Part shown: positions 1-64,000 of the stretch, one piece after another
Numbering within the stretch: position 1 is the stretch's first letter
Layout: each line of letters starts with the position of its first letter
DNA from: Niastella vici
Lineage (GTDB): Bacteria > Bacteroidota > Bacteroidia > Chitinophagales > Chitinophagaceae
Reading direction: 5' to 3'
Assembly (NCBI RefSeq): GCF_002077945.1
Contig: NZ_LVYD01000124.1
Location: 434,001 to 498,000, forward strand
DNA: 64,000 nucleotides
Notes under the pieces: generated by a model
Database searches by the model: none
Told to the model about the DNA's origin: nothing
The model's input: the letters and a program-made list of their open reading frames with translations, nothing else
Position numbers and translations under genes: made by a program

Positions 1-1360
1 TATCCATCAATTCGATCAGATAACGAATGATCTCCATATTCCGCTGACAAAAAGTACTGGTAGGCCGGTATCCGATCATATCACCCTGCGTGGCATGATG
101 ATGGATTGGATCGGCACCGCAATACAATTGATAGGCGCAATCTGAGCAACCGGGCAGACTTTCATTAGTACCCGCCGCTACTATTTTACGTGCTTTCTCT
201 CCATACATCAGATCCTCATAAGAATCCGTATCCAAATGCCCCAGCTGAAATGTAAAATCTTTCATTTCTGCCAGCATACGACTTTCATCACTGGCAAATA
301 CAGCTCCATCATAATTAAAAACAACCACATTAGTAACAGCACCCGTTGGAGAATTCAGATCTACATATCCCACCGGAAATGGAGTGAGTATCTTTCTTAA
401 AATAATAGTAGCATAATCTTCCCGGAAGAATTCACCCTGGAGATTATACTCCAATATCCTGTTAAGCGCTTTTTTATAGAAAGAAAGGAACTTGTCCATC
501 TCATATTTATTCTTTGCTTCGTTTTTCACCGCAAAACCATAGGGCGAAATAGGCCGCAGGAAAATATTCCAGAATCCCTGCCGGTAATATTCCTCTACAA
601 TTTCTATCGGGTGTTCAAGTGACAAATTTGTAGTTGTCATTAATGCGGAAACCCGTGATTTACCCAGGATCTTTCTAGATAATTCAATACCACGGATAGC
701 CAGTTCATAACTATTTTTCCCAGGCCTTTTCCTGTTTTCGTTATGAACAGAAGCAGGGCCATCCAGTGAGGAAGAAATAAGAATATTATTTTCTTTGCAA
801 TAATTCAGCATTTCTTCATTAATAACAGCCAGGTTAGTACAGATCACATAAGTGACAGTTTTATTATGCAACAGAGCAAGTTCTTTAGTTCGATCAACAG
901 CATACACAATATTATCAAAGGCCAGCAAGGCTTCCCCACCCTGAAATTCCATAGTAACATGTGGACTGGGCGATTGCATCATAATATCGATTCCTTTATC
1001 GATATGCGCCCTTGACATATCAAATTTGCCTTTATCCTGTGTTACCCTGGAAACCTGACAATAGTGACAGGTATGCTCACAACGCAGCGAAACAACGAAC
1101 AAATGCAAGGTGGTGAAATTATCTAAAAAAGATTTTTTGGTACGGTACCGGGTAGCCAATACATCAATAAGAGTAGGAATAGGACTTTCAGCAATAAAAT
1201 GTCCTGCCACCAAATCTCCATACAAATCGGCTTCCCCTTCTTTATCAAGCTCCTTTTGAACGAGTCTGGCAAAAGTGCCGGAAGGAACTACCAAATGGTC
1301 TCCCACTTCATTGACCAGCACTTCCTTTTGATCATTCAACCGGTGAAAACGGATCGGCAT
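1..1360 (-). CDS. hxsB: His-Xaa-Ser system radical SAM maturase HxsB (partial, C-terminus outside window)
   Basis: Radical SAM/SPASM enzyme expected to modify the HxsA peptide. I translated the minus strand by hand and it stays open to the left edge. It shows the 4Fe-4S motif CEHTCHYC (CxxxCxxC), a GGEALL stretch typical of radical SAM folds, and a SPASM-like cysteine cluster near the left edge (LPGCSDCAYQLYCGADP, then TFCQRN). The end given is the first in-frame ATG (1360), but family-like sequence (FDSRQNNDYYL) lies just before it. That sequence connects, through a one-base frame change at the T-run 1390-1396, to an ORF starting ATG at 1446 (MSVTDIATTNRKFKEAAF). The true start is therefore probably 1446 with a frameshift, programmed or mutational. 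HxsD and HxsA lie upstream on the same strand. The HxsB assignment comes from the motifs plus these neighbours. Confidence 0.85.
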   Translation of the reverse strand, partial: MPIRFHRLNDQKEVLVNEVGDHLVVPSGTFARLVQKELDKEGEADLYGDLVAGHFIAESPIPTLIDVLATRYRTKKSFLDNFTTLHLFVVSLRCEHTCHYCQVSRVTQDKGKFDMSRAHIDKGIDIMMQSPSPHVTMEFQGGEALLAFDNIVYAVDRTKELALLHNKTVTYVICTNLAVINEEMLNYCKENNILISSSLDGPASVHNENRKRPGKNSYELAIRGIELSRKILGKSRVSALMTTTNLSLEHPIEIVEEYYRQGFWNIFLRPISPYGFAVKNEAKNKYEMDKFLSFYKKALNRILEYNLQGEFFREDYATIILRKILTPFPVGYVDLNSPTGAVTNVVVFNYDGAVFASDESRMLAEMKDFTFQLGHLDTDSYEDLMYGEKARKIVAAGTNESLPGCSDCAYQLYCGADPIHHHATQGDMIGYRPTSTFCQRNMEIIRYLIELMD

Positions 1361-1389
1361 CAAATAATAATCGTTATTCTGGCGGCTAT

Positions 1390-1396
1390 CAAAAAA
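1390..1396 (-). other. Possible -1 slippery site or frameshift mutation in hxsB
   Basis: On the minus strand, codons GCT TTT TTG from the 1446 ATG form the heptamer T TTT TTG. Slipping back one base leads directly into the long HxsB frame (GAT AGC CGC CAG). Without slippage the upstream frame stops a few codons later, and the long frame has TAA stops just upstream. A short stem CGGCT/AGCCG encloses the T-run. A sequencing error or true inactivation of the N-terminus is equally possible. Confidence 0.45.
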
Positions 1397-1500
1397 GCCG
1401 CTTCTTTAAACTTTCTGTTAGTAGTGGCTATATCTGTGACTGACATAATTCGGGTTTTCTTCGGTGCAGATGAATAAAATAGAAGCAAATAGAAAGGTAT

Positions 1501-1539
1501 GCTCCTGAAAATGGGTTTAGAATATCCATTCTCAGGAGC
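1501..1539 (-). terminator. Intercistronic hairpin between hxsD and hxsB
   Basis: GCTCCTGAAAATGG pairs with CCATTCTCAGGAGC around an 11-base loop, with one mismatch. The T-run follows on the plus strand only, so for the minus-strand hxs transcript this looks more like an RNA stability or processing hairpin, or a weak attenuator, than a full terminator. Confidence 0.45.
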
Positions 1540-1587
1540 CTTTTATGCAAATAAATTTGTACTGTAACTCAATAAACTCTTTACGCC

Positions 1588-1962
1588 TTAAACCAATGGA
1601 GCAAAGCCAACGGGGTCAGAGATCTCTCCTGGCGGCGCTTCATCATATTCGCCATTGGAAAACGCCTTTGCCACCAGCAATTCTCTTATACTGCCGGTTT
1701 CATTATTTACAATATCCCGTAAATGAAAATCAACCAGGTCGCGTTCCAGTTTTTGCAGGTAATATGGAAGTTCTCCTTCTGAAATATTAGCATTAGGCAT
1801 AGGCCGCAAGGTGATCACATAATCGCCACTTTCCTGTTGCACGTTTACGTGGAATTTATCACCAAACCAGTAAGTACACTTAAATACTGTTTGGCTGGAA
1901 TAAAGGCTTCCATCAACAGAGGCGATAATTTCCCCGTTTTGGATACGATTTTTGCTTGTCAT
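1588..1962 (-). CDS. hxsD: His-Xaa-Ser system protein HxsD
   Basis: Small soluble partner protein of HXS peptide-modification loci (124 aa). The C-terminal half has the pattern I associate with HxsD: a leucine-rich LxxxLVDFHLRDIV helix, then ETGSIRELLVAKAF. The N-terminal half has the short beta-strand pattern VDGSLYSSQTVFKCTYWF. It has no signal peptide. It lies 11 bases downstream of hxsA and upstream of hxsB on the same strand, the usual HXS arrangement. Its biochemical role is not known to me; a scaffold or substrate-recognition role is inference. The start is the first ATG. Confidence 0.85.
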   Translation of the reverse strand: MTSKNRIQNGEIIASVDGSLYSSQTVFKCTYWFGDKFHVNVQQESGDYVITLRPMPNANISEGELPYYLQKLERDLVDFHLRDIVNNETGSIRELLVAKAFSNGEYDEAPPGEISDPVGFAPLV

Positions 1963-1973
1963 ATTTATATTAT

Positions 1974-2273
1974 TTAAGCAAACATGGCTCCTGAGTAGTG
2001 AGAATGGTGAGAACTATGAGAACTGTGGGAAGAATGAGAATTGTGTTGAGCTACAAACTTGCTTTGCCCAGGGTTTTGCGGGTTAAGTTTAAGTACCGGC
2101 ATTTTTTTGGGCTTTGCAGCGTCTTTCGCATAATCGATGTTTTTACCGTCCGCAGCGGGAAGCTCCGGGAGAGCCGTTGCACTGGTTTTTTGTACGCCTA
2201 AAGCCGCAATGGCAGCACCAACAATGATTGCAATCTTTTTAGTAAGTCCTGATTTTCCTTTTTCGTGATTCAT
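1974..2273 (-). CDS. hxsA: HxsA-like His-Xaa-Ser repeat peptide (RiPP-like precursor)
   Basis: 99-residue peptide with a basic N-terminus, a hydrophobic segment (about residues 12-29) and a proline/lysine-rich middle. It ends in six tandem His-Xaa-Ser triplets, HNSHSSHSSHSSHHSHYS, followed by GAMFA. The C-terminal H-x-S repeat defines the family and is the presumed site of HxsB (and HxsC) modification. It is the first gene of the apparent operon hxsA-hxsD-hxsB. The hydrophobic segment suggests export or membrane association. The final product and its function are unknown. Confidence 0.9.
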   Translation of the reverse strand: MNHEKGKSGLTKKIAIIVGAAIAALGVQKTSATALPELPAADGKNIDYAKDAAKPKKMPVLKLNPQNPGQSKFVAQHNSHSSHSSHSSHHSHYSGAMFA

Positions 2274-2315
2274 TATTAAGGGGTTTAGGGATTAATAGGT
2301 TTGAGTGTATTAACT

Positions 2316-2346
2316 AAAAATAGCCTATATTATTTTGCTGTGCAAT
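2316..2346 (-). promoter_or_regulatory. Candidate Bacteroidota promoter for hxsADB
   Basis: On the minus strand TTG (2346-2344) is followed after 20 bases by TATTTTTA (2323-2316), close to the TTG-N19-21-TAnnTTTG consensus. It lies about 45 bases upstream of the hxsA start. Confidence 0.4.
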
Positions 2347-2699
2347 ACCTGTGGTAAAGGAAAGGCCGGGCTGCGTTATTTAATTGGTTGCACATTTTAA
2401 ATATTAATTAAACTGACAGGAGATGATAATTAATTGAAAAAGAATAGAATCAGGTAACGGTAACCAATACTCACACCATTTGCCACAATGACCTAACGCT
2501 AACAAACAGAGTAAATTTATTGATCGAAATCAACAATTGATTAAGATTGGCAGGTAGATGGTAATAACTTTATAGACTAAGTGAAATCTTGTATTACAAC
2601 TTTTGGTAGAACCCCATTTTGCAGCAGTGAACTGTTCTAAAAGCGACTATTAAAAGTAGTTTCATTATTAGGTGTCCTTGTTTTGCGCCGTAAGCGAAA
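2347..2699. other. Intergenic region without recognisable gene
   Basis: AT-rich spacer between the hxsA promoter and the 3' end of the RDD gene. I see no convincing ORF, hairpin terminator or repeat here. Confidence 0.5.
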
Positions 2700-3173
2700 T
2701 TATTGTGCGTTGATTAAATGTTTTTCATCAATAACCATTGTTGATGTCCAACGATCCTGCCAGGGATTACAGGGCGAACCTAACGCGCTGAAAACACAAA
2801 ACGGAACAGCTTTGCTGAAACCTCTGCCAAAAGCTTTACTCCAACTGATCTTGCTTCCATCATAATTTACAGCCCTTGTTTTTGTAATTAGCTTACCCAG
2901 CGATTTACCTTTGAACAATCCTTCAACAATCCCCATATACACTCCATACAGGAATATACTAACGATGCGATCAGCGAGGCCGAAGCCTGGAGAATCATCC
3001 ATACTGTCAAATACAGATGGGTTTATAAGTGCCATGGCTGCTCCAAGGACGACCATTACTCCATAAAAACCCACGACGTCAATTATATAGTTAAGGAATC
3101 TTTTACCTGCATCGGCGCGAACTAAATTTTCTTCAAATACGAGCAGATCTGGATTTTCTGTGTGTGGTTCCAT
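2700..3173 (-). CDS. RDD family membrane protein
   Basis: 157-residue integral membrane protein. The N-terminal ADAGKRFLNYIIDVV matches the RDD signature (Arg followed by conserved Asp in the first membrane segment). Further hydrophobic stretches are near residues 35-55 and 85-105. The GKSLGKLITKTRAVNYDGSKISW stretch between membrane segments and the terminal PWQDRWTSTMV are typical of RDD proteins, whose transported substrate is generally unknown. It is monocistronic. The start ATG is followed by a plausible cytoplasmic acidic N-terminus. Confidence 0.85.
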   Translation of the reverse strand: MEPHTENPDLLVFEENLVRADAGKRFLNYIIDVVGFYGVMVVLGAAMALINPSVFDSMDDSPGFGLADRIVSIFLYGVYMGIVEGLFKGKSLGKLITKTRAVNYDGSKISWSKAFGRGFSKAVPFCVFSALGSPCNPWQDRWTSTMVIDEKHLINAQ

Positions 3174-3317
3174 TTTTAAGAGGTTTGAATTTCCGCTATT
3201 ATACAGTATTTTTTAGTGGGATGCAATCCTTTAAAATTATTTTTTAAACTTTCGCTCTCTATAATTCCTGGAAAATCACTTATACGCTACCTGTTCAGCA
3301 TAATCTTAATCCCTCAG

Positions 3318-3700
3318 GCAATAAACCTCTTCCCAACATGAGATAGCTTCCTCCAATCAGGCGATGGCCGCCCCCGTTAGGAATTAGCCTTCTCCCATCG
3401 GGAATTAGCCCCCCTCCCGTTAAGAATTAGCTCCCCCGTCGGGTGATAGCCTTTTCCTGTTGGGAAATATCAAATCCCCACTTGCGAAGACTTTAATTTG
3501 ATCTGGGAAACGAAATCCCGTGTTGGAGAGATCAAATTCCGAGTTAGAGAGATCAAATTCCCGATTGGAGGAGGCTTCCTTTCGACTGGAAATATTAAAA
3601 ACCAAATTGGTGATGGCTTTTAGCGATTGGAAATATCAAATACCGGGTTGGAGTAAGCTATAAACTGATTGGCGGAACTAAAAATTGAGTTGCCAAACCT
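3318..3700. repeat. Degenerate 21-bp tandem repeat array (about 19 units)
   Basis: Units beginning GGAAAT/GGAATTA/GAGATC and ending near GATTG or GTTG start at 3318, 3340, 3360, 3380, 3401, 3423, 3442, 3463, 3485, 3506, 3526, 3547, 3568, 3589, 3610, 3630, 3651, 3672 and 3693. Spacings are 19-22 bases, mostly 21. The approximate consensus is GGAAATATCAAATCCCGATTG. Units are strongly diverged, yet the phase is held to two DNA helical turns. No convincing protein is encoded; a short minus-strand frame across it only mirrors the period as a 7-residue repeat. Confidence 0.8.
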
Positions 3701-3715
3701 CCAGTAAGCCCTGGG

Positions 3716-3735
3716 TCCTGAGCGAAGTCGAAGGA
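3716..3735 (+). repeat. REP-like element TGAGCGAAGTCGAAG
   Basis: TCCTGAGCGAAGTCGAAGGA forms a small stem (TCCT/AGGA) around a conserved core. The same core occurs in inverted orientation at 43454-43475. This core is familiar as a dispersed intergenic repeat in Bacteroidota genomes. Confidence 0.6.
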
Positions 3736-3756
3736 TGAGGCACTTCAAGGCAAAAT

Positions 3757-3789
3757 AACAACCGGCCCCACAAACAGCTGGTTGTTTTT
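3757..3789 (+). terminator. Hairpin followed by T-run upstream of the ImmA cassette
   Basis: AACAACCGG...CTGGTTGTT with a 12-base loop, followed by TTTTT. The stem closely resembles the terminator at the other end of the two-gene cassette (5644-5685). No plus-strand gene lies directly upstream, so it may insulate the cassette. Confidence 0.6.
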
Positions 3790-3793
3790 AAAT

Positions 3794-3866
3794 TTTAGGG
3801 TAATTACCCCTAAATTCATTTTAAAGACCAGAATTTCCCTACATTTGGAGGGTAAACACCCTAAAA
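3794..3866. promoter_or_regulatory. Twin operator-like palindromes of the HTH-ImmA gene
   Basis: GGGTAATTACCC (3798-3809) is a perfect 12-bp palindrome with TTTA/CTAAA flanks. A second GGGT-AAAC-ACCC (3850-3861) shares the arms and the following CTAAA. Their centres are 52 bp apart, about five helical turns. The second ends two bases before the putative TTG start. They are likely binding sites for the HTH protein encoded directly downstream (autoregulation, inferred). Confidence 0.6.
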
Positions 3867-3867
3867 T

Positions 3868-5061
3868 TTGGACAATTTCGAGATTGACAGATTGTTAAAT
3901 TCTGCATTTGAGGACGCGCCAGACCTCCGCCGGCTTTTTAATAAAAAGCTGGAAGAATATGATATTGCGAAATCCAAAGCCCTCACTTTTCTTGGAATAG
4001 ATAAAGATGTTTTTGAAGATATAATAAGCGGTTCTGCAAAACAACCAAACCTGATACATGTAGTTAAACTGGCAGAATTTCTTGGAATTGGTCTTCAGCA
4101 GGTTGTTGCTGCAACTATGAAAGAACAAAGCGCCGAGACGATAGCTTCACTGGAAAAATCAAGAAATGCAGTCTTCCTTCTAAAACATTTTGACATAAAG
4201 AAGCTTACCAGCCTTGGTTTCATTGATAAAAATGCAGATGTAAATGAAATTACAAACCGCCTGCTTCAGTTTTTTGGCTATAAGTCAATCAATGAATTTG
4301 AAATAAGTCAGGAAGCGCCTTTATATAGTCGTACAAAAGCGATGTTTACCGATAAGATGATGAAATTCTGGGTCGATTCAGCTTATCGTGTTTTTAAAGG
4401 CATTGCCAACCCGCATGAGTATAATCGCGAGGCATTGAAAGGTATCATTGTAAAAGCAAAGCCATATTCCCAGGATGTAAATAATGGACTTTTAACGGTA
4501 TGTAAAGCACTGTACCATTGTGGAGTAACAGTCATTGCCCAGGAACTGTTACCTACAACACAAGTACGGGGCGGCACGTTTGTAATAAATGGTAAACCAT
4601 GTATTGTTCTAACTGATTATCGCAAAAGTTATCCTACAGTATGGACGACCCTTATGCATGAGTTGCATCATGTGCTATACGATCTGGAAGTAATAGAAAA
4701 AACAAAATTTCACTTAACCGATGAAGGCCGGCCAGATCTGTTCCTGATAGAAGATAAGGCGAATGAGTTTGCGATGGATTATTTCTGCGATGTAGATAAG
4801 TATAATTTTATAAAGCACCATATCCATAATAAGTACCAGGTTGATCGTTTCGCCAAACAGTTACAGGTACACCCTTCCATGATCTATAATGCCTTTCAGT
4901 TCTATCAGCAAAAGTTGCATTCAAAGAACTATTGGGGGGCATTCAAAGAAGAGATTCCCAAAAACACGCTCGCATTAGAAAAATTAAACCCGGTGAGCTG
5001 GAAAGAAGAAAGTATACAACAGGTTGCCGAAAAATTAAAAATTGTTTTTGAGGTAAATTGA
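3868..5061 (+). CDS. HTH domain-ImmA/IrrE family zinc metallopeptidase
   Basis: 397 residues. The N-terminal helical region (about residues 25-85, with FLGIDKDVFEDIISGSAKQP and VVKLAEFLGI) fits an XRE-like helix-turn-helix. The C-terminal peptidase domain has HELHH at 264-268 and a downstream KANEFAMDYF (Glu 300), the zinc-ligand pattern of ImmA/IrrE proteases, which cleave repressors or antitoxins. The start used is TTG, the only start that keeps the whole HTH; it lies against the second palindrome. The downstream gene begins six bases after this stop, so the two are probably co-transcribed. Such HTH-protease proteins control mobile elements, stress responses or toxin-antitoxin-like modules; the target here is unknown. 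Confidence 0.8.
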   Translation: MDNFEIDRLLNSAFEDAPDLRRLFNKKLEEYDIAKSKALTFLGIDKDVFEDIISGSAKQPNLIHVVKLAEFLGIGLQQVVAATMKEQSAETIASLEKSRNAVFLLKHFDIKKLTSLGFIDKNADVNEITNRLLQFFGYKSINEFEISQEAPLYSRTKAMFTDKMMKFWVDSAYRVFKGIANPHEYNREALKGIIVKAKPYSQDVNNGLLTVCKALYHCGVTVIAQELLPTTQVRGGTFVINGKPCIVLTDYRKSYPTVWTTLMHELHHVLYDLEVIEKTKFHLTDEGRPDLFLIEDKANEFAMDYFCDVDKYNFIKHHIHNKYQVDRFAKQLQVHPSMIYNAFQFYQQKLHSKNYWGAFKEEIPKNTLALEKLNPVSWKEESIQQVAEKLKIVFEVN

Positions 5062-5066
5062 CAATT

Positions 5067-5630
5067 ATGGAAAACGAACAAAAAAAACAAACCGAAGAAG
5101 AAAAGAAACAACTTTCTGCTGAACAACAAGAGCAAGAACGTATGGAGCTGCTTCGGCGTGCTGCAGAAACCCCAGGAAAGCAGTTGCAATTCGATTCTTT
5201 CAATAATGAACTTAGGGAAGTCGACGAATTGCGGGCCATGATTGGCGCACAATTTGAAAATCCGGAAGAAAAATTCCAAGCCTACTACAATGGGATGCGC
5301 AAAGTGCTAATGCAATTTTTGCCATCTGGCAAGGACTTTAAGCAAGCAAGGGATATTATATATGACGAGAAGAATGTTTTTTTGAACCTTGGTAAAAAGA
5401 AATCTGATAACAATGGCGTTCGTGGCAGTGATGGCCGAATGACATTTCAACCAGTTATGAACGAAATGGTTGACATTATCATTAATTGGGTCTCAACCAG
5501 TCAAAACCCGTTTACTTTATATAACACCTTATACGAGCTGAATGAAAAGCACGGATATGGCCATGAAGAATATGATGATACTACCCTTAATTACGCCAAT
5601 GCTATGCGTAAATTAAAAGATACAGAGTAA
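5067..5630 (+). CDS. Hypothetical partner protein of the ImmA cassette
   Basis: 187 residues from the ATG at 5067; a TTG nine bases earlier is less likely. Residues 1-35 are a very charged Gln/Glu/Lys helix, probably coiled coil. The remainder is soluble and mixed alpha, with conserved-looking FLPSGKDFKQARDIIYDEKNVFLNLGKKK and a tail ending HGYGHEEYDDTTLNYANAMRKL. I do not recognise the family. The tight spacing to the metallopeptidase gene and the shared terminator suggest a functional pair, possibly substrate or effector and protease; this is inference. Confidence 0.7.
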   Translation: MENEQKKQTEEEKKQLSAEQQEQERMELLRRAAETPGKQLQFDSFNNELREVDELRAMIGAQFENPEEKFQAYYNGMRKVLMQFLPSGKDFKQARDIIYDEKNVFLNLGKKKSDNNGVRGSDGRMTFQPVMNEMVDIIINWVSTSQNPFTLYNTLYELNEKHGYGHEEYDDTTLNYANAMRKLKDTE

Positions 5631-5643
5631 AAGTTTAACCTTC

Positions 5644-5685
5644 TAACAACCAGCCCTCCGCCACCTACCGGAGAACTGGTTGTTA
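5644..5685 (+). terminator. Terminator hairpin of the ImmA cassette
   Basis: TAACAACCAG pairs with CTGGTTGTTA, with an inner CTCCG/CGGAG stem. It lies 14 bases after the stop codon and resembles the hairpin at 3757-3789. Confidence 0.75.
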
Positions 5686-5708
5686 AATTATATAAAAAGC
5701 AGCTCCCC

Positions 5709-6443
5709 TCAATTCAAATTATGCCCCGCCGCCATACCGCCATCAACATTAATGATAGCTCCATTGATGAAATTACTTTTCGCTACGGTATACACCATCT
5801 GTGCAATATCTTCTACTTCCCCTACCCTGTTAACAAGATGCAATCCGGCGCTGTCATCAACAGCGGCTCCATGCATCGGCGTGCGGATGGTCCCTGGCGC
5901 AATCAAATTCACGCGGATATTGCGTTTGCCGAACTCTGCCGCCAGTTGTATCGTTAAGGCATGAATGGCGCCCTTACTCGATACGGGCGCCGTAGCAGGC
6001 GCACCTCCTAACGCATGATTCACCAGCGGCGTACCAATATTGATCACTACACCATTCTGCTGCTTCAGCATTTGTGGTATAACAGCCTGGGTAGTGAAAA
6101 ACGTTCCTTTCAAATTGGTGTTCAAAAAGCGGTGGAGGTACGCTTCATCCACTTCCAGGAAAGGCCGGGTCTCAAAGATGCCGGCATTATTTACCAGCAC
6201 ATCGGCCGAACCAAAATGCTCAACCGCAGCGGCCACCAACTGCTCACCAGTGCGTTTATCACTCACATCACCGGCTACCATGGCCAGGTTCGGTCCGGCG
6301 CCCAACTCCTGGTATGTCTGTTGTAATTTTCCGGGCGTTGCAGAGTTGATCACTACATTGTCGCCTCTTTCTAAAAAGTATCTGGCCACTTCTTTGCCAA
6401 TTCCGGATGAAGCTCCGGTCACTATGATGGTTTGCTTTTTCAT
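5709..6443 (-). CDS. Short-chain dehydrogenase/reductase family protein with atypical active site
   Basis: 244 residues with a Rossmann fold: the cofactor loop TGASSGIG at 9-16, NNAG at 85-88 and the C-terminal NVDGGMAAGHN. The usual catalytic YxxxK is not intact. Lys157 is present in SSKGAIHALT, but the position of Tyr holds Pro153, and the Ser position near 138 reads IGTP. It may therefore be a binding or regulatory SDR, or use other residues. It is the last gene of the YceI-tautomerase-SDR cluster on the minus strand and starts four bases after the tautomerase stop. Confidence 0.85.
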   Translation of the reverse strand: MKKQTIIVTGASSGIGKEVARYFLERGDNVVINSATPGKLQQTYQELGAGPNLAMVAGDVSDKRTGEQLVAAAVEHFGSADVLVNNAGIFETRPFLEVDEAYLHRFLNTNLKGTFFTTQAVIPQMLKQQNGVVINIGTPLVNHALGGAPATAPVSSKGAIHALTIQLAAEFGKRNIRVNLIAPGTIRTPMHGAAVDDSAGLHLVNRVGEVEDIAQMVYTVAKSNFINGAIINVDGGMAAGHNLN

Positions 6444-6447
6444 AACT

Positions 6448-6666
6448 TTATTTTTTATCCGCCGTTATTCCCCGCTCCCTTAACACCGATGATTGTTCCC
6501 CCGCATAGCCCCAGTCATCCAGTTCAATTTCCTGTATAACTACATGGGTTAAGTGCGGGTCTTTGTTGAGTATATTGGTAAACAGGTCGGTTATCCCTTT
6601 TATCAATTGCTGTTTTTGTTCGCGGGTAACTCCTTCGCGGGTCAATTCCACTTTAATGTATGGCAT
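6448..6666 (-). CDS. 4-oxalocrotonate tautomerase family protein
   Basis: 72 residues beginning M-P, so that Pro1 becomes the catalytic base after Met removal, as in the 4-OT superfamily. PYIKVELTREGVTREQKQQL, LFTNILNKDP and HVVIQEIELDDWGYAG follow the family pattern of two beta-alpha-beta units. The physiological substrate is unknown. It lies between YceI and the SDR with gaps of 26 and 4 bases, so an operon is likely. Confidence 0.88.
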   Translation of the reverse strand: MPYIKVELTREGVTREQKQQLIKGITDLFTNILNKDPHLTHVVIQEIELDDWGYAGEQSSVLRERGITADKK

Positions 6667-6692
6667 ATAAATAGTTTTTAAAGCCAGGGCTG

Positions 6693-7214
6693 TTAAGCAG
6701 CAGCCCGTGCAGTGAGGTTAATATGTAAATCAAAATCATTGTAAATAAGCGTATCACCGAGGTTGTTGAAGAAATTCCCCGAACGGAATTTGATCCCGTA
6801 TTTGGTGCGGTCAATCACCAGATGTCCTGAGGCGGTCAATACATCGCCCGCAACACCAACATTGGCCTCAAAACTAACAGCATGTGTAATACCCTTAATA
6901 GTCAGGTGTCCTTCAATGCGGTTGTTGTTTACAGCAGTAATTTCAAACGTGGCCTCGGGATACTGTTCAATAGAAAAGAAATCATCTGATGCCAGGTGGC
7001 CGGCAAACTGTGCATTGGTGGCGGGGTCGGTTACATCGAGCACCTTAATAGTAGTAGTGTCGATGATGAAGGTGCCGCCCGTAATTTGTCCATCATTTAC
7101 CGTGAGGGCGCCCTGTTTAATAGAAATTGTGCCATTGTGCGAACCGGTAATTTTCCGGCCTTCCCAATCAATGATGCTCTGTGTAGCATCGATCTTAAAT
7201 TGTTGTTTTTTCAT
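6693..7214 (-). CDS. YceI family protein
   Basis: 173 residues. YceI proteins are lipocalin-like beta-barrels that bind isoprenoid or amide lipids. Family features include IDATQSIIDWEGRKITGSHNGTI at the start, repeated beta-strands, and DRTKYGIKFRSGNFF before the end. Unlike many members there is no clear signal peptide (the N-terminus is MKKQQFKIDATQ), so a cytoplasmic location is suggested. It is the first gene of the cluster, directly downstream of the inverted repeat at 7216-7241. Confidence 0.88.
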   Translation of the reverse strand: MKKQQFKIDATQSIIDWEGRKITGSHNGTISIKQGALTVNDGQITGGTFIIDTTTIKVLDVTDPATNAQFAGHLASDDFFSIEQYPEATFEITAVNNNRIEGHLTIKGITHAVSFEANVGVAGDVLTASGHLVIDRTKYGIKFRSGNFFNNLGDTLIYNDFDLHINLTARAAA

Positions 7215-7215
7215 T

Positions 7216-7241
7216 TTTGTGTGCTTTTATTGCCACACAAA
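7216..7241. promoter_or_regulatory. Operator-like inverted repeat upstream of YceI
   Basis: TTTGTGTG and CACACAAA are perfect 8-bp arms around a 10-base spacer, ending two bases before the YceI start codon. It could be a repressor site or a 5' UTR hairpin. Confidence 0.45.
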
Positions 7242-7295
7242 GATGAACCGGAATGGGCGCCTGATTGCGTGAGGTACATCACATTCTGCCGGGGT

Positions 7296-7337
7296 ATAAA
7301 AAAAGACAGGCTTTAACATTTTGTTGTCAAAGCCTGT
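7296..7337 (-). terminator. Rho-independent terminator of the galactosidase transcript
   Basis: ACAGGCTTT/AAAGCCTGT stem (7306-7337), followed on the minus strand by CTTTTTTTA. It lies 30 bases past the stop of the GH36 gene. Confidence 0.8.
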
Positions 7338-7366
7338 TATTGCATGCTATATGTTGACCGGTCTTG

Positions 7367-9568
7367 TTACTCCACCGCCTTCAATTCCAACACCACACTG
7401 GTACGGTTGGCCCGTGCATCGGGGTTAAAGCCAACAGTCATCAGGAATTCGCCCGTGTACGTTTTATCGCTGTTGATGGTTGACAGGGTACCCGGATAGA
7501 TATTTAATTCTTTAAGCTGGTATTTCTTTTTAGGGTCAAGGCCTTTCAGGCGGATGGGCCGTTCACTCGCCGCCCCGTACCGGTTATTCACCAGATAGTT
7601 GAAGATGACGCCGGCCGATTGTTGCGCATCGAGATACAGGATTGATGCAACCGAATTGCCAACAGGATCCTGCAACCGGTATTGATTGCCCTGCCAGATG
7701 ATGGGCTTAATGGTAGTATACGTTTTAAGCGCTTCCTGGCAGAACCGCAGGTCTTTCTCATTCAGCTTGCTCACTACAATATCAAAACCCAGCTTACCCA
7801 TCATGGCTACATCCGTTCGGTATTTGATGGGTTGCCTGCCCCAATCGGTCACATGGTTGCTTGAACTGATGGCAGGATAGAAATAAGAATATTCCCATTG
7901 CATGTAGATGCGTTCCAATGGGTCGGTATTATCGCTTGGCCAGAACTCGGTAAAATACTGCAGGGCCGCATAGTCAACACGGCCGCCCCCACCCGAGCAC
8001 AACATCATGGGCACGGTTGGGTATTTTTTCCGGAGCTTTTGCAATACTGAATACAAGCCCTGCACATACTGAATATAAAAATGCGATTGGTTGGTTAAAT
8101 GGGCTGAATATGCATTGTACACCACTGCATTGCAATCCCATTTTATATACGCGAGCTTTGGATTTTTTGTAAACAGGTTATCAATGGTATTGAAAACAAA
8201 TTCCTGCACCTGCGGATTGCTGAGGTCAAGCACCAACTGGTTCCTGAAATAATATTCCTTCCGGTTCGGTTGCTTTACCACCCAATCGGGATGCTTTTCG
8301 TATAACTCACTGCGTGGGTTTACCATTTCCGGTTCTACCCAAATCCCGAATTTCACCCCATTGTTCTGTGCTTCACTAACAAGCGATGCGATGCCATTCG
8401 GCAATTTTGATTTATTTTCCTGCCAGTCGCCCAAACCGGCATCATCATTATTGCGCGGGTATTTATTGGCGAACCAGCCATCATCGAGCAAAAACATATC
8501 CACGCCCAACGCTTTGGTATCTTTCAACAGGGCTTTTAACCGCGTTTCGTTGAAATCGAAATAAGTGGCCTCCCAGTTATTCAATAAGGTAAGTCTTGAA
8601 CCTTTTCCATCGAGCAGCCTGTAATTACGCGCCCAGGCTTGCAGTTTGCGGCTTGCATCGCCTTTTCCCTGGTACGACAAAACCGATAAAAATGCCGGGG
8701 TGGTAAATGTTTCGCCGGGTTGTAAGGTATAGGGAGATGCATGGTTGTTGATACCGGCCATTATGCGCAGGTTGTCCTGGTTATCGAGTTCAAGGTCGAT
8801 GCGGAAATTGCCGCTCCATTCCAGCGCCCCATATAAAACGGCGCCCTCGTCTTCCGTAGCAGGTTTATCTAACGAGATCATAAACACGGGTGGTTGAAAC
8901 AGATCGGCACGGGTACCCAGTTTTGAATCGAGCGTTTTTATGCCATGGGTAAGCCTGCTCTCTTCCGGCTGCATTTCTTTTGCCCAATCGCCATGGTATT
9001 GACGCAGCCAGAAGCTTTGCGCTTTCAGGTACAAACCGGCTGAAGCAAATTTCTGAAGCACTACATTGCCCTTCTCATTATTCCTGATCTCGCTCCATTG
9101 TTCCATTACATCTTCGTTGAAAAAGGTCTTATAGTTCAACTTCACTTCCAGATCATACACCGGGTCTTTTAACAACACAGTTATCAGGGAAGTATTTTCA
9201 TCGAGCTTTGTTGTTTCATGCCGCACATATTGCAGATCGAGTGATGTATTGCCGTCGGCATGGGTTACGGTAATCGCCGGTTCAAACAAATTGCGGGAAC
9301 CGGAAGCTGCATAGGCGGCATTGGCTACACCGGTATATTCAGTGGTTTGTTTGTACATGGCCGTTATGGCCTCGTATTCTTTTTTATCGGTCAATTTAGG
9401 CCCCAGGTAAACAATACCCACGTTATTACTGCTATTGGTTTGTAATACCAGGGCATTGTGCTGTGTTTCTACAGGTATAGTTATATTCTGGGAAAATGCA
9501 TGCTGTTGTACAAGGAAGAATAAGGTTATAACGGTCAGGCAGGTCAATCCGCTCATGGGCTTTTGCAT
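7367..9568 (-). CDS. Alpha-galactosidase, glycoside hydrolase family 36
   Basis: 733 residues with a signal peptide (about 1-26, ending HAFSQ). After an N-terminal beta-sandwich, the TIM barrel shows LLDDGWF (361-366), the nucleophile motif KWDCN (Asp478) and the acid/base region SGGGGRVDY...WPSDNTDP (Asp546), all diagnostic of GH36. The C-terminal domain is beta-rich. It should release alpha-linked galactose from oligosaccharides, probably in the periplasm. It is the last gene of the galactoside locus and is followed by a strong terminator. Confidence 0.92.
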   Translation of the reverse strand: MQKPMSGLTCLTVITLFFLVQQHAFSQNITIPVETQHNALVLQTNSSNNVGIVYLGPKLTDKKEYEAITAMYKQTTEYTGVANAAYAASGSRNLFEPAITVTHADGNTSLDLQYVRHETTKLDENTSLITVLLKDPVYDLEVKLNYKTFFNEDVMEQWSEIRNNEKGNVVLQKFASAGLYLKAQSFWLRQYHGDWAKEMQPEESRLTHGIKTLDSKLGTRADLFQPPVFMISLDKPATEDEGAVLYGALEWSGNFRIDLELDNQDNLRIMAGINNHASPYTLQPGETFTTPAFLSVLSYQGKGDASRKLQAWARNYRLLDGKGSRLTLLNNWEATYFDFNETRLKALLKDTKALGVDMFLLDDGWFANKYPRNNDDAGLGDWQENKSKLPNGIASLVSEAQNNGVKFGIWVEPEMVNPRSELYEKHPDWVVKQPNRKEYYFRNQLVLDLSNPQVQEFVFNTIDNLFTKNPKLAYIKWDCNAVVYNAYSAHLTNQSHFYIQYVQGLYSVLQKLRKKYPTVPMMLCSGGGGRVDYAALQYFTEFWPSDNTDPLERIYMQWEYSYFYPAISSSNHVTDWGRQPIKYRTDVAMMGKLGFDIVVSKLNEKDLRFCQEALKTYTTIKPIIWQGNQYRLQDPVGNSVASILYLDAQQSAGVIFNYLVNNRYGAASERPIRLKGLDPKKKYQLKELNIYPGTLSTINSDKTYTGEFLMTVGFNPDARANRTSVVLELKAVE

Positions 9569-9602
9569 GGTACGTATTGGGTGTTACAGGTTAACTATTA
9601 AA

Positions 9603-11597
9603 TTATTGTTGTATCAATTGAGGTGCATATTTTTTTCCCTCCGTGATCGATTTCCAGTTGTCGGTACGGAAAGGCGCTGCGGGATAATTGTCTTTATTAA
9701 ACAAATTTGCCTTGCTGTCATCATCGGCCCAGGCATAGCGTACCGCAACAGGCTTCGCCACTTCCGGGGCTGATACTATTACGGTATTCCCTGAAATGGT
9801 GGCTTTTGCCGCATAAAAATGCTGATCGGCGCCAGCTATTTCAAAACCCGCCAACTCACTGTTGGCAACAGGTTGTGCCGTTAAGCCTTTTCCGGTATTT
9901 ACAAATTGTAGTACGATGCGGTTTCCCTGCACCTGCATGCTTTTGTAAACTGGTCCCGACACCACTTTATTGATCCCATATGTTTTTTGTAAGGCCAAAC
10001 CGGCAAGTCTTTTACCCACTTCCTGTTTATTACGGGGATGAATATCTTTGGGGTCGCCCACATCAATGGTAACCGCCATGCCCGCATTCGGCAATGAAGC
10101 GGCCATTGTTTGCGCCTCGCGTAATTCGGCCCAGTTGCTGCCCTGGTTGCTGTTGCCATTACCGGCATTATAACTGGTAAGCTGTACAAAATAAAAAGGC
10201 ATAGCAGGTTGTTGCCACTGTTTGCGCCAGTCATTAATGAGCAGCGGCATTGCCTTGCGGTATTCAACTGCGCGGCCGGCATTGTTTTCACCCTGGTACC
10301 AGATGGCCCCTTTTACAGGCAGCTTCACCAGCGGATTAACCATAGCGTTATATAAGATAGACGGATAATCGTTGGGTCCAACCCCTTTGTTCATTAACAC
10401 CGATTCCATGCGGTATTTCCATTGACCGCTGAGCGCGATTGTTTTGCCTTCAATCGTCAGTGAACAATCGGCCGGTTCGCCGTAAATGCCGCCGCCGCCA
10501 CCGGTATCTTCAACCCGCACGGCAATAACATTTTTTCCTTTTTTCAACACACCGTTGTTGATGTTATATACCCGGGGTACATTATAGCCATGTATGCCAC
10601 CCACCTGTATGCCGTTAACATAGGTTATATCATTGTCATCGATCATGGCCAGCTTCAATACGGCCGGTTTGCCGGCGTCGGTTTCATCGATCATGATCTC
10701 TTTGCGCAACCAGATCACGCCATCGAATTTTGGTCCGGGTTGCTGGCTTTCCCATAAGCCCGGCACATTCATGGGCCGCCATTTGCTGTCATCGAGTTCC
10801 GTTGCCGGCCATTGACTCAGCGTGCTGGTATCGATATCATTCAATTGATTGGCCACCAGGTAATCCTGCAGTTGTTTATCTTTTATGGCAATGAGCTCTT
10901 CGGTGCTTTTTTCGGGGGCCAATTGAAGTAACCAATCATAATAGGGTTCTTTTTCAAAACCGGTCCTGCTGATCCAGCTTTCTATATCGGTTCCACCCCA
11001 GTTGGTGCTAATGAGGCCAATGGGAATATGCAGTTGTTGATGCAGGGTGCGGCCAAAGAAATAGCCCACTGCCGAAAACAGCGGTATATGTTGCGGGCTA
11101 CAGGTTTGCCAGGTTCCGCCTTTTATATCTTCAGCGGGTTGCCCCTGTACATCTTTTTCAACAGTGAATAACCGGATGGCGGGATATTTTGCTGTAGCTA
11201 TTTCCTGCTCAAAATTCAGCACCTGTCCCCAACCGTTCAGGGGCATTTCCATATTCGACTGGCCTGAACATACCCAAATGTCGCCCATAAGAATGCCACG
11301 CAGCGTAATGGTTGTTTTTTCCTGCACCTGCAATACGTAAGGCCCACCAACCGGTTCAGGCGCCAGCACCGCCGTAAAGCTACCAGTAGGACCGGCCTGC
11401 GCTACGTGTTGCTGATTATGGAATTTAATACGAATGGTTTCACCGGGTGTTGCCCAGCCCCAGATCTTTATGGGGGCGTTGCGTTGCAGCACCATGCTGT
11501 CGCCAAAAATTTTGGGTAATCGCAATTGCGCCTGCAGGGCGTTCGGGAGAAAAAACAGGGAAACAAGAACAATCGTTAGCTGAATTCCTTTTTTCAT
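9603..11597 (-). CDS. Sialate O-acetylesterase-like carbohydrate esterase (SGNH)
   Basis: 664 residues with a signal peptide (about 1-23). The block I catalytic serine is Ser114 in [25 protein letters not shown] is the block III region and [15 protein letters not shown] holds the catalytic His. A galactose-binding-like jelly roll is inserted at about residues 270-380. Such enzymes remove O-acetyl groups from sialic acid or from acetylated plant polysaccharides; the galactosidase context favours an acetylated hemicellulose or galactoside. The operator-like sequence 11613-11630 is 16 bases upstream of the ATG. Confidence 0.9.
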
Positions 11598-11612
11598 ATA
11601 TGGCAGTTTTAT

Positions 11613-11635
11613 CTGTCCTATTCTGTACTAGTACA
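11613..11635 (-). promoter_or_regulatory. Putative GntR operator upstream of the esterase
   Basis: CTGTCCTATTCTGTACTA (11613-11630) matches 17 of 18 bases of the sequence upstream of the gntR gene (16435-16452). Here it continues into a perfect 12-bp palindrome, TGTACTAGTACA (11624-11635). It probably binds the GntR-family regulator of this locus. Confidence 0.65.
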
Positions 11636-11675
11636 AATATAAAGTTATTTTATCCGAACAAAAATGGGAAATTAA

Positions 11676-13751
11676 TTATTTCCCACCAGAAGTAATTACA
11701 TAGATCATGGCATCGGAAGGCGGCACCGTAATTTTCACCGGGGCCGCCCAGGTACTTTTAGAACCGGAAAACAACGCTGTGGCCTGTAATTTCATCTTAT
11801 CATTGAGCCCCAACCTGGCTAACGATATGGCATACGCACGCGCGCTGTTGCTAAAATTAAACAGGGCAACATATGTTTTGACGCCAACAGTTTTTACAAA
11901 CAGTTCTACCCCCTTGTTATTGGTATTGGCTTCAAGCGGCCGAAAGCTATGGCCGTCTTTTATAATATTCAACAGGTCTTTGTTCTGCAGCCAGCGGGCA
12001 GCGGCCTTTGACCAGGGGCCCTGCTCTGAATAATCATCACCAGTGATGAGCGTACCGGTAACCAGGGCAGCTGCGAACCGGGCCCGGTTCGCCCCCTCGC
12101 TTTCGCGGTTGAACACCACATGATCGGCATCTACATAATTATACAAATGGCTTTGCCACCAGCCATAGCCGGTACTGTTCAAAGTATATTCGGTATTATC
12201 TATGGCACTGAATGCATCGCAGGCAATACGGCGCATATGTACATAGGGAGCCGTGGCCATAGTGGGCGAAATGGCTGCATACACCAGCATGGAATTGTCA
12301 AGCACACTGTCTACATATTCCATTCCCATGCGGTAAGCCTGCATACCTGTCGTTATTGACGCATCATAAAAATGATCGCTCTCTAAAGCTCCATGCCCCA
12401 GGAAGTCGATCTTGATCATTTCAAAACCCAGCTTTTTCAAATGGCCGAGGTACCAGGCTATGCGGGCTTTTGTTCCGGGATGCGTGGCATCCAGCGCCAG
12501 CGCCCCATCCACTTCCACGGGTTTGCCATTTTGCTTTAACCAGGCCTGCGCATAGGTATAGTTGGAACCTTCCATTTTACGATCGTTCTTGCCCCAATCG
12601 GTAAATGGCGCCCAGTAAACACCTGGCTTCACATGTTTGCTTTTGCAATATTGCACGAAGGTCTGTAATTGGGTTACATCACCATCTAACCCGCCTTTGA
12701 CCAGATTGTCCCAAAAAGAATCGAGGTCAATATACAAGGTGCTATCGGCATTGCGGAACCGGTTGCAGGAATCGCTGAAGAAATCAATAACACCTTTTGC
12801 TTTATCGAGCGTGAGTTTGGTTTGCAACGCTCCCCAGCTGTTCCAGCCCATAGGCGTGGCTTTTTTCCAGGGGGCAATGACCTGTTCATTGAATGCGGTG
12901 CTTAAGGTGGCATATTGCTCCATACCCATGCGCCAGTCGCTGAACATGCCCACCATTATACAGGGTGAGGTACAATTTGTATCTCCAATGGCTACAGCGC
13001 CATGAGGAATTTTATCGTGTGTGAGGTTGCCATCGGTTAACCCGCCAAAAGCAGTCACCGATACGGCGTTATTGGCGGTGTGTTGTACAGTGATACCGGT
13101 TTTCCAACTATCATGTTCCAAAGAACCAATTACCAGCCCGCGGTAGGTGTCGTTATTATAGATGGCCGTAACCTCGCTGCCGGTGAAACTGGCCTGCGCC
13201 ACCGGTTGTGCATTATAGCGCACCCACATATCATTATCGAAGGGCACAAACAATGCGCGGTTGTCACCGGTGTCTTTCACTATCACCGTTCCATTGCTCA
13301 TTGGTGAAATATAATTGGCTGCAGCTTCCGGGCCTGCAACGCTTACCCAGGTAATAAAAAAATCGCGTCCCGGTTTTAATATAAATGTTTGTGTCACGCG
13401 CATGCCTTCACTTACCCATGTTACACTATGTATATTTTGTTTTCCAATTCCAAAACCATGTCCATCGCCGCCTGCAGCATATTTGCCCGCACCGGCATTG
13501 TTGCTGGTAATTATTTTCCTCCCTTTATAAGTAGCACAGGCGTCGGTTATAACAGGCTTGCCATTGCATAACACATCCCAGGTACCTCTTTTCAGATTCA
13601 CCTTGAGCACATTATTCTTTCCGAATGGTATTGTCACCAGCGTATCATTTTCGCCAACAGGCGCTCCCATTGCTGCAACAGTTGTCAAACACATCCCTAT
13701 TGCAGTAAGCACAATGATGCATTGCTTGTTTAATAGTGACCAAATGAACAT
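11676..13751 (-). CDS. Clan GH-D alpha-galactosidase-like glycoside hydrolase (GH27/GH36 type)
   Basis: About 691 residues from the ATG at 13751, which gives a good signal peptide (CIIVLTAIGMCLTTVAAMGA). A longer reading would overlap the upstream symporter gene. The barrel opens with TPMGWNSWGAL and carries YIDLDSFW, KPGVYWAPFTDWG and MIKIDFLGHG (probable nucleophile Asp); RIACDAFSAIDNTEYT is the candidate acid/base region. This arrangement resembles clan GH-D galactosidases but is divergent from GH36 next door, so the exact family and linkage are uncertain. Confidence 0.82.
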   Translation of the reverse strand: MFIWSLLNKQCIIVLTAIGMCLTTVAAMGAPVGENDTLVTIPFGKNNVLKVNLKRGTWDVLCNGKPVITDACATYKGRKIITSNNAGAGKYAAGGDGHGFGIGKQNIHSVTWVSEGMRVTQTFILKPGRDFFITWVSVAGPEAAANYISPMSNGTVIVKDTGDNRALFVPFDNDMWVRYNAQPVAQASFTGSEVTAIYNNDTYRGLVIGSLEHDSWKTGITVQHTANNAVSVTAFGGLTDGNLTHDKIPHGAVAIGDTNCTSPCIMVGMFSDWRMGMEQYATLSTAFNEQVIAPWKKATPMGWNSWGALQTKLTLDKAKGVIDFFSDSCNRFRNADSTLYIDLDSFWDNLVKGGLDGDVTQLQTFVQYCKSKHVKPGVYWAPFTDWGKNDRKMEGSNYTYAQAWLKQNGKPVEVDGALALDATHPGTKARIAWYLGHLKKLGFEMIKIDFLGHGALESDHFYDASITTGMQAYRMGMEYVDSVLDNSMLVYAAISPTMATAPYVHMRRIACDAFSAIDNTEYTLNSTGYGWWQSHLYNYVDADHVVFNRESEGANRARFAAALVTGTLITGDDYSEQGPWSKAAARWLQNKDLLNIIKDGHSFRPLEANTNNKGVELFVKTVGVKTYVALFNFSNSARAYAISLARLGLNDKMKLQATALFSGSKSTWAAPVKITVPPSDAMIYVITSGGK

Positions 13752-13777
13752 GGTTGGGTATTTTATAATGGTGATTT

Positions 13778-15364
13778 TTATTGGGCGATCCCTGCTTTTG
13801 AAAATAATACAAAGGCGCCGGCCATCAGCGCCAGCAACAGCGCGAAGAACCAATGCCGGTTGCGCCAGGGTTTTAGCTCAACCATCGCTGTGTCCTTTGG
13901 AATATAGGGCGTGGCCATGGGTTTGTACCGGGCTATCAACAACATCAACCCCACCGTTGCCACAAACAGAATACCCAATACATGCAGGTAATGAATTGGC
14001 AAATCAAACACCAGCTGGCTCAACATATAAGTGGTTATAAAAAACAACAATCCGGTTGTAGCGGTCCTTTCCGACACCCGCTTTGTGCAAAAACCCACGA
14101 TCATTACCGTAAATACCGGCACGCTGAAGAAGCTCGACATTTTCTGGATATAATAATAGAACCCGCCGCTGAAATGGCTGATAAACGGTGAAAAGCACAT
14201 GGCCACCACGGTTATAGCAATCTGGAAAATGCGGGCCGCCTTCACCAGTTCGCGATCGCCGGCGCGCTGCCGCCATTGTTTGTACAGGTTCATAATAAAC
14301 AGGGTGCCCGAGCTGTTCAACCCTGCATTAAACGTGCTGATGGCTGCACCAAAGACCACGGCGGCTATAAAACCGGTTATTGCGGGCGGCAATACATCAC
14401 CCACCAGTTTTGGAAAAACCGTGGCAGTATTGTTCAAATGCGGATATACATGTACGGCAATGAGGCCGGGTACGTTCAGGAACAGTGGCGCTAACAATTT
14501 GCCCAAACAAGCCAGGGAAATGCCCTTTTGCCCTTGCGACAAACTGCGCGCTGCCAGCGCCTGTTGCATAATATATTGCTCCATGCCCCAGTAATACAGG
14601 TTAATGAGGAACATGCCCGTGAACAGCGTACCGAAAGGAATGGGATCATGCGGCCTGCCAATGGCATTAAGGTGCTCTTTCTTTGAAGCCAATATGGTTT
14701 CAATACCCTGCAGTACACTACCCTGCCCCAGGTAACGCAACCCAAACACCAGCAACAGAATACCCCCTATCAACAAGGCAGCACCCTGCACCAGGTCGGA
14801 AATAGTGATGGCCTTGAAACCACCCAATACCGTATAACAGCAACCGACAATGCCCACTACAATCACCAGCAGCCAGATGGCGGCAAAATAGGAAATGCCC
14901 AATACTTCATCTACATGAAAAAGGCCATTGAGCGCCACGGCGCTTCCATACAACACGGTAGGTATAAGACTAACCACATAACTGGCCAAAAAGAATAGCG
15001 AAACGATCTTTTTTAACCGGGGCCCAAAGCGTTGCCCCAGAAAGTCGGGCGTTGTAATGGCGCCCATTTTCAGGTATACGGGTAGAAAGAATTCTGCAAC
15101 AATAAGCATGGCCAGCACAGAGCTCATGCCCCAGCCCATCACACTCATATCGTTCGTATATACGAATTCGTTCTCCCCAATGAGCGTATTACAGCTCATA
15201 TTGGTAAGAAAGAGTGAAAAGCCCACCATCCAGAAACCCAGGGAGCGGTTACCCAAAAAGTAAGCGGTCGTTGTGTTCAACCGCATCTTCCTGGTATTGT
15301 AAATAGAGATGGCGGCAACCAGCGCCAGGAAAAGTAAAAAGCAGCAAAGTCCGGTTATATTCAT
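13778..15364 (-). CDS. Sodium/solute symporter (SSS/SGLT family)
   Basis: 528 residues with about 13-14 hydrophobic segments. The N-terminal TTTAYFLGNRSLGFWMVGFSLFLTNMS, TTPDFLGQRFG and the central GGFKAITISDLVQGA are typical of the SSS family, which couples Na+ to uptake of sugars or acids. It sits between the GntR regulator and the hydrolases, so uptake of the released galactose or a related monosaccharide across the inner membrane is the likely role. It is separated from the next gene by 26 bases. Confidence 0.9.
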   Translation of the reverse strand: MNITGLCCFLLFLALVAAISIYNTRKMRLNTTTAYFLGNRSLGFWMVGFSLFLTNMSCNTLIGENEFVYTNDMSVMGWGMSSVLAMLIVAEFFLPVYLKMGAITTPDFLGQRFGPRLKKIVSLFFLASYVVSLIPTVLYGSAVALNGLFHVDEVLGISYFAAIWLLVIVVGIVGCCYTVLGGFKAITISDLVQGAALLIGGILLLVFGLRYLGQGSVLQGIETILASKKEHLNAIGRPHDPIPFGTLFTGMFLINLYYWGMEQYIMQQALAARSLSQGQKGISLACLGKLLAPLFLNVPGLIAVHVYPHLNNTATVFPKLVGDVLPPAITGFIAAVVFGAAISTFNAGLNSSGTLFIMNLYKQWRQRAGDRELVKAARIFQIAITVVAMCFSPFISHFSGGFYYYIQKMSSFFSVPVFTVMIVGFCTKRVSERTATTGLLFFITTYMLSQLVFDLPIHYLHVLGILFVATVGLMLLIARYKPMATPYIPKDTAMVELKPWRNRHWFFALLLALMAGAFVLFSKAGIAQ

Positions 15365-15379
15365 GGTGTACTAAGCTCG

Positions 15380-16396
15380 TTACAGTGAATTGCGCCGGAT
15401 AAGGACGGTTGGAAGTATTTCGCGGATCTTTTTTCGGGTCAAAACAAACTCGGCAGCCTTTTCAGCCATTACTTTAAAGTCGGCCGAATAGGTGGTAATA
15501 CCATCAAAGATCAGTTCCTTCACCACTTCATCGTTATGTGATAGTATGCCTACATCTTTTCCCGGTTTCAGCTTTTTGAGCTTGCAGTCTTTCAGCATGC
15601 TCCACAGCTCGGTATTATTGATGGTAAAATATACATTTCCTTTTTCAAGCGTGCCGGGGATGTATTCGGTCCTGATCTCGTGTTTTATTTTATTTGTTTT
15701 CACAAACGATTTGAAGGCATGCAGGATCTCGATAGGCGTATCGGCTGCGGGGCGATGGTAATAGATCATGGCGTTGTAGCGCCTGATGGTATCTTTCAGT
15801 TCATCAAACACGCGGTAACTCGACTTGTCAAATTCCTGTGCTATGTACGAATGATCGCCGGCGATCTTTTCATACCGGTCAATCATCAGGAATTTATCCA
15901 TCGGCAGGGTTTCCAGAATTTCGGCTGTACGTTTGTGCGGAATGGGCGCCACCACATAGAAGCCATAGCGCCCGCGAATGTTCTGGATGGTACTTTCGAG
16001 CACGTCGATATTATTATGGTGGAAGAAGACGTCGATATGCACGCCCTTGCCCAGCTTTGAGCGGAACACTTTATAAAAGGTTTCCTGGAAGGCATCAAAG
16101 GCAAATAATACCAGGGCCACCCGCAGGTGTTGTTTTATATCGGTATTGGATACAAAAAAACCCACGCGGTTCTTCGATTCCACTACGCCGCGCATTACCA
16201 GGTCTTTATAGGCCTTGGCAATGGTTTCGCGGGCAAAACCAAATTCATTTATGAGGTTGTTTACGGAGGGCAACAGGTCGCCCTGCTGCAGGGCTTTGTT
16301 CTGAATGGCGTTCAGTATGCCGTTCACCAATTGATCGTGTTTCGACAACCCGCTCACCCCTTCCATTTCGTAGATCTGTTTGTAGATATCATTCAT
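15380..16396 (-). CDS. GntR family transcriptional regulator with LacI-like sensor domain
   Basis: About 338 residues from the ATG at 16396; an upstream TTG would add four residues. The N-terminal winged helix (residues about 5-75: GILNAIQNKALQQGDLLPSV, EFGFARETIAKAYKDLVMRG) is GntR type. The remainder resembles the periplasmic-binding-protein-like sensor of LacI regulators (GRYGFYVVAPIP, DVGILSHNDEVVKELI, TTYSADFKVMAEKAAEFVL). It probably senses a sugar and controls the galactoside locus and itself through the shared operators at 16435-16452 and 11613-11635. Confidence 0.88.
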   Translation of the reverse strand: MNDIYKQIYEMEGVSGLSKHDQLVNGILNAIQNKALQQGDLLPSVNNLINEFGFARETIAKAYKDLVMRGVVESKNRVGFFVSNTDIKQHLRVALVLFAFDAFQETFYKVFRSKLGKGVHIDVFFHHNNIDVLESTIQNIRGRYGFYVVAPIPHKRTAEILETLPMDKFLMIDRYEKIAGDHSYIAQEFDKSSYRVFDELKDTIRRYNAMIYYHRPAADTPIEILHAFKSFVKTNKIKHEIRTEYIPGTLEKGNVYFTINNTELWSMLKDCKLKKLKPGKDVGILSHNDEVVKELIFDGITTYSADFKVMAEKAAEFVLTRKKIREILPTVLIRRNSL

Positions 16397-16434
16397 ATGG
16401 CAATGCAATCAATATTAGCAAATTCCCGCACCAC

Positions 16435-16452
16435 CTGTCCTATTCTATACTA
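16435..16452 (-). promoter_or_regulatory. Putative GntR auto-operator
   Basis: CTGTCCTATTCTATACTA lies 39 bases upstream of the regulator's ATG and matches 17 of 18 bases of 11613-11630. Autoregulation is inferred from this pair. Confidence 0.6.
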
Positions 16453-16500
16453 ATCTATGATCAAATGTAGGGAAAAGGGTGTAAAAAACAATAGTGGAAC

Positions 16501-16508
16501 TATATTTG
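16501..16508 (+). promoter_or_regulatory. TAnnTTTG promoter box of the RlpA gene
   Basis: TATATTTG matches the Bacteroidota -7 consensus exactly, 26 bases before the GTG start. No clear -33 TTG was seen. Confidence 0.4.
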
Positions 16509-16533
16509 CCGCATCATTTTAAAATCATTCCCG

Positions 16534-16905
16534 GTGAAAAAAGAAATTCTTTTTGTTCTATTTGCCTCTATCATGCTGATCGGTTTCTCATCCTGTGCCC
16601 GCAAAATAACCGAAACCGGCAAGGGTTCTTTTTATGCCGATAAATTCCAGGGCCGCCCTACTGCCAGCGGCGAAAGATTCGACCAGCATAAAATGACAGC
16701 GGCCCATCGTACGCTGCCCTTTGGCACCAAAGTAAAAGTGACCAACCTCGCCAATGGCCGTTCAGTAAATGTTACCATCAACGACCGCGGCCCCTTTGCC
16801 CCCGGCCGCATCATCGACGTTTCCAAAAAAGCGGCGCGCAAACTGGGTATGGTAGACGCCGGCGTTGCTTCGCTCGAAATAAAGTATAAACGCAGGAAAA
16901 AATAG
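16534..16905 (+). CDS. rlpA: RlpA-like double-psi beta-barrel lipoprotein
   Basis: 123 residues starting at GTG. A signal peptide and lipobox precede Cys21 (MLIGFSSC). The rest is one RlpA-like domain: GKGSFYADKFQGRPTASGE, AAHRTLPFGTKVKVTNL, then VTINDRGPFAPGRIIDVSK with the conserved Asp. RlpA proteins act on peptidoglycan or bind septal glycan strands. There is no SPOR domain. It is monocistronic. Confidence 0.88.
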   Translation: MKKEILFVLFASIMLIGFSSCARKITETGKGSFYADKFQGRPTASGERFDQHKMTAAHRTLPFGTKVKVTNLANGRSVNVTINDRGPFAPGRIIDVSKKAARKLGMVDAGVASLEIKYKRRKK

Positions 16906-17380
16906 GGGCGCTTCGAACGAGGAACATGACAATATTGTTTATAAAGAAGAGCTTCACAATGTAGAGATGTCGCAATCGGCGGCAAGGACTATCGGGAATC
17001 ATATTTATCCCAATATAACCGCGGGTTACAAGATCGGTTACAGATTTTGATCACTTAAAACTTACTGTGTACCCATCACAACAAATTAACATTCAATTCA
17101 TATTACATTGTAAATACCGTTAAAACACGGTCACCAATCATATTCAGTCAAACGTATATTTGAGCATTCAGCTGTTCAGGCGCATCGATGCCCCGCACCC
17201 GCCTTTACCCTGCCCATTATTCCCATTGGTAAAGGAATAATTACTCCTTAAGGCTCCCTAAGCAAGATTGTAGCAAGTAGTTCCGGCAAGCCGGGATCAC
17301 AAGCAGGCTGCCCTGGCTTGATAGAGGGCGCGTTGTTGCTTCTTACGAGAAGAGAAGTAGTCATTTTAACAACATCAACA
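16906..17380. other. Long upstream region of the subtilisin gene
   Basis: No gene is apparent. TATATTTG at 17155-17162 matches the -7 consensus and would give a 5' UTR of about 210 bases containing GC-rich potential hairpins (for example TTCCGGCAAGCCGGGA near 17280). A structured leader is possible but unproven. Confidence 0.35.
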
Positions 17381-18841
17381 ATGAAAGAAAAAAAACAATC
17401 TGGCGAAAAACGTTACATCGTAACTTATGTTGATTCCAAAACAGATGCAGTAACCGCATCACAAATATTGAATGTAAATGCCAACAGCGTAGCAAACGGT
17501 GTAGAATTAATGGCAACAGCTGCTGAATTTGGCGGGGCAGATGTTCTGCACCTGGATGGCATTGGTTCTACCGTTCTTAGTTTAAGCGACCAAAAAGCAG
17601 AAGAACTTAAACAGGACAACCGCGTTTTAGCCGTTGAAGAAGATGTGGAAGTGTTTGCTTTTGAAACCCTCGAAGATTATCAACATCAACAGGATGTTGA
17701 AACAGCTTCAAACGAACAGGACCCTTATTATCAATTGGTCCAGGAATATTTCAAACAGGGTTTTGAACAGGGTAAGGCCGAATCACAAAAAAGTTTCTTT
17801 GAGCAACTGCAGCAGTTCCTGGGCAACCCAAACACCAGGATCAACACGGGTAATACCAGCGGTAATGCATTTTCCAGAACTGGTAACCCGTTTACAGGCC
17901 TTCAGCAACGGACCGATTATCCATTCCCAACACCTACCACTTCGCCCTTCGCACGCCCCACACCATCCCAGCTTTTCCCCGTGCAGCCTACACCGTGGAA
18001 TATTGCCATGGTAAAAGCGCCGGCAGCATGGGCCAGAGGGCTCAGAGGCAATGGTATTAAGGTAGCAGTAATTGATACCGGTATCGCCGCTCATGCCGAT
18101 CTGGGTGTAAGCGGTGGCGCCAGTTTTGTACCTGGTCTCGCTTCTTATAATGATGATAACGGCCATGGCACCCATTGCGCCGGCATCATCGCTGCCCGTA
18201 ATAATTTTATTGGGGTGATCGGCGTTGCGCCTGCCGCCTCCTTATATGCCGTGAAGGTGTTAAACAGCGCCGGTTCGGGTATGACGAGCTGGATCCTGGC
18301 TGGTATGACCTGGGCCCGGCAAAATGGAATGAAAGTAGTTTCCATGAGCCTTGGAGCCAATGTTCCGCCCATGGTAGCTTATCAAAATGCTATTACTCAA
18401 TTAACCAATGCCGGCGTAACTGTGGTATGCGCTGCAGGCAACAACGGCCAGTCAACGACTTTCCCTTATGTGGGCGCTCCTGCCAACAGCCATCCGCTTG
18501 CCATTGCAGTAGGTGCTATTGATATCAATAAAATAATAGCCCCCTGGTCGTCAAGAGGTACACATGGCTCACCCTGGAACCCAGTAACGCTGGTGGCCCC
18601 AGGTGTTTCCATAAATTCAACTTTCCCATTCCCTGCAAGCAGTTACAAAACCCTGTCGGGCACCAGTATGGCCTGCCCGCATGTAGCAGGTGCAGTGGCC
18701 TTGATAAAACAAAAATTCCCGCTGTTTACACCGGCGCAGGTAAAAGCAAAACTGATCGTTTCTTCTTCTGACCTCGGTGTTCCGGGCAATGATCCTACGT
18801 ATGGATCCGGTTTGCTGAACTGCGATAAGGCAACGCTGTAA
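17381..18841 (+). CDS. Subtilisin-like S8 family serine protease without signal peptide
   Basis: 486 residues from the ATG at 17381. Residues about 10-92 form an inhibitor I9-like prodomain (YIVTYVD...VLAVEEDVEVF). Residues 100-205 are a Gln-rich then Pro/Thr-rich linker. The catalytic domain has Asp232 (VIDTG), His262 (GHGTHCAG), Asn354 (AAGNNG) and Ser429 (GTSMACPHVAG). No signal peptide is visible, unusual for a secreted-type S8 protease, so it may act inside the cell or leave by another route. A strong terminator follows, and a small I9-like gene lies 277 bases downstream. Confidence 0.93.
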   Translation: MKEKKQSGEKRYIVTYVDSKTDAVTASQILNVNANSVANGVELMATAAEFGGADVLHLDGIGSTVLSLSDQKAEELKQDNRVLAVEEDVEVFAFETLEDYQHQQDVETASNEQDPYYQLVQEYFKQGFEQGKAESQKSFFEQLQQFLGNPNTRINTGNTSGNAFSRTGNPFTGLQQRTDYPFPTPTTSPFARPTPSQLFPVQPTPWNIAMVKAPAAWARGLRGNGIKVAVIDTGIAAHADLGVSGGASFVPGLASYNDDNGHGTHCAGIIAARNNFIGVIGVAPAASLYAVKVLNSAGSGMTSWILAGMTWARQNGMKVVSMSLGANVPPMVAYQNAITQLTNAGVTVVCAAGNNGQSTTFPYVGAPANSHPLAIAVGAIDINKIIAPWSSRGTHGSPWNPVTLVAPGVSINSTFPFPASSYKTLSGTSMACPHVAGAVALIKQKFPLFTPAQVKAKLIVSSSDLGVPGNDPTYGSGLLNCDKATL

Positions 18842-18902
18842 AGCAAATGCATCCGCATGATATCATTCATGTGAACCGCATAGTGTGAAAAGTGAAAACG
18901 GC

Positions 18903-18945
18903 GACAGGGCCCATCCCTATAACAATCGGGATGGCTCTGTCTTTT
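18903..18945 (+). terminator. Terminator of the subtilisin gene
   Basis: GACAGGGCCCATCCC pairs with GGGATGGCTCTGTC (a few mismatches) and is followed by TTTT. Confidence 0.8.
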
Positions 18946-18960
18946 CAATTGCAAATAAAT

Positions 18961-19075
18961 CGGTTACCAGTTACCAGTTCCCCGTTACCAGGCAAAAGAA
19001 TTGAGAAACACGATAATTTGTAAAGTGATCGAAATTCAAGCCCGGGAACTGGAAACCGGGAACCGGGAACAAATA
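18961..19075. repeat. Inverted GTTACCAG / GGGAAC-rich repeats
   Basis: A run of GTTACCAGTTACCAGTTCCCC (18963-18983) is roughly the reverse complement of the GGGAACTGGAAACCGGGAACC-like run around 19042-19072. Both consist of short 8-10 base repeats. They probably form a dispersed intergenic repeat; no gene is supported here. Confidence 0.4.
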
Positions 19076-19118
19076 CTAATTTGCATAGTTCTTTTATCGA
19101 TTCCTGTAATATAAAACG

Positions 19119-19346
19119 ATGATTATGACCAAACAATATCTTGTTTCTCTGGCGCAAGACCAGGGCGCGCAAGCCGTGGAGGCGATAAAGACCGAATTGA
19201 ACAACCTGAATATTAAAATGGTTGATGAGCTGGGCGAAGTAAATGTGCTGGTGGTTAAAATTCCCGATCACGAAACTTTACAAAAGGCAAGGGCTATAAA
19301 GGGGGTGGCTGCAGTTGAAGAAGACCAGGAAATGAGGACATTATAA
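19119..19346 (+). CDS. Small stand-alone inhibitor I9-like protein
   Basis: 75 residues, cytosolic (no signal peptide). The pattern KQYLVSLAQDQGAQAVEAIKTELNNL...VLVVKIPDHETLQKARAIKGVAAVEEDQEM follows the beta-alpha-beta prodomain fold of subtilisins, and AAVEEDQEM parallels LAVEEDVEV in the prodomain of the upstream protease. It may be a free inhibitor or chaperone of that protease. It is too short for firm family assignment. The start may be ATG 19119 or ATG 19125. Confidence 0.7.
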   Translation: MIMTKQYLVSLAQDQGAQAVEAIKTELNNLNIKMVDELGEVNVLVVKIPDHETLQKARAIKGVAAVEEDQEMRTL

Positions 19347-19419
19347 TAATGGTCCGGGCAGCTTGCCTGCCAACGGGAAGCGTTCATTATCAAACATTTA
19401 ATACATAATTGGGTTGGAA

Positions 19420-19520
19420 CCGGTTAGGTTCCACTTATAACCGGAAAACGTAATTTTTCCGGATCGCGTAACTCGATTTCCGCTTACGGCACAGGGCCCC
19501 GCTTCGCGGGGCTTTTCTTT
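19420..19520 (+). promoter_or_regulatory. Structured leader with terminator-like hairpin before the TonB receptor
   Basis: Three hairpins occur in succession: GGAACC/GGTTCC near 19416-19432, CCGGAAAA/TTTTCCGG at 19441-19462, and GCCCCGC-TTC-GCGGGGC at 19496-19512 followed by TTTTCTTT. The last looks like an intrinsic terminator and ends about 20 bases before the receptor's GTG start. It either ends the I9-like transcript or acts as an attenuator for the receptor gene. Confidence 0.5.
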
Positions 19521-19538
19521 GCAAAAAATTTCGATAAC

Positions 19539-21983
19539 GTGATCAGACTTTACACCCTATTGCTCACTGCTTTACTTGCTTCTACCGGCAGCTATTCCCA
19601 AACAGCCATGCTGACTGCACCAACCAACCAGGCTGTTGCATTACCGGAAGACAAGGAAACAGGCGTTGTTCAGGGCAGCATTCAAACAACCGATAAACAA
19701 CCTGCGGCTTATGTAACCATTACGCTGAAAGGCGCCAACCGCAGCACCTATAGCAACGAAAACGGTTCTTACATCCTGAAGAATATAAAACCCGGTCAAT
19801 ATACCCTGCTGGTGACCATGGCCGGACTGGAATCAAAAGAACAGGTCATTACGGTTAAAGCCAATGAAGTAGCTGAAGTAAATTTTACCCTGGCCGAAAA
19901 TCATAAACAACTCGATGAAGTTATTGTAACCACGCACAAAAGTTTGAACACTCAGCCGGTGAACGCAGGTAAAATAGCCCTGAACCCGATGGACGTTCCC
20001 CAAAGCCTGAGCGTAATTAATCAGGGCTTGATCCGTGAACAGCAGGCCCTGCGTTTGAGCGATGTGATCCGCAATGTGAACGGCGTGTATGTTACAACAA
20101 CCCGTGGCAATGTGCAGGAAAGCTTTGGCGCCCGCGGTTATGCCCTCGGTAGCACCAACCTGTTCAAAAACGGGTTTCGCATCAACTCAACCGTTCTCCC
20201 CGAAATGAGCTCGCTCGAAAAAGTAGAGATCCTGAAAGGAAGCGCCGCCATCCTGTACGGACAGGTTGCGCCCGGTGGTATTGTAAACATGGTCACCAAA
20301 CAACCCAAATTCAACTTTGGCGGTGAAGTGTCGATGCGCGTTGGCAGCTATGACCTGTACAAACCCACTTTCGATATTTACGGCCCCATTAATTCATCCA
20401 TAGCTTATCGCGTTAATGGCACGTATGAAAAAGCCGGCAGCTTCCGCGACCAGGTTAGCAGCGACCGGTACTATGTAAACCCTTCCCTGCTGTTCAAGCT
20501 GGGCAAACGCACCGAAATTATAGCAGAAGGCGATTACCTCTATAATAAATTCACACCCGATTTTGGCATTGGCAGCATCGGCGACAAAAATATTCCCGAT
20601 GTGCCCCGCTCCCGTTTTATGGGCACCCCCTGGCAATACAACAAGATCTGGCAAACAACCAGTACGCTTACGTTAAAACATCAGCTGTCGGCCAACTGGA
20701 AAATCAACACCTCTTACTCGTACCAGAATTATAAAAGAGATTACTATGCGGTAGAACGCATACAGGCCGATAGCACCGGAAAATGGAAAAGACCGCTGGG
20801 CAGAATTTATACCACCGAAAAATTCTATGCCGGTCAGTTTAACCTGATCGGAAAATTCAATACAGGCCAAATTGAGCATAACCTGCTTACCGGTATCGAC
20901 GCTGACCGCACCGTTACGTTCAACAACGACTATGACGTTACCAATCAGATCTACGACTCTATCAATGTGCTGGACCTGGGAAAATATGCAGCCCGTACCG
21001 ATATACCCGTAGCTACCGCCATCAGGGAACGGCTGGCGCCGGTGAACCGTTTTGGCGTATTTGTACAGGACCTCATTAAGCTGTCGCCTACATTCAATTT
21101 ACTGGCCGGTGTAAGATGGGCGTATGTTGAAACCCGTGGTATTGATTCAACCAACCTCACCAATGGCACTAAAGTAACCGGCGTAACCAGATACGATAAA
21201 GCCTTTTCGCCCCGCTTTGGCCTGGTGTACAAACCATTCAACTCCACCTCATTCTTCGTAAGCTATTCAAATTCCTTCAGCACCAATACCGGTCAGGACA
21301 TCTATGGCAAAGCGATAAAACCTTCGCTTATTGACCAATATGAAGCGGGTGTAAAGAACCAGTTCATGAATGGCATGCTGTCGGCCAACGTTACTGTTTA
21401 CCGCATCAAGAATAACAACCTGGCGCAAACAGCTCCTTATACATTGGATGGCAAGCAAAATTCAAACACCAATATCAAAATGCTGGGCGGTGAAACCACC
21501 AGCGATGGTGTTGAAGTAGACCTGGCCGCATCTCCATTGAACGGACTAAACATTACAGCCGGTTACAGCTATAACTATATGCGCTACACTAAAACCGACA
21601 CCACCGTGGGCAGTTTTAAAACCGGTGAGCGCCTGGTAAATAACCCGGCCCACACGGCCAACGGAAGCATCTTCTATACATTTGGAAAAGGTGCGTTGGA
21701 AGGGTTGAAAGTTGGTACCACCATCGTTTACATTGGCGACCGCGTTGGCGGCTGGAACAGCGATGTTACCAAAACCAATCCGGTTACCTACCGCGACCGC
21801 CGCATTTTCGTAAGCGGTTTCACTACCATCGATCTGTCGGCCGGTTATACTTTCAAAAAAGTGGCTGTACTGGCAAAGGTTTCGAACCTTACCAACACGT
21901 ATAACGTTTATGTACACGAGAACTACAGCATCAATCCCATTCCGCCTGCTCAATTCTCGGCAACTGTGAGTTACAAGTTCTAG
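19539..21983 (+). CDS. TonB-dependent siderophore-type outer membrane receptor
   Basis: 814 residues from a GTG start, with a signal peptide ending GSYSQ (residue 21). A carboxypeptidase-regulatory-like domain (about 48-118: GVVQGSIQTTDKQPAAYVTITL) precedes the plug (PMDVPQSLSVINQGLIREQQ, LKGSAAILYGQVAPGGIVNMVTKQP) and a 22-strand-type barrel ending NPIPPAQFSATVSYKF with terminal Phe. The plug motifs are those of ferric-siderophore receptors. It stands alone with no FecIR genes adjacent; regulation may involve the structured leader. Confidence 0.9.
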   Translation: MIRLYTLLLTALLASTGSYSQTAMLTAPTNQAVALPEDKETGVVQGSIQTTDKQPAAYVTITLKGANRSTYSNENGSYILKNIKPGQYTLLVTMAGLESKEQVITVKANEVAEVNFTLAENHKQLDEVIVTTHKSLNTQPVNAGKIALNPMDVPQSLSVINQGLIREQQALRLSDVIRNVNGVYVTTTRGNVQESFGARGYALGSTNLFKNGFRINSTVLPEMSSLEKVEILKGSAAILYGQVAPGGIVNMVTKQPKFNFGGEVSMRVGSYDLYKPTFDIYGPINSSIAYRVNGTYEKAGSFRDQVSSDRYYVNPSLLFKLGKRTEIIAEGDYLYNKFTPDFGIGSIGDKNIPDVPRSRFMGTPWQYNKIWQTTSTLTLKHQLSANWKINTSYSYQNYKRDYYAVERIQADSTGKWKRPLGRIYTTEKFYAGQFNLIGKFNTGQIEHNLLTGIDADRTVTFNNDYDVTNQIYDSINVLDLGKYAARTDIPVATAIRERLAPVNRFGVFVQDLIKLSPTFNLLAGVRWAYVETRGIDSTNLTNGTKVTGVTRYDKAFSPRFGLVYKPFNSTSFFVSYSNSFSTNTGQDIYGKAIKPSLIDQYEAGVKNQFMNGMLSANVTVYRIKNNNLAQTAPYTLDGKQNSNTNIKMLGGETTSDGVEVDLAASPLNGLNITAGYSYNYMRYTKTDTTVGSFKTGERLVNNPAHTANGSIFYTFGKGALEGLKVGTTIVYIGDRVGGWNSDVTKTNPVTYRDRRIFVSGFTTIDLSAGYTFKKVAVLAKVSNLTNTYNVYVHENYSINPIPPAQFSATVSYKF

Positions 21984-22010
21984 CTCTATACATTGATCAA
22001 TGACCAATAA

Positions 22011-22042
22011 AAAAAGGTCCCGGCATGCCGGGACCCTTTTTT
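22011..22042. terminator. Bidirectional terminator
   Basis: GGTCCCGGCATGCCGGGACC (22016-22035) is a perfect palindrome flanked by an A-run and a T-run, and serves the converging TonB receptor and TlpA-like genes. Confidence 0.9.
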
Positions 22043-22065
22043 ATTGGAATTATATCAGCAACCGG

Positions 22066-23208
22066 TTACTGTTTTACGGCAAACAGTTCTTCCAGTTTGG
22101 CATCGAGGTCTTCACCACGCAGATTTTTACCAATGATCTTACCCGTGGGATCAATCAAAAAGTTCTGCGGTATTGACCTGATCAGGTATTTTTTGGCTAC
22201 CGCATTATCCCAGAATTGCAGGTCCGATACCTGCGTCCATTCCAGGCTATCCTTTTTGATGGCTGCCACCCATGCATCTTTTTTATTGGGCTGGTCGAGC
22301 GAAACGCCTAAAACAGTGAAATTTTTATCCTTGTATTTATTATAGGCCATCACCACATTGGGGTTTTCTTTACGGCAGGGGCCGCACCACGAAGCCCAGA
22401 AATCGAGCAATACATATTTGCCTTTGAAATCGGATAATTTCACCGGCTTGTCATTCACATCATTCTGGGTAAAATCAGGCGCCATGGCCCCAATGGCGAG
22501 CGCCTTTTGCGCCTCTATATCATTCGCCAGTTTTTGACCCCGTTTAGTGGCCTGTACTTTGGCAGAAAGACTTTTGAAAAGCGGTGCTGCTTTTTCATGA
22601 TCATTATTTTCACTGGTAACTTCCAACAACGCATCGAGGCTTATATATGAATCAGGATGTTGTTGAATGTAGGCATACTTTTGTTTTTCCCTTTCTTCCA
22701 TGGTTTGGCCGGCTACACTCATAAGGCCATCCCTGAATGCGGCATCATTCTTTTTTTCGGCAGGCGCCGCTAAATAAAGGGCATCCAGCGAATCAATGAT
22801 CTTCTGCGCCGGGGTTAACACCTTCGCCTTGTACAGCACGTATTCCTTATTAATGGCGCCGCCGGTGAGCGTGGCCTGTTTCACATTATCGGTACCGGTA
22901 AATTCCATCTTTCCTTTTTCGAGGTATACACCCGTTAAATCGGCCGTTCTGTTCATTTGCGGCCCCGCGCCCGTATGATCGAGTACCAGGTAGGCTTTAA
23001 CAGGTTCTGTAATGTTGCCTTTAAACGACCAGATGCCATCTTTACCAACTGCAGAATCCATTATTCGCTTTTCATCCTGTTGGTAAATCAGGTAAGCCTT
23101 CCAGTCATTTTTTAGCTTTGACAATTTTACCGTTACACTAAATGGAGTACTTTGTGCGGTGGCCAGTAAAGGGAGCAGTGCCATCGCCACGATCATGTTC
23201 TTTTTCAA
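22066..23208 (-). CDS. TlpA-like thioredoxin-fold lipoprotein/periplasmic protein with DUF4369 domain
   Basis: About 380 residues. TTG at 23208 gives LKKNMIVAMALLPLLATAQ, a good signal peptide; TTG 23235 or ATG 23196 are alternatives. The N-terminal domain (about 25-130) is DUF4369-like and the middle is helical. The C-terminal redoxin domain has FWASWCGPCRKENP, with a CxxC pair, and the later RSIPQNFLIDPTGKI (cis-Pro region). It is the last gene of the sigma/FecR/SusC/SusD cluster, starting just downstream of SusD. A role in periplasmic thiol chemistry connected to the transporter is inferred. Confidence 0.88.
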   Translation of the reverse strand: MKKNMIVAMALLPLLATAQSTPFSVTVKLSKLKNDWKAYLIYQQDEKRIMDSAVGKDGIWSFKGNITEPVKAYLVLDHTGAGPQMNRTADLTGVYLEKGKMEFTGTDNVKQATLTGGAINKEYVLYKAKVLTPAQKIIDSLDALYLAAPAEKKNDAAFRDGLMSVAGQTMEEREKQKYAYIQQHPDSYISLDALLEVTSENNDHEKAAPLFKSLSAKVQATKRGQKLANDIEAQKALAIGAMAPDFTQNDVNDKPVKLSDFKGKYVLLDFWASWCGPCRKENPNVVMAYNKYKDKNFTVLGVSLDQPNKKDAWVAAIKKDSLEWTQVSDLQFWDNAVAKKYLIRSIPQNFLIDPTGKIIGKNLRGEDLDAKLEELFAVKQ

Positions 23209-23237
23209 TGAAGTTTTTGTTTTTAATTTTAACAATA

Positions 23238-24677
23238 TTAATAACCGGGATTAGGTGTTAAATTGGTATTTAATATAATATCGTCGGGATTAATTGGCCA
23301 CAGTGACATATAGCTCTTCCAGGTAGTTCCTTTCTGTTGCGCCGCCACTGTCATTACTGCATCAATGGTGCCGGTCCTTTTCAGATCAAAAAAACGGTTC
23401 CCACATTCTGTGAACAATTCCACCCTTCTTTCGGCAGTAACAGCGCTGATGAGCTCATCACGGGTACCGGCAGTTGTTGCCGGCAGTCCGGCCCTTGTTC
23501 TTATCATATTCAGATCGACCTGGGCACCCCCGGTATTCTCCTGCCGGGCACGCGCTTCGGCCCGTATCAGGTACATTTCGGCCAGTCGCAATAATACCGT
23601 TTTTTCGGCGCCACCAGTAGCAGATTTATATTTATTAGGGAAATAATAAGTGATGGACGGCGTTGTGGCAGATGCTGCAACGGTTGTTGACCGTACCCAG
23701 TTGGTAAATCGCTGGTCATTTGTCTCAAATGCATTGGGGAGTGCAGGGTTCATGGCTACCAGCGTCCAGGCAGAAAGGTCCTCGGGCGGCGTTATAGTGG
23801 CCGGCATGGCATTGTTGTACATACTGTATTCGTACGTTTTTTCATCATTATTTGTTGCCAGCGCCCAAATGGTTTCTTTACTTTCTGTTAAAAATGTTTG
23901 ATCCGGGGCTTCCAGTTTATAGGCTCCATTATTAATAAGCGCAGCGGCATGTACTTCGGCACTGTCCCACTTCCCGGCAAATAAAAAGGCCTTGGCCAGC
24001 AACGCAGTAGCTACCGCCCGGTTGGGCCTTACCCGGTAAGTGGACGTGGTACCAAAACCATCTTTATAATCAGAGCTCAATAAGCTTTTTGCCATCCGGC
24101 AATCTGCAATGATCTGATCGTACACCTGGCTTTGCGGCGCCCGGCTCAGTTTGCTGTTCACGGTAAAATCACTCGTGAGCGCCAGTGGTACATCACCATA
24201 AATATTCACCAGGTTAAAATACAGGAAGGCCCTTAAAAAATAACACTCGCCCAACCATTGGTCTTTGTAATACAAATAGGCCGGTGTGCTTTTAATGCCT
24301 TCAATGTTGGCATTAACCACATAGATCTTGTTGTACAGATCGCTCCAGTACCCGGTATTTTTTGTAGTAAGTGCATCATTATAATATACCTGATTGGTAA
24401 CGCTACTGGTAGCCACCGGTTTCAGTTCGTCGGTAAACAACCCCATCAGGTTTCCCAGGTTTGACGAACTGCCTCCTGAAAAAGGACCGGATCCGTTCAG
24501 GCTGAAATAACTGCCCGTTACAATGGCAGAGATGGAATTGTCAGAAACAAAAGCATCATCACCGGCAATGGTGCCAGCGGGCAATTGTGTATTGTTGAGG
24601 TACTTTTCGCACCCGGATATCAGTGATACCGACAATACCAATATGGTAAGCGTATGAGATATAATTTTCAATTGCAT
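23238..24677 (-). CDS. SusD/RagB family nutrient-binding lipoprotein
   Basis: 479 residues. Lipobox LISGC (Cys23) after a hydrophobic leader. SusD features include the early YLNNTQLPAGT, WLGECYFLRAFLYFNLVNIYGDVPL (TPR helix), RPNRAVATALLAKAFLFAGKW, LLRLAEMYLIRAEARAR, and the terminal LWPINPDDIILNTNLTPNPGY. It is the surface partner of the adjacent SusC. No glycoside hydrolase is linked, so the ligand may be a peptide or other polymer. Confidence 0.93.
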   Translation of the reverse strand: MQLKIISHTLTILVLSVSLISGCEKYLNNTQLPAGTIAGDDAFVSDNSISAIVTGSYFSLNGSGPFSGGSSSNLGNLMGLFTDELKPVATSSVTNQVYYNDALTTKNTGYWSDLYNKIYVVNANIEGIKSTPAYLYYKDQWLGECYFLRAFLYFNLVNIYGDVPLALTSDFTVNSKLSRAPQSQVYDQIIADCRMAKSLLSSDYKDGFGTTSTYRVRPNRAVATALLAKAFLFAGKWDSAEVHAAALINNGAYKLEAPDQTFLTESKETIWALATNNDEKTYEYSMYNNAMPATITPPEDLSAWTLVAMNPALPNAFETNDQRFTNWVRSTTVAASATTPSITYYFPNKYKSATGGAEKTVLLRLAEMYLIRAEARARQENTGGAQVDLNMIRTRAGLPATTAGTRDELISAVTAERRVELFTECGNRFFDLKRTGTIDAVMTVAAQQKGTTWKSYMSLWPINPDDIILNTNLTPNPGY

Positions 24678-24696
24678 GGTATTATTTTTTCAGGCT

Positions 24697-27600
24697 TTAT
24701 AATGATACATTGATGCCGGCGGTGAATACCCGCATAGGCGGAATGGTGGCTGCGTCGAGGTTTTCGGGATCGAGCCCGCCATACTTTGAAACAGTAAGCA
24801 GGTTTTGCCCCTGCAGGTATACCGACATATCCTTTATGTGCAGCCTTTTAAGATAACCGGGTTTCAGGGCATATCGTATGCTTACATTCTGCAACCGGGC
24901 ATATGTTGCATTGCTGTAAGCGCCGGTACTTTCCTGAAACAACATATGCCGCGCCCATTGGCTGAACAGCTCGGTACTTACCCGGGGCATATCGGTTATA
25001 TCGCCCGGCTTTTGCCAGCGGTTCAACCATTGGGTTCCGCCATTGAGGCCTATATAGCCAATAGGATATCCTGTTTGTGCCAGGAAGTTCTTCCCTACCC
25101 GGCTGGTGTAAGCGATCGAAAAATCGAATGATAATTGTTTATAAGAAAATGAGTTCTGCACCCCGCCATAGTATTTCGGCGCCAGGTCAAGGAATTCGGT
25201 TTTGTCGTCGTTGGTAAGGCCGCCCACGAAATCATCCTTTTTTCCACTGGCGTCGGTAAAACTGTAATAACCGGTTTGCGGATTAATGCCTTCGTATTTG
25301 TACAACAGCACGCCGGTCACCGGTTTATTAATGATATACGCTTTATCAAGCACCTTGTGTTCGGGTAGCCTTATGAGCTTACTGCGCGGGATAGAAATAT
25401 TGACGCGGGTTGACCAGTTGAAATCCCGGGTTTTAACGTTGGTAGTATTTAACGCCAACTCCCAGCCGCTTGTTCTGATGCGCGCAGCTGAATTAATAGG
25501 ATAGCCGCTAAAGCCGGTCACTGTAGGAAGCGACATACTGATCAACTGGTTACTGGCTATATTCCGGTAAAAATTTCCTTCCACATAAATGCGGCCGTTC
25601 AAAAAGCCCAGCTCCAGCCCGATCTCGGAGTTCTTATTTTTTTCCCAGCTCAGGTTTGGATTGGTGAGCGAAGAAGTGGTGAGCCCGTTTTTTCCCTGGT
25701 ACGACCCATTTATAATACTATAGGTTCGCAAATAGGAAAGATCGCCAACCGCATCGCCGCCTACCACACCGGTGCTGGCCCTTAATTTACCGTAACTTAA
25801 AAATGGGAGATTATCCTTTATCAATTTTTCTTCACTGAAGATCCAGGCCAGGGCCACCGAACCAAAATTGCCGAACTTCTTTCCCGAGCCAAACTTTGTA
25901 CTGCCATCTCTTCTGGCATTCAGGTTGATGATATATTTCTGGTCCCACGAAAATTTTGCCACTGCATGAAATCCCAGCGCCCGGTAGGGTGTTTCGGTAT
26001 ACTCAGCTGTAACGGTGGCGCCGGCTGAAGGATTACTGAGCAATGCATCGGAAGCAAAACCCACCCCATGGATCATATCGGTATACTTTAATTGATTGTC
26101 GAGTATGCCCCCGGTCTTCAGGTCCAGGTCGCCCCTGCCTCCCACCTTGATGTTATACTCTGCATAAGGCGAAAAAGTGACCGTGCGCACATCATAATGA
26201 TGGAATTCACTATGGGATTCTGCAGCGGCGTTGACGTAGGTAGGCGCTTTTGTAGTGGTTGGATAGCCCATAAACTCCTTGCTGAAAATTTCGCTGTAAG
26301 CGATAATGGAACGAAGCGTGAGGTGTTGCACCGGTTTGTACGACATGGTAAAATTGGCCAGCAGGTTATTGGTGATATTTTTATAGGTCCTGTTTATATC
26401 ATCTGCCAGGTCATTGCTTCCTGTTTCCCAGTTAATGCTGCCATCGGGCGAAAACAGGGCCGGTGCGTTGGGCGCGGCATAAATAATGCTTGAAGAAAAA
26501 TCGGTAGGCACCATATTATTCACAGCCGAGAGATAACTGCCCGAGATCGAAAAGCTGAGCTTATTGTCGGCTGAGTTGGTATTCAGCGAGAACCGGATGG
26601 AACCATTTCTCGATTTTCCTTTGTGCCGTTGAATATTGCCATTGTCCTTAAAGCTTGCATTGATGAGGTAGCTGGCATATTTGGTACCCCCCATATAATT
26701 GACGCTGGCATTGGTGGTTTGCGCACGGCCACCCAGCAGGTCTTTTTTATAATCGTTGTACTTACTTTCGGGCCAGGTGCCATTCAGATCTTTATCAGCA
26801 GCAGTAACCGTGAGCCCATCATTTTTTATGGCTTCCCGGCGAATGGTGAGGTATTGTTCTGTGTTCATCAGCTTTACCGTTGAGCCCAGCACCGACGTAC
26901 CGGTATATACATTGGCGCTTAACGACGAAGCTTCGCCCAGCCTGGCTTTTTTGGTAGTGATCAGTATTACGCCATAAGCGCCGCTTGAACCGTATAAAGC
27001 CGTAGCGTCTGCATCTTTTAAGATATTAATGCTTTCAATATCCTGCGGATTTATAAAATTCAACCCGCTGCCACCCTGCAAAAAACCAACGGTGCCATAG
27101 CTGCTTGTCGACATAGGCAAGGTACCGCCGGGATATCTTACGCCATCCACCACAATCAATGGTTGCGGCGCCCCGGCCTGAAAATTAGCGGCCCCGCGCA
27201 ACCGCAAATTGAAGGCGCCATCGGGTTGCCCCGTTACCTGCTGTACAAATAATCCAGGCGCATGCCCCTGTACGGCTTCCAGTACATTATTAACCGGGTT
27301 CTTTTCAATATCTTTTGCAGTGATGGTAGTAACATCGCCGGTATTCATGCGCTTGGTGGTGGTGCCATAAGCAATTACCTGAACCTGGTTCAATTCGTTG
27401 TTGCTTACAGTAAGTGAAAAGGAAACCGCCTTTTGGGCGATCATCCCAGCTGTTATACTGATCTCGCGGGTATCGTACCCTATATACGAGATCACCATCA
27501 GGTCGCCTTCACCGGCTTTTATGGTAAAAGCGCCTTTGGCATTGGTGCTGGTTGAATACGCCGTTCCTTTAATTACAATAGAAGCGCCCCGCAACGGGCG

Positions 27601-28065
27601 GCCTTCTGTATCTTTTATTATTCCCGTAACAGAATCGGCAGGCGGTGGTGAGCTGGCTACCTGTTTAGGTGCAGGTGTTGCCGGCAAAGGCTGATGGAAG
27701 ATGAATACAGTGGTATTCTTGATAGAAAAATCGAGTTGCTGATTGTTGAGCACGCGGGCCAGGAAGGCTTCCAGCACCATATTGGTTACACTAATGCTCA
27801 ACGGTTTTGTTTTGTCGATAAGATCGCTGTTATAAATAAACGTATAACCGGTTTGTTTTTTTACGGCATGGAATACCTCCTGCAGCATTACATTTTTACC
27901 GGTATAGGTTACGGTTTGTGATCGCACGCCGGCCGATACATGCAGGGCTGTTGCGGTCAGTAAAAGAATAGTTAGTTTCATAGCTAACAGTGTTTTGGTG
28001 CTGAGCCTTCGGCGGGTGCACCCGCCTTCGCCAGGGCTACGGCGGGTAACAGCAGTTTTTTGCAT
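24697..28065 (-). CDS. SusC/RagA TonB-linked outer membrane protein with STN domain
   Basis: 1122 residues. A hydrophobic leader ([17 protein letters not shown]) is followed by an STN domain (about 55-120) that can talk to FecR, then a CarboxypepD_reg domain (about 145-225), a plug ([60 protein letters not shown]) and a barrel. The extra basic stretch [14 protein letters not shown] before the leader is encoded by a GC-rich palindromic repeat (28006-28047), apparently inserted in frame. The STN domain plus the adjacent FecR/sigma genes indicate cell-surface signalling. Confidence 0.93.
   Translation of the reverse strand: [1122 protein letters not shown]
28006..28047. repeat. GC-rich REP-like element inside the SusC coding sequence
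   Basis: This 42-bp element (14 codons) contains the perfect palindrome GGCGGGTGCACCCGCC (28011-28026) and a second CGGCGGGT copy at the end, beside CTTCGCCAGGGCTACGGC. Such CGGCGGGT/CTTCGCC sequences are familiar as intergenic repeats in Bacteroidota. Here it encodes the charged residues before the signal peptide. Confidence 0.6.
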
Positions 28066-28325
28066 ACTTTTGTTTTGTTTGGGTTAATGAAGCAGTCTGT
28101 CAGGACTATTAGTTTCTGAAATTCAAACACCGGCCAGGAGTGTTCGTTGCACTACTGGCTTTTGTTTAAACAGCTTTATGTGAAAACCTTACGGTTTATT
28201 ATTTACTTCTGTAATAATCAGGATAGGTATAGTGCAGGTGATCTCTTTAGGGCATAGCATGCCCACCCTGCCTGTAGCTCAGGTCTTCATCTGGCCAGCA
28301 AAAATTCATTCATTGATTGAAAGGG

Positions 28326-29534
28326 CTATGGGGCAATGATCAGCTTTTTTCCTTCGATCCTGAATTGAACGCCCATTTTATCAAATCCCTCCAATACCTG
28401 CGATAAATTCAGGTCCCTTTTCATTTCTCCGCCAAAATTTATAGTGGGTATTTCCTTTTCGTATATAACGTCAACATCGTACCAGCGCGACAACTGCCGC
28501 ATCACTTCCGAAAAAGGCGTACGGTTGAAGAAGAAGGTGCCGTTCTTCCAGGCCATTACCTCTTCTGTCTGAACTGAGATGGGTTGGGATGGCTTGGATT
28601 TATGAGATACGGATGTTTGTTCGCCGGGTCTTAATATAACTGATGCAGCATCCCTCGTAACCTTTACCGACCCCTCCAGCAATGTTGTTTTAATATCCTT
28701 TTCATCATCGTACGCATTGATATTAAAATGGGTGCCCAGCACCTGAACTTCCATACCGTTCGCCATTACATGGAATGGCCTTTTGCTATCCTTTGCCACT
28801 TCAAAATATAATTCACCGGTTATTTTTACCTTTCTACTATCACCTGTAAACGCTGTAGGATAGGTTATAGACGAAGCTGCATTCAGCCATACGGTTGTTC
28901 CATCAGGTAATAATAATTTATACTGTCCGCCCCGGGGCGTGCTCAGGGTATGTTCTTCCACCACGGAAGAGCTGCCTGTATAATCAAGCTGATTATCCCG
29001 GTTAGTTACGTTGAAATCCTTCTGTTGTATAATATTTCTGTGGGAGCTGTCGAGCAGCACCTTTTCGCCACTGGCCAGGGTCAATATGGCCCGGTCGCTT
29101 CCCGGCAGGGCATCCTGTTGCTGGTTATTGGTGAGAACCGGCGCATCGGTTTTGTGCACGGGTTTACCCATTTTCCAAAGGGCTACCGATGCTACTGCGA
29201 TCACGAGGATGGCCGCAGCCCAACCCCATACGAGGTACCGGCTTCGCGGGTGTTTTTGTATTGCGGGAGTAGCGGCTTCCACTTCGGCGTTTCCGGTGTG
29301 GGAAAATGCCATTGACCTGAACCGTTCCAATGCCCGTTGTTCATTCTCCTGATCGAGCCGCCCTTTCAGGTATGCTACCAGCTCTTTATCTTCTTTGAGT
29401 TGTTCCAGTATACCTGCTGCGTCCGCCGTTTCCCGGAGCCAGTTGTTTAACAACGCCTCTTCTTCCGGGGTTAACGGTTGCTGCTGATGAATTTTGTAAA
29501 GCACTCCCAGTATGGGTTCATTATTCGAACTCAT
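28326..29534 (-). CDS. FecR family anti-sigma factor
   Basis: 402 residues from the ATG at 29534 (MSSNNEPILG). It has a cytoplasmic N-terminal anti-sigma region, one membrane segment (about 115-135, YLVWGWAAAILVIAVASVALW) and a periplasmic FecR domain with LSTPRGGQYKLLLPDGTTVWLNAASSITYP and VQVLGTHFNINAYDDE. The C-terminal DUF4974-like part contains FFFNRTPFSEVMRQLSRWYDVDVIYE. It lies between the ECF sigma gene and its SusC target and should relay the SusC signal. Confidence 0.93.
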   Translation of the reverse strand: MSSNNEPILGVLYKIHQQQPLTPEEEALLNNWLRETADAAGILEQLKEDKELVAYLKGRLDQENEQRALERFRSMAFSHTGNAEVEAATPAIQKHPRSRYLVWGWAAAILVIAVASVALWKMGKPVHKTDAPVLTNNQQQDALPGSDRAILTLASGEKVLLDSSHRNIIQQKDFNVTNRDNQLDYTGSSSVVEEHTLSTPRGGQYKLLLPDGTTVWLNAASSITYPTAFTGDSRKVKITGELYFEVAKDSKRPFHVMANGMEVQVLGTHFNINAYDDEKDIKTTLLEGSVKVTRDAASVILRPGEQTSVSHKSKPSQPISVQTEEVMAWKNGTFFFNRTPFSEVMRQLSRWYDVDVIYEKEIPTINFGGEMKRDLNLSQVLEGFDKMGVQFRIEGKKLIIAP

Positions 29535-29627
29535 AAATGTTGATATAACAATAATTTGTATTGTAACCACCGGTACCGCACGCCCACATCAGATAGTCAA
29601 CCGGGACAGGCAATTCATCACAAAAAA

Positions 29628-30218
29628 TTAATAAAAAAATAAGGAGACTATTATTCGCCAGCCTTTTTTTACCACCGAGGAGCGGATGGTTTCAATGGCG
29701 CGGGCCTTGTGGTTGCGGATATTATTAGGGGTGAGCTGCAGCCGTTCGGCAATTTCGTTGGTATCCAGTTCTTCCAGAAAGATCAGCCTTATTATTTCAG
29801 CCTGCCGGGGTGGCAGCGCCAGTAACTGCTGGTATATTTTATTAAAGATATCTTCCTGTATGAGGGCCTGTTCCACCTCATTTTCCGATAAAGGCGCCAG
29901 TTGCAACAGGTCGTTTTCCCGGCCCGCCTTCATTTTTTCCCGTTTATTATAATTATAACACCGGTTGCGCACCATTTGAAATAAATACGCCTGGGTGCTC
30001 AGGGGTGTTGCGCCCTTATCGCGCACATTGATCCAGAAGTTCATAAGCGCTTCCTGAGCGATGTCTTCTGCTTCTTCTTTATTTCCACCGGTTAGCTTAT
30101 GGGCAAAAAAGCAAAGCCTGCTAAAATATTGCTGAAAAACAATTTCCATAGCAGTTTCATCACCGGTTGAGATCAGAGAAAGCAACTCCCGTTCATCATA
30201 TGATTGGCGGTTGGTCAA
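29628..30218 (-). CDS. ECF RNA polymerase sigma factor
   Basis: 196 residues from a TTG start; no in-frame ATG precedes region 2. Region 2 is YFSRLCFFAHKLTGGNKEEAEDIAQEALMNFW; region 4 is LALPPRQAEIIRLIFLEELDTNEIAERLQLTPNNIRNHKARAIETIR. It is the Bacteroidota FecI-like type that pairs with FecR. It is divergent in length only slightly from typical 180-200 residue members. It is expected to activate the downstream fecR-susC-susD-tlpA genes. Confidence 0.93.
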   Translation of the reverse strand: MTNRQSYDERELLSLISTGDETAMEIVFQQYFSRLCFFAHKLTGGNKEEAEDIAQEALMNFWINVRDKGATPLSTQAYLFQMVRNRCYNYNKREKMKAGRENDLLQLAPLSENEVEQALIQEDIFNKIYQQLLALPPRQAEIIRLIFLEELDTNEIAERLQLTPNNIRNHKARAIETIRSSVVKKGWRIIVSLFFY

Positions 30219-30357
30219 TTGCGGTTACAGTTAGTCTGCGATAAAAATACGGAAATGACGCAAATGACACTATTGAAACTTTCGGGGCGGCCTATTCGGT
30301 TCGCAAACTTTTCATCCCGCAGTTCGCGGGATCTCCGGATAAGCTTTAGCCCAAAAA

Positions 30358-30707
30358 TCACTCATTTTTTAAAGCTACGACAGGGTTAGCAATGGCCGCT
30401 TTTATAGCCTGAAAGCTTACGGTAATGAATGCAATGGCGGCCGATGCAAAACCTGCTGCTACAAAAACCCACCACGAAATAGTTACCCGGTAGGTAAAAG
30501 CAGTTAGCCAGTTATGCATGAACCACCAGGCAACAGGCGTTGCAATGGCAAATGAAATAAGGACCAGTTTCAGGAAGTCTTTTGATAATAGCGTGGTGAT
30601 ATTTTGCACACTTGCGCCCAGTACTTTGCGAATACCAATTTCTTTCACCCGCGCATGCGCCATATAGGTAGTGAGTCCCACATGGTCTTTAAATAGTTTC
30701 TTATCAT
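30358..30707 (-). pseudogene. FtsX/MacB-type ABC permease remnant with internal deletion
   Basis: The C-terminal 107 residues (HARVKEIGIRKVLGASVQNITTLLSKDFLKL, two membrane helices, ending NPVVALKNE) are those of a MacB/FtsX permease. Just upstream an ATG at 30707 begins MIRNYLKT, which resembles the usual start of the same proteins, but it is in another frame and the roughly 650 intervening residues are absent. It appears to be a gene collapsed by one internal deletion. Non-functional is the likely state. Confidence 0.7.
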
Positions 30708-30901
30708 GTTAATGCGTTTGAAGGAGCTGAGGGTCCGGGCATACGGATGCCTCAGCCGTAAGGAGGGCTCAATGGGTGTGCCAATTCCTGAATCCCTTTA
30801 CTGGTAAAGCGTTCGGCAATAAGAAGCTATAAGAACTGTCCGGAAATAAACAGCTCCTGCCCGGTCCCCCGGCCAAAATAAAAGGGCCGTTTTGAATGAG
30901 G

Positions 30902-31729
30902 TTATTTTTCAACCACCCTGAACCCCTGGTTGCTGAAAGAGGCATGAACATGTACCTGGCCAATGCTGTAAGAATTAAAGGCATGGCAGGCGCTGCTGCT
31001 GCACCACCAGCTGCCGCCGCGGGCATGGGCAATGGAAGGCCTTTCGGAAGGCGTTAATTTGCCGGTGCAGAACTCAAATACATTGCCATACATATCGTAT
31101 AAGCCCCAGGCATTGGGTTTAAAATGCCCAACAGGCGAGGTGTACATGTACCCATCGCTGTAATCGGCTTTTTTGTGATCGTGGCCATGCCATACGTTGG
31201 CATATGTTTTTATGGATCTGTCGTCGTTGCCAAAGAAATAATTGGTGTGCGTGCCGGCGCGGCAGGCAATTTCCCATTCATCGAGTGTAGGCAACCGTAC
31301 GCCGGCCCAGGTGCAATAGGCCTGCACATCGCGGTAACTGATGCAGGTAACGGGGTGGTTCATACGGTCGTTGATGCCGCCGCGGCTTACGCCATTGGGA
31401 TACCGCCAGTAAGCCGTACTGTCGTTCTTCCACCTGAACTCATCGAGCCCCGGTTCAAACACCAGGGCATTGTGCTGTTTTTCTGCGTCTGTTATATAAC
31501 CTGTGGCGGCAACAAATGCTGCAAACTCCCGGTTGGTGGTTTCGTAAATGGCAATGCGAAAACTATCCACGGTTACCTTCCGCAATGGATTTTGTGTGCT
31601 GGTGCTCTTCCCCACTTCGTAAATACCTTTTGGCACCACCACAAACTTTTTATGGTCCTGCGCCATGGCAGTTACTGCGCCCAGCAGCAGCACAAGCGCA
31701 AGCGCCTCCTTATTTCGCCTGTAGCCCAT
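30902..31729 (-). CDS. Secreted FGE/SUMF1-like (formylglycine-generating enzyme-type) protein
   Basis: 275 residues with a signal peptide ending AMAQ (residue 24). FGE-sulfatase fold motifs include FVVVPKGIYEVG, VTVDSFRIAIYETTNREFAAFV, HPVTCISYRDVQAYCTWAGVRLPTLDEWEIACRAG, NAWGLYDMYGNVFEFC, ARGGSWWCSSSACHAFNS and the terminal NQGFRVVEK. The Cys pair in the SWWCSSSACH region may or may not equal the catalytic pair of true FGE. The start overlaps the 3' end of the upstream lipoprotein gene by 20 bases, implying coupled translation. Confidence 0.87.
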   Translation of the reverse strand: MGYRRNKEALALVLLLGAVTAMAQDHKKFVVVPKGIYEVGKSTSTQNPLRKVTVDSFRIAIYETTNREFAAFVAATGYITDAEKQHNALVFEPGLDEFRWKNDSTAYWRYPNGVSRGGINDRMNHPVTCISYRDVQAYCTWAGVRLPTLDEWEIACRAGTHTNYFFGNDDRSIKTYANVWHGHDHKKADYSDGYMYTSPVGHFKPNAWGLYDMYGNVFEFCTGKLTPSERPSIAHARGGSWWCSSSACHAFNSYSIGQVHVHASFSNQGFRVVEK

Positions 31730-32504
31730 TGTAAAAATTAGTGGCCTGTTGAATTATAAGCGCTTCATTGGTATTATTGTATGTCAGGTGGGCGGAATAT
31801 CTACCTGTCTTCAGATCGTACAATGTCCGGTAAAAAGCAGATTTCATGAACTCAGGGTAATTATTTTCTTTCATCAACAACATAAGTGCAGTCAGTATGT
31901 AATGATCCTTCTTCTCTTTGTTATAGATCCCTATAAGCAAAGGGATAAGCTCTTGGGAATTCATGATAACAATGGCTTTCTTGAAATTTTCCCCTACCGC
32001 CCTGTTCTTTTCTATTACTGACTTTATCAGTTGTTGCACCGAATCGCGGTTATCCTTAAAAAAATTATATTGACGTGAACTCCAGCTGAATTCCCCGAAG
32101 ATATGTGGCAATTGTCCGTATATCCGGTTCGCTTCATCAGTTCTTGTGGGTAGTATAGAGCAATTCTGGCTGTAGCTTTCCGGGTGTATCATGTGATAGG
32201 TGAATTTTTCGTTAAATGAAAGCGAGTCATACACCTTCGCATCAAGCTGAGTTGCTACAATAAATTTGTCGGTAGATTCCGATTCCATCTTTGCTATCAG
32301 TGCTTTCAACCTATCAAGACCGTAAGGGGGTTCCATTATACTTTTATCTATAAATGGTATTAGCTTAAAAACATACTCTTCATCAGGGTTTGTTGCTTTT
32401 GAAGCAGTATCCTTTTTATGGGATGCATTTTGTGATCTTGCATCGGGTGCGGCACAGGCAAAAAGCGCCAGCATAAGGCCCAGGAATAAATAAAAAGGTT
32501 TCAT
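31710..32504 (-). CDS. Lipoprotein of unknown function, tandem paralogue 1
   Basis: 264 residues. Lipobox LMLALFAC (Cys17). The mature part is helical, with conserved MEPPYGLDRLKALI, LSFNEKFTYHMIHPESYSQNCSILPTRTDEANRIYGQLPHIFGEFSWSSRQ and a terminal NEALIIQQATNFYNGLQAK, all shared with the neighbouring paralogue at 32564-33382. The family is not recognised. Its 3' end overlaps the FGE-like gene. Confidence 0.8.
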   Translation of the reverse strand: MKPFYLFLGLMLALFACAAPDARSQNASHKKDTASKATNPDEEYVFKLIPFIDKSIMEPPYGLDRLKALIAKMESESTDKFIVATQLDAKVYDSLSFNEKFTYHMIHPESYSQNCSILPTRTDEANRIYGQLPHIFGEFSWSSRQYNFFKDNRDSVQQLIKSVIEKNRAVGENFKKAIVIMNSQELIPLLIGIYNKEKKDHYILTALMLLMKENNYPEFMKSAFYRTLYDLKTGRYSAHLTYNNTNEALIIQQATNFYNGLQAK

Positions 32505-32563
32505 AACGGTAAAATACTGATTTTATACAGGCACTACAAACGATATAAAGGATAAGAAAACGG

Positions 32564-33382
32564 TTATTTCGCCTGTAGCCCATTGTAAAAATTAGTGGCG
32601 CGTTGAATAATGAGGGCTTCATTCGCTTTATTATAAACGAGGTAAGCTCCATATTCATTTTCATATTGTTCATCCTTAAAGTCATACAATTTTTTGTATG
32701 AAGTGGAACTCATGAATTCGGGATACTTATTTTCTTTCATCAACAACATCAGTACTGTCAATACATAATGATCCTTCTTTTCTTTGTTATAGAATTCGAT
32801 CAAATAAGGGATCAGTTCTTTGGCATTCATTTCAACGATGGCTTCCCTGAAATTTCCGCCAATTTTTTTGTTGATCTGGATCAGGGGTTTCATCAGTTGT
32901 TCTACCGCATCGCGGTTCTCGGTAAAAAATTTCAGTTGCCGTTCGCTCCAGCTAAAATCCCCGAAAATATGGGGCAAATGTCCGTAAATGCGGTTCGCTT
33001 CATCCGTTCTTACGGGCAGGATAGCGCAGTTCTGGCTGTAGCTCTCTGCATGGATCATGTGATAGGTGAATTTTTCATTGAACGACAGCCCGACATACAG
33101 GTTTGCGTCGAGCGCTTTGGTTCCCATCTCCCCACCATCGGGGTCATCTACAAATTTAATTTTATCAATCAGGGCTTTTACGGTATCGAGGCCATAAGGC
33201 GGCACCGTTAAGTCATCTTCAGGATACGGGGTTAGTGAATCAACAGGCTCTTCCGAGGTGTTAGCTACGGTTGAAGCATTAGTATCTTTAATCAGCACAT
33301 CCTGCTTTTTGGTTTTTGTACCGGGTGACGAACAGGCAAAAAGCCCCAGGATAAAGGCCAGGGATAAACAGATCGTTTTCAT
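32564..33382 (-). CDS. Lipoprotein of unknown function, tandem paralogue 2
   Basis: 272 residues, lipobox FILGLFAC (Cys17). It is collinear with paralogue 1: VPPYGLDTVKALI, LSFNEKFTYHMIHAESYSQNCAILPVRTDEANRIYGHLPHIFGDFSWSERQ and the ending NFYNGLQAK. The DNA just after its stop still matches the paralogue's downstream overlap (TAGCCCATTGTAAAAATTAGTGGC on the plus strand, read across the stop), so the duplicated unit includes the gene's end. Function unknown; it is probably anchored in a membrane, facing the periplasm or surface. Confidence 0.8.
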   Translation of the reverse strand: MKTICLSLAFILGLFACSSPGTKTKKQDVLIKDTNASTVANTSEEPVDSLTPYPEDDLTVPPYGLDTVKALIDKIKFVDDPDGGEMGTKALDANLYVGLSFNEKFTYHMIHAESYSQNCAILPVRTDEANRIYGHLPHIFGDFSWSERQLKFFTENRDAVEQLMKPLIQINKKIGGNFREAIVEMNAKELIPYLIEFYNKEKKDHYVLTVLMLLMKENKYPEFMSSTSYKKLYDFKDEQYENEYGAYLVYNKANEALIIQRATNFYNGLQAK

Positions 33383-33561
33383 GGCCGTAAAATACTGCTT
33401 TTATGGAGATTACAAAATGGTGCCCGCATTAACAGGATGCAATATCACGAAAAGCATTCCCATAAATCTTAGTTAAATCCCCGTTCCTGCCTGCTTTATG
33501 CCATGCCAGGGAATATCTTAATCTTAATTTAGTATCGGGTTGCTGTTTAAATCCTTGGCTC

Positions 33562-34302
33562 ATGGGGAGAAGATCTACAAAACTCAAAATTGCTTTCTTT
33601 AGTGTATTGCTGACTGGCTTTGTTGTCATTCAATACAGTTATGTAATTTCCCTGCGAAAAGATAAATTGGAGCGATTCAAATCGCGGGTTATAAGCTGTA
33701 TGGCAAGAACCGGTGAAAAGATCGCTTCCAACAATTCGAAAGATGTTTTAACAAACAGCGAGCTTGCCTTCCTGCTTCAACAATCGTTTTCCGCCAAGGG
33801 ATTGGGCGATCTACAATTTGAATATTCTTTCGGTTCGGGCAATAAACAGCTTGCTTCGCGTGACTTTAATGAAAAACTAAAAGCCAACCCGGCTAATCTT
33901 GTTCTGTGTTATGAATTGCCTCCTTTTGGCCGGCAGGAAATTGCGGCTCCTCCTTTAACGCTGGTAGTACCTTACTGGAAGAAAATTGCTTTGAAAGAAC
34001 TGGGTTGGGTCATTGCAGCAGCCGTGTTTTTTACCTTAATGCTGGCAGCAATATTTTGGGTGGCCATTATCCTGGGCGACCGGCGGCAACAATTGTTTTA
34101 TGATAACCGGGAGAAGATCATACAATATTTGATGCAACAACTGGAAACCCCACTCAGCACCATGTCTGTTGCGGCCGAAGCCCTGCGCAACAAAACTGTC
34201 ATGCACGACCCCGGCCAAACCAGCTACTATCAACAGGTGATCAACGAAGAAAACAAACGCATGCGGGAACAGGTAGAAAAACTGCTGCGGGAGTTGATGT
34301 AG
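33562..34302 (+). CDS. Truncated histidine-kinase-like membrane protein lacking phosphoacceptor His
   Basis: 246 residues: TM helix about 9-29, extracytoplasmic region about 30-143, TM about 146-171, then a single HisKA-like helical pair. The expected H-E-x-x-T-P box reads MQQLETPLST, with Gln192 in place of His. The protein stops after the dimerisation helices (EQVEKLLRELM), with no HATPase domain. It is therefore kinase-dead: a decoy or dimer partner, or a decaying gene. The next gene converges 25 bases away. Confidence 0.7.
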   Translation: MGRRSTKLKIAFFSVLLTGFVVIQYSYVISLRKDKLERFKSRVISCMARTGEKIASNNSKDVLTNSELAFLLQQSFSAKGLGDLQFEYSFGSGNKQLASRDFNEKLKANPANLVLCYELPPFGRQEIAAPPLTLVVPYWKKIALKELGWVIAAAVFFTLMLAAIFWVAIILGDRRQQLFYDNREKIIQYLMQQLETPLSTMSVAAEALRNKTVMHDPGQTSYYQQVINEENKRMREQVEKLLRELM

Positions 34303-34326
34303 CTTGTAAAGTGATATCTTAAAGTA

Positions 34327-37300
34327 CTACATGCTACTTTTCATATCATATAAATTCGATCCCCCTCCCTCAAGTGTCTTATATTGCATTTTAGCATTAA
34401 ACGTAAAAAAGTCATAGGAAAAACGGGCAACTTTGGGAACCCATTTTTTCACTACCTCGGCATTACCCGGAAAACTTTGAACACTTATTATTTGATTTAT
34501 ATGTGGAGCCAGCCTTTCTGATTTCTCATCTAACAGCCTGATCAGGGTTTTTCTTTCGAACGCTTTGGCTATATTTTTCTGTTGTTCTGCATTAATTAAA
34601 AATATCGTAAATATTTCCCCGCACTGTGCAGGAAATCCGATCAACAAGGCTAATAAGAACATGGGCAATTGGAATTCCCCTGCTATTTCTGCAGTACCTT
34701 CAAATGTTGATAATTCTTCAGCTGGTACCCCTGCTTTTAGCAGGCGGTAAATATTTGTGAACCGTTTGGCAGAACGTGGCGATGTAATGAAAGGGAAAAG
34801 TTCTGCAGCAAACTTTGTCTCCCATTCTTTAATGCGCAGCGCTTCTTCTATAAGCTCATATTCCTCTTCTTTATCAACTTTGGTTTGCTTGCCTGCCAGG
34901 GTATCAATTTGTGTATTGGCATCCGACACATTACCTGACCCAATTATATTTTGTATTCCAGCATCTGGTCTGTTATTGCCTTGGCTGTCTGAACCCGGCG
35001 AATTGGGGTTTGTCGCTTGTCTCGTTTCCTGCGGCTCTTGTATCTGCTGGTTTGTACTGATCTCGGGTGACAACAAAGCATTCATCATAATATTAAATCC
35101 CTCTTCATTCATAGGTTCAAGGCCAAAGGGCACCTGGAATATCTTTTCCAAAAAATCATGTGGGGTTCCCATAAACAATTCACTATTTACCTTTCCATTA
35201 TTTTCTTTTTCAAATGTAAGGTAGGATGCCTCAAGAGATCTTATAAGCCACTTAGGATCTACACCCACTACCACTACAAATAAGGGATAAGCCAGCAACA
35301 AGTGCACAGCCTGCAAAACTTCCAATACTTTGTTAGGAGGACAACGATCAAGGTCGTCAATATAGAGTATGATCCGATCTACCTGTTTGTATTCTAGATG
35401 GGGAATGGTAGCTTTAGAATTCATTTTTTCCTGCAGCAATCTGAAATCTTCCCGGATTGTCGATATGATGCCAAGATGTTTCAGATAATCTACTGAACCA
35501 CATCGATCCTTTAAAAAAGTTGACAAGCTCCGCTCTTCGTAAAATGACCGCAGTTTTTCTTCCAGGGCAACTATACCGGAATTTGCCTGTTCAATTGTTC
35601 TTTTTTTCTCAGCAATATCCTTCTGCAGCGTATCAATATCTACCTTCAATTCATTTTCCCGCTCTGTGGCAACTTCTTTTTTCCTTTCGATCACCTCCTC
35701 GACGCTTTTTTTGGAAGCTTCAATGGTCTTGATCCCTGCTTTCACTTTATTCAGTCCATTTTTCAGAATAACAGCTATTCCACTAACAACAGTTGTAATT
35801 CCTGCCAGGAAAGCAGTAACTGCCGCCAGGGCATGTGTAAGCCAATCTTTAAGAACCCAGCCCAGCATGGGTATTCCAACGAGCAACAATACGAGTAAAA
35901 CAATGATAACCGTTCTATTAGGGGAATTTATAACAGATAGGAACAGATTATTGATGGTTCCTCTTACAGTTTTTGCATCCTGCAATATGTTATCGAGATC
36001 ATGAATACTTTTTCGCGTAGCAGGCAGCCCTATTTCTTTTATAGATTGAGCCAGTTTTTCGTTTTGCTCTTTATCAAGCATTTCTTCAATATCATTCAGA
36101 TTTATTTCTTTCAGTTCCACAATCCTTGTAAGACGCTGGTGCTCTAATCTTTTAAGCTCAGTTTCCTTTTCTTCCAACTGAGAAATCTGTATTTGTTTCA
36201 GGTCTTCAATATCCTGCTGTTCCTTCTTTTTATTATCAATCTGCTTTTGTAAATTCTCTACCTGTTCTTTTTCAGACATGTGTGGTATTACAAAGCCTGC
36301 CAATGTTTTGAAAATATTATGTGCCAAACTGGCCAGCAGGTTCGTATCCAGGTAATGCCAGGCATTGAATTCCACTTCTACTATCTTGGTATGAAAAGGT
36401 GACAGAGGGTCTTCATTGTATATTTTTTTAACAGTTTTAACCTCTTCCCTCAACGCATGCATAAAGAAACTTTTTCCGGAACCCCATTTACCAAATAAGC
36501 CAATTGCCAGCGGTGGATTAATATCTTTAGCAAGCATTACAGCTGACAGGTTCTTTACATCATTGGTAATATTAAGATAATCTTTTTTAGGATCAATTGA
36601 ATCAGAAGCATATCCTGCAATAGCCGAAACCGGAGATACTTTTCGTGTGCGGTAATTTCTTAGTATACGTTTTAGACCATTCGCTGATAACCTGAATTCG
36701 TTGTTGCTACGTGCTGCATTGAGCGCCTGATCCACTTCAATATCAGGCAGCACAAATAACACCCAGGCAAGCCGGTACATAGTGCCCGCATCTGAAAAGT
36801 TGACTACACCGATTAATCGATCTACAAAACCATTAATAGTAATAAGTTCTGTTATATAAGGCACAGCTGCTTTCGCCATTTCCGGATTGGTCAACGCATT
36901 TAACGCGTCATAAGCCAGTGGTTGAGCAGGCATTAATTCTCTAATAAGCCGTACTACACTTTTGGCAAGACGAGGCATAGGCACTATACGAAGAATGCGT
37001 AACACTTTCCATCGGGGAAGAAATTCATCCTGTTGTAAACATTCTGCGAAGTGTGATTCAATATTTTCTGACGATTGAATTGCTAAAACAAACATCATCA
37101 TTAAAGAACCTGGAGACTCCTGAAATTTTAACTGATCGATCGCAGCTTGCAGGTAAGTTACTTTCTCCCTGTACAGACCCGCCAATAGCCAATACTGAAT
37201 AGTTACATCTGGTTCGATGTCGGACATTAAATGCTCCAGCAGCATTTCTTTATTTTCCTTGCGTTCTGCACCTGTACAAATGAGCGCACTTAACATCCAT

Positions 37301-37962
37301 GATCTGATAGAAATCATTTTATCCAATGGGCGAACATTTCGTCCCAATTCATTGGCTATTCCATGCCTGAACTTTGTTGTTATATCATTACGCAGCCGCA
37401 CGGCGATACTCTCTTTGTCAACCTCACCCATACTACTAATCTGTTTCAATACCTCCGATCTTTGCTCATCGTTGCCATCCATAAGCGTTATGAATACCTG
37501 GTCAAATTTGGACACATGGTCATCCTGTTTCCCAGGCAAGCCAATTGCCTTTAACAGGTCACGGATAAACTGTTCTGATAGGCTGGTGAGATTTACATAT
37601 CTGAAATCAGCAAACAGCCGATCTGCTTCTAAATAAGCATCTGCCTGCGGCTCACCGATAAGGACCGGAATAATTTCTTTTTTTGCATCCTGCGCCAGCT
37701 TTACCAAACGCAAATGATTTGGTCCCCATCCCAAGGTACCAAGGCAAACTATTATTTTTCTGGCCAGATGCATGTGATACTCTTCACCTTCTTCTATTTT
37801 CTGACCAAATTGCACATCTTTTCTCCAAAAGAAGGTAGTATAGCCTCGCTCTTCAAGAATATTGACAATCCTTTCTACATATTTAAATTCCTCTTCCTTA
37901 TACAAAAAAAGAACATCCACTTGCCCTTTAGGCTGATCTGAAAGTATTGTTTCGCTTTGCAT
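34327..37962 (-). CDS. TIR-like / helical-repeat / KAP P-loop NTPase membrane protein (candidate anti-phage defence)
   Basis: 1211 residues. Residues about 14-145 read as a TIR-type domain (VDVLFLYKEEEFKYVERIVNIL, TFFWRKDVQFGQKIEEG, IIVCLGTLGWGP, EIIPVLIGEP). The Glu expected after the GP motif in NAD-cleaving TIRs is not evident (GPNHLRLVKLA). Residues 150-445 are HEAT-like helices. The KAP NTPase follows: Walker A GKWGSGKS 491-498, FNAWHY 532-537, coiled coil about 565-630, two membrane helices (about 683-702 and 710-733), second coiled coil about 740-815, Walker B RIILYIDDLDRCPP from 863. The C-terminal part is helical with a Gln/Asn/Gly-rich insert. KAP NTPases include phage-exclusion proteins. 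It is monocistronic and AT-richer than its neighbours. Confidence 0.85.
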   Translation of the reverse strand: MQSETILSDQPKGQVDVLFLYKEEEFKYVERIVNILEERGYTTFFWRKDVQFGQKIEEGEEYHMHLARKIIVCLGTLGWGPNHLRLVKLAQDAKKEIIPVLIGEPQADAYLEADRLFADFRYVNLTSLSEQFIRDLLKAIGLPGKQDDHVSKFDQVFITLMDGNDEQRSEVLKQISSMGEVDKESIAVRLRNDITTKFRHGIANELGRNVRPLDKMISIRSWMLSALICTGAERKENKEMLLEHLMSDIEPDVTIQYWLLAGLYREKVTYLQAAIDQLKFQESPGSLMMMFVLAIQSSENIESHFAECLQQDEFLPRWKVLRILRIVPMPRLAKSVVRLIRELMPAQPLAYDALNALTNPEMAKAAVPYITELITINGFVDRLIGVVNFSDAGTMYRLAWVLFVLPDIEVDQALNAARSNNEFRLSANGLKRILRNYRTRKVSPVSAIAGYASDSIDPKKDYLNITNDVKNLSAVMLAKDINPPLAIGLFGKWGSGKSFFMHALREEVKTVKKIYNEDPLSPFHTKIVEVEFNAWHYLDTNLLASLAHNIFKTLAGFVIPHMSEKEQVENLQKQIDNKKKEQQDIEDLKQIQISQLEEKETELKRLEHQRLTRIVELKEINLNDIEEMLDKEQNEKLAQSIKEIGLPATRKSIHDLDNILQDAKTVRGTINNLFLSVINSPNRTVIIVLLVLLLVGIPMLGWVLKDWLTHALAAVTAFLAGITTVVSGIAVILKNGLNKVKAGIKTIEASKKSVEEVIERKKEVATERENELKVDIDTLQKDIAEKKRTIEQANSGIVALEEKLRSFYEERSLSTFLKDRCGSVDYLKHLGIISTIREDFRLLQEKMNSKATIPHLEYKQVDRIILYIDDLDRCPPNKVLEVLQAVHLLLAYPLFVVVVGVDPKWLIRSLEASYLTFEKENNGKVNSELFMGTPHDFLEKIFQVPFGLEPMNEEGFNIMMNALLSPEISTNQQIQEPQETRQATNPNSPGSDSQGNNRPDAGIQNIIGSGNVSDANTQIDTLAGKQTKVDKEEEYELIEEALRIKEWETKFAAELFPFITSPRSAKRFTNIYRLLKAGVPAEELSTFEGTAEIAGEFQLPMFLLALLIGFPAQCGEIFTIFLINAEQQKNIAKAFERKTLIRLLDEKSERLAPHINQIISVQSFPGNAEVVKKWVPKVARFSYDFFTFNAKMQYKTLEGGGSNLYDMKSSM

Positions 37963-38111
37963 AGATGAAGGGGATAATTGAAGCTTCTTAAAATAGCTGG
38001 AAGTTATTAGGAATTAGGCGAATTGAACACCGTTTTTTCACCCTTTTTACCAATTGGAGAACAGGATCAGTTGCCAACATCTATCAGAATGTTTATTCGA
38101 TTTTACATCGT

Positions 38112-39119
38112 TTATTTCGCCAATCCATCTGCTTCTACAATGGCATCGGCAAACGCTTTTGGTGCTTCCAGCGGTAGATCGTGACCAATGCCGCCAGTAA
38201 TGGTATGATGCGCATACTTCCCGGTAAACTTTGCTTTATAAGCTGCAGGATCAGGATGCGGCGCCCCATTGGCATCGCCTTCCAACGTAACTGTTGGTAC
38301 GGTAATAGCCGGTGCGCCCGCCAGCTTCTTCTCCAACTCATTGTACCGGGCTTCTCCTATAGCAAGGCCAAGCCGCCAACGGTAATTATGAATTACGATG
38401 GCCACATGATCGGGATTATCGAATGAAGCAGCTGCCTGTGTATAAGTAGCCTCATCAAAATGCCATTGAGGAGAAGCCGTTTGCCAGATCAGTTTGTTAA
38501 AGTCACGGCGGTTGGCTTCATATCCCTTTTGGCCGCGCTCAGTGGCAAAGTAAAACTGGTACCACCACGACTGTTCTGCTTTGGGCGATAAGGGCGCTTT
38601 GTTTGCCTGCTGACTGCCGATGAGGTAACCGCTCACCGACACCAGGGCCTTCACGCGTTGGGGCCATAAAGCCGCCACTATATCGGCCGTACGGGCGCCC
38701 CAGTCGAAACCGCCCAAAACGGCTTTATCAATCCTGAGGGCGTTCATGAATTCAATTACATCCATTGCCAGGGCAGCTTGTTGTCCGTTGCGCGGGGTGT
38801 TGGCATCTAGAAAACGGGTGGAACCATAGCCACGTAGGTAAGGCACCAGCACCCTGTACCCTTTAGCCGCCAGCAGCGTGGCCACTTCTGTATAACTGTG
38901 AATGTCATAAGGCCAGCCATGCAATAAAATAACGGGTTCACCGGTGGAAGGGCCCACTTCTGCGTACCCGATATCGAGTACACCTGCTTTTATTTGTTTG
39001 ATGTTATCAAAGGAGGTGCTTTGCGCCTGTACGTTTTGGGTTCCGCTCAACAGCACTGCGAAAAGCAGTAAGGCGAGGGTGAATAACCGGCGGAGATCTA
39101 TGATAGTATTCTGTTTCAT
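38112..39119 (-). CDS. Secreted alpha/beta hydrolase (epoxide-hydrolase/haloalkane-dehalogenase type)
   Basis: 335 residues with a signal peptide (about 1-32, ending NVQAQ). Family motifs: oxyanion-hole HGWP in VILLHGWPYDIHSYTEV, the nucleophile elbow GGFDWGARTAD (Asp as nucleophile, as in epoxide hydrolases), a cap region 170-250, and a C-terminal His in TGGIGHDLPLEAP. The Asp nucleophile points to epoxide hydrolase/dehalogenase rather than esterase. It lies just downstream of a DoxX gene on the same strand, so possibly an operon. Confidence 0.88.
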   Translation of the reverse strand: MKQNTIIDLRRLFTLALLLFAVLLSGTQNVQAQSTSFDNIKQIKAGVLDIGYAEVGPSTGEPVILLHGWPYDIHSYTEVATLLAAKGYRVLVPYLRGYGSTRFLDANTPRNGQQAALAMDVIEFMNALRIDKAVLGGFDWGARTADIVAALWPQRVKALVSVSGYLIGSQQANKAPLSPKAEQSWWYQFYFATERGQKGYEANRRDFNKLIWQTASPQWHFDEATYTQAAASFDNPDHVAIVIHNYRWRLGLAIGEARYNELEKKLAGAPAITVPTVTLEGDANGAPHPDPAAYKAKFTGKYAHHTITGGIGHDLPLEAPKAFADAIVEADGLAK

Positions 39120-39133
39120 ATTATTATAGTTAT

Positions 39134-39526
39134 TTAGTTTGTAGCAATCATTGTTTGTGCTGGATATAATTTCCGGAACATGCTATAGGTCACTGTTACC
39201 ATCAGGAAAGCAATAATGGCATCGATGGTTGCCGCAAAGCCAAGCACGCTAAATTTGGAGAAGAAGGCAAACAGGATATCGAAAAATACGCCGGCAAAAA
39301 CCCATTCTTTCAACCGGAGTAATTTGTTCGGGATCAACAACACTGCCACGCCCGATAATTTAGCTACGCCAAGTATATAAATGAAATGCGCCGGGTATCC
39401 TAATTGTAAAGTAATGTTCCATACAAGGGGGTTCTTTGTTAATTCGCAAATGCCGCTGGTGCCAAACCATAATGAGGTTAAAACGATGCCTGTCCAATAA
39501 ATGATCTTTGCTGTTGTTGGTTTCAT
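39134..39526 (-). CDS. DoxX family membrane protein
   Basis: About 130 residues starting MKPTTAKIIYW; a TTG start would add 11 residues. Four hydrophobic helices, with GYPAHFIYILGVAKLSGVAVLLIP typical of DoxX-like proteins. The role is uncertain (thiol/quinone-linked redox in the family). It lies upstream of the alpha/beta hydrolase with a 14-base gap. Confidence 0.82.
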   Translation of the reverse strand: MKPTTAKIIYWTGIVLTSLWFGTSGICELTKNPLVWNITLQLGYPAHFIYILGVAKLSGVAVLLIPNKLLRLKEWVFAGVFFDILFAFFSKFSVLGFAATIDAIIAFLMVTVTYSMFRKLYPAQTMIATN

Positions 39527-39883
39527 AAACTGATTGTTTTGTGTTATTTGATGACTCAAAGATGCAACGCATCAACCCGCTGGCGAAGGACATTGCCGCG
39601 AGTTAGGCGAATTAAGGGGCAGGTTAGACAAATCCAATAGTGAAACATTGCTACCGTTCAGTAACGCCCGTTTTTTGGGTCAACTGCTGTTTAAGCATTT
39701 TCCATTGAGACAGGAGAAGATGGCTTCTCACAGGAAACGCTCCAGGACTTAGTTTCAGCATTAAAAATAATTCGGGGAATATAATTATTATGACCAAAAT
39801 CATGACCAAGCTCATTAAAATGATTGATTACCCTCATTTTTTTTGGCGCATTTACGAGCGAAATTAGTGTCAAATTAATCATT
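39527..39883. other. AT-rich intergenic region
   Basis: No gene is firmly supported. A 63-codon minus-strand frame (39882-39691) starts at an ATG abutting the plus-strand ORF at 39884, but it resembles no family I know. No clear terminator or promoter was found. Confidence 0.4.
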
Positions 39884-40075
39884 ATGAGTCAGCTGGCATA
39901 TTCCCGTAGGACAATTGTAAGAAAACAGGCAGCCCCTGTAATTCCTATTCATGTTGGCAAAAAAGTGGAAAGCACCAAACAACATGAAAATGGGTCAAAA
40001 GAAAGTGCCAAACATGATATTCCATTATTTTATAACAGGCCAATATTCAAAGCTAAAAAGCATGATCCGCTGTAA
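39884..40075 (+). CDS. Small basic hypothetical protein
   Basis: 63 residues from the ATG at 39884 (MSQLAYSRRT); a longer reading from 39824 adds a hydrophobic stretch. It is rich in Lys, His and Ser and has no domain I recognise. It could be a genuine small protein or chance. T-runs follow near 40120 and 40165. Confidence 0.35.
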   Translation: MSQLAYSRRTIVRKQAAPVIPIHVGKKVESTKQHENGSKESAKHDIPLFYNRPIFKAKKHDPL

Positions 40076-40203
40076 TTAGTGCTGCGGATCTCGTATTAAG
40101 ATCACCTTACATACGGGCCCTTTTTTGAACAAAAAATTGACATTCTCCGCTGTTATTCGGCCCTTTTTTTGTAATCTCGAAGTCAGGCAAATTACAACTA
40201 ACA

Positions 40204-40794
40204 ATGACTGAAGAGATCATCCAATCAATACCCTCTTTTTACTGGTCAATACAAAAAGAAACTACGGAAAGTGGTTTTACGATGGCTAGCGATATGCTCA
40301 CCTGTTCTTTATTAAGAACATTGGCTGCCTGCAAACCGGCCGGCAAATTCCTGGAGCTGGGCACAGGTACCGGGCTTTCAACAGCGTGGATACTTGACGG
40401 TATGGACAGCCATTCAACCCTGACCTCGATCGACAATGACCAAACATTTTTGTCAATTGCCGGTAAATACCTGGCTCATGACCAACGGTTAAACCTCATT
40501 CATACCGATGGTGAGGAATGGGTAAGGAACAATGCAGACCAAAAATTCGATTATATTTTTGCCGACACCTGGCATGGTAAATACCTGTTGTTAGATGAGG
40601 TGCTGGAGATGCTGAATGTGGGAGCTCTGTACATTGTTGATGATATGTTACCACAACCAAACTGGCCCGAAGGGCATGCCGAAAAAGCAACCCGGTTCGT
40701 GCAATATCTCGAAAGCAGGATCGACCTGGTGCTAACAAAGCAACACTGGGCAACCGGCATCATCATTGCCGTAAAAAAACAGGGCGGCATGTAA
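40204..40794 (+). CDS. Class I SAM-dependent O-methyltransferase-like protein
   Basis: 196 residues. SAM-binding motif I FLELGTGTGLSTAWIL (about 52-67), acidic end of strand 2 LTSIDND, FDYIFADTWHGKYLL (motif for strand 4) and GALYIVDDMLPQPNWP. The layout matches the O-methyltransferase family 3/24 core. Substrate unknown. It is 40 bases upstream of the AraC-type regulator on the same strand. Confidence 0.85.
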   Translation: MTEEIIQSIPSFYWSIQKETTESGFTMASDMLTCSLLRTLAACKPAGKFLELGTGTGLSTAWILDGMDSHSTLTSIDNDQTFLSIAGKYLAHDQRLNLIHTDGEEWVRNNADQKFDYIFADTWHGKYLLLDEVLEMLNVGALYIVDDMLPQPNWPEGHAEKATRFVQYLESRIDLVLTKQHWATGIIIAVKKQGGM

Positions 40795-40834
40795 AAAGAG
40801 TATCTTTGCGCATTCCTTAATAATACAGGGACCC

Positions 40835-41605
40835 ATGAAAGTCAGCAACCTTTTACCAGGTGAAAAGATCAGCCAGTATGTTGAAAGGATACTGGTCATT
40901 GAGGAAGTGCTGGTCACCAATCCTTTCACGTTGCCGCTGTATGCCAATGGAGCCCCCACCCTTTTATTTCAAACGGCAAAAGGACTTATTAAGAACAATA
41001 GCAATAACCTCACCTTGTTCGGGCAAACCGTTTTTCCCGATACGCTTACCATTCGTGATAACTTTACGCTGATCGCTTATTTCTTCAAACCCTTCGCGTT
41101 GTATTCCCTGTTCGGTGTTTCGGCCCAGGAGCTCACCAACAGTCCCATCGACCTGAACTTATTGTCACCGGCCAAAACCCGGGCATTGCAGGAACAGTTG
41201 CTGAATGCCGGTACCACCGAAAAAATGATTGCCCTGCTCAATGAGTATGTGTTCAGCCTCATCACCAAAACCACTGTCGATTGCCAGCTTATAAGGTTCG
41301 CCACCCTTACCATTGTACAAAACGCATCCAAAGACGCGCTGTTGAAAGTGCAGCATGAACTGCATATTACCGAGCGCACTTTTCAGCGGCATTTTGAAAA
41401 GAACATCGGCGTGGCGCCCAACCTGTTCCGGCGTATTTCGCAATTCAATAATGCCTTTCAGCAATTGAACGGCAGGCAATTCAAAAAACTCAGCGACATC
41501 GCCTTTGCCAATGGCTATGCCGACCAAAGCCATTATATCAGGGCTTTTAAGGAATTCACCGGTATTACCCCAAAAGATTACCTGAAATTCGGCCAAAGCG
41601 AATAA
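40835..41605 (+). CDS. AraC family transcriptional regulator
   Basis: 256 residues. The N-terminal sensor domain (about 1-130) resembles the DUF6597-type cupin-like domain (LPGEKISQYVERILVIEE, LFGQTVFPDTL). The C-terminal AraC HTH (about 160-255) has VQHELHITERTFQRHFEKNIGVAPNLFRRISQFNNAF and DIAFANGYADQSHYIRAFKEFTGITPKDYLK. It probably controls the adjacent methyltransferase or VOC gene. Confidence 0.9.
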   Translation: MKVSNLLPGEKISQYVERILVIEEVLVTNPFTLPLYANGAPTLLFQTAKGLIKNNSNNLTLFGQTVFPDTLTIRDNFTLIAYFFKPFALYSLFGVSAQELTNSPIDLNLLSPAKTRALQEQLLNAGTTEKMIALLNEYVFSLITKTTVDCQLIRFATLTIVQNASKDALLKVQHELHITERTFQRHFEKNIGVAPNLFRRISQFNNAFQQLNGRQFKKLSDIAFANGYADQSHYIRAFKEFTGITPKDYLKFGQSE

Positions 41606-41680
41606 TGTCGGCTTTGTTCTATTCCAGCACTCCCCGGTGCCGTTTCTTTGTGGTATCAATCAAACAAAAAAACAAAGAAC

Positions 41681-42106
41681 ATGACTAATCAAATTTATCC
41701 CTGTTTGTGGTTCGATGGACAAGCGCAGGCTGCTGCTAAATTCTATTGCGCTGTATTTAAAAATTCGAAGATCACAGCCGACAACCAGATGGTGGTGACA
41801 TTTGAACTGAACGGAAAGAAATTTATGGGTTTGAATGCGGGCCCGCAGTTTACATTCAATGAGGCTGTTTCTTTTGTTGTGGATTGCGAAACCCAGGAAG
41901 AGATCGATTACTATTGGGAAAAATTAACCGCGAACGGGGGCAGTGAAGGCCAGTGCGGCTGGTTAAAAGATCAGTTTGGCGTTAGCTGGCAAATTGTACC
42001 TGCTATTTTACCAAAGCTGTTAAGCGATCCGGCCAAAGCACAAAAGGTAATACAGGTGTACATGCAAATGAAAAAGTTTGATATTGAAAAACTTGAAAAT
42101 GCCTGA
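41681..42106 (+). CDS. VOC family protein (PhnB/3-dmu-9_3-mt type)
   Basis: 141 residues from the ATG at 41681. The pattern IYPCLWFDGQAQAAAKFYCAVFKNSKI, FMGLNAGPQFTFNEAVSFVVDCETQEEIDYYWEKLTANGG and CGWLKDQFGVSWQIVPAILPKLL is that of PhnB-like VOC proteins, which are small metal-binding dimers. Function is unspecified. It is followed by a strong terminator. Confidence 0.9.
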   Translation: MTNQIYPCLWFDGQAQAAAKFYCAVFKNSKITADNQMVVTFELNGKKFMGLNAGPQFTFNEAVSFVVDCETQEEIDYYWEKLTANGGSEGQCGWLKDQFGVSWQIVPAILPKLLSDPAKAQKVIQVYMQMKKFDIEKLENA

Positions 42107-42133
42107 GTAACGCAACTGCACGATATATAACAG

Positions 42134-42161
42134 GGAGATGCCATATGCATCTCCTTTTTTT
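42134..42161 (+). terminator. Terminator after the VOC gene
   Basis: GGAGATGC-CATAT-GCATCTCC followed by seven T. Confidence 0.9.
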
Positions 42162-42261
42162 ATCCCTTTAATTTTCCCCACTGTCAGTATTTGCTATTCT
42201 TTTCCTGTCCTTACCAGTTGGCTGCCGCCAGTCGATCCTTAACACATATAAAACCAATCAT

Positions 42262-43428
42262 ATGAAAGTTTCACAACACCTCAAAGCGGGGATCATTCCC
42301 ATACTAACACTCGCCTTATCGGCCTGTGGCAAAAAGGAATTGAACCAGACGCCGGATACTCTTTCCGCCAAAAACGGCAACAGAATAGCAGCCGTTGAAA
42401 GCAGTACACCACCCACAAAAGCAGAAGCCCTGCTGGCCATGCAGTGCTATAACAACGCATTCTACCAACAGTATGGCACATACGGGCCATCGTATAAAGC
42501 CTATTATTATTCTGATGTAACCCATACCGGCCGCATGGATTTCTGGCGGCAGGCCGAAGCCATAGAAACCCTCATTGACGCCTATACCGTCAATAACGAT
42601 ACCGACCTGCGCAATAAATTCGTATACCTGTACAACGGCATGCGCGATAACTGGGGCTTACTATGGTCATCGAACAGCTATAATGACGATGTGATCTGGG
42701 GCGCACTGATGTGCATACGGGCATTCAGGATCACCAATGACGGCGGCATGAAAGATATGGCAAAAAATAACTTCGACCTGGTATGGTCCCGGGCCTGGGA
42801 TACCAACCTCGGTGGCGGGTTGTGGTGGACAACAGGCAAAACAACCAAGAACGCCTGTGTAAATGCCCCGGCTGCCATTTGCGCCATCTACCTGTACCAG
42901 GCAACCGGCGATGCCGGTTACCTCACCAAAGCCAAACAGCTGGTAGACTGGATGGTGAGTAAATTGTATGCAAGCGGTTCGGGCGCAGTAGCTGGCGCCA
43001 TGAATGCAGCCGGCACCATCACCGAAGGCACCCGCACTTATACACAAGGTACTTTTATAGGCGCCTGCAACCTGTTGCACACGTATTACCCATCAAATAA
43101 TTACCTCACTATGGCGGCTAAAGCCATGGATTATACGAAAAACAATATGTGCAATGCCGCCGGACTGCTTCCCGATGAATATGATACTGACGACTGCCAG
43201 GGCTTTAAAGCCATTTTTGCCCGCTGGGCCTGCCAGTTTGTACGCGACCGGGGTTATCAGGGCACCTATGCCAACTGGCTTAATTACAATGCACAACAAG
43301 CCTGGCAATACCGCAACAGCAGCGGCCTTATGTGGGGGCAATGGTGGCGCAGAACCCCCGACAGTTACGTGAATTCTTTTGAAACCACCTGTGGCGCGTC
43401 GATGATGAACGGGGTCTGGCTTTTTTAA
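42262..43428 (+). CDS. Glycoside hydrolase family 76 lipoprotein (alpha-1,6-mannanase-like)
   Basis: 388 residues. Lipobox LALSAC (Cys22). Catalytic Asp-Asp of GH76 is seen as YNDDVIWGALMCIRAF (Asp142-Asp143). Other (alpha/alpha)6 barrel features include RMDFWRQAEAIETLIDAY, GGGLWWTTGKTTKNACVNAPAAICAIYLY and DDCQGFKAIFARWACQFV. It probably cleaves alpha-mannan at the cell surface. No SusCD pair is directly attached. Confidence 0.9.
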   Translation: MKVSQHLKAGIIPILTLALSACGKKELNQTPDTLSAKNGNRIAAVESSTPPTKAEALLAMQCYNNAFYQQYGTYGPSYKAYYYSDVTHTGRMDFWRQAEAIETLIDAYTVNNDTDLRNKFVYLYNGMRDNWGLLWSSNSYNDDVIWGALMCIRAFRITNDGGMKDMAKNNFDLVWSRAWDTNLGGGLWWTTGKTTKNACVNAPAAICAIYLYQATGDAGYLTKAKQLVDWMVSKLYASGSGAVAGAMNAAGTITEGTRTYTQGTFIGACNLLHTYYPSNNYLTMAAKAMDYTKNNMCNAAGLLPDEYDTDDCQGFKAIFARWACQFVRDRGYQGTYANWLNYNAQQAWQYRNSSGLMWGQWWRRTPDSYVNSFETTCGASMMNGVWLF

Positions 43429-43453
43429 CCCCCGCCTATGATACTTACCGGCC

Positions 43454-43475
43454 ATTCTTCGACTTCGCTCAGAAT
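43454..43475 (-). repeat. REP-like element (inverted copy of 3716-3735)
   Basis: CTTCGACTTCGCTCA core with ATTCT/AGAAT arms; the reverse complement contains TGAGCGAAGTCGAAG as at 3716-3735. Confidence 0.6.
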
Positions 43476-43481
43476 AAAAAA

Positions 43482-43503
43482 CCCTCCCGATGCATCGGGA
43501 GGG
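43482..43503. terminator. Bidirectional terminator
   Basis: A 22-bp perfect palindrome (CCCTCCCGATG/CATCGGGAGGG) with an A-run before and an A-rich side after, between converging GH76 and GH18 genes. Confidence 0.85.
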
Positions 43504-43538
43504 TAAAAATTAACCATATCAAAGATAATAAATCCTCA

Positions 43539-44909
43539 TTAAGCAGGCTGTAGCTCACCTACCGGCACCTGTGCATAGCTCACTGATAATTCTGCCACCA
43601 CCAGTGTCATAGTTCCCTGTACGGTGGGCACCTGAATGGTGGAACCATTGAATGCCGCAATACATTGGTTTTGTTGTGCGGTATAAGAAAAGGCGGTCTT
43701 GTTTGTAACGTTATTCATTGTACCAAAGGGACCATAAACCTGACCTGCCTTTGTTTTAATGGTAAGTTGTACCACCACATTCCATCCATACCAGGTGCCT
43801 GTATAACCCGACACCTGAGTTATAACGTCACCGGTATTGATGTTGATAGCATTACTACCGCCACCGTTACCGCCATGTTGCAACAACGCCAACGTGCCCG
43901 GGTTACCATTAAAACTACCGGTACAGGTTGCCTGCACCGCATCAATTACATCGCCGCTACGTATAATAAGATTGGCAAGCAGCGGATTGTTTACCCTGGC
44001 CACAATGGCGCCGTCGTTAAAGACGCCGCCAGCCTTTTTATACGCCAACTGGTACAACAGTATTTGCTGGCTTTGTTCATAAATATAGTTACCTGAATTG
44101 AGCCGCCATTGGCCAATATTGTTGTAGATGTATTGCTGATTGTTGTAGCTGAAACCAGCCAACGCCTCAGCGTTTGCCTGATTGGCCGTTTGTTGGTTCG
44201 ATTCAAACTTTGCGCCATAACCCAGTAATTGGGGCATGATGCCAATACCTGTATAGTCGGTTGGGAAGGTAAACCCGGAATAATTCTGCAGGGTGATCAA
44301 ATCAAAGCAGGTATTTACGGTTGTTACATCCAGGTTCCCCACTTCGGCGGGGCACATGGTGAGGTACATATAGGTACTGTTTGTATTGAAAGCGCTGCGG
44401 ATGGCCTTGAACAGCATGGCGAATTGAGCCTGGGAGATATTGGTAGAAAAGGCCCCTTCCCAGTCAATATCCAGCCCATTTATTAGCATGGTCTGCAGAT
44501 AATTTTTTACGTTTGAAGCAAAATTGGTCACCTGCGCAGGCCATTGCTGCTGGTTGCCTGAAAAGATCTGCGCCAGGTTATCATCGTTATAGTTCAAAGT
44601 AGCCAGTATTTTGATACCAGCGTTTTGAGCCTTCGCGTCGAAAATAGTGTACTCGAGATACTGCTGCGTGGTTGAACCGTCGGCATGAACGGCATTTTTA
44701 TTCCCGATCTCAATGGTATAAAACCCTTTTCCATCGGGCACTACAGTGAAGAAGCAGATAAACAGCATGTCGGTACTGGCGTATACCTGGTTATGCACGA
44801 GCGACTGGTAACAACTGTTGAAAGATGTATAACCGGTTCCTGCCGGTTCATCTTCATCGAGGTAGATCCATGTGTTGACGCTTTTTGAAGGAATGTTGGG
44901 GGAAGTCAT
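43539..44909 (-). CDS. GH18 chitinase-like domain fused to a jacalin-like lectin domain
   Basis: 456 residues. The GH18 barrel has the catalytic DxxDxDxE region as INGLDIDWEGAF (DIDWE at 147-151, Glu151 acid). LTMCPAEVG and LITLQNYSGF lie on later strands. The C-terminal part (about 320-450: IIRSGDVIDAVQATC, GNGGGSNAININTGDVITQVSGYTGTWYG) is jacalin-like. No signal peptide is visible (MTSPNIPSKSV), so it may be released by lysis or a contractile/toxin system, or act inside. The specificity (chitinase or endoglycosidase) is unresolved. Confidence 0.85.
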   Translation of the reverse strand: MTSPNIPSKSVNTWIYLDEDEPAGTGYTSFNSCYQSLVHNQVYASTDMLFICFFTVVPDGKGFYTIEIGNKNAVHADGSTTQQYLEYTIFDAKAQNAGIKILATLNYNDDNLAQIFSGNQQQWPAQVTNFASNVKNYLQTMLINGLDIDWEGAFSTNISQAQFAMLFKAIRSAFNTNSTYMYLTMCPAEVGNLDVTTVNTCFDLITLQNYSGFTFPTDYTGIGIMPQLLGYGAKFESNQQTANQANAEALAGFSYNNQQYIYNNIGQWRLNSGNYIYEQSQQILLYQLAYKKAGGVFNDGAIVARVNNPLLANLIIRSGDVIDAVQATCTGSFNGNPGTLALLQHGGNGGGSNAININTGDVITQVSGYTGTWYGWNVVVQLTIKTKAGQVYGPFGTMNNVTNKTAFSYTAQQNQCIAAFNGSTIQVPTVQGTMTLVVAELSVSYAQVPVGELQPA

Positions 44910-45039
44910 AATAAAATGGTTTAATAGTTACAAGGAGGCGTCAAATATAGTTTTTGGCTGGTTAAATAGCCGGTAACAAACGCTTAACTTAAAAAAGCGG
45001 GTTTTAACGATAGGTAAAAGCTACCTTAATAAGATTAAT

Positions 45040-45831
45040 ATGAACCTAAAAATACTAACCGGGCTAACAGGCATTTTATTCCCTTTTTTACTGCAGGCCC
45101 AGATCCTTAACATAGACAAGACCGATACATCTGATTATAAGCGCGGAGGAAAATTTTCCTGGAATTTCAATTCAGGCCTGGAGGTAGACCGGCAAAAGAA
45201 CGTGCTGTACGATGCCACCAATACAGCCGAAGCCATGTGGCAGCAATACAAAGAACTTTTTATAGTGTCGGGCAGCTATCGCTTTACCTATAACGGCCCC
45301 GATGATATTTTGAATGCCGGCTATATTCACCTGCGGTACCGGCATGGGTATAAGAATAAGATACAACCCGAACCTTTTGTGCAATATCAATGGGATAATA
45401 AACGGGGCATTGAACACCGCTGGCTGGCCGGTAGCAATATCAGGTATAACATCACGAAAGGAGAACGCATCGATTTTAATTGCGGATTGGGGTTGATGTA
45501 TGAAGAAGAGAAATGGGACTATATAGCGGTTGATTCGGCCAAATTACCAGCCGATGTAACCCCGGTGATAAATAAACTGGTAAAAATAAATTCATATGTG
45601 CGCCTCACCTGGAAGCCCAATAACAACAATGATATAACCTGCAATATATTTTTACAAACGCGGCCCGACCGGTTCAAACCCCGTATTGCGCCGCATGTGC
45701 AATGGAATATAAAGGCGGGAAAACATGTTGATTTTACCGTTGCTTTCACCGGTTTGTACGATACCTCGCCCGTTGTGCCTATTGAAAAATTCTATTTCAG
45801 CCTGAGTGATGGCATTTTGCTTACCTTCTAA
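45040..45831 (+). CDS. Outer-membrane beta-barrel protein (DUF481-like)
   Basis: 263 residues with a signal peptide (1-20, ending LLQAQ). The remainder alternates hydrophobic/aromatic beta-strands (SYRFTYNGPDDI, YIHLRYRHGYKN, EPFVQYQWDNKRGIEHRWLAGSNIRYN, RIDFNCGLGLMYEEEKW) and ends in Phe, as expected of an outer-membrane barrel. It resembles DUF481/DUF2490 proteins, but I cannot fix the family. It is monocistronic, with TACCTTAA near 45020 as a possible -7 box and a short hairpin after the stop (45833-45851). Confidence 0.7.
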   Translation: MNLKILTGLTGILFPFLLQAQILNIDKTDTSDYKRGGKFSWNFNSGLEVDRQKNVLYDATNTAEAMWQQYKELFIVSGSYRFTYNGPDDILNAGYIHLRYRHGYKNKIQPEPFVQYQWDNKRGIEHRWLAGSNIRYNITKGERIDFNCGLGLMYEEEKWDYIAVDSAKLPADVTPVINKLVKINSYVRLTWKPNNNNDITCNIFLQTRPDRFKPRIAPHVQWNIKAGKHVDFTVAFTGLYDTSPVVPIEKFYFSLSDGILLTF

Positions 45832-46029
45832 AAAAGGTCTTTCTGACCTTTCTGGTGCAAAATTCTGCATGGGCCCCAAAAATAAAGTTATCATGAGTGT
45901 ATCATATTACAGCAAAATGCCCTAATTTAGGTTATGATTGCCCGCCTGCTTGCATTACTACGATTGCCCCCATTTGAATGATCGCATTTTTCCCGGATCT
46001 CTTTCTAATTAAACCAAAACTAAAGTCAC

Positions 46030-49000
46030 ATGAGAGAAGCAAAACTGCTTACGGGCATTGCTATGCTCCTATGCAATGTCCTCTTTGCTCAAACCGACAT
46101 TTCGGGTAAGATCAGCGATTCAAAAGACGGCATGCCCATTGCAAACGCCACGGTGAAGATCAAAGGCGGCGGCGCCACGGTCACCGATGCCGAAGGACTA
46201 TTTACCCTGCACAACACGGCTGCCGGCGTAACGCTGGAAATTTCTTCCATTGGTTATTTATCTAAAATTGTAAAAACCAATCAGAACAAAAAGCTGCTCA
46301 TCACGCTGGAGTACGATCCCAAATCACTCAGTGAAGTGGTAGTGACGGGCGTGGGTGTTGCCACCAGCAAAAAAAAGGTTGGCATCTCTGTGGAGTCTAT
46401 TACATCCGACAAACTTCCAGCAGTACCATCCGGCTCCATAGATCAGGCGCTGGTGGGCAAAATAGCCGGTGCACAGATCAGCAGCGTTGATGGCACTCCG
46501 GGTGCAAAGACGAATATCCTGCTGCGTGGTATCAACTCCCTGCAATTAGGTACGCGGCCCATGATCCTGATAGATGGCCTTGAAGTAAGGGCCACCGACC
46601 TCAATGCGCTTGACCTCAGCAATGTAGAACGGGTGGAAGTGGTGGAAGGCGCAGCATCGGCCACTATATACGGTGCACAGGGGGCCAATGGGGCCATTCA
46701 GATCTTTACCAAAAAGGGAAAAGCCGGCAAGATCAGCATAGACGTATCTAGCAGCTACGGTACCGGTTCTTACCTCAATACCGGCAATCTGCACAAACCA
46801 TCCACGCATGGTTTCAAGACCGATGCCAATAATAATGTCGTAGATAAGGACGGTGTCATCATTCAGGTAAAACCCGACGGCACCTATACGGCGGGCGTTA
46901 ATGTAGATGGCGTAACCCAAAGCGGTATTGTATGGAACAGTACTTCCCCACTTACAGATGGCAGCAAACCATATGGCCAGAACCTGAAATATTATGATCA
47001 CTTTAAACAGTTGTTCCGCTCAGCCGCCACTATTAATAACAGCATCAGCGTATCGGGCGGTGCTAACAAAACTGATTTTGCCTTCACAGCCTCCCGTTCT
47101 TACCAGGAAAGCGCCATCAGGAAGAACGGCGCGCTCAACCGCTACAATTTTACATCCAATGTAGGAACAGAGCTGTTTAAAGGATTCAGGTTTCGCTCTA
47201 TTACGCAAACAATATATCAGAAGAACAATTTCAATCCCTATTACGCAGGCGGCAGCGACGCCATTTACCAGATGCTGAACACCTCTCCTTTCTTTGACCT
47301 CGACTGGAAGGATGCCAATGGTGATTATGCCTACCGGCTCAATGCATCGCCAGTAAGTATCAATGGCGCCAACCCCAATTACTATTTCGAGTATTCCTCT
47401 GGCAAGGATGAAACGATAGACCTTATCCAGAATCTACAGGGCTCTTATCACATCAACCGGTTCATTGACCTGGAAGCTAAGTATGGCATCAACTATGAAA
47501 AAGAAGATATCGCTTACATTTATAAGAACCAGTCGCAGAATATCAATGCGCTCAGCAGAAGCTCATTTATCGGCGGCTTCAGCTCCAATGCCGGCGGGCT
47601 TTCCAACACCTCTAATACCACTACCTTCCAGAATGCAATGACATCAGCCACCATTCGCCTCGATCTTGATAAAGATCTTCACCTGAAGGTACCCATTACA
47701 TCTACCACTTATGCAGCTTATGATTATCGCAAAAATGTATTCAAACAATATACCACCACGGGCGATGGGCTGCAGCTATACCCGGTATACAATATGCGGC
47801 AGACCAATACGCAGCAGGTGACCGTGGATTACAAAAAACCATTTATAACATTTGGCTGGCTGGTTGACCAGGGATTTGATTATGGCAATATCGGTGGTAT
47901 AAAAGCGGGTTTAAGAAGCGATTATTCATCAGCCTTCGGCGGCGGATCAACACCACAAACCTTTTACCACAGCAACGGCTATTTGCGGTTATCGCAATTC
48001 AATTTCTGGAAGGGTATTTCCAACATTATACCCGAATTCAAAGTACGCGGAGGGTATGGTGAAGCAGGTATACAGCCCGATGCGTTCGACAGATACCTGG
48101 TATTATCTACCAAAAGCATCGGTAGCGGACTCGCCTTTTACACCGCTTCCACGCAAAAAAATCCCGACCTGATGGTAGAGGTCTCAAAAGAAACAGAGAT
48201 TGGAACCGATGTTACCATTAATTTGAATAAAGGCGAATGGTTCCCCAACGTGGGTATAAGCACTACCTTCTGGAAAAGGAAAAGTGGAGATGTGATCTAT
48301 GCAGTAGATGCGCCCCCTTCTTCCGGTGGCGGCGGCTATTTGACCAATGCCTTCTCCCTGTCGTCGAAGGGATTTCAGTTCTCGCTGAACCTGAGCGTGG
48401 CTTCTACCAGGAACCTCACCTGGGACTTTACCACCACCTTTGGCCATCAGTCGTCAAAAATTGATGCCGTATCAACCAACCAGGACATAGTGTTAACAGC
48501 CTCTGCAGGCAGCACCAACCTGGTATTGAAAGCGGGTGATAAAATTGGGCAGATCTATGGGTTGAAAGCATTTACCAGCGTAGAACAGACCCGCAAAGAC
48601 GGCACCCGGTATATCAGTAAAGCAGATGAAGGAAAATATGCAGTGGTCAACGGCCGGGTGGTAGATACGGCAACCAGGGGCATTTTGTTCACCAACGAAA
48701 CGTATGCGATCGGCGACCCCAATCCAAAGTTCAACGCTTCCTTTATCAACAGTATAAGGTTTAAAGATTTTCTCACCTTCAGCTTCCAGTTCGACTGGAT
48801 CTATAAAAGTCATTTGTACAATCAAACCAAGGAATGGATGTACCGCGACGGCATTCATGGAGATTTTGGCAATAAGGTCACTGTGAACGGTCAAACCGCG
48901 GCATTTTCCAACTATTACATCAGCGCTTATTCAGATATGTGGGGAAGCATAAACGGCGCACGCAATTCAACAAAAGATTATTTCTATGAGGACGCTTCCT

Positions 49001-49242
49001 TTGTAAGGCTGCGTAACGTATCGGTAGCAATGGATGCAGCCAAACTTTTCCACCTCAAATACTTCCAGAAGCTGCAGTTGGTGTTATCGGGCAGAAATCT
49101 GTGGACGGCCACCAATTACACCGGCCTGGATCCCGAGATCAATGCAAGCACCTCCAGTAGCTCTTCCTACGAAAGAGGTATTGATCATAACTCAATGCCA
49201 AATCTCAAAACCTACCAGATCGGATTGAACCTTGGTTTTTAA
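46030..49242 (+). CDS. SusC/RagA TonB-linked outer membrane protein (no STN domain)
   Basis: 1070 residues. Signal peptide ends LFAQ (residue 21). A CarboxypepD_reg-like domain (about 23-95, DISGKISDSKDGMPIANATVKI) is followed by the TonB-box-like LSEVVVTGVGVATSKKKVG, a plug (IDQALVGKIAGAQISSVDGTPGAKTNILLRGINSL, NVERVEVVEGAASATIYGAQGANGAIQIFTKKG) and a barrel ending in Phe. The lack of an STN domain and of FecIR genes suggests other regulation. Co-transcribed with the SusD-like gene 17 bases downstream. Confidence 0.93.
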   Translation: MREAKLLTGIAMLLCNVLFAQTDISGKISDSKDGMPIANATVKIKGGGATVTDAEGLFTLHNTAAGVTLEISSIGYLSKIVKTNQNKKLLITLEYDPKSLSEVVVTGVGVATSKKKVGISVESITSDKLPAVPSGSIDQALVGKIAGAQISSVDGTPGAKTNILLRGINSLQLGTRPMILIDGLEVRATDLNALDLSNVERVEVVEGAASATIYGAQGANGAIQIFTKKGKAGKISIDVSSSYGTGSYLNTGNLHKPSTHGFKTDANNNVVDKDGVIIQVKPDGTYTAGVNVDGVTQSGIVWNSTSPLTDGSKPYGQNLKYYDHFKQLFRSAATINNSISVSGGANKTDFAFTASRSYQESAIRKNGALNRYNFTSNVGTELFKGFRFRSITQTIYQKNNFNPYYAGGSDAIYQMLNTSPFFDLDWKDANGDYAYRLNASPVSINGANPNYYFEYSSGKDETIDLIQNLQGSYHINRFIDLEAKYGINYEKEDIAYIYKNQSQNINALSRSSFIGGFSSNAGGLSNTSNTTTFQNAMTSATIRLDLDKDLHLKVPITSTTYAAYDYRKNVFKQYTTTGDGLQLYPVYNMRQTNTQQVTVDYKKPFITFGWLVDQGFDYGNIGGIKAGLRSDYSSAFGGGSTPQTFYHSNGYLRLSQFNFWKGISNIIPEFKVRGGYGEAGIQPDAFDRYLVLSTKSIGSGLAFYTASTQKNPDLMVEVSKETEIGTDVTINLNKGEWFPNVGISTTFWKRKSGDVIYAVDAPPSSGGGGYLTNAFSLSSKGFQFSLNLSVASTRNLTWDFTTTFGHQSSKIDAVSTNQDIVLTASAGSTNLVLKAGDKIGQIYGLKAFTSVEQTRKDGTRYISKADEGKYAVVNGRVVDTATRGILFTNETYAIGDPNPKFNASFINSIRFKDFLTFSFQFDWIYKSHLYNQTKEWMYRDGIHGDFGNKVTVNGQTAAFSNYYISAYSDMWGSINGARNSTKDYFYEDASFVRLRNVSVAMDAAKLFHLKYFQKLQLVLSGRNLWTATNYTGLDPEINASTSSSSSYERGIDHNSMPNLKTYQIGLNLGF

Positions 49243-49259
49243 ACTAAATTATTATTACA

Positions 49260-50900
49260 ATGAGAATACAGCTATCATACTTACTGGGCGTGCTGCTGAT
49301 GGTACAAACAGGTTGCAGAAAAGAAGAACTGAATGTAGAAAATCCGAATTCCCCTACCCCGGGAAGTGCAAAAACAGAAGCCGGCATTTTATCCTTATCG
49401 CTCGGTGCAGTATATCAAACAGGTTTTAACGGTATAACTGATACAAAATATTCAGGCTCGTTCCTCGGAAGCAGTTTCTGGTTCCTGGCGCCCGCTTATC
49501 ACGACCTTATGGCCGATGTTGTCTCTGCCGAAGCGGCCAACAATATCATAAACCAGGTAAGCGTACCCGATTATGTAGTAATGGACGATGGCACCAAAAT
49601 TTCGAACACAGCACCCGCCAAAGGGGTGGTAAGGCTCAATAACTCGCGTACCAAGGCGGGCAGCAATATGTTCTATTTTGAATGGACGTGGATGTATTAT
49701 TTAAACAATGCCTGTAACCTGGTGCTTGAAACGGTTGATAACGTTTCATTCAGCGGCGATGCCACCACCAGGAAAAATGCCATCAAAGCATGGGCCTATT
49801 TCTGGAAGGGCTATGCGTATTCGAGGATCGGTTCAATTTATTATGCGGGTCTTATTAAAAACGAATCGGCCAAAACAAATGGCCTTTATAAAACGAGCGC
49901 TGAAATAATTGCAGAGGCCGATGCCAATTACAACAAGGCCATTGAAGCGTTGAACGGTATAACAACGCTTACTGATTACAACACCATGGTAAAAGCATTG
50001 ATCCCCACGCAATGCCAAACCGGTAAAGGCGGCGTTCTTACGCCCACTATGTGGATACATACCATCAACACCATGAAAGCGCGCAATATACTGGTGAATA
50101 AAAGAGTGAAAGACATGACCGCCACCGACTGGAATAATATCCTCACCCTGGTAAGCAACGGTGTTACCAGTAGTGATCTGGTGTTCACCGGCCGCTCGGC
50201 TTCTGCAGGCAGTTTTCTCAGCGCTACCACCGGCAGTGTAGCGGCCATGACCATCGGTGACCCTACCAGCACTACTTATAAGATCACCGAACGCCTGATA
50301 CAGGAATACAAAACAGGCGATAAAAGACTGGCCAATAATTTCAGCCAGGTAACGGCCTACCTGAACCAAAAAGGCGGGTTCACTTTCAGTACCCGTTACA
50401 AGTTGTTAGATGGAGGAAACGCTATGAGTGGCGTACAGGTAGTAGGCAGTAAAACAGTAGGCGCTTATGAATTATACGTTGCCGCTACCTATGAAGAAAA
50501 TGAGCTGATGAAGGCGGAAGCCAATATAAAACTCAACAATATCACCACTGGCCTGGCCAGCGTGGATGCGGTGCGTACCTACCAGGGCGCAGGGCTCACC
50601 GCCGTTTCGGGCACTATTACTGATGCCGCACAGGCATACGAGGAATTGCGGCGGGAAAGAAGGACCGCATTGCTTTTCCGGAACGTTTCCTTATACGATA
50701 GCCGCCGCTGGGGTTACCTCGATGATATTGGCGCAGGCGGCACGGGCAGAACCAATGCCGTAGTGGTAAGCAGCACCGGCGTTGTGAACACTAAAGCAAC
50801 CATTAACTATAATTTCCTTGATTACTGGGATGTTCCGGATGATGAACTGGCATTAAACCCGCCCACTGATGGCAGTGCGCCCGTGCAGAATCCTAAATAA
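49260..50900 (+). CDS. SusD/RagB family lipoprotein
   Basis: 546 residues, lipobox-like LLMVQTGC (Cys19). SusD features: WTWMYYLNNACNLVLETV, KNAIKAWAYFWKGYAYSRIGSIYYAGL, ATYEENELMKAEANIKLN, YEELRRERRTALLFRNVSLYDSRRWG and the terminal WDVPDDELALNPPTD. It is the partner of the adjacent SusC. No glycosidase is linked, so the substrate is unknown. Confidence 0.9.
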   Translation: MRIQLSYLLGVLLMVQTGCRKEELNVENPNSPTPGSAKTEAGILSLSLGAVYQTGFNGITDTKYSGSFLGSSFWFLAPAYHDLMADVVSAEAANNIINQVSVPDYVVMDDGTKISNTAPAKGVVRLNNSRTKAGSNMFYFEWTWMYYLNNACNLVLETVDNVSFSGDATTRKNAIKAWAYFWKGYAYSRIGSIYYAGLIKNESAKTNGLYKTSAEIIAEADANYNKAIEALNGITTLTDYNTMVKALIPTQCQTGKGGVLTPTMWIHTINTMKARNILVNKRVKDMTATDWNNILTLVSNGVTSSDLVFTGRSASAGSFLSATTGSVAAMTIGDPTSTTYKITERLIQEYKTGDKRLANNFSQVTAYLNQKGGFTFSTRYKLLDGGNAMSGVQVVGSKTVGAYELYVAATYEENELMKAEANIKLNNITTGLASVDAVRTYQGAGLTAVSGTITDAAQAYEELRRERRTALLFRNVSLYDSRRWGYLDDIGAGGTGRTNAVVVSSTGVVNTKATINYNFLDYWDVPDDELALNPPTDGSAPVQNPK

Positions 50901-50967
50901 GACGTTATATCCTATGAGAATTTTTCTCATGAATGCGGGGCTGTTTTTACAGCCTTGCTTACGTTAG

Positions 50968-50995
50968 CCTCCCGACTGATCGGGAGGTTTTATTT
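50968..50995 (+). terminator. Terminator of the second SusCD operon
   Basis: CCTCCCGA-CTGA-TCGGGAGG followed by TTTTATTTTT. Confidence 0.88.
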
Positions 50996-51064
50996 TTGTA
51001 AACCCGTGAATTATTTTCTGCGCCATTTAGTATATTCAATTTCATTTAGTCAATCAGTTTGCAC

Positions 51065-51818
51065 ATGAGACAATGTATGGGATTCTTTTTAATCATATTC
51101 ATTTCTATTTCTGTAACAGCCCAGCTTAGTGAAAGAACTTCTGTATACGATCCAAAAGCTGTTTTTCCTGCACTGCCCGTTTTACCGGCCGGCAACGCAT
51201 ATCGTACAGCCAGTGGTGAACCCGGTAGTGCCTATTGGCAAAACCGTTGCAATTATACCATCGATGCCATGCTCGATGACGAACGCAATATTATTCAGGG
51301 CACAGAGAGCATTACTTATACCAATAATAGTCCGCATGCGTTATCTTATCTCTGGCTCCAGTTAGATCAGAATGTTTTCAAATCGCATTCTAAAGGACTG
51401 GATGCAAAACTCTTCCTGGATAGTAATAATGCCAAACTCAAAAAAACATTCGAAGGCGGGTTTACGATCAAAGCCATTCAACTGATCCTTCAAAAAGATA
51501 AAAGAACTGATGAACAACGCCATTGGTGAAGACCTTACCTGGTTCTGGAAAGAAACATTTATGGAGAATTATAAACTCGACCAGGGGGTTGTGGCAGTAA
51601 ATTATGATTCATCCCAAGCAGCTGAAATTATTATTGAGAACTATGAAAAAGCGGCCATGCCGCTGATCATTGAGATCACTACTGCAAGCAATAAAAAAAC
51701 CCGGCAAACATTGCCGGTTGAAATATGGCAATATGATCACCGTTATATTTATAAAACAGGTATTACAGAACCTCTTTCCAGTGACCTTCAGGCAGGTGGT
51801 GCGCTGCGAATAACCTAA
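51065..51818 (+). pseudogene. M1 family aminopeptidase pseudogene with internal deletion
   Basis: The first frame (51065 to about 51500) encodes a signal peptide and the N-terminal beta domain of an M1 peptidase (NAYRTASGEPGSAYWQNRCNYTIDAML, GTESITYTNNSPHALSYLWLQLDQNVF). A second frame from about 51488 encodes the C-terminal segment (FKKIKELMNNAIGEDLTWFW, DQGVVAVNYD, TLPVEIWQ). The HExxH catalytic centre is absent and the two parts are out of frame, so the middle of the gene was lost. The very C-terminus also looks short. Confidence 0.75.
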
Positions 51819-51902
51819 CATGGAAACAAGAAAAAGAAGATTGTTGCAATTTGTCGCATAAGGTATGCGTAATATAAAATAAAAATCCGCTACCTTAATC
51901 CT

Positions 51903-52613
51903 ATGAAACCGTTAATTGTTTCTATACTGCTTTGCCTGTTATATACCTGGGCCACAGCTCAACATATACAACACGATCTTCCTGACACCATCGATGCAGC
52001 CGGGTATTACCTGTTCTATTTGCACGGCGGTGTGGTTACCAACAAAGGCGACAACGCTATTAATGATCCGGTACCGCAATTCGGCCCCTACCAATATTCG
52101 CGTATTCTGGATACCCTTCGGGCGCATGGATTCTATATAATAAGCGAAAGAAGATTTCCCGGTGTTGATGATTCGGTATATGCCCGTAAAATAGTGCAAC
52201 AGATAGATACGCTATTAAAAGCAAATGTGCTGGCAAGAGACATCATACTGGTAGGTGCATCGGCCGGAACGGATATTGTATTACAGGTATCGGTCCTTTT
52301 GAAAAACCCGCAAATGAAATATGTGATCATGGGCGGCTGTTGGCCCAATGAATATAAGACCTGGCTTACAATGCCATTAAAGGGAAGGTTCCTTTCCATC
52401 ATTGAATCAAATGACCCGCATGGCACCTGCAACAAAATTTTCGAGACCCATAAGGAAATAAAAGATCATCATGAGATCAAACTGGAAACAGGGCTCAGTC
52501 ATGGGTTTCTCTATAAACCCTATGCAGCCTGGGTCAACCCGTTGGTGCAATGGTTCCAGATCTATGCAGCAGGTTATAGAGCCAGAACCCCTGCGCTTAT
52601 TGATGGGCATTAG
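51903..52613 (+). CDS. Secreted alpha/beta-hydrolase-like protein
   Basis: 236 residues with a signal peptide (about 1-19, ending ATAQ). HGG near the start (YYLFYLHGGVV) and the nucleophile elbow GASAG (in IILVGASAGTDIVLQ, Ser about 118) fit the alpha/beta hydrolase fold. A candidate His is in GLSHGFLYKP near the end. Substrate unknown. TACCTTAA ahead of the gene (51890) may be the -7 promoter box. Confidence 0.75.
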   Translation: MKPLIVSILLCLLYTWATAQHIQHDLPDTIDAAGYYLFYLHGGVVTNKGDNAINDPVPQFGPYQYSRILDTLRAHGFYIISERRFPGVDDSVYARKIVQQIDTLLKANVLARDIILVGASAGTDIVLQVSVLLKNPQMKYVIMGGCWPNEYKTWLTMPLKGRFLSIIESNDPHGTCNKIFETHKEIKDHHEIKLETGLSHGFLYKPYAAWVNPLVQWFQIYAAGYRARTPALIDGH

Positions 52614-52670
52614 GCGTAATTCAGGCATAACAACAGCCTGCCAAAAGTCCGGATCACCACCTGCAATTAG

Positions 52671-52916
52671 TTAACTCAGCCTGCTCATTCGTTTTCCAAT
52701 AATATAACCAATTACGGCGCCGGCCAGCACGCCAGTTACTAACCATACCGGGTCAGGACCTGCGGCAATCAAAGCTGCTATAATACCCAGTATACCTGCA
52801 AAAATAACCATAATGGTAACTGGATTTCTGCGTGCTGTTTTAACTGACTGGGGTTTACGGGCAGGTTCATGCGGATGATGGCGATGTTGTTTGTGACGGT
52901 GTCTGCTCTGTGGCAT
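52671..52916 (-). CDS. Small membrane protein with His/Arg-rich N-terminus
   Basis: 81 residues: a His/Arg-rich N-terminus (HRHKQHRHHPHEP), then two hydrophobic helices (about 34-52 and 55-75) and the end GKRMSRLS. Not a family I recognise. The His-rich part may bind metal or nucleic acid. It is probably a real gene, since the membrane segments are well formed and the intergenic space fits. Confidence 0.6.
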   Translation of the reverse strand: MPQSRHRHKQHRHHPHEPARKPQSVKTARRNPVTIMVIFAGILGIIAALIAAGPDPVWLVTGVLAGAVIGYIIGKRMSRLS

Positions 52917-53115
52917 ATGTCAATCGTTTTATAGTACTGATATCCGGTTCAAATGTAATGGCTTTCTGTTCATTTACCATTCGTTTTTTCCTGGCTTCAT
53001 ATTTATCAAAGAACTGTTCAATGTGATTGATTACCAAATGTACTTCGGTTGCTCATCGGCTATCAAGGTGTCATCATTACGCCAGGGCTGCATTGAGGCC
53101 CTGTTAAAGAAAACA

Positions 53116-53143
53116 AATAAATAGACAAATTTGTCTATTTATT
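53116..53143. promoter_or_regulatory. Operator 1 of the TetR regulator (28-bp perfect palindrome)
   Basis: The centre is AGACAAATTTGTCT. Its right half contains TTTG (53130-53133), which with TACCTTAG (53155-53162) forms a promoter-like TTG-N21-TAnnTTNG pair. A repressor bound here would cover the -33 element of its own gene. Confidence 0.75.
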
Positions 53144-53179
53144 AAAAAATCCCCTACCTTAGCATCAGATTTGAATACC

Positions 53180-53749
53180 ATGAGTAAATTAGGTCCAAGG
53201 GAACGAATATTGGAAACCGCTTCGCGGTTGTTTTATATCCAGGGATATAATAATACCGGCATCAACCAGATCCTTGATGAGGCCAAAGTAGCCAAGGCCA
53301 GCCTGTACCAGCATTTTGGCTCCAAGGACGAATTGGGGATCCATTATTTAAAAGCTGCCCGGGAAGAATGGTTTGGGGGCATTGAAAAATGGGCAAGCGC
53401 AAAAAAGACACCCTTTCAAAAACTGGTAGCCTGTTTCGATTTTCTTGAATATTCCTTACAGCAGAACAATTTCCTGGGCTGTAAATTCATCAACATGCTG
53501 TCAGAGATCGGTGATACAAGCGCCCCCATGTCGCACGAAATTCTTGAACATAAACGCAAATTGCGACAATTCATAAAAAGCTTCATAGAACAAGCGCTTC
53601 ATGGAAAGCCGGCCGACGAAATAGATGTCATCAGCGATGCTATTTACTTATTATTTGAAGGCGCCATTGTTGAATCAAAGATCTACAAGGAAACCTGGCC
53701 GGTTAAAAAGGCAAAGAAAATGATCCGGATCCTGGTAGAAGAAAAATAA
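53180..53749 (+). CDS. TetR/AcrR family transcriptional repressor
   Basis: 189 residues from the ATG at 53180. The N-terminal HTH reads RERILETASRLFYIQGYNNTGINQILDEAKVAKASLYQHFGSKDEL, classical TetR. The C-terminal helical ligand/dimer domain is unassigned. Its gene is preceded by the palindrome 53116-53143; a related site (53767-53784) precedes the downstream MBL gene, so the repressor probably controls both. Confidence 0.92.
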   Translation: MSKLGPRERILETASRLFYIQGYNNTGINQILDEAKVAKASLYQHFGSKDELGIHYLKAAREEWFGGIEKWASAKKTPFQKLVACFDFLEYSLQQNNFLGCKFINMLSEIGDTSAPMSHEILEHKRKLRQFIKSFIEQALHGKPADEIDVISDAIYLLFEGAIVESKIYKETWPVKKAKKMIRILVEEK

Positions 53750-53766
53750 AAAATTTTGCCCTATAA

Positions 53767-53784
53767 ACAGACAGAATTGTCTGT
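53767..53784. promoter_or_regulatory. Operator 2 of the TetR regulator
   Basis: ACAGAC-AGAATT-GTCTGT. It keeps the AGAC-N6-GTCT core of operator 1 (12 of 14 core bases identical), 19 bases upstream of the MBL start codon. Confidence 0.7.
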
Positions 53785-53802
53785 ATAAATAAAATACTAA
53801 TC

Positions 53803-54825
53803 ATGAACAGAAGACATCTCCTGAAGAACATGTCCATCATGGCTTTTGCTTCCGTAGGAAGCCCCATTGTGCAGCCACCCCATCCCGCTTTTACTGCCGC
53901 TGCTTCATCAGCAACTTCATCCTTTGACAGCATCGAAGAACTGGCAAAAGGGGTGTTCTTTGCCCGGGGCCGGGTAACTTATTTTGAGAACGGAAACATG
54001 CAGGACATCGAGTGTAATAACGGCTGGATCATCTTTGATGATTTTGTACTGGTTATTGATGCCAACTTCCCCATTAAAGCAGCTGTGCTGTTACAGGAAA
54101 TAAGAAAGACCACCGACAAACCCATAAAATACGTTTTCAACACCCATCACCATGGCGATCACATTTATGGTAACAGCGTTTGGACCAGCCAGGGAGCCAT
54201 GGCTATCGCACATACAGATGTTATAGCCGAACTGCACCATTTTGAAACCGGTTATTATGGAAAAGAACCCGGCCGCTGGGAAAGCATGGCTAAAGTTAGA
54301 ACCGATCTGCACCAGCATACGCTGGTTCCCCCCATCATTACTTTTACTGATAAACTGGTGATCGAAGATAAAACCAAACGGGTTGAGCTGCTGCACCTGG
54401 GCATTGGCCATACCATTGGCGATGGCGTAGCCTGGCTGCCAAACGAAAAAATCCTTTTCGCCGGAGATGCCTGTTTGAATGGCCCCTACAATTTGTTCAG
54501 GGATGCCGATGTTAAACCCTGGATCGCCACACTTGACAAAATGCACAGCCTGCAACCCGCCATCCTGGTGCCCGGCCACGGCCCGTTGGGCAATAGCAAC
54601 ACCCCCCACAATCAGCAGGCGTATTTTAAACTGCTGTATAACTGGGTGAGTACAAAAAAAGCAGCCAACAACAATTTCGACGCCCTGAAAATGCAGTTGC
54701 CCGAATTGAGATCATTGGTTCAGCAAAATGAAAAAACGAAAACCTACCTTATCCCCGATCCCGAGATTGCCACAGGATTTTCTTTAGAAGCGCAGACTAA
54801 AAAAATATTTGACACCCTCTCTTAA
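53803..54825 (+). CDS. MBL-fold metallo-hydrolase
   Basis: 340 residues. The N-terminus MNRRHLLKNMSIMAFASVGSP looks like an export (possibly Tat) signal. The zinc motif HxHxDH is NTHHHGDHIYG (His115, His117, Asp119, His120). Downstream ligands are in HLGIGHTIGDGVAWLP, FAGDACLN and LVPGHGPLG. The substrate cannot be told from sequence. Co-transcribed with the NTF2-like gene (17 bases). Confidence 0.9.
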   Translation: MNRRHLLKNMSIMAFASVGSPIVQPPHPAFTAAASSATSSFDSIEELAKGVFFARGRVTYFENGNMQDIECNNGWIIFDDFVLVIDANFPIKAAVLLQEIRKTTDKPIKYVFNTHHHGDHIYGNSVWTSQGAMAIAHTDVIAELHHFETGYYGKEPGRWESMAKVRTDLHQHTLVPPIITFTDKLVIEDKTKRVELLHLGIGHTIGDGVAWLPNEKILFAGDACLNGPYNLFRDADVKPWIATLDKMHSLQPAILVPGHGPLGNSNTPHNQQAYFKLLYNWVSTKKAANNNFDALKMQLPELRSLVQQNEKTKTYLIPDPEIATGFSLEAQTKKIFDTLS

Positions 54826-54842
54826 AATAAAAATTGTAACAC

Positions 54843-55256
54843 ATGGAAAAAAGATTCCCGTTGCCTCCATTCACCCTGGAGACCGCAACACAAAAAGTGC
54901 AGGCGGCTGAAGATGCCTGGAACACCAGAAATCCCGAAAAAGTAAGTCAGGCCTATACCATTGACACGGAGTGGCGCAACCGTTCCGAATTCCTGAAAGG
55001 ACGCGCCGCAGCACGCCAGTTCCTGGAAGGAAAATGGGTAAAAGAACTGGATTATAAACTCAAAAAAGAGCTATGGGCTTTTACCGATAATAAAATTGCA
55101 GTCCGGTTTGAATACGAGTGGCACGATAAGGCTGGGCAATGGTATCGATCGTATGGAAATGAAATGTGGGAATTTGACGCCGATGGCTATATGCAAAAGC
55201 GATATGCCAGCATCAATGATGTAGCGATACAGGAAGAAGAAAGAAGGATAAAGTAA
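54843..55256 (+). CDS. NTF2-like (DUF1348) protein
   Basis: 137 residues. The NTF2-like cone fold is indicated by [43 protein letters not shown] and [43 protein letters not shown], followed by [13 protein letters not shown]. This is the DUF1348 subgroup, of unknown function, often near oxidoreductase or hydrolase genes. Shares the MBL gene's operon. Confidence 0.88.
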
Positions 55257-55302
55257 CCGTCTGCCCTGCGTTCAAATGGCTGCGCTATAAAGAAAGAAGC
55301 AT

Positions 55303-55330
55303 AAAAAAGCATCCGCCGGCTGGCGGATGC
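55303..55330 (-). terminator. Terminator of the DUF4242 gene (also usable from the left)
   Basis: GCATCCGCC-GGCT-GGCGGATGC with TTTTTT following on the minus strand, between converging genes. Confidence 0.88.
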
Positions 55331-55357
55331 CCTCTACTGAATGTATCTCCATGGCTA

Positions 55358-55990
55358 TCAATTACCCTGTTTAACTTTTAATACGGAGGCCGGCAATAAA
55401 CCATGTGCTTCCTTATGGGTATTTATTACTGAACTGGAATCACTTGCTTCTGATAAACACATGACCACGCCATTCTTTTCATCAACCCAATAGTTGATGA
55501 AATTTACGCCATACTTCTGCTGAACCGCCAGGTCTTTTTGATGCGCGCCTGCTACGTCCTTTGCGGTTACCTTTCCCGCGCCTAATTCATGAATGTCGAG
55601 GTACAAATTCTTTGATCCTTTTAACGCAGCTTCCTGACCCTCTGTTACCAGGAAAATATTGTTTGGTAACAACCCATGCGCTTCGGCATGCGTATTTTTG
55701 ATAGCGGCAGTATCAGTGGCAGATGAGAGGCAATATACCAGCCCTTTGTCTTCATCGACCCAATATTTGATAAAGTCAACCCCATATTTTCCTTCTACTG
55801 CCAGGTCTTTGGCATGGGCTGCAGCTACATCCTTTAATTTCACCTTACCAGGGCCCAACTGATGTACATCTATGTAAAGATGTTTTGCTTTTGCATTGGC
55901 CAACGTATCCCTTTTGTTTGTTTGCGCGCACAAACGAGAAGCACTAATGCATACCATGGTGAACAGGATGCCGATAAAATAAACTTTCAT
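55358..55990 (-). CDS. Secreted double DUF4242 (nickel-binding-like) protein
   Basis: 210 residues with a signal peptide (about 1-22). Two tandem DUF4242 domains, each with the pattern LYxDxHxLGxGKVxxKDVAxAHxKDLAVxxKYGVxFIxYWVDExxGxVxCLSxAxDxxxxxxTHxEAHGLLP (residues about 47-122 and 128-206). DUF4242 includes the SCO4226-type small metal-binding proteins. It lies next to a regulator carrying the same domain. Confidence 0.85.
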   Translation of the reverse strand: MKVYFIGILFTMVCISASRLCAQTNKRDTLANAKAKHLYIDVHQLGPGKVKLKDVAAAHAKDLAVEGKYGVDFIKYWVDEDKGLVYCLSSATDTAAIKNTHAEAHGLLPNNIFLVTEGQEAALKGSKNLYLDIHELGAGKVTAKDVAGAHQKDLAVQQKYGVNFINYWVDEKNGVVMCLSEASDSSSVINTHKEAHGLLPASVLKVKQGN

Positions 55991-56086
55991 GTCAAGATGT
56001 TTTAATTTTATCGAAGCTACACCCCACTCTATCCAAAGGCTGTAACATTTAGATCAAAAGCTGGTAATTTTAATTCAAAGGCCCGG

Positions 56087-57184
56087 CTATCCTGCTTTGG
56101 CTGATAAAAGATCAGAGGGCATGTGGCCATACCTGCTTTGAAAACATTTGGAAAAATAAGAGGGGCTGCTGAAACCTGTTTCAAAGGCGATCTCCGAAAC
56201 GTTACCGGCATTTTTATTCAATAAGGTTAAAGCTTCTTCCAACCGGTAATCCCTGATAAAGGCATTGGGCGATTTACCGGTTAAAGCCATCAGCTTGCGA
56301 TACAATTGCGATTTGCTGCAGCCAACCGGTTTGCTGAAATCATCCACTTTAAAATGGGTATCGTTCCATACAGCTTCTGTATAATCCATTAAAAGGGTCA
56401 GGAACTGCCCATCTGCCTGAGAAAGGGAGGTTAAAATTTCCCCTTCCTGTAAAGCGTTCAGGTTTTCACTGTTATATAATTCCTTTACTTCCGAAGAAAT
56501 GACAATGTAACCTTTTACGACCCTGCACATGCGTTCAGCGAGTTTTATCGCTTCTTCAAAAATGAGTTTTTTTTCGGTTACCGGCACCCCGGCGCTCAAC
56601 CCTATATTCAAATGCACTTTATTATAGGGAATGCCATCCCCGAGCTCGGTAAAGCGTAATTGAATTTCCAGGGCGGCACGCAGGGCATTGGTGACCGACT
56701 TAAATGAGACTAATAAATAATTTTCAGTTTGTTTAACCGGCGTTCCTTCATAAGCGTTCAAAAGGTTAAGCACAGTAGTATAATAATCCTGCATTGGTGC
56801 GGGATCATTATGTATCAATGGCGATCGTTTTACCGTTATAACCATTATTGTTCTGAAGCCGGGATCATTGATAATATTTAATTCCGTGTTCTTTGCATTT
56901 TCAGGATCTTCAATTCTTCCCAAAAAAGATTCAACGATACCAGGATCTACTTCAATAACCCGGTGGGGCACCTGCCCATGCGAATGGTTATGCATATTCA
57001 GGATGGCTTCAGCATCGGGCGCCTCAATTAAACAGAAGGCTGTTTTTCTTTTTTCGTCGAACCAATAGGTTAAACCTTTACACCCGAACTGGTCCTGTAT
57101 TTTCAGGTCCTGCTGATGCAGGTTGGCTATTGTCTCTGCAGTGACCGTATCGGAAACGTCATGACGGTCCATAAAAATTGGCAT
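56087..57184 (-). CDS. DUF4242 / nucleotide-cyclase-like / AraC-HTH fusion regulator
   Basis: 365 residues, cytosolic. Residues 1-82 are a DUF4242 domain (HDVSDTVTAETIANLHQQDLKIQDQFG, TYWFDEKRKTAFCLIEAPDAEAILNMHNHSHGQ). Residues about 110-245 resemble a class III nucleotide-cyclase fold (YYTTVLNLLNAYEGTPVKQTENYLLVSF...HLNIGLSAGVPV...AERMCR...YIVISSEVKELY). The C-terminal AraC HTH is 275-365 (SKSQLYRKLMALTGKSPNAFIRDYRLEEA, AFETGFSSPSYFSKCFQSRYG). Catalytic metal Asp residues of true cyclases are not evident. It probably senses a small molecule or metal with DUF4242. Confidence 0.82.
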   Translation of the reverse strand: MPIFMDRHDVSDTVTAETIANLHQQDLKIQDQFGCKGLTYWFDEKRKTAFCLIEAPDAEAILNMHNHSHGQVPHRVIEVDPGIVESFLGRIEDPENAKNTELNIINDPGFRTIMVITVKRSPLIHNDPAPMQDYYTTVLNLLNAYEGTPVKQTENYLLVSFKSVTNALRAALEIQLRFTELGDGIPYNKVHLNIGLSAGVPVTEKKLIFEEAIKLAERMCRVVKGYIVISSEVKELYNSENLNALQEGEILTSLSQADGQFLTLLMDYTEAVWNDTHFKVDDFSKPVGCSKSQLYRKLMALTGKSPNAFIRDYRLEEALTLLNKNAGNVSEIAFETGFSSPSYFSKCFQSRYGHMPSDLLSAKAG

Positions 57185-57396
57185 ACGCGGCTATCTTTCC
57201 AATAATTTACTTAATTGCCCGTACCTAAAAAAATGATCTCCGGCAGCCGGTGGGCGTTCTGTGCTGCGGTTCCCCAAAATTGCCGACTGATTACCAGGTA
57301 CTTAAACCCGGCTGAGCAATCAGCGACAAGGCAAACAGGGCCACCAAAGTATAACCAATTCTTTTATTCAAAAAGGGTGAAAACACCCGCTTGCTA

Positions 57397-57888
57397 TTAT
57401 TGTATGCGTTTGAAGACTGATATGGGGATTGAACCGTCGGGCCGGGCCGGTACACGCCAGGTGAGTGTATCTCCTTTCAATGTGTAAGGACGCACTTGCG
57501 TAGTTTGATCAAGGTTCGGGAAAGAAGCCCGGTCAAGATTAAAGGTGATGGTGCCTTTGTTAGTGTCAATGGCATAGGTACCGAAATGACAACTACTGCT
57601 GAACAGCGCATCTTTATATTCTTCCAATGTACCTGTGGCGCGATCACCCGATGCAAATTTCATCCGCTTGTCGCGGTAAATTTCCACCGCATAGTTACCC
57701 GCTGTTGTAAAGATGGCTATTCCATGCGGATCGGTTCCATAGTCGGTTACCTGGCTGCCATCAGGTAATATCTTATCGGCAGCGATCAAACGCCAGGAGC
57801 CGGTAAGCGGATTCGATTGGGCTAAAGCAGGTAATGCAATCATTACGCTCATAACGGAGAGGAAGCTTTGTTGTAATGTCCTTTTCAT
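57397..57888 (-). CDS. Secreted lipocalin-like domain protein
   Basis: 163 residues with a signal peptide (1-23, ending ALAQ). The lipocalin-like pattern is NPLTGSWRLIAADKILPDGSQVTDYGTDPHGIAIFTTAGNYAVEIYRD, with Cys-containing FSSSCHFGTYAIDTNKGTITFNLDRASFPNLD and a terminal RVPARPDGSIPISVFKR. It resembles the Lipocalin_5-type proteins of unknown function. Ligand unknown. Confidence 0.8.
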   Translation of the reverse strand: MKRTLQQSFLSVMSVMIALPALAQSNPLTGSWRLIAADKILPDGSQVTDYGTDPHGIAIFTTAGNYAVEIYRDKRMKFASGDRATGTLEEYKDALFSSSCHFGTYAIDTNKGTITFNLDRASFPNLDQTTQVRPYTLKGDTLTWRVPARPDGSIPISVFKRIQ

Positions 57889-58001
57889 GAAACTGTTTTT
57901 AAGATTGGTTGAATTGACAACAAAGCTGCAGTTTCTGGTTTACCGGTTCAACTATATTCAACCAACAGGCATTCCGGCTCAACAAATTCCGTGTTATGCA
58001 T

Positions 58002-58715
58002 TTAAAATGTTCTTTTTCGAACAAGTTGCATCAGGCTGTCCCGGAATTTTTCACCAACCGGTATTCTTTTTTCACCAATATGGATATGATTATCCTGTAT
58101 GCTGATCATATGGTGTATATTCACAATAAAGGATTGATGAACCCTTGCAAAGTGAATGGGCAACTGGGCTTCTATGTCTTTGAGGCGGCGGTAAGTAAGT
58201 ATGTCGTCAGTTGTGGTCTTTACCCGTACGTATTCCTTCTGGCTTTCAAAATAAATGATATCCTTTAAAAAGATCTTTCGATGTGCGTTGCCTGACTTAA
58301 CAAAAAAATACTCGCCGGCCACATTTTCATTTTCTTCTTTCGGGATTATTCGGTCTACGTTGAAATGCGCTTCCACCTTTTGCACAGCTGCCAGGAAACG
58401 CTTCAGCGTGACCGGTTTCAACAAATAGTCAATAGTATGGTAAGAATAACTTTCAACAGCGTATTCGCTATGTGCAGTAGTAAACACAATACCCTTCTCC
58501 GGCGATAACAATGAGGCCAGTTCAATACCGCTGATCAGGGGCATATTAATATCCAAAAACACCAGGTCAACGGCATTGTTCTTTAAAAAAGCCATCGCTT
58601 CGAGACCGTTGTAGCATTTTGCAAGCAGTTGCCAGTTGGTTGCCTGCCCTATAAGTACTTCCAGCAGATCAACCGCTTTGGGTTCATCATCTATTATCAT
58701 GCAACGTAACATCAT
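58002..58715 (-). CDS. LytTR family response regulator
   Basis: 237 residues. Receiver domain with Asp9/Asp10 and phospho-acceptor Asp55 (LVFLDINMPLISG), Thr (FTTAHSEYA) and Lys (LLKPVTLKRF). LytTR DNA-binding domain with IIYFESQKEYVRVKTTTDDI and RVHQSFIVNIHHMISI. Its start overlaps the kinase stop by four bases (58712-58715), so the pair is translationally coupled. The target genes are unknown. Confidence 0.93.
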   Translation of the reverse strand: MMLRCMIIDDEPKAVDLLEVLIGQATNWQLLAKCYNGLEAMAFLKNNAVDLVFLDINMPLISGIELASLLSPEKGIVFTTAHSEYAVESYSYHTIDYLLKPVTLKRFLAAVQKVEAHFNVDRIIPKEENENVAGEYFFVKSGNAHRKIFLKDIIYFESQKEYVRVKTTTDDILTYRRLKDIEAQLPIHFARVHQSFIVNIHHMISIQDNHIHIGEKRIPVGEKFRDSLMQLVRKRTF

Positions 58716-59737
58716 GTAAGTGGAAATTTTAAATGGGCAGTAAAATATTGATCGTCTTCATTAGTATTCATTTCGAAATTGGTACCATAAAGGATCGTCA
58801 GGCGCTGGTGCAGGTTCTTTAGTCCCAGCCCATGTTGCTGCCGCGGATCAGCATGCCTGTTCAGGAAATTCTTTGTTTGAAAAACCAGGTGCTGGTCTTT
58901 TTCATAAAGCGAGATGAAGATCCTGTTGTTGCCGGAGATTTTATCAATGCCATGCTTAAAGATATTTTCCACGAAGGTCATTAACAGCATGGGGGGAATT
59001 TTTCGCTGATCGTCGGCATTGCATTGAAAGCTGATCTCCGGTTCAGGCTTTATGCGCATTTTTTCCAGGGCAATATAATTATCGAGGAACCCGATCTCTG
59101 TACTCAGCTGCACATATTCCTTTGTACTTTGATCAATAAAATAGCGCATAATATCAGAAAGCCTTTCAATGAGGAGCGCAGTTTGCGGGGCTTCCATATA
59201 CGCTTCATAATATATAGCATTGAGAGTGTTGAATAGAAAGTGAGGCTGCACCTGCGCCTTCAGCAGCCGCAGTTCGAACTGGCTTCGTTGCAACAGGATC
59301 TTTTCAGCCTGCCGCTTCAGCGTAAAATAAGCCATTGCCAGCCGGAAGATAAAGCTTAGGATAAAAACAGTAGATACAGAAAGCAAAAATGTAATATTAC
59401 CCCAGGCATTCAACCAGTGAGGTGCAGCAGCGAAAGCTACGTTGCGAACATACAGCGACAGATAACCGCGGCCAAACCCGGCTATGAGCAGCAGTACTAA
59501 TGAACCCAATACATACGGGAAAATTTTCTTCTTTTGATAAAAACGGGGGTACAGGAAACAGATATTTCCATATACGATGAGGGCATAAAAACTACAACTG
59601 ATACAGGCAGATAGAGCAGAAGGCCATGCCCCATCGGCCTGCAACATGGAAAAGAAGCTGATGAGCAGGATGGAAGCCCAAACCAGGAAGTGCGCCCCCA
59701 CCAACCGGATATTTTCATTGAAAGGTTTAAGCGGCAT
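58712..59737 (-). CDS. LytS/YpdA-type sensor histidine kinase
   Basis: 341 residues. Four membrane helices (about 14-33, 45-63, 74-95, 112-135) without an obvious sensor domain, then the His_kinase (PF06580) motif AQVQPHFLFNTLNAIYYEA with His166. The ATPase part has PPMLLMTFVENIFKHGID (N box) and GLGLKNLHQRLTILYG (G box). Its partner is the LytTR regulator downstream. Confidence 0.93.
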   Translation of the reverse strand: MPLKPFNENIRLVGAHFLVWASILLISFFSMLQADGAWPSALSACISCSFYALIVYGNICFLYPRFYQKKKIFPYVLGSLVLLLIAGFGRGYLSLYVRNVAFAAAPHWLNAWGNITFLLSVSTVFILSFIFRLAMAYFTLKRQAEKILLQRSQFELRLLKAQVQPHFLFNTLNAIYYEAYMEAPQTALLIERLSDIMRYFIDQSTKEYVQLSTEIGFLDNYIALEKMRIKPEPEISFQCNADDQRKIPPMLLMTFVENIFKHGIDKISGNNRIFISLYEKDQHLVFQTKNFLNRHADPRQQHGLGLKNLHQRLTILYGTNFEMNTNEDDQYFTAHLKFPLT

Positions 59738-59848
59738 TGTTAGCTAAAATAGCTGATTTCCGCCTCATTTTTGCCAGCTTCAACAAATGGGGCAATTTGC
59801 TCAATGAATGCGGGGGATTTCTGGAAAGGGGATTGGTTAATTTATTGG

Positions 59849-59861
59849 TTTGGTATAAATT
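59849..59861 (+). repeat. 13-bp direct repeat, left copy
   Basis: TTTGGTATAAATT, identical to 60951-60963. It could be a shared promoter element or the footprint of an inserted cassette. Confidence 0.4.
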
Positions 59862-59866
59862 GAGCG

Positions 59867-60583
59867 ATGACTTCGAAGTTAAAGGAATCGATCGACCAGC
59901 TTTACAGGATATTTTCAACATATCGAGGCAATCCGAATATGGTTGGCAGTCCACTCATTAAGGACCTGGAAAACTTTAATAGACAATTATTTTCAAAACC
60001 ACTAACCCATTTAACTTCGGATGATTTAAGCACGTTTACCGGCAAAGCCATGACAACATGGGGAGAAGTGAACGACTACAAGCATTTTTTGCCAAGGATG
60101 CTGGAATTGACAGCAACAAACAATGCCCCTTATGATATAGAGATAATATTTAGCAAGCTTGAATATGGTAACTGGCAAACATGGGACGAAATTGAACAAA
60201 AAGCCATTCATGAATATATGTTTGCCCTGTGGGAAAACCTGTTGCAAGACAATACAGAGAAGGCTGAGGACGAATTTTCAGGCTATTTTTATATCATTGC
60301 TCTTCATTACCCAGATCTCAACGAGCTCTTAAAAATTTGGTTGGCAGAAACGCATATCGCTTCAACGAAACATTTAGCAAACTTTATTTTTGATGAAAGA
60401 GCCAACATTTTCGACAAGCCTGCCAATTCTTTATCCGAATTAAAGGACTGGTTACTTTCAGAAACCATTATCAAAAGGTTGGAAGCAGCATTTTTTCAAT
60501 ACGAAAAAGAGTCTTTTTCGGAAAGAATATCCTGGGCAGAGAAAATACTGACTGACGAGAGAAGAAATTCAATTAAACAATGA
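59867..60583 (+). CDS. Hypothetical protein in HipA-domain cassette
   Basis: 238 residues, soluble, mostly helical. It shows no signal peptide or motif I can name; conserved-looking stretches are NDYKHFLPRMLELTA and AIHEYMFALWENLLQDNTEKAEDEFSGYFYIIA. A similar architecture of acidic, aromatic helical protein is seen in many Bacteroidota hypotheticals. It converges on the HipA-like gene with an 8-base gap and lies inside the 13-bp direct repeats. Function not assigned. Confidence 0.7.
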   Translation: MTSKLKESIDQLYRIFSTYRGNPNMVGSPLIKDLENFNRQLFSKPLTHLTSDDLSTFTGKAMTTWGEVNDYKHFLPRMLELTATNNAPYDIEIIFSKLEYGNWQTWDEIEQKAIHEYMFALWENLLQDNTEKAEDEFSGYFYIIALHYPDLNELLKIWLAETHIASTKHLANFIFDERANIFDKPANSLSELKDWLLSETIIKRLEAAFFQYEKESFSERISWAEKILTDERRNSIKQ

Positions 60584-60591
60584 AGAAAAAA

Positions 60592-60921
60592 TTACGCAGG
60601 CTCACGTAATTCATGTATGGTCAATGCTCCGATAGTCTCGCTCATGGCTGTAGCCAGCAACAAACTGAAATAATCTTTTTCATCAATTTTCAATAACCTG
60701 TTCTGAATGGCTTTGTTTGAACCTTCGCTTAGCATGTTCACGAAGACCGGAAAAAGCACATCACATTCATAAGGAGCTTCTTGCTTCGGCAGCGTAAGAC
60801 TTATCGCCTTACTTCCAGGTGTAGCCAGGTAGTTTTTATCATAAACGAAATGGTAGGTACCTTTTGATTTGGATAGAATACCAGCAAGTTTGCCGTTGTA
60901 TCGTACTTGTGCAGCTCTCAT
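60592..60921 (-). CDS. Stand-alone HipA N-terminal subdomain (HipS-like) protein
   Basis: 109 residues. The pattern AAQVRYNGKLAGILSKSKGTYHFVYDKNYLATPGSKAISLTLP, then LFPVFVNMLSEGSNKAIQNRLLKIDEKDYFSLLLATAMSETIGALTIHEL, is the HipA N-terminal 'couple_hipA' domain complete to its usual end. In split HipBST-type systems this small protein is the antitoxin-like partner of a HipT kinase. No HipA-kinase or HipB gene is adjacent: both flanking genes lie on the other strand. It is an orphan or remnant. Confidence 0.8.
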   Translation of the reverse strand: MRAAQVRYNGKLAGILSKSKGTYHFVYDKNYLATPGSKAISLTLPKQEAPYECDVLFPVFVNMLSEGSNKAIQNRLLKIDEKDYFSLLLATAMSETIGALTIHELREPA

Positions 60922-60950
60922 CCATTAAAATTGCGCATTACACTCCGCAT

Positions 60951-60963
60951 TTTGGTATAAATT
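60951..60963 (+). repeat. 13-bp direct repeat, right copy
   Basis: TTTGGTATAAATT, identical to 59849-59861. Confidence 0.4.
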
Positions 60964-61024
60964 AGGTATAAAAATTACATTATCAACAAAAAGCGAAGTT
61001 TACTACGCTTTTTACGCAAAGACG

Positions 61025-61948
61025 ATGAGCAAACAACATTCAACCTGGCGCCTGCCCATTTTTTGGAAATTGCTGAAAGCTTCGTTCAATGGCTTGCAGC
61101 AAAATGATCCATTGCGCATGGCCGGGGCAACAGCGTTCTTTACCAGCTTTGCGCTACCGCCCATCATGTTACTCCTGTTTCAATTGTTAAGCATTTTTTT
61201 CAACAGACGACTGGTGGGCGCCGAAATGCGCGAAACGCTCTCGGCCACATTGGGTAATGAAGGGGCTGAACAATTGAGAAATACCGCCCGTGGATTCCGC
61301 CACCTTGCGCAAAATTGGTATATGGGAGTATTGGGATTGCTATTCCTTGTCTTTATTGCCACTACCCTGTTCAAAGTGATCAGAAACACCCTGAACGATA
61401 TCTGGAATATCCGCCTTGAGAAGACCGGTTTTATTTATGATCTCAAAACCCGGGGTAAATCGCTGGTTATAATGATTACAGCTGCAATGCTATTCATTGT
61501 CTCTAATATGCTCGATCTGCTACGGACCATTGCCGGTAGTTATATCAGAATGCTTTGGCCCGAAGCGGAGATCTTCCTTACCGGCATCTTTAACCAAATT
61601 GCCGGTGTGGTAGTGGTTGCTGTATGGTTTATCGTGCTCTTCCGGTTCCTGGCCAATGCGCGCCCCTCCTGGCGTGCGGCATCAATAGGTGGATTGCTTA
61701 CTGGTATTCTGTTTTACATTGGAAAAACCATTCTATCCTCTTTAATGAGCAATAGCAATGCCGGCGCTATTTATGGTGCCGGCACCGCCATTGTACTAAT
61801 ATTGTTATTTGTGTTTTATTCTTCCTTTATCCTGTACTTCGGCGCCAGTTTTATAAAAGAATATTCCCTGCTCACCAATGACCCTATTGTACCCACTTCA
61901 GGGGCATACCATTACCAATTGCAAAAAGTAGTCGATGAAAAATCGTAA
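61025..61948 (+). CDS. YihY/virulence factor BrkB family membrane protein
   Basis: 307 residues with six hydrophobic segments. Family features: RMAGATAFFTSFALPPIMLLLFQLLSIFFN, NTLNDIWNI, the glycine-rich GSNAGAIYGAGTAIVLILLFVFYSSFILYFGASFIKEY near the C-terminus. YihY proteins are inner-membrane proteins, suggested to be involved in lipid or small-molecule movement. No linked genes. Confidence 0.9.
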   Translation: MSKQHSTWRLPIFWKLLKASFNGLQQNDPLRMAGATAFFTSFALPPIMLLLFQLLSIFFNRRLVGAEMRETLSATLGNEGAEQLRNTARGFRHLAQNWYMGVLGLLFLVFIATTLFKVIRNTLNDIWNIRLEKTGFIYDLKTRGKSLVIMITAAMLFIVSNMLDLLRTIAGSYIRMLWPEAEIFLTGIFNQIAGVVVVAVWFIVLFRFLANARPSWRAASIGGLLTGILFYIGKTILSSLMSNSNAGAIYGAGTAIVLILLFVFYSSFILYFGASFIKEYSLLTNDPIVPTSGAYHYQLQKVVDEKS

Positions 61949-62219
61949 ACTACATTATACCCGGCCAAACAGCTGGAAATCACCGGGTTGAATTACTTTT
62001 TTTAAATACTCCTGCAATTGTGCGTCAACCACATCGGCCATGTTTTTACAGCCCCCGGCCTATTGACCAGTTCATTCAACATTTGCAGCGTGTTATAGGT
62101 AAAGTATAAAATAAATATGTCCCACAAATACAGGGTCTCTCCTTTAGTTTTACCCCGGTTTTGTTTGCTGCGGCACCGGGTATGGTTATTACTGTAAATT
62201 GCATTAAATACTTTGAGCG

Positions 62220-62510
62220 ATGTCATTCGAAACCCATATAAACGGAAATAAACCGGTTGTCGTTGATTTTTTTGCCACCTGGTGCGGTCCCTGTAAAATG
62301 ATGGAACCGGTGTTGAAGCAGCTAAAGGAAAAGATCGGCGAAAATGCCACCATCTTAAAGATGGATATTGACAAGAACCCCGCTTACGCCAATCGTTATG
62401 GCATACAGGCGGTTCCAACCGTAATTGTATTTAAGGCAGGAAAGATAATATGGAGAAAAACAGGTGTGGCGAACGTAAATGAATTGCTGCAGCAATTGAA
62501 CGGGGTTTAA
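62220..62510 (+). CDS. Thioredoxin
   Basis: 96 residues, complete thioredoxin fold with VVVDFFATWCGPCKMMEPVL (active-site WCGPC), MDIDKNPAYANRYGIQAVPTVIVFKAGK with cis-Pro, and a short helical C-terminus. It is cytosolic and slightly shorter than the 105-109 typical of TrxA. Monocistronic. Confidence 0.93.
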   Translation: MSFETHINGNKPVVVDFFATWCGPCKMMEPVLKQLKEKIGENATILKMDIDKNPAYANRYGIQAVPTVIVFKAGKIIWRKTGVANVNELLQQLNGV

Positions 62511-62825
62511 TCGCGCTATAAGCGCATAAGCCATTTAGGTTTACTTACCACAAATTTCACCTCCCCTACCCGCCTGACGGGTATAGCTAATCATTGGTAT
62601 GCCAAATGAACAAAAGAGGAATTACCAATAAAAAAGCGTAACTTTGGTTATTATTCGTTTTAAGCTCCGCATTCTATATAACCGCACTATTTTTCTTGCT
62701 TATTTCCTTGCTCAGCTAATACGATAAAAATGTTTTAGTGCCATCAGTCAACTTAAGGTGGCTTTATTGATCAGTTATATATAAACAAAATATCCTGCCA
62801 GGCAGGAATCACCAAATAAATAAAT
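62511..62825. other. Long spacer / 5' UTR of the cold-shock gene
   Basis: No gene. Small hairpins: TACCCG-CCTGA-CGGGTA (62567-62583) and TCCTGCC-A-GGCAGGA close before the gene (about 62793-62807). A structured, temperature-responsive leader would fit a cold-shock gene but is not shown. Confidence 0.4.
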
Positions 62826-63278
62826 ATGTCTAAATCCCAGGAAACATTTAACAAGAAAGAAAGAGAAAAAAAACGTCAGAAGAAACAACAGGAGAAGCTG
62901 GAAAAGATGAAAGAACGGAAAGATAATAAGGAGAAAGGCAAAAGCCTTGATGATATGATCGCTTATCTTGATGAAAATGGTAATTTAACATCCACTCCGC
63001 CCGATCCACGGAAAAGGAAGATCTTCCGCCAGGAAGATATGCAAATCGGTGTTCCCAAACTGGAAGAAAGACCAGCAGATGAAAAAAGAACCGGCATAGT
63101 CAGCTTTTTTAATGACCATAAAGGATTCGGTTTCATCAATGATTCAGTTTCGAAGGAACGGATATTTGTACACGTGAACGAACTAACAATCCCCATAAAA
63201 GAGAATGACAGGGTTACTTTTGAAGTACAGAACAGCCCCAAAGGCCCGGTTGCTTTAAATGTGGAACTGGTGAAATAA
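62826..63278 (+). CDS. Cold-shock domain protein with Lys-rich N-terminal extension
   Basis: 150 residues. Residues 1-45 are a Lys/Glu/Gln-rich coiled helix (KKEREKKRQKKQQEKLEKM). The C-terminal cold-shock domain (about 87-150) shows TGIVSFFNDHKGFGFINDSVSKERIFVHVNELTIPIKENDRVTFEVQNSPKGPVALNVEL; KGFGFI is the RNP1 motif and IFVHV the RNP2 motif. It is an RNA-binding protein. The neighbouring DEAD-box helicase 50 bases downstream suggests joint RNA remodelling. Confidence 0.93.
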   Translation: MSKSQETFNKKEREKKRQKKQQEKLEKMKERKDNKEKGKSLDDMIAYLDENGNLTSTPPDPRKRKIFRQEDMQIGVPKLEERPADEKRTGIVSFFNDHKGFGFINDSVSKERIFVHVNELTIPIKENDRVTFEVQNSPKGPVALNVELVK

Positions 63279-63327
63279 CCGGGACTGTTAAAAATAGCAA
63301 TACTTTTTATTGACGTACTTTTGCCAA

Positions 63328-64000
63328 ATGCAGATATCTTCCTTTTCAATTGAGGACACACTTTCTAATTTACAGATAGAGACATTAAATGAGATGCAGC
63401 AAGCGTCTCTTGAAGCCAATAAAACGTCAAACGAAGTAGTATTGCTGGCAGATACCGGTTCTGGCAAAACGCTCGCTTATTTGCTGCCGGTAACGCAATT
63501 GTTACAAAGAAATTCGCGCGTTTGCCAGGCGCTCATCATTGTACCTTCGCGTGAACTGGCCCTGCAAATTGAACAGGTATTCAAAAAGATGGGAACCGGT
63601 TTCAAGATCACCTGTTGCTATGGTGGTCATTTGCGCGAAACCGAAGAGAACAACCTGAAGCAGGCACCCGCGCTGATTGTGGGAACACCTGGCCGGCTGG
63701 CCGATCATATACGCCGTGGAAATATTATTACCACCCATATTGAGACGCTGGTACTCGATGAGTTTGACAAGTCGCTGGAACAGGGCTTTGAAGAAGAAAT
63801 GTCGTTCGTAATTAGCTCCCTGCCTGGTTTAAAGAAAAGGATACTTACTTCTGCAACAGAAGCGGTGGAAATTCCTGCATTTGTAGGGTTAACAAACGCT
63901 ATAGCCATCAATTTTTTGAAGGGCGAACCCTCAGCCGCCCTGGATGTTCAAATGGTAAGGAGCGACGACTCCGACAAATCCGACACATTATTCAAACTTA
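63328..64000 (+). CDS. DEAD-box RNA helicase (partial, C-terminus outside window)
   Basis: From the ATG at 63328 the frame runs open to the right edge (224 residues seen). Motifs in order: LADTGSGKT (I), PSREL (Ia), GG (Ib region), VGTPGR, VLDEFD (II, DEFD instead of DEAD) and SAT (III). This is RecA domain 1 plus the start of the linker. It follows a cold-shock protein gene on the same strand. Confidence 0.93.
   Translation, partial: MQISSFSIEDTLSNLQIETLNEMQQASLEANKTSNEVVLLADTGSGKTLAYLLPVTQLLQRNSRVCQALIIVPSRELALQIEQVFKKMGTGFKITCCYGGHLRETEENNLKQAPALIVGTPGRLADHIRRGNIITTHIETLVLDEFDKSLEQGFEEEMSFVISSLPGLKKRILTSATEAVEIPAFVGLTNAIAINFLKGEPSAALDVQMVRSDDSDKSDTLFKL

Follow-up and report, generated by a model that had tools for sequence, protein, structure and literature searches.

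The question raised by this locus is whether a large gene of Niastella vici encodes a single-gene anti-phage system, as the original prediction proposed, and by what route such a protein might act when its TIR domain seems to lack the glutamate expected for NAD cleavage. The gene, referred to here as TIR-HEAT-KAP, lies at 34327..37962 on the minus strand of the window (the whole stretch of 64,000 nucleotides that was analysed) and is one open frame encoding 1211 amino acids; all of the protein features described below are on this same strand.

Domain organisation and the KAP family

The predicted combination of TIR, HEAT-like and KAP domains was borne out by Pfam profiles, an AF2 model and Foldseek. 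The TIR domain covers residues about 14-141 (37540..37923), and its fold is supported both by profile and by Foldseek of the model, which rules out a spurious TIR assignment. It is followed by a region of HEAT/ARM-like helical repeats at residues ~152-441 (36640..37509), for which the AF2 model gave Foldseek matches to PP2A-A/importin and for which the Pfam family HEAT_2 was found in 4/8 family members. The KAP NTPase domain with its insertion occupies residues about 456-1075 (34738..36597; Pfam KAP_NTPase, E 3.3e-30), the PF07693 profile scoring 105.8 bits against a curated cut-off of 20. The best 50 Foldseek rows for the full-length model were TIRs and helical repeats, with no NTPase fold among them, and the full-length protein had no PDB sequence match at E<=1. 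A pseudogene or frameshift chimera was ruled out by the single open frame and by the identical domain order in distant species.

Both nucleotide-binding motifs of the KAP domain are intact, with Walker A (GKWGSGKS) at residues 491-498 (36469..36492) and Walker B (IILYIDDLDRC) at residues 864-874 (35341..35373), the latter carrying the DD pair within LYIDDLDRC at 866-874. Between them sit two hydrophobic membrane segments at residues 685-703 and 715-733 (35764..35910), identified by a Kyte-Doolittle scan, so that the Walker motifs and both membrane helices of the original prediction are confirmed. The coiled coils that it also proposed can be recognised in the full-length AF2 model as long charged helices on either side of the membrane segments, one N-terminal to them at ~564-618 (36109..36273; coiled-coil-like also by composition) and one C-terminal at ~734-809 (35536..35763); the model ends in a further helical region at ~1062-1194 (34381..34779). 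No NACHT or NB-ARC match was listed by Pfam at E<=10, and the protein resembles STAND/NLR NTPases only in its modular layout.

A membrane feature of this kind in KAP NTPases is already named in the title of the paper by Aravind et al. from 2004. When we counted such segments across 67 loci (leaving out 11 without a qualifying ORF, 5 that were short or partial and 2 that lacked the motif pair), at least one hydrophobic segment was present between Walker A and B in 49/49 proteins scored, the window protein included, and exactly two in 22/49 at a threshold of 1.6.

The N-termini of the wider KAP family are diverse. Among 26 proteins or N-terminal pieces scanned with Pfam, a TIR domain was found in P0002, L016 and L061 (the last with a sub-cut-off SLOG match), caspase plus WD40-type domains in L025, L041 and L042, WD40 in P0005 and L044, EVE in L024 and L027, peptidoglycan-binding domains in L033 and L046 and TPR in L048; the other 13/26 gave no confident N-terminal family. 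Since in a tree of KAP cores L016 is sister to L021, which has no Pfam match, and L061 is sister to L029, a locus outside the scanned set, fusion of TIR to KAP has probably occurred on more than one occasion. The L061 protein, from a Planctomycetota genome (L061:6294-10376), carries TIR, the SLOG match and KAP in a single chain and retains the TIR glutamate. Two further KAP proteins (L003:538-3741 and L004:1003-4161), from members of the same taxonomic order as N. vici, start with a domain that is macro-like by eye, with no Pfam match there. The N. vici genome also contains a second KAP NTPase region (G000 C65:46284-47308), spread over frames and with an internal TGA.

The catalytic glutamate column of the TIR domain

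The glutamate of the WxxxE motif is the catalytic residue for NAD cleavage in TIRs of the SARM1 type. In the window protein this column is occupied by His83 (codon 37714..37716), which the model places on helix 81-92, and there is no acidic residue anywhere at positions 76-91. The suspicion that the expected glutamate is missing was thus correct, and it extends to the relatives: the column reads H, Q, H, H, Q, Q, Q in the window, Sinorhizobium (L006), Rhodoplanes (L010), Hymenobacter (L011), Burkholderiales (L012), Aquabacterium (L014) and Variovorax (L050) proteins, that is His or Gln in 7/7, although L012, L014 and L050 are 75-87% identical and the seven are therefore partly non-independent. 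In the same alignment glutamate is present in 3/3 other TIRs, two from other KAP proteins (L016 and L061) and one from the N. vici genome itself (L086, the one picked up by the motif script from five own-genome loci fetched). A profile of the seven TIRs matched AbTir and PdTIR in the PDB (E about 1e-3), the AbTir stretch WTNYE aligning with WGktq of the profile; a separate profile, A3, gave mostly coiled-coil matches in the PDB, with TIRs near E 0.7-1. A glutamate that lies two residues past the motif in the Sinorhizobium protein was considered as the catalytic residue and set aside, as the AbTir profile alignment and a wider TIR alignment both put Gln in the column.

We conclude from these alignments that the TIR of this clade has lost the NADase residue, and that in this it differs from the TIRs of SARM1, SPARTA and AbTir. 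If the protein fights phages, it would therefore probably do so by a route other than the destruction of NAD. The N. vici genome has 12 TIR_2 matches, TIR-HEAT-KAP among them. Six of the 12 fall within about 33 kb on one contig (G000 contig C45, 2953-35678, parts of which are loci L085, L086, L088 and L089), which looks like a TIR-rich defence region.

Distribution and genomic neighbourhood

TIR-HEAT-KAP is an accessory gene. Together with a short kinase-like gene it forms a stretch, 33383..38111, that is missing at the equivalent place in two genus relatives (L082 and L083), where a hydrolase-like gene and a counterpart of the gene at 32564-33382 stand about 70 bases apart at an empty site. 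Neighbouring genes at the window and genus-relative loci were named by eye, and no flanking repeats bracketing this 4.7-kb stretch were found. The kinase-like gene (33562-34302) encodes a membrane protein of 246 amino acids that by eye resembles the N-terminal half of a histidine kinase, and has counterparts, 45-56% identical, at differing places in four genus relatives. It adjoins a DoxX-like gene in two of the genus relatives (L078 and L079), and so may have moved independently. The related genes at 31710-33382 form a tandem pair in the window, and two relatives have a single copy.

Within the genus, 1/10 genomes carries the gene, namely that of N. vici itself (among the remaining nine, one assembly is 61% complete). 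At the level of the order 4/298 genomes match at E<=1e-10, its own included, the other three aligning only from residue 447 or later, and a TIR-HEAT profile was found in 1/395 genomes of the class, again its own. Relatives were found further afield. A tblastn search of plasmids gave 6 records, of which one, from Sinorhizobium sp. RAC02, was full length (33.8% identity over 96%). Scanning genome contigs by pattern with an alignment of two sequences yielded 56 loci; because exact patterns were used, these numbers should not be read as frequencies. The match starts in the TIR domain in the Rhodoplanes, Hymenobacter, Aquabacterium and Variovorax loci and in that of a Burkholderiales MAG, the Variovorax frame being interrupted close to where the KAP part begins. 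It starts inside the HEAT part, near a contig end, in Herbaspirillum (L013); in Solibacteraceae (L015), whose assembly contains N letters, the HEAT-KAP part is kept and the N-terminus is different. Protein-only scans of genome contigs and viral contigs found no relative, tblastn of a phage collection found nothing, and a search of viral contigs with the alignment turned up just two short matches to KAP. The window protein is 30.6-35.1% identical to the eight relatives named above, that of Sinorhizobium included. In the KAP-core tree (49 rows) the six proteins with a TIR-HEAT front, together with the truncated Herbaspirillum sequence, form a clade with support of 100/99, which mixes Bacteroidota and Pseudomonadota. 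On these comparisons TIR-HEAT-KAP is a rare, recurrent clade that has spread horizontally.

The surroundings of the gene were described beforehand as housekeeping, and the window neighbours are indeed ordinary-looking by inspection, with no evident partner beside the gene. The neighbours in Rhodoplanes and Herbaspirillum are likewise ordinary by inspection, and in the Hymenobacter flanks there was no match for two genes with Pfam and for one with PADLOC. The Burkholderiales locus has a PDC-M49A-like gene about 2 kb downstream, the Variovorax copy neighbours a PDC-M54A-like NTPase gene (weakly matching Avs4, E 2e-4), and a gene of the DUF4238 family directly upstream is common to the Aquabacterium and Variovorax loci. 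An association with defence islands holds for one full-length homologue, that of Sinorhizobium, and no island is seen in the window. The Sinorhizobium gene is carried by a plasmid, within a defence island that also contains SIR2-HerA, DarT and a ThsA-like SIR2 gene: DarT, macro, SIR2 and HerA genes are downstream, and 166 bases upstream on the same strand is a DUF4062-annotated gene (L006:16524-17810) whose SIR2 part matches ThsA SIR2 models (E 5e-16). These two adjacent genes are a possible two-gene system.

This arrangement bears on an alternative in which the glutamate-less TIR is the adaptor of an immune receptor and recruits SIR2 or another TIR NADase in trans, death then following from NAD loss. 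It would fit the upstream SIR2 gene in Sinorhizobium, a KAP relative on a Rhizobium CC1099 plasmid that is followed in a row, with few-base overlaps, by SIR2 and nucleoside 2-deoxyribosyltransferase genes (L008:6690-12438), and the supply of TIR_2 proteins in the N. vici genome. However, inspection revealed no SIR2 or TIR partner beside the window or Rhodoplanes copies, and the upstream gene varies, from DUF4062-SIR2 to the DUF4238 family, and we regard an adaptor role as unlikely.

Similarly improbable, in our judgement, is that the protein has no part in defence and is a membrane signalling or stress protein that shares TIR, HEAT and KAP domains by chance. The ordinary-looking window neighbours would suit such a protein, as would the neighbourhood statistics, which did not set the relatives' flanks apart in the way that the defence proposal called for: PADLOC at E<=1e-8 matched 16 families among 111 ORFs from the flanks and 29 among 101 control ORFs, a comparison that is weak either way, with a control from one genus only and counts per family. 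The flank set includes LmuA, ZorB, ThsB and Avs1a, with AriA and mad3 in both sets, and many of the control families are helicase-type. Neither ThsA nor ThsB was among the 25 of 29 control families listed, in a control set that includes the neighbours of the window gene. Against a non-defence role, a housekeeping protein would not usually show so patchy and horizontal a distribution, empty sites in relatives, or effector-type domains that are swapped within its family.

A candidate membrane immune NTPase

Two known defence proteins align with the window protein in part. Two KAP NTPase stretches of QatA, from the Qat system, align (E 6.6e-16, NCBIfam), but coverage is partial and the score is 58.1 bits against an equivalog cut-off of 600. 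PifA, a phage exclusion protein, likewise gives two partial KAP stretches (E 2.7e-11), the best of which spans only 13-114 of 720 profile positions. A closer parallel in layout is Tmn, which is encoded by a single gene. One report describes Tmn as a KAP NTPase that carries two membrane segments, features shared with the window protein, and that inhibits T2, P1, phiVi and phiX (PMC11846954; also PMC13273231); its mechanism was called unexplored there in 2025, and that description gives it no TIR or HEAT front end, by which it is set apart (PMC11846954). No Tmn-named match to the window protein was obtained in PADLOC at E<=1, in a library that may hold no Tmn model. In other papers KAP is noted as taking the place of STAND NTPases in conflict-system proteins that begin with effector or adaptor domains, TIR being one of the N-terminal domains named for such proteins and not for KAP ones specifically (PMC8195603; PMC10907252), and KAP is also noted beside defence genes (PMC10853773). 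The domain order TIR-HEAT-KAP was undescribed in the open-access literature searched, a scope that leaves most subscription journals outside, which agrees with the original prediction that no characterised system has this exact order.

We tentatively favour the explanation that TIR-HEAT-KAP is a single-gene, membrane-anchored anti-phage KAP NTPase that works like Tmn, with a TIR-HEAT front end added. The HEAT repeats would bind either to a product of the phage or to a change that the phage brings about in the cell. Thereupon the KAP domain, held at the inner membrane by its hairpin between the two Walker motifs, would bind or hydrolyse ATP and oligomerise there. The clustered TIR domains would then act as an assembly scaffold rather than as an NADase, and the coiled-coil and transmembrane part may disrupt the membrane, or block phage entry or replication at it. 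That the TIR is instead still an enzyme (an NADase, or a base-exchange enzyme or cyclase) using a different catalytic residue and acting as the effector is the least probable of the alternatives, given His or Gln for Glu throughout the clade and no acidic residue nearby in the window copy.

We know of no phage phenotype for a TIR-HEAT-KAP protein. Support for the proposed defence role is indirect and comes from the accessory insertion with its empty sites, the horizontal spread, the one island homologue in Sinorhizobium and the swappable immune-type domains of the family; the ordinary neighbours, the negative flank test, the partial QatA and PifA matches and the lack of an NTPase in the best 50 Foldseek rows argue against it. 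Of the readings considered, a membrane immune NTPase akin to Tmn is the likeliest for this clade. A bolder version, possible but somewhat doubtful, is that the clade represents a new class of immune receptor in the bacterial membrane, in which the NADase-less TIR is an assembly module as in animal Toll/MyD88 and the KAP hairpin is the effector, and which belongs, as a single branch, to a broad family of KAP receptors whose sensor and effector domains are interchangeable. The union of KAP with a TIR that has no catalytic residue would separate scaffold from enzyme within a single gene, and so would make purely assembly-based TIR signalling in bacteria directly testable. As the wider family suggests, KAP NTPases may be the membrane-bound counterpart of STAND/NLR receptors.
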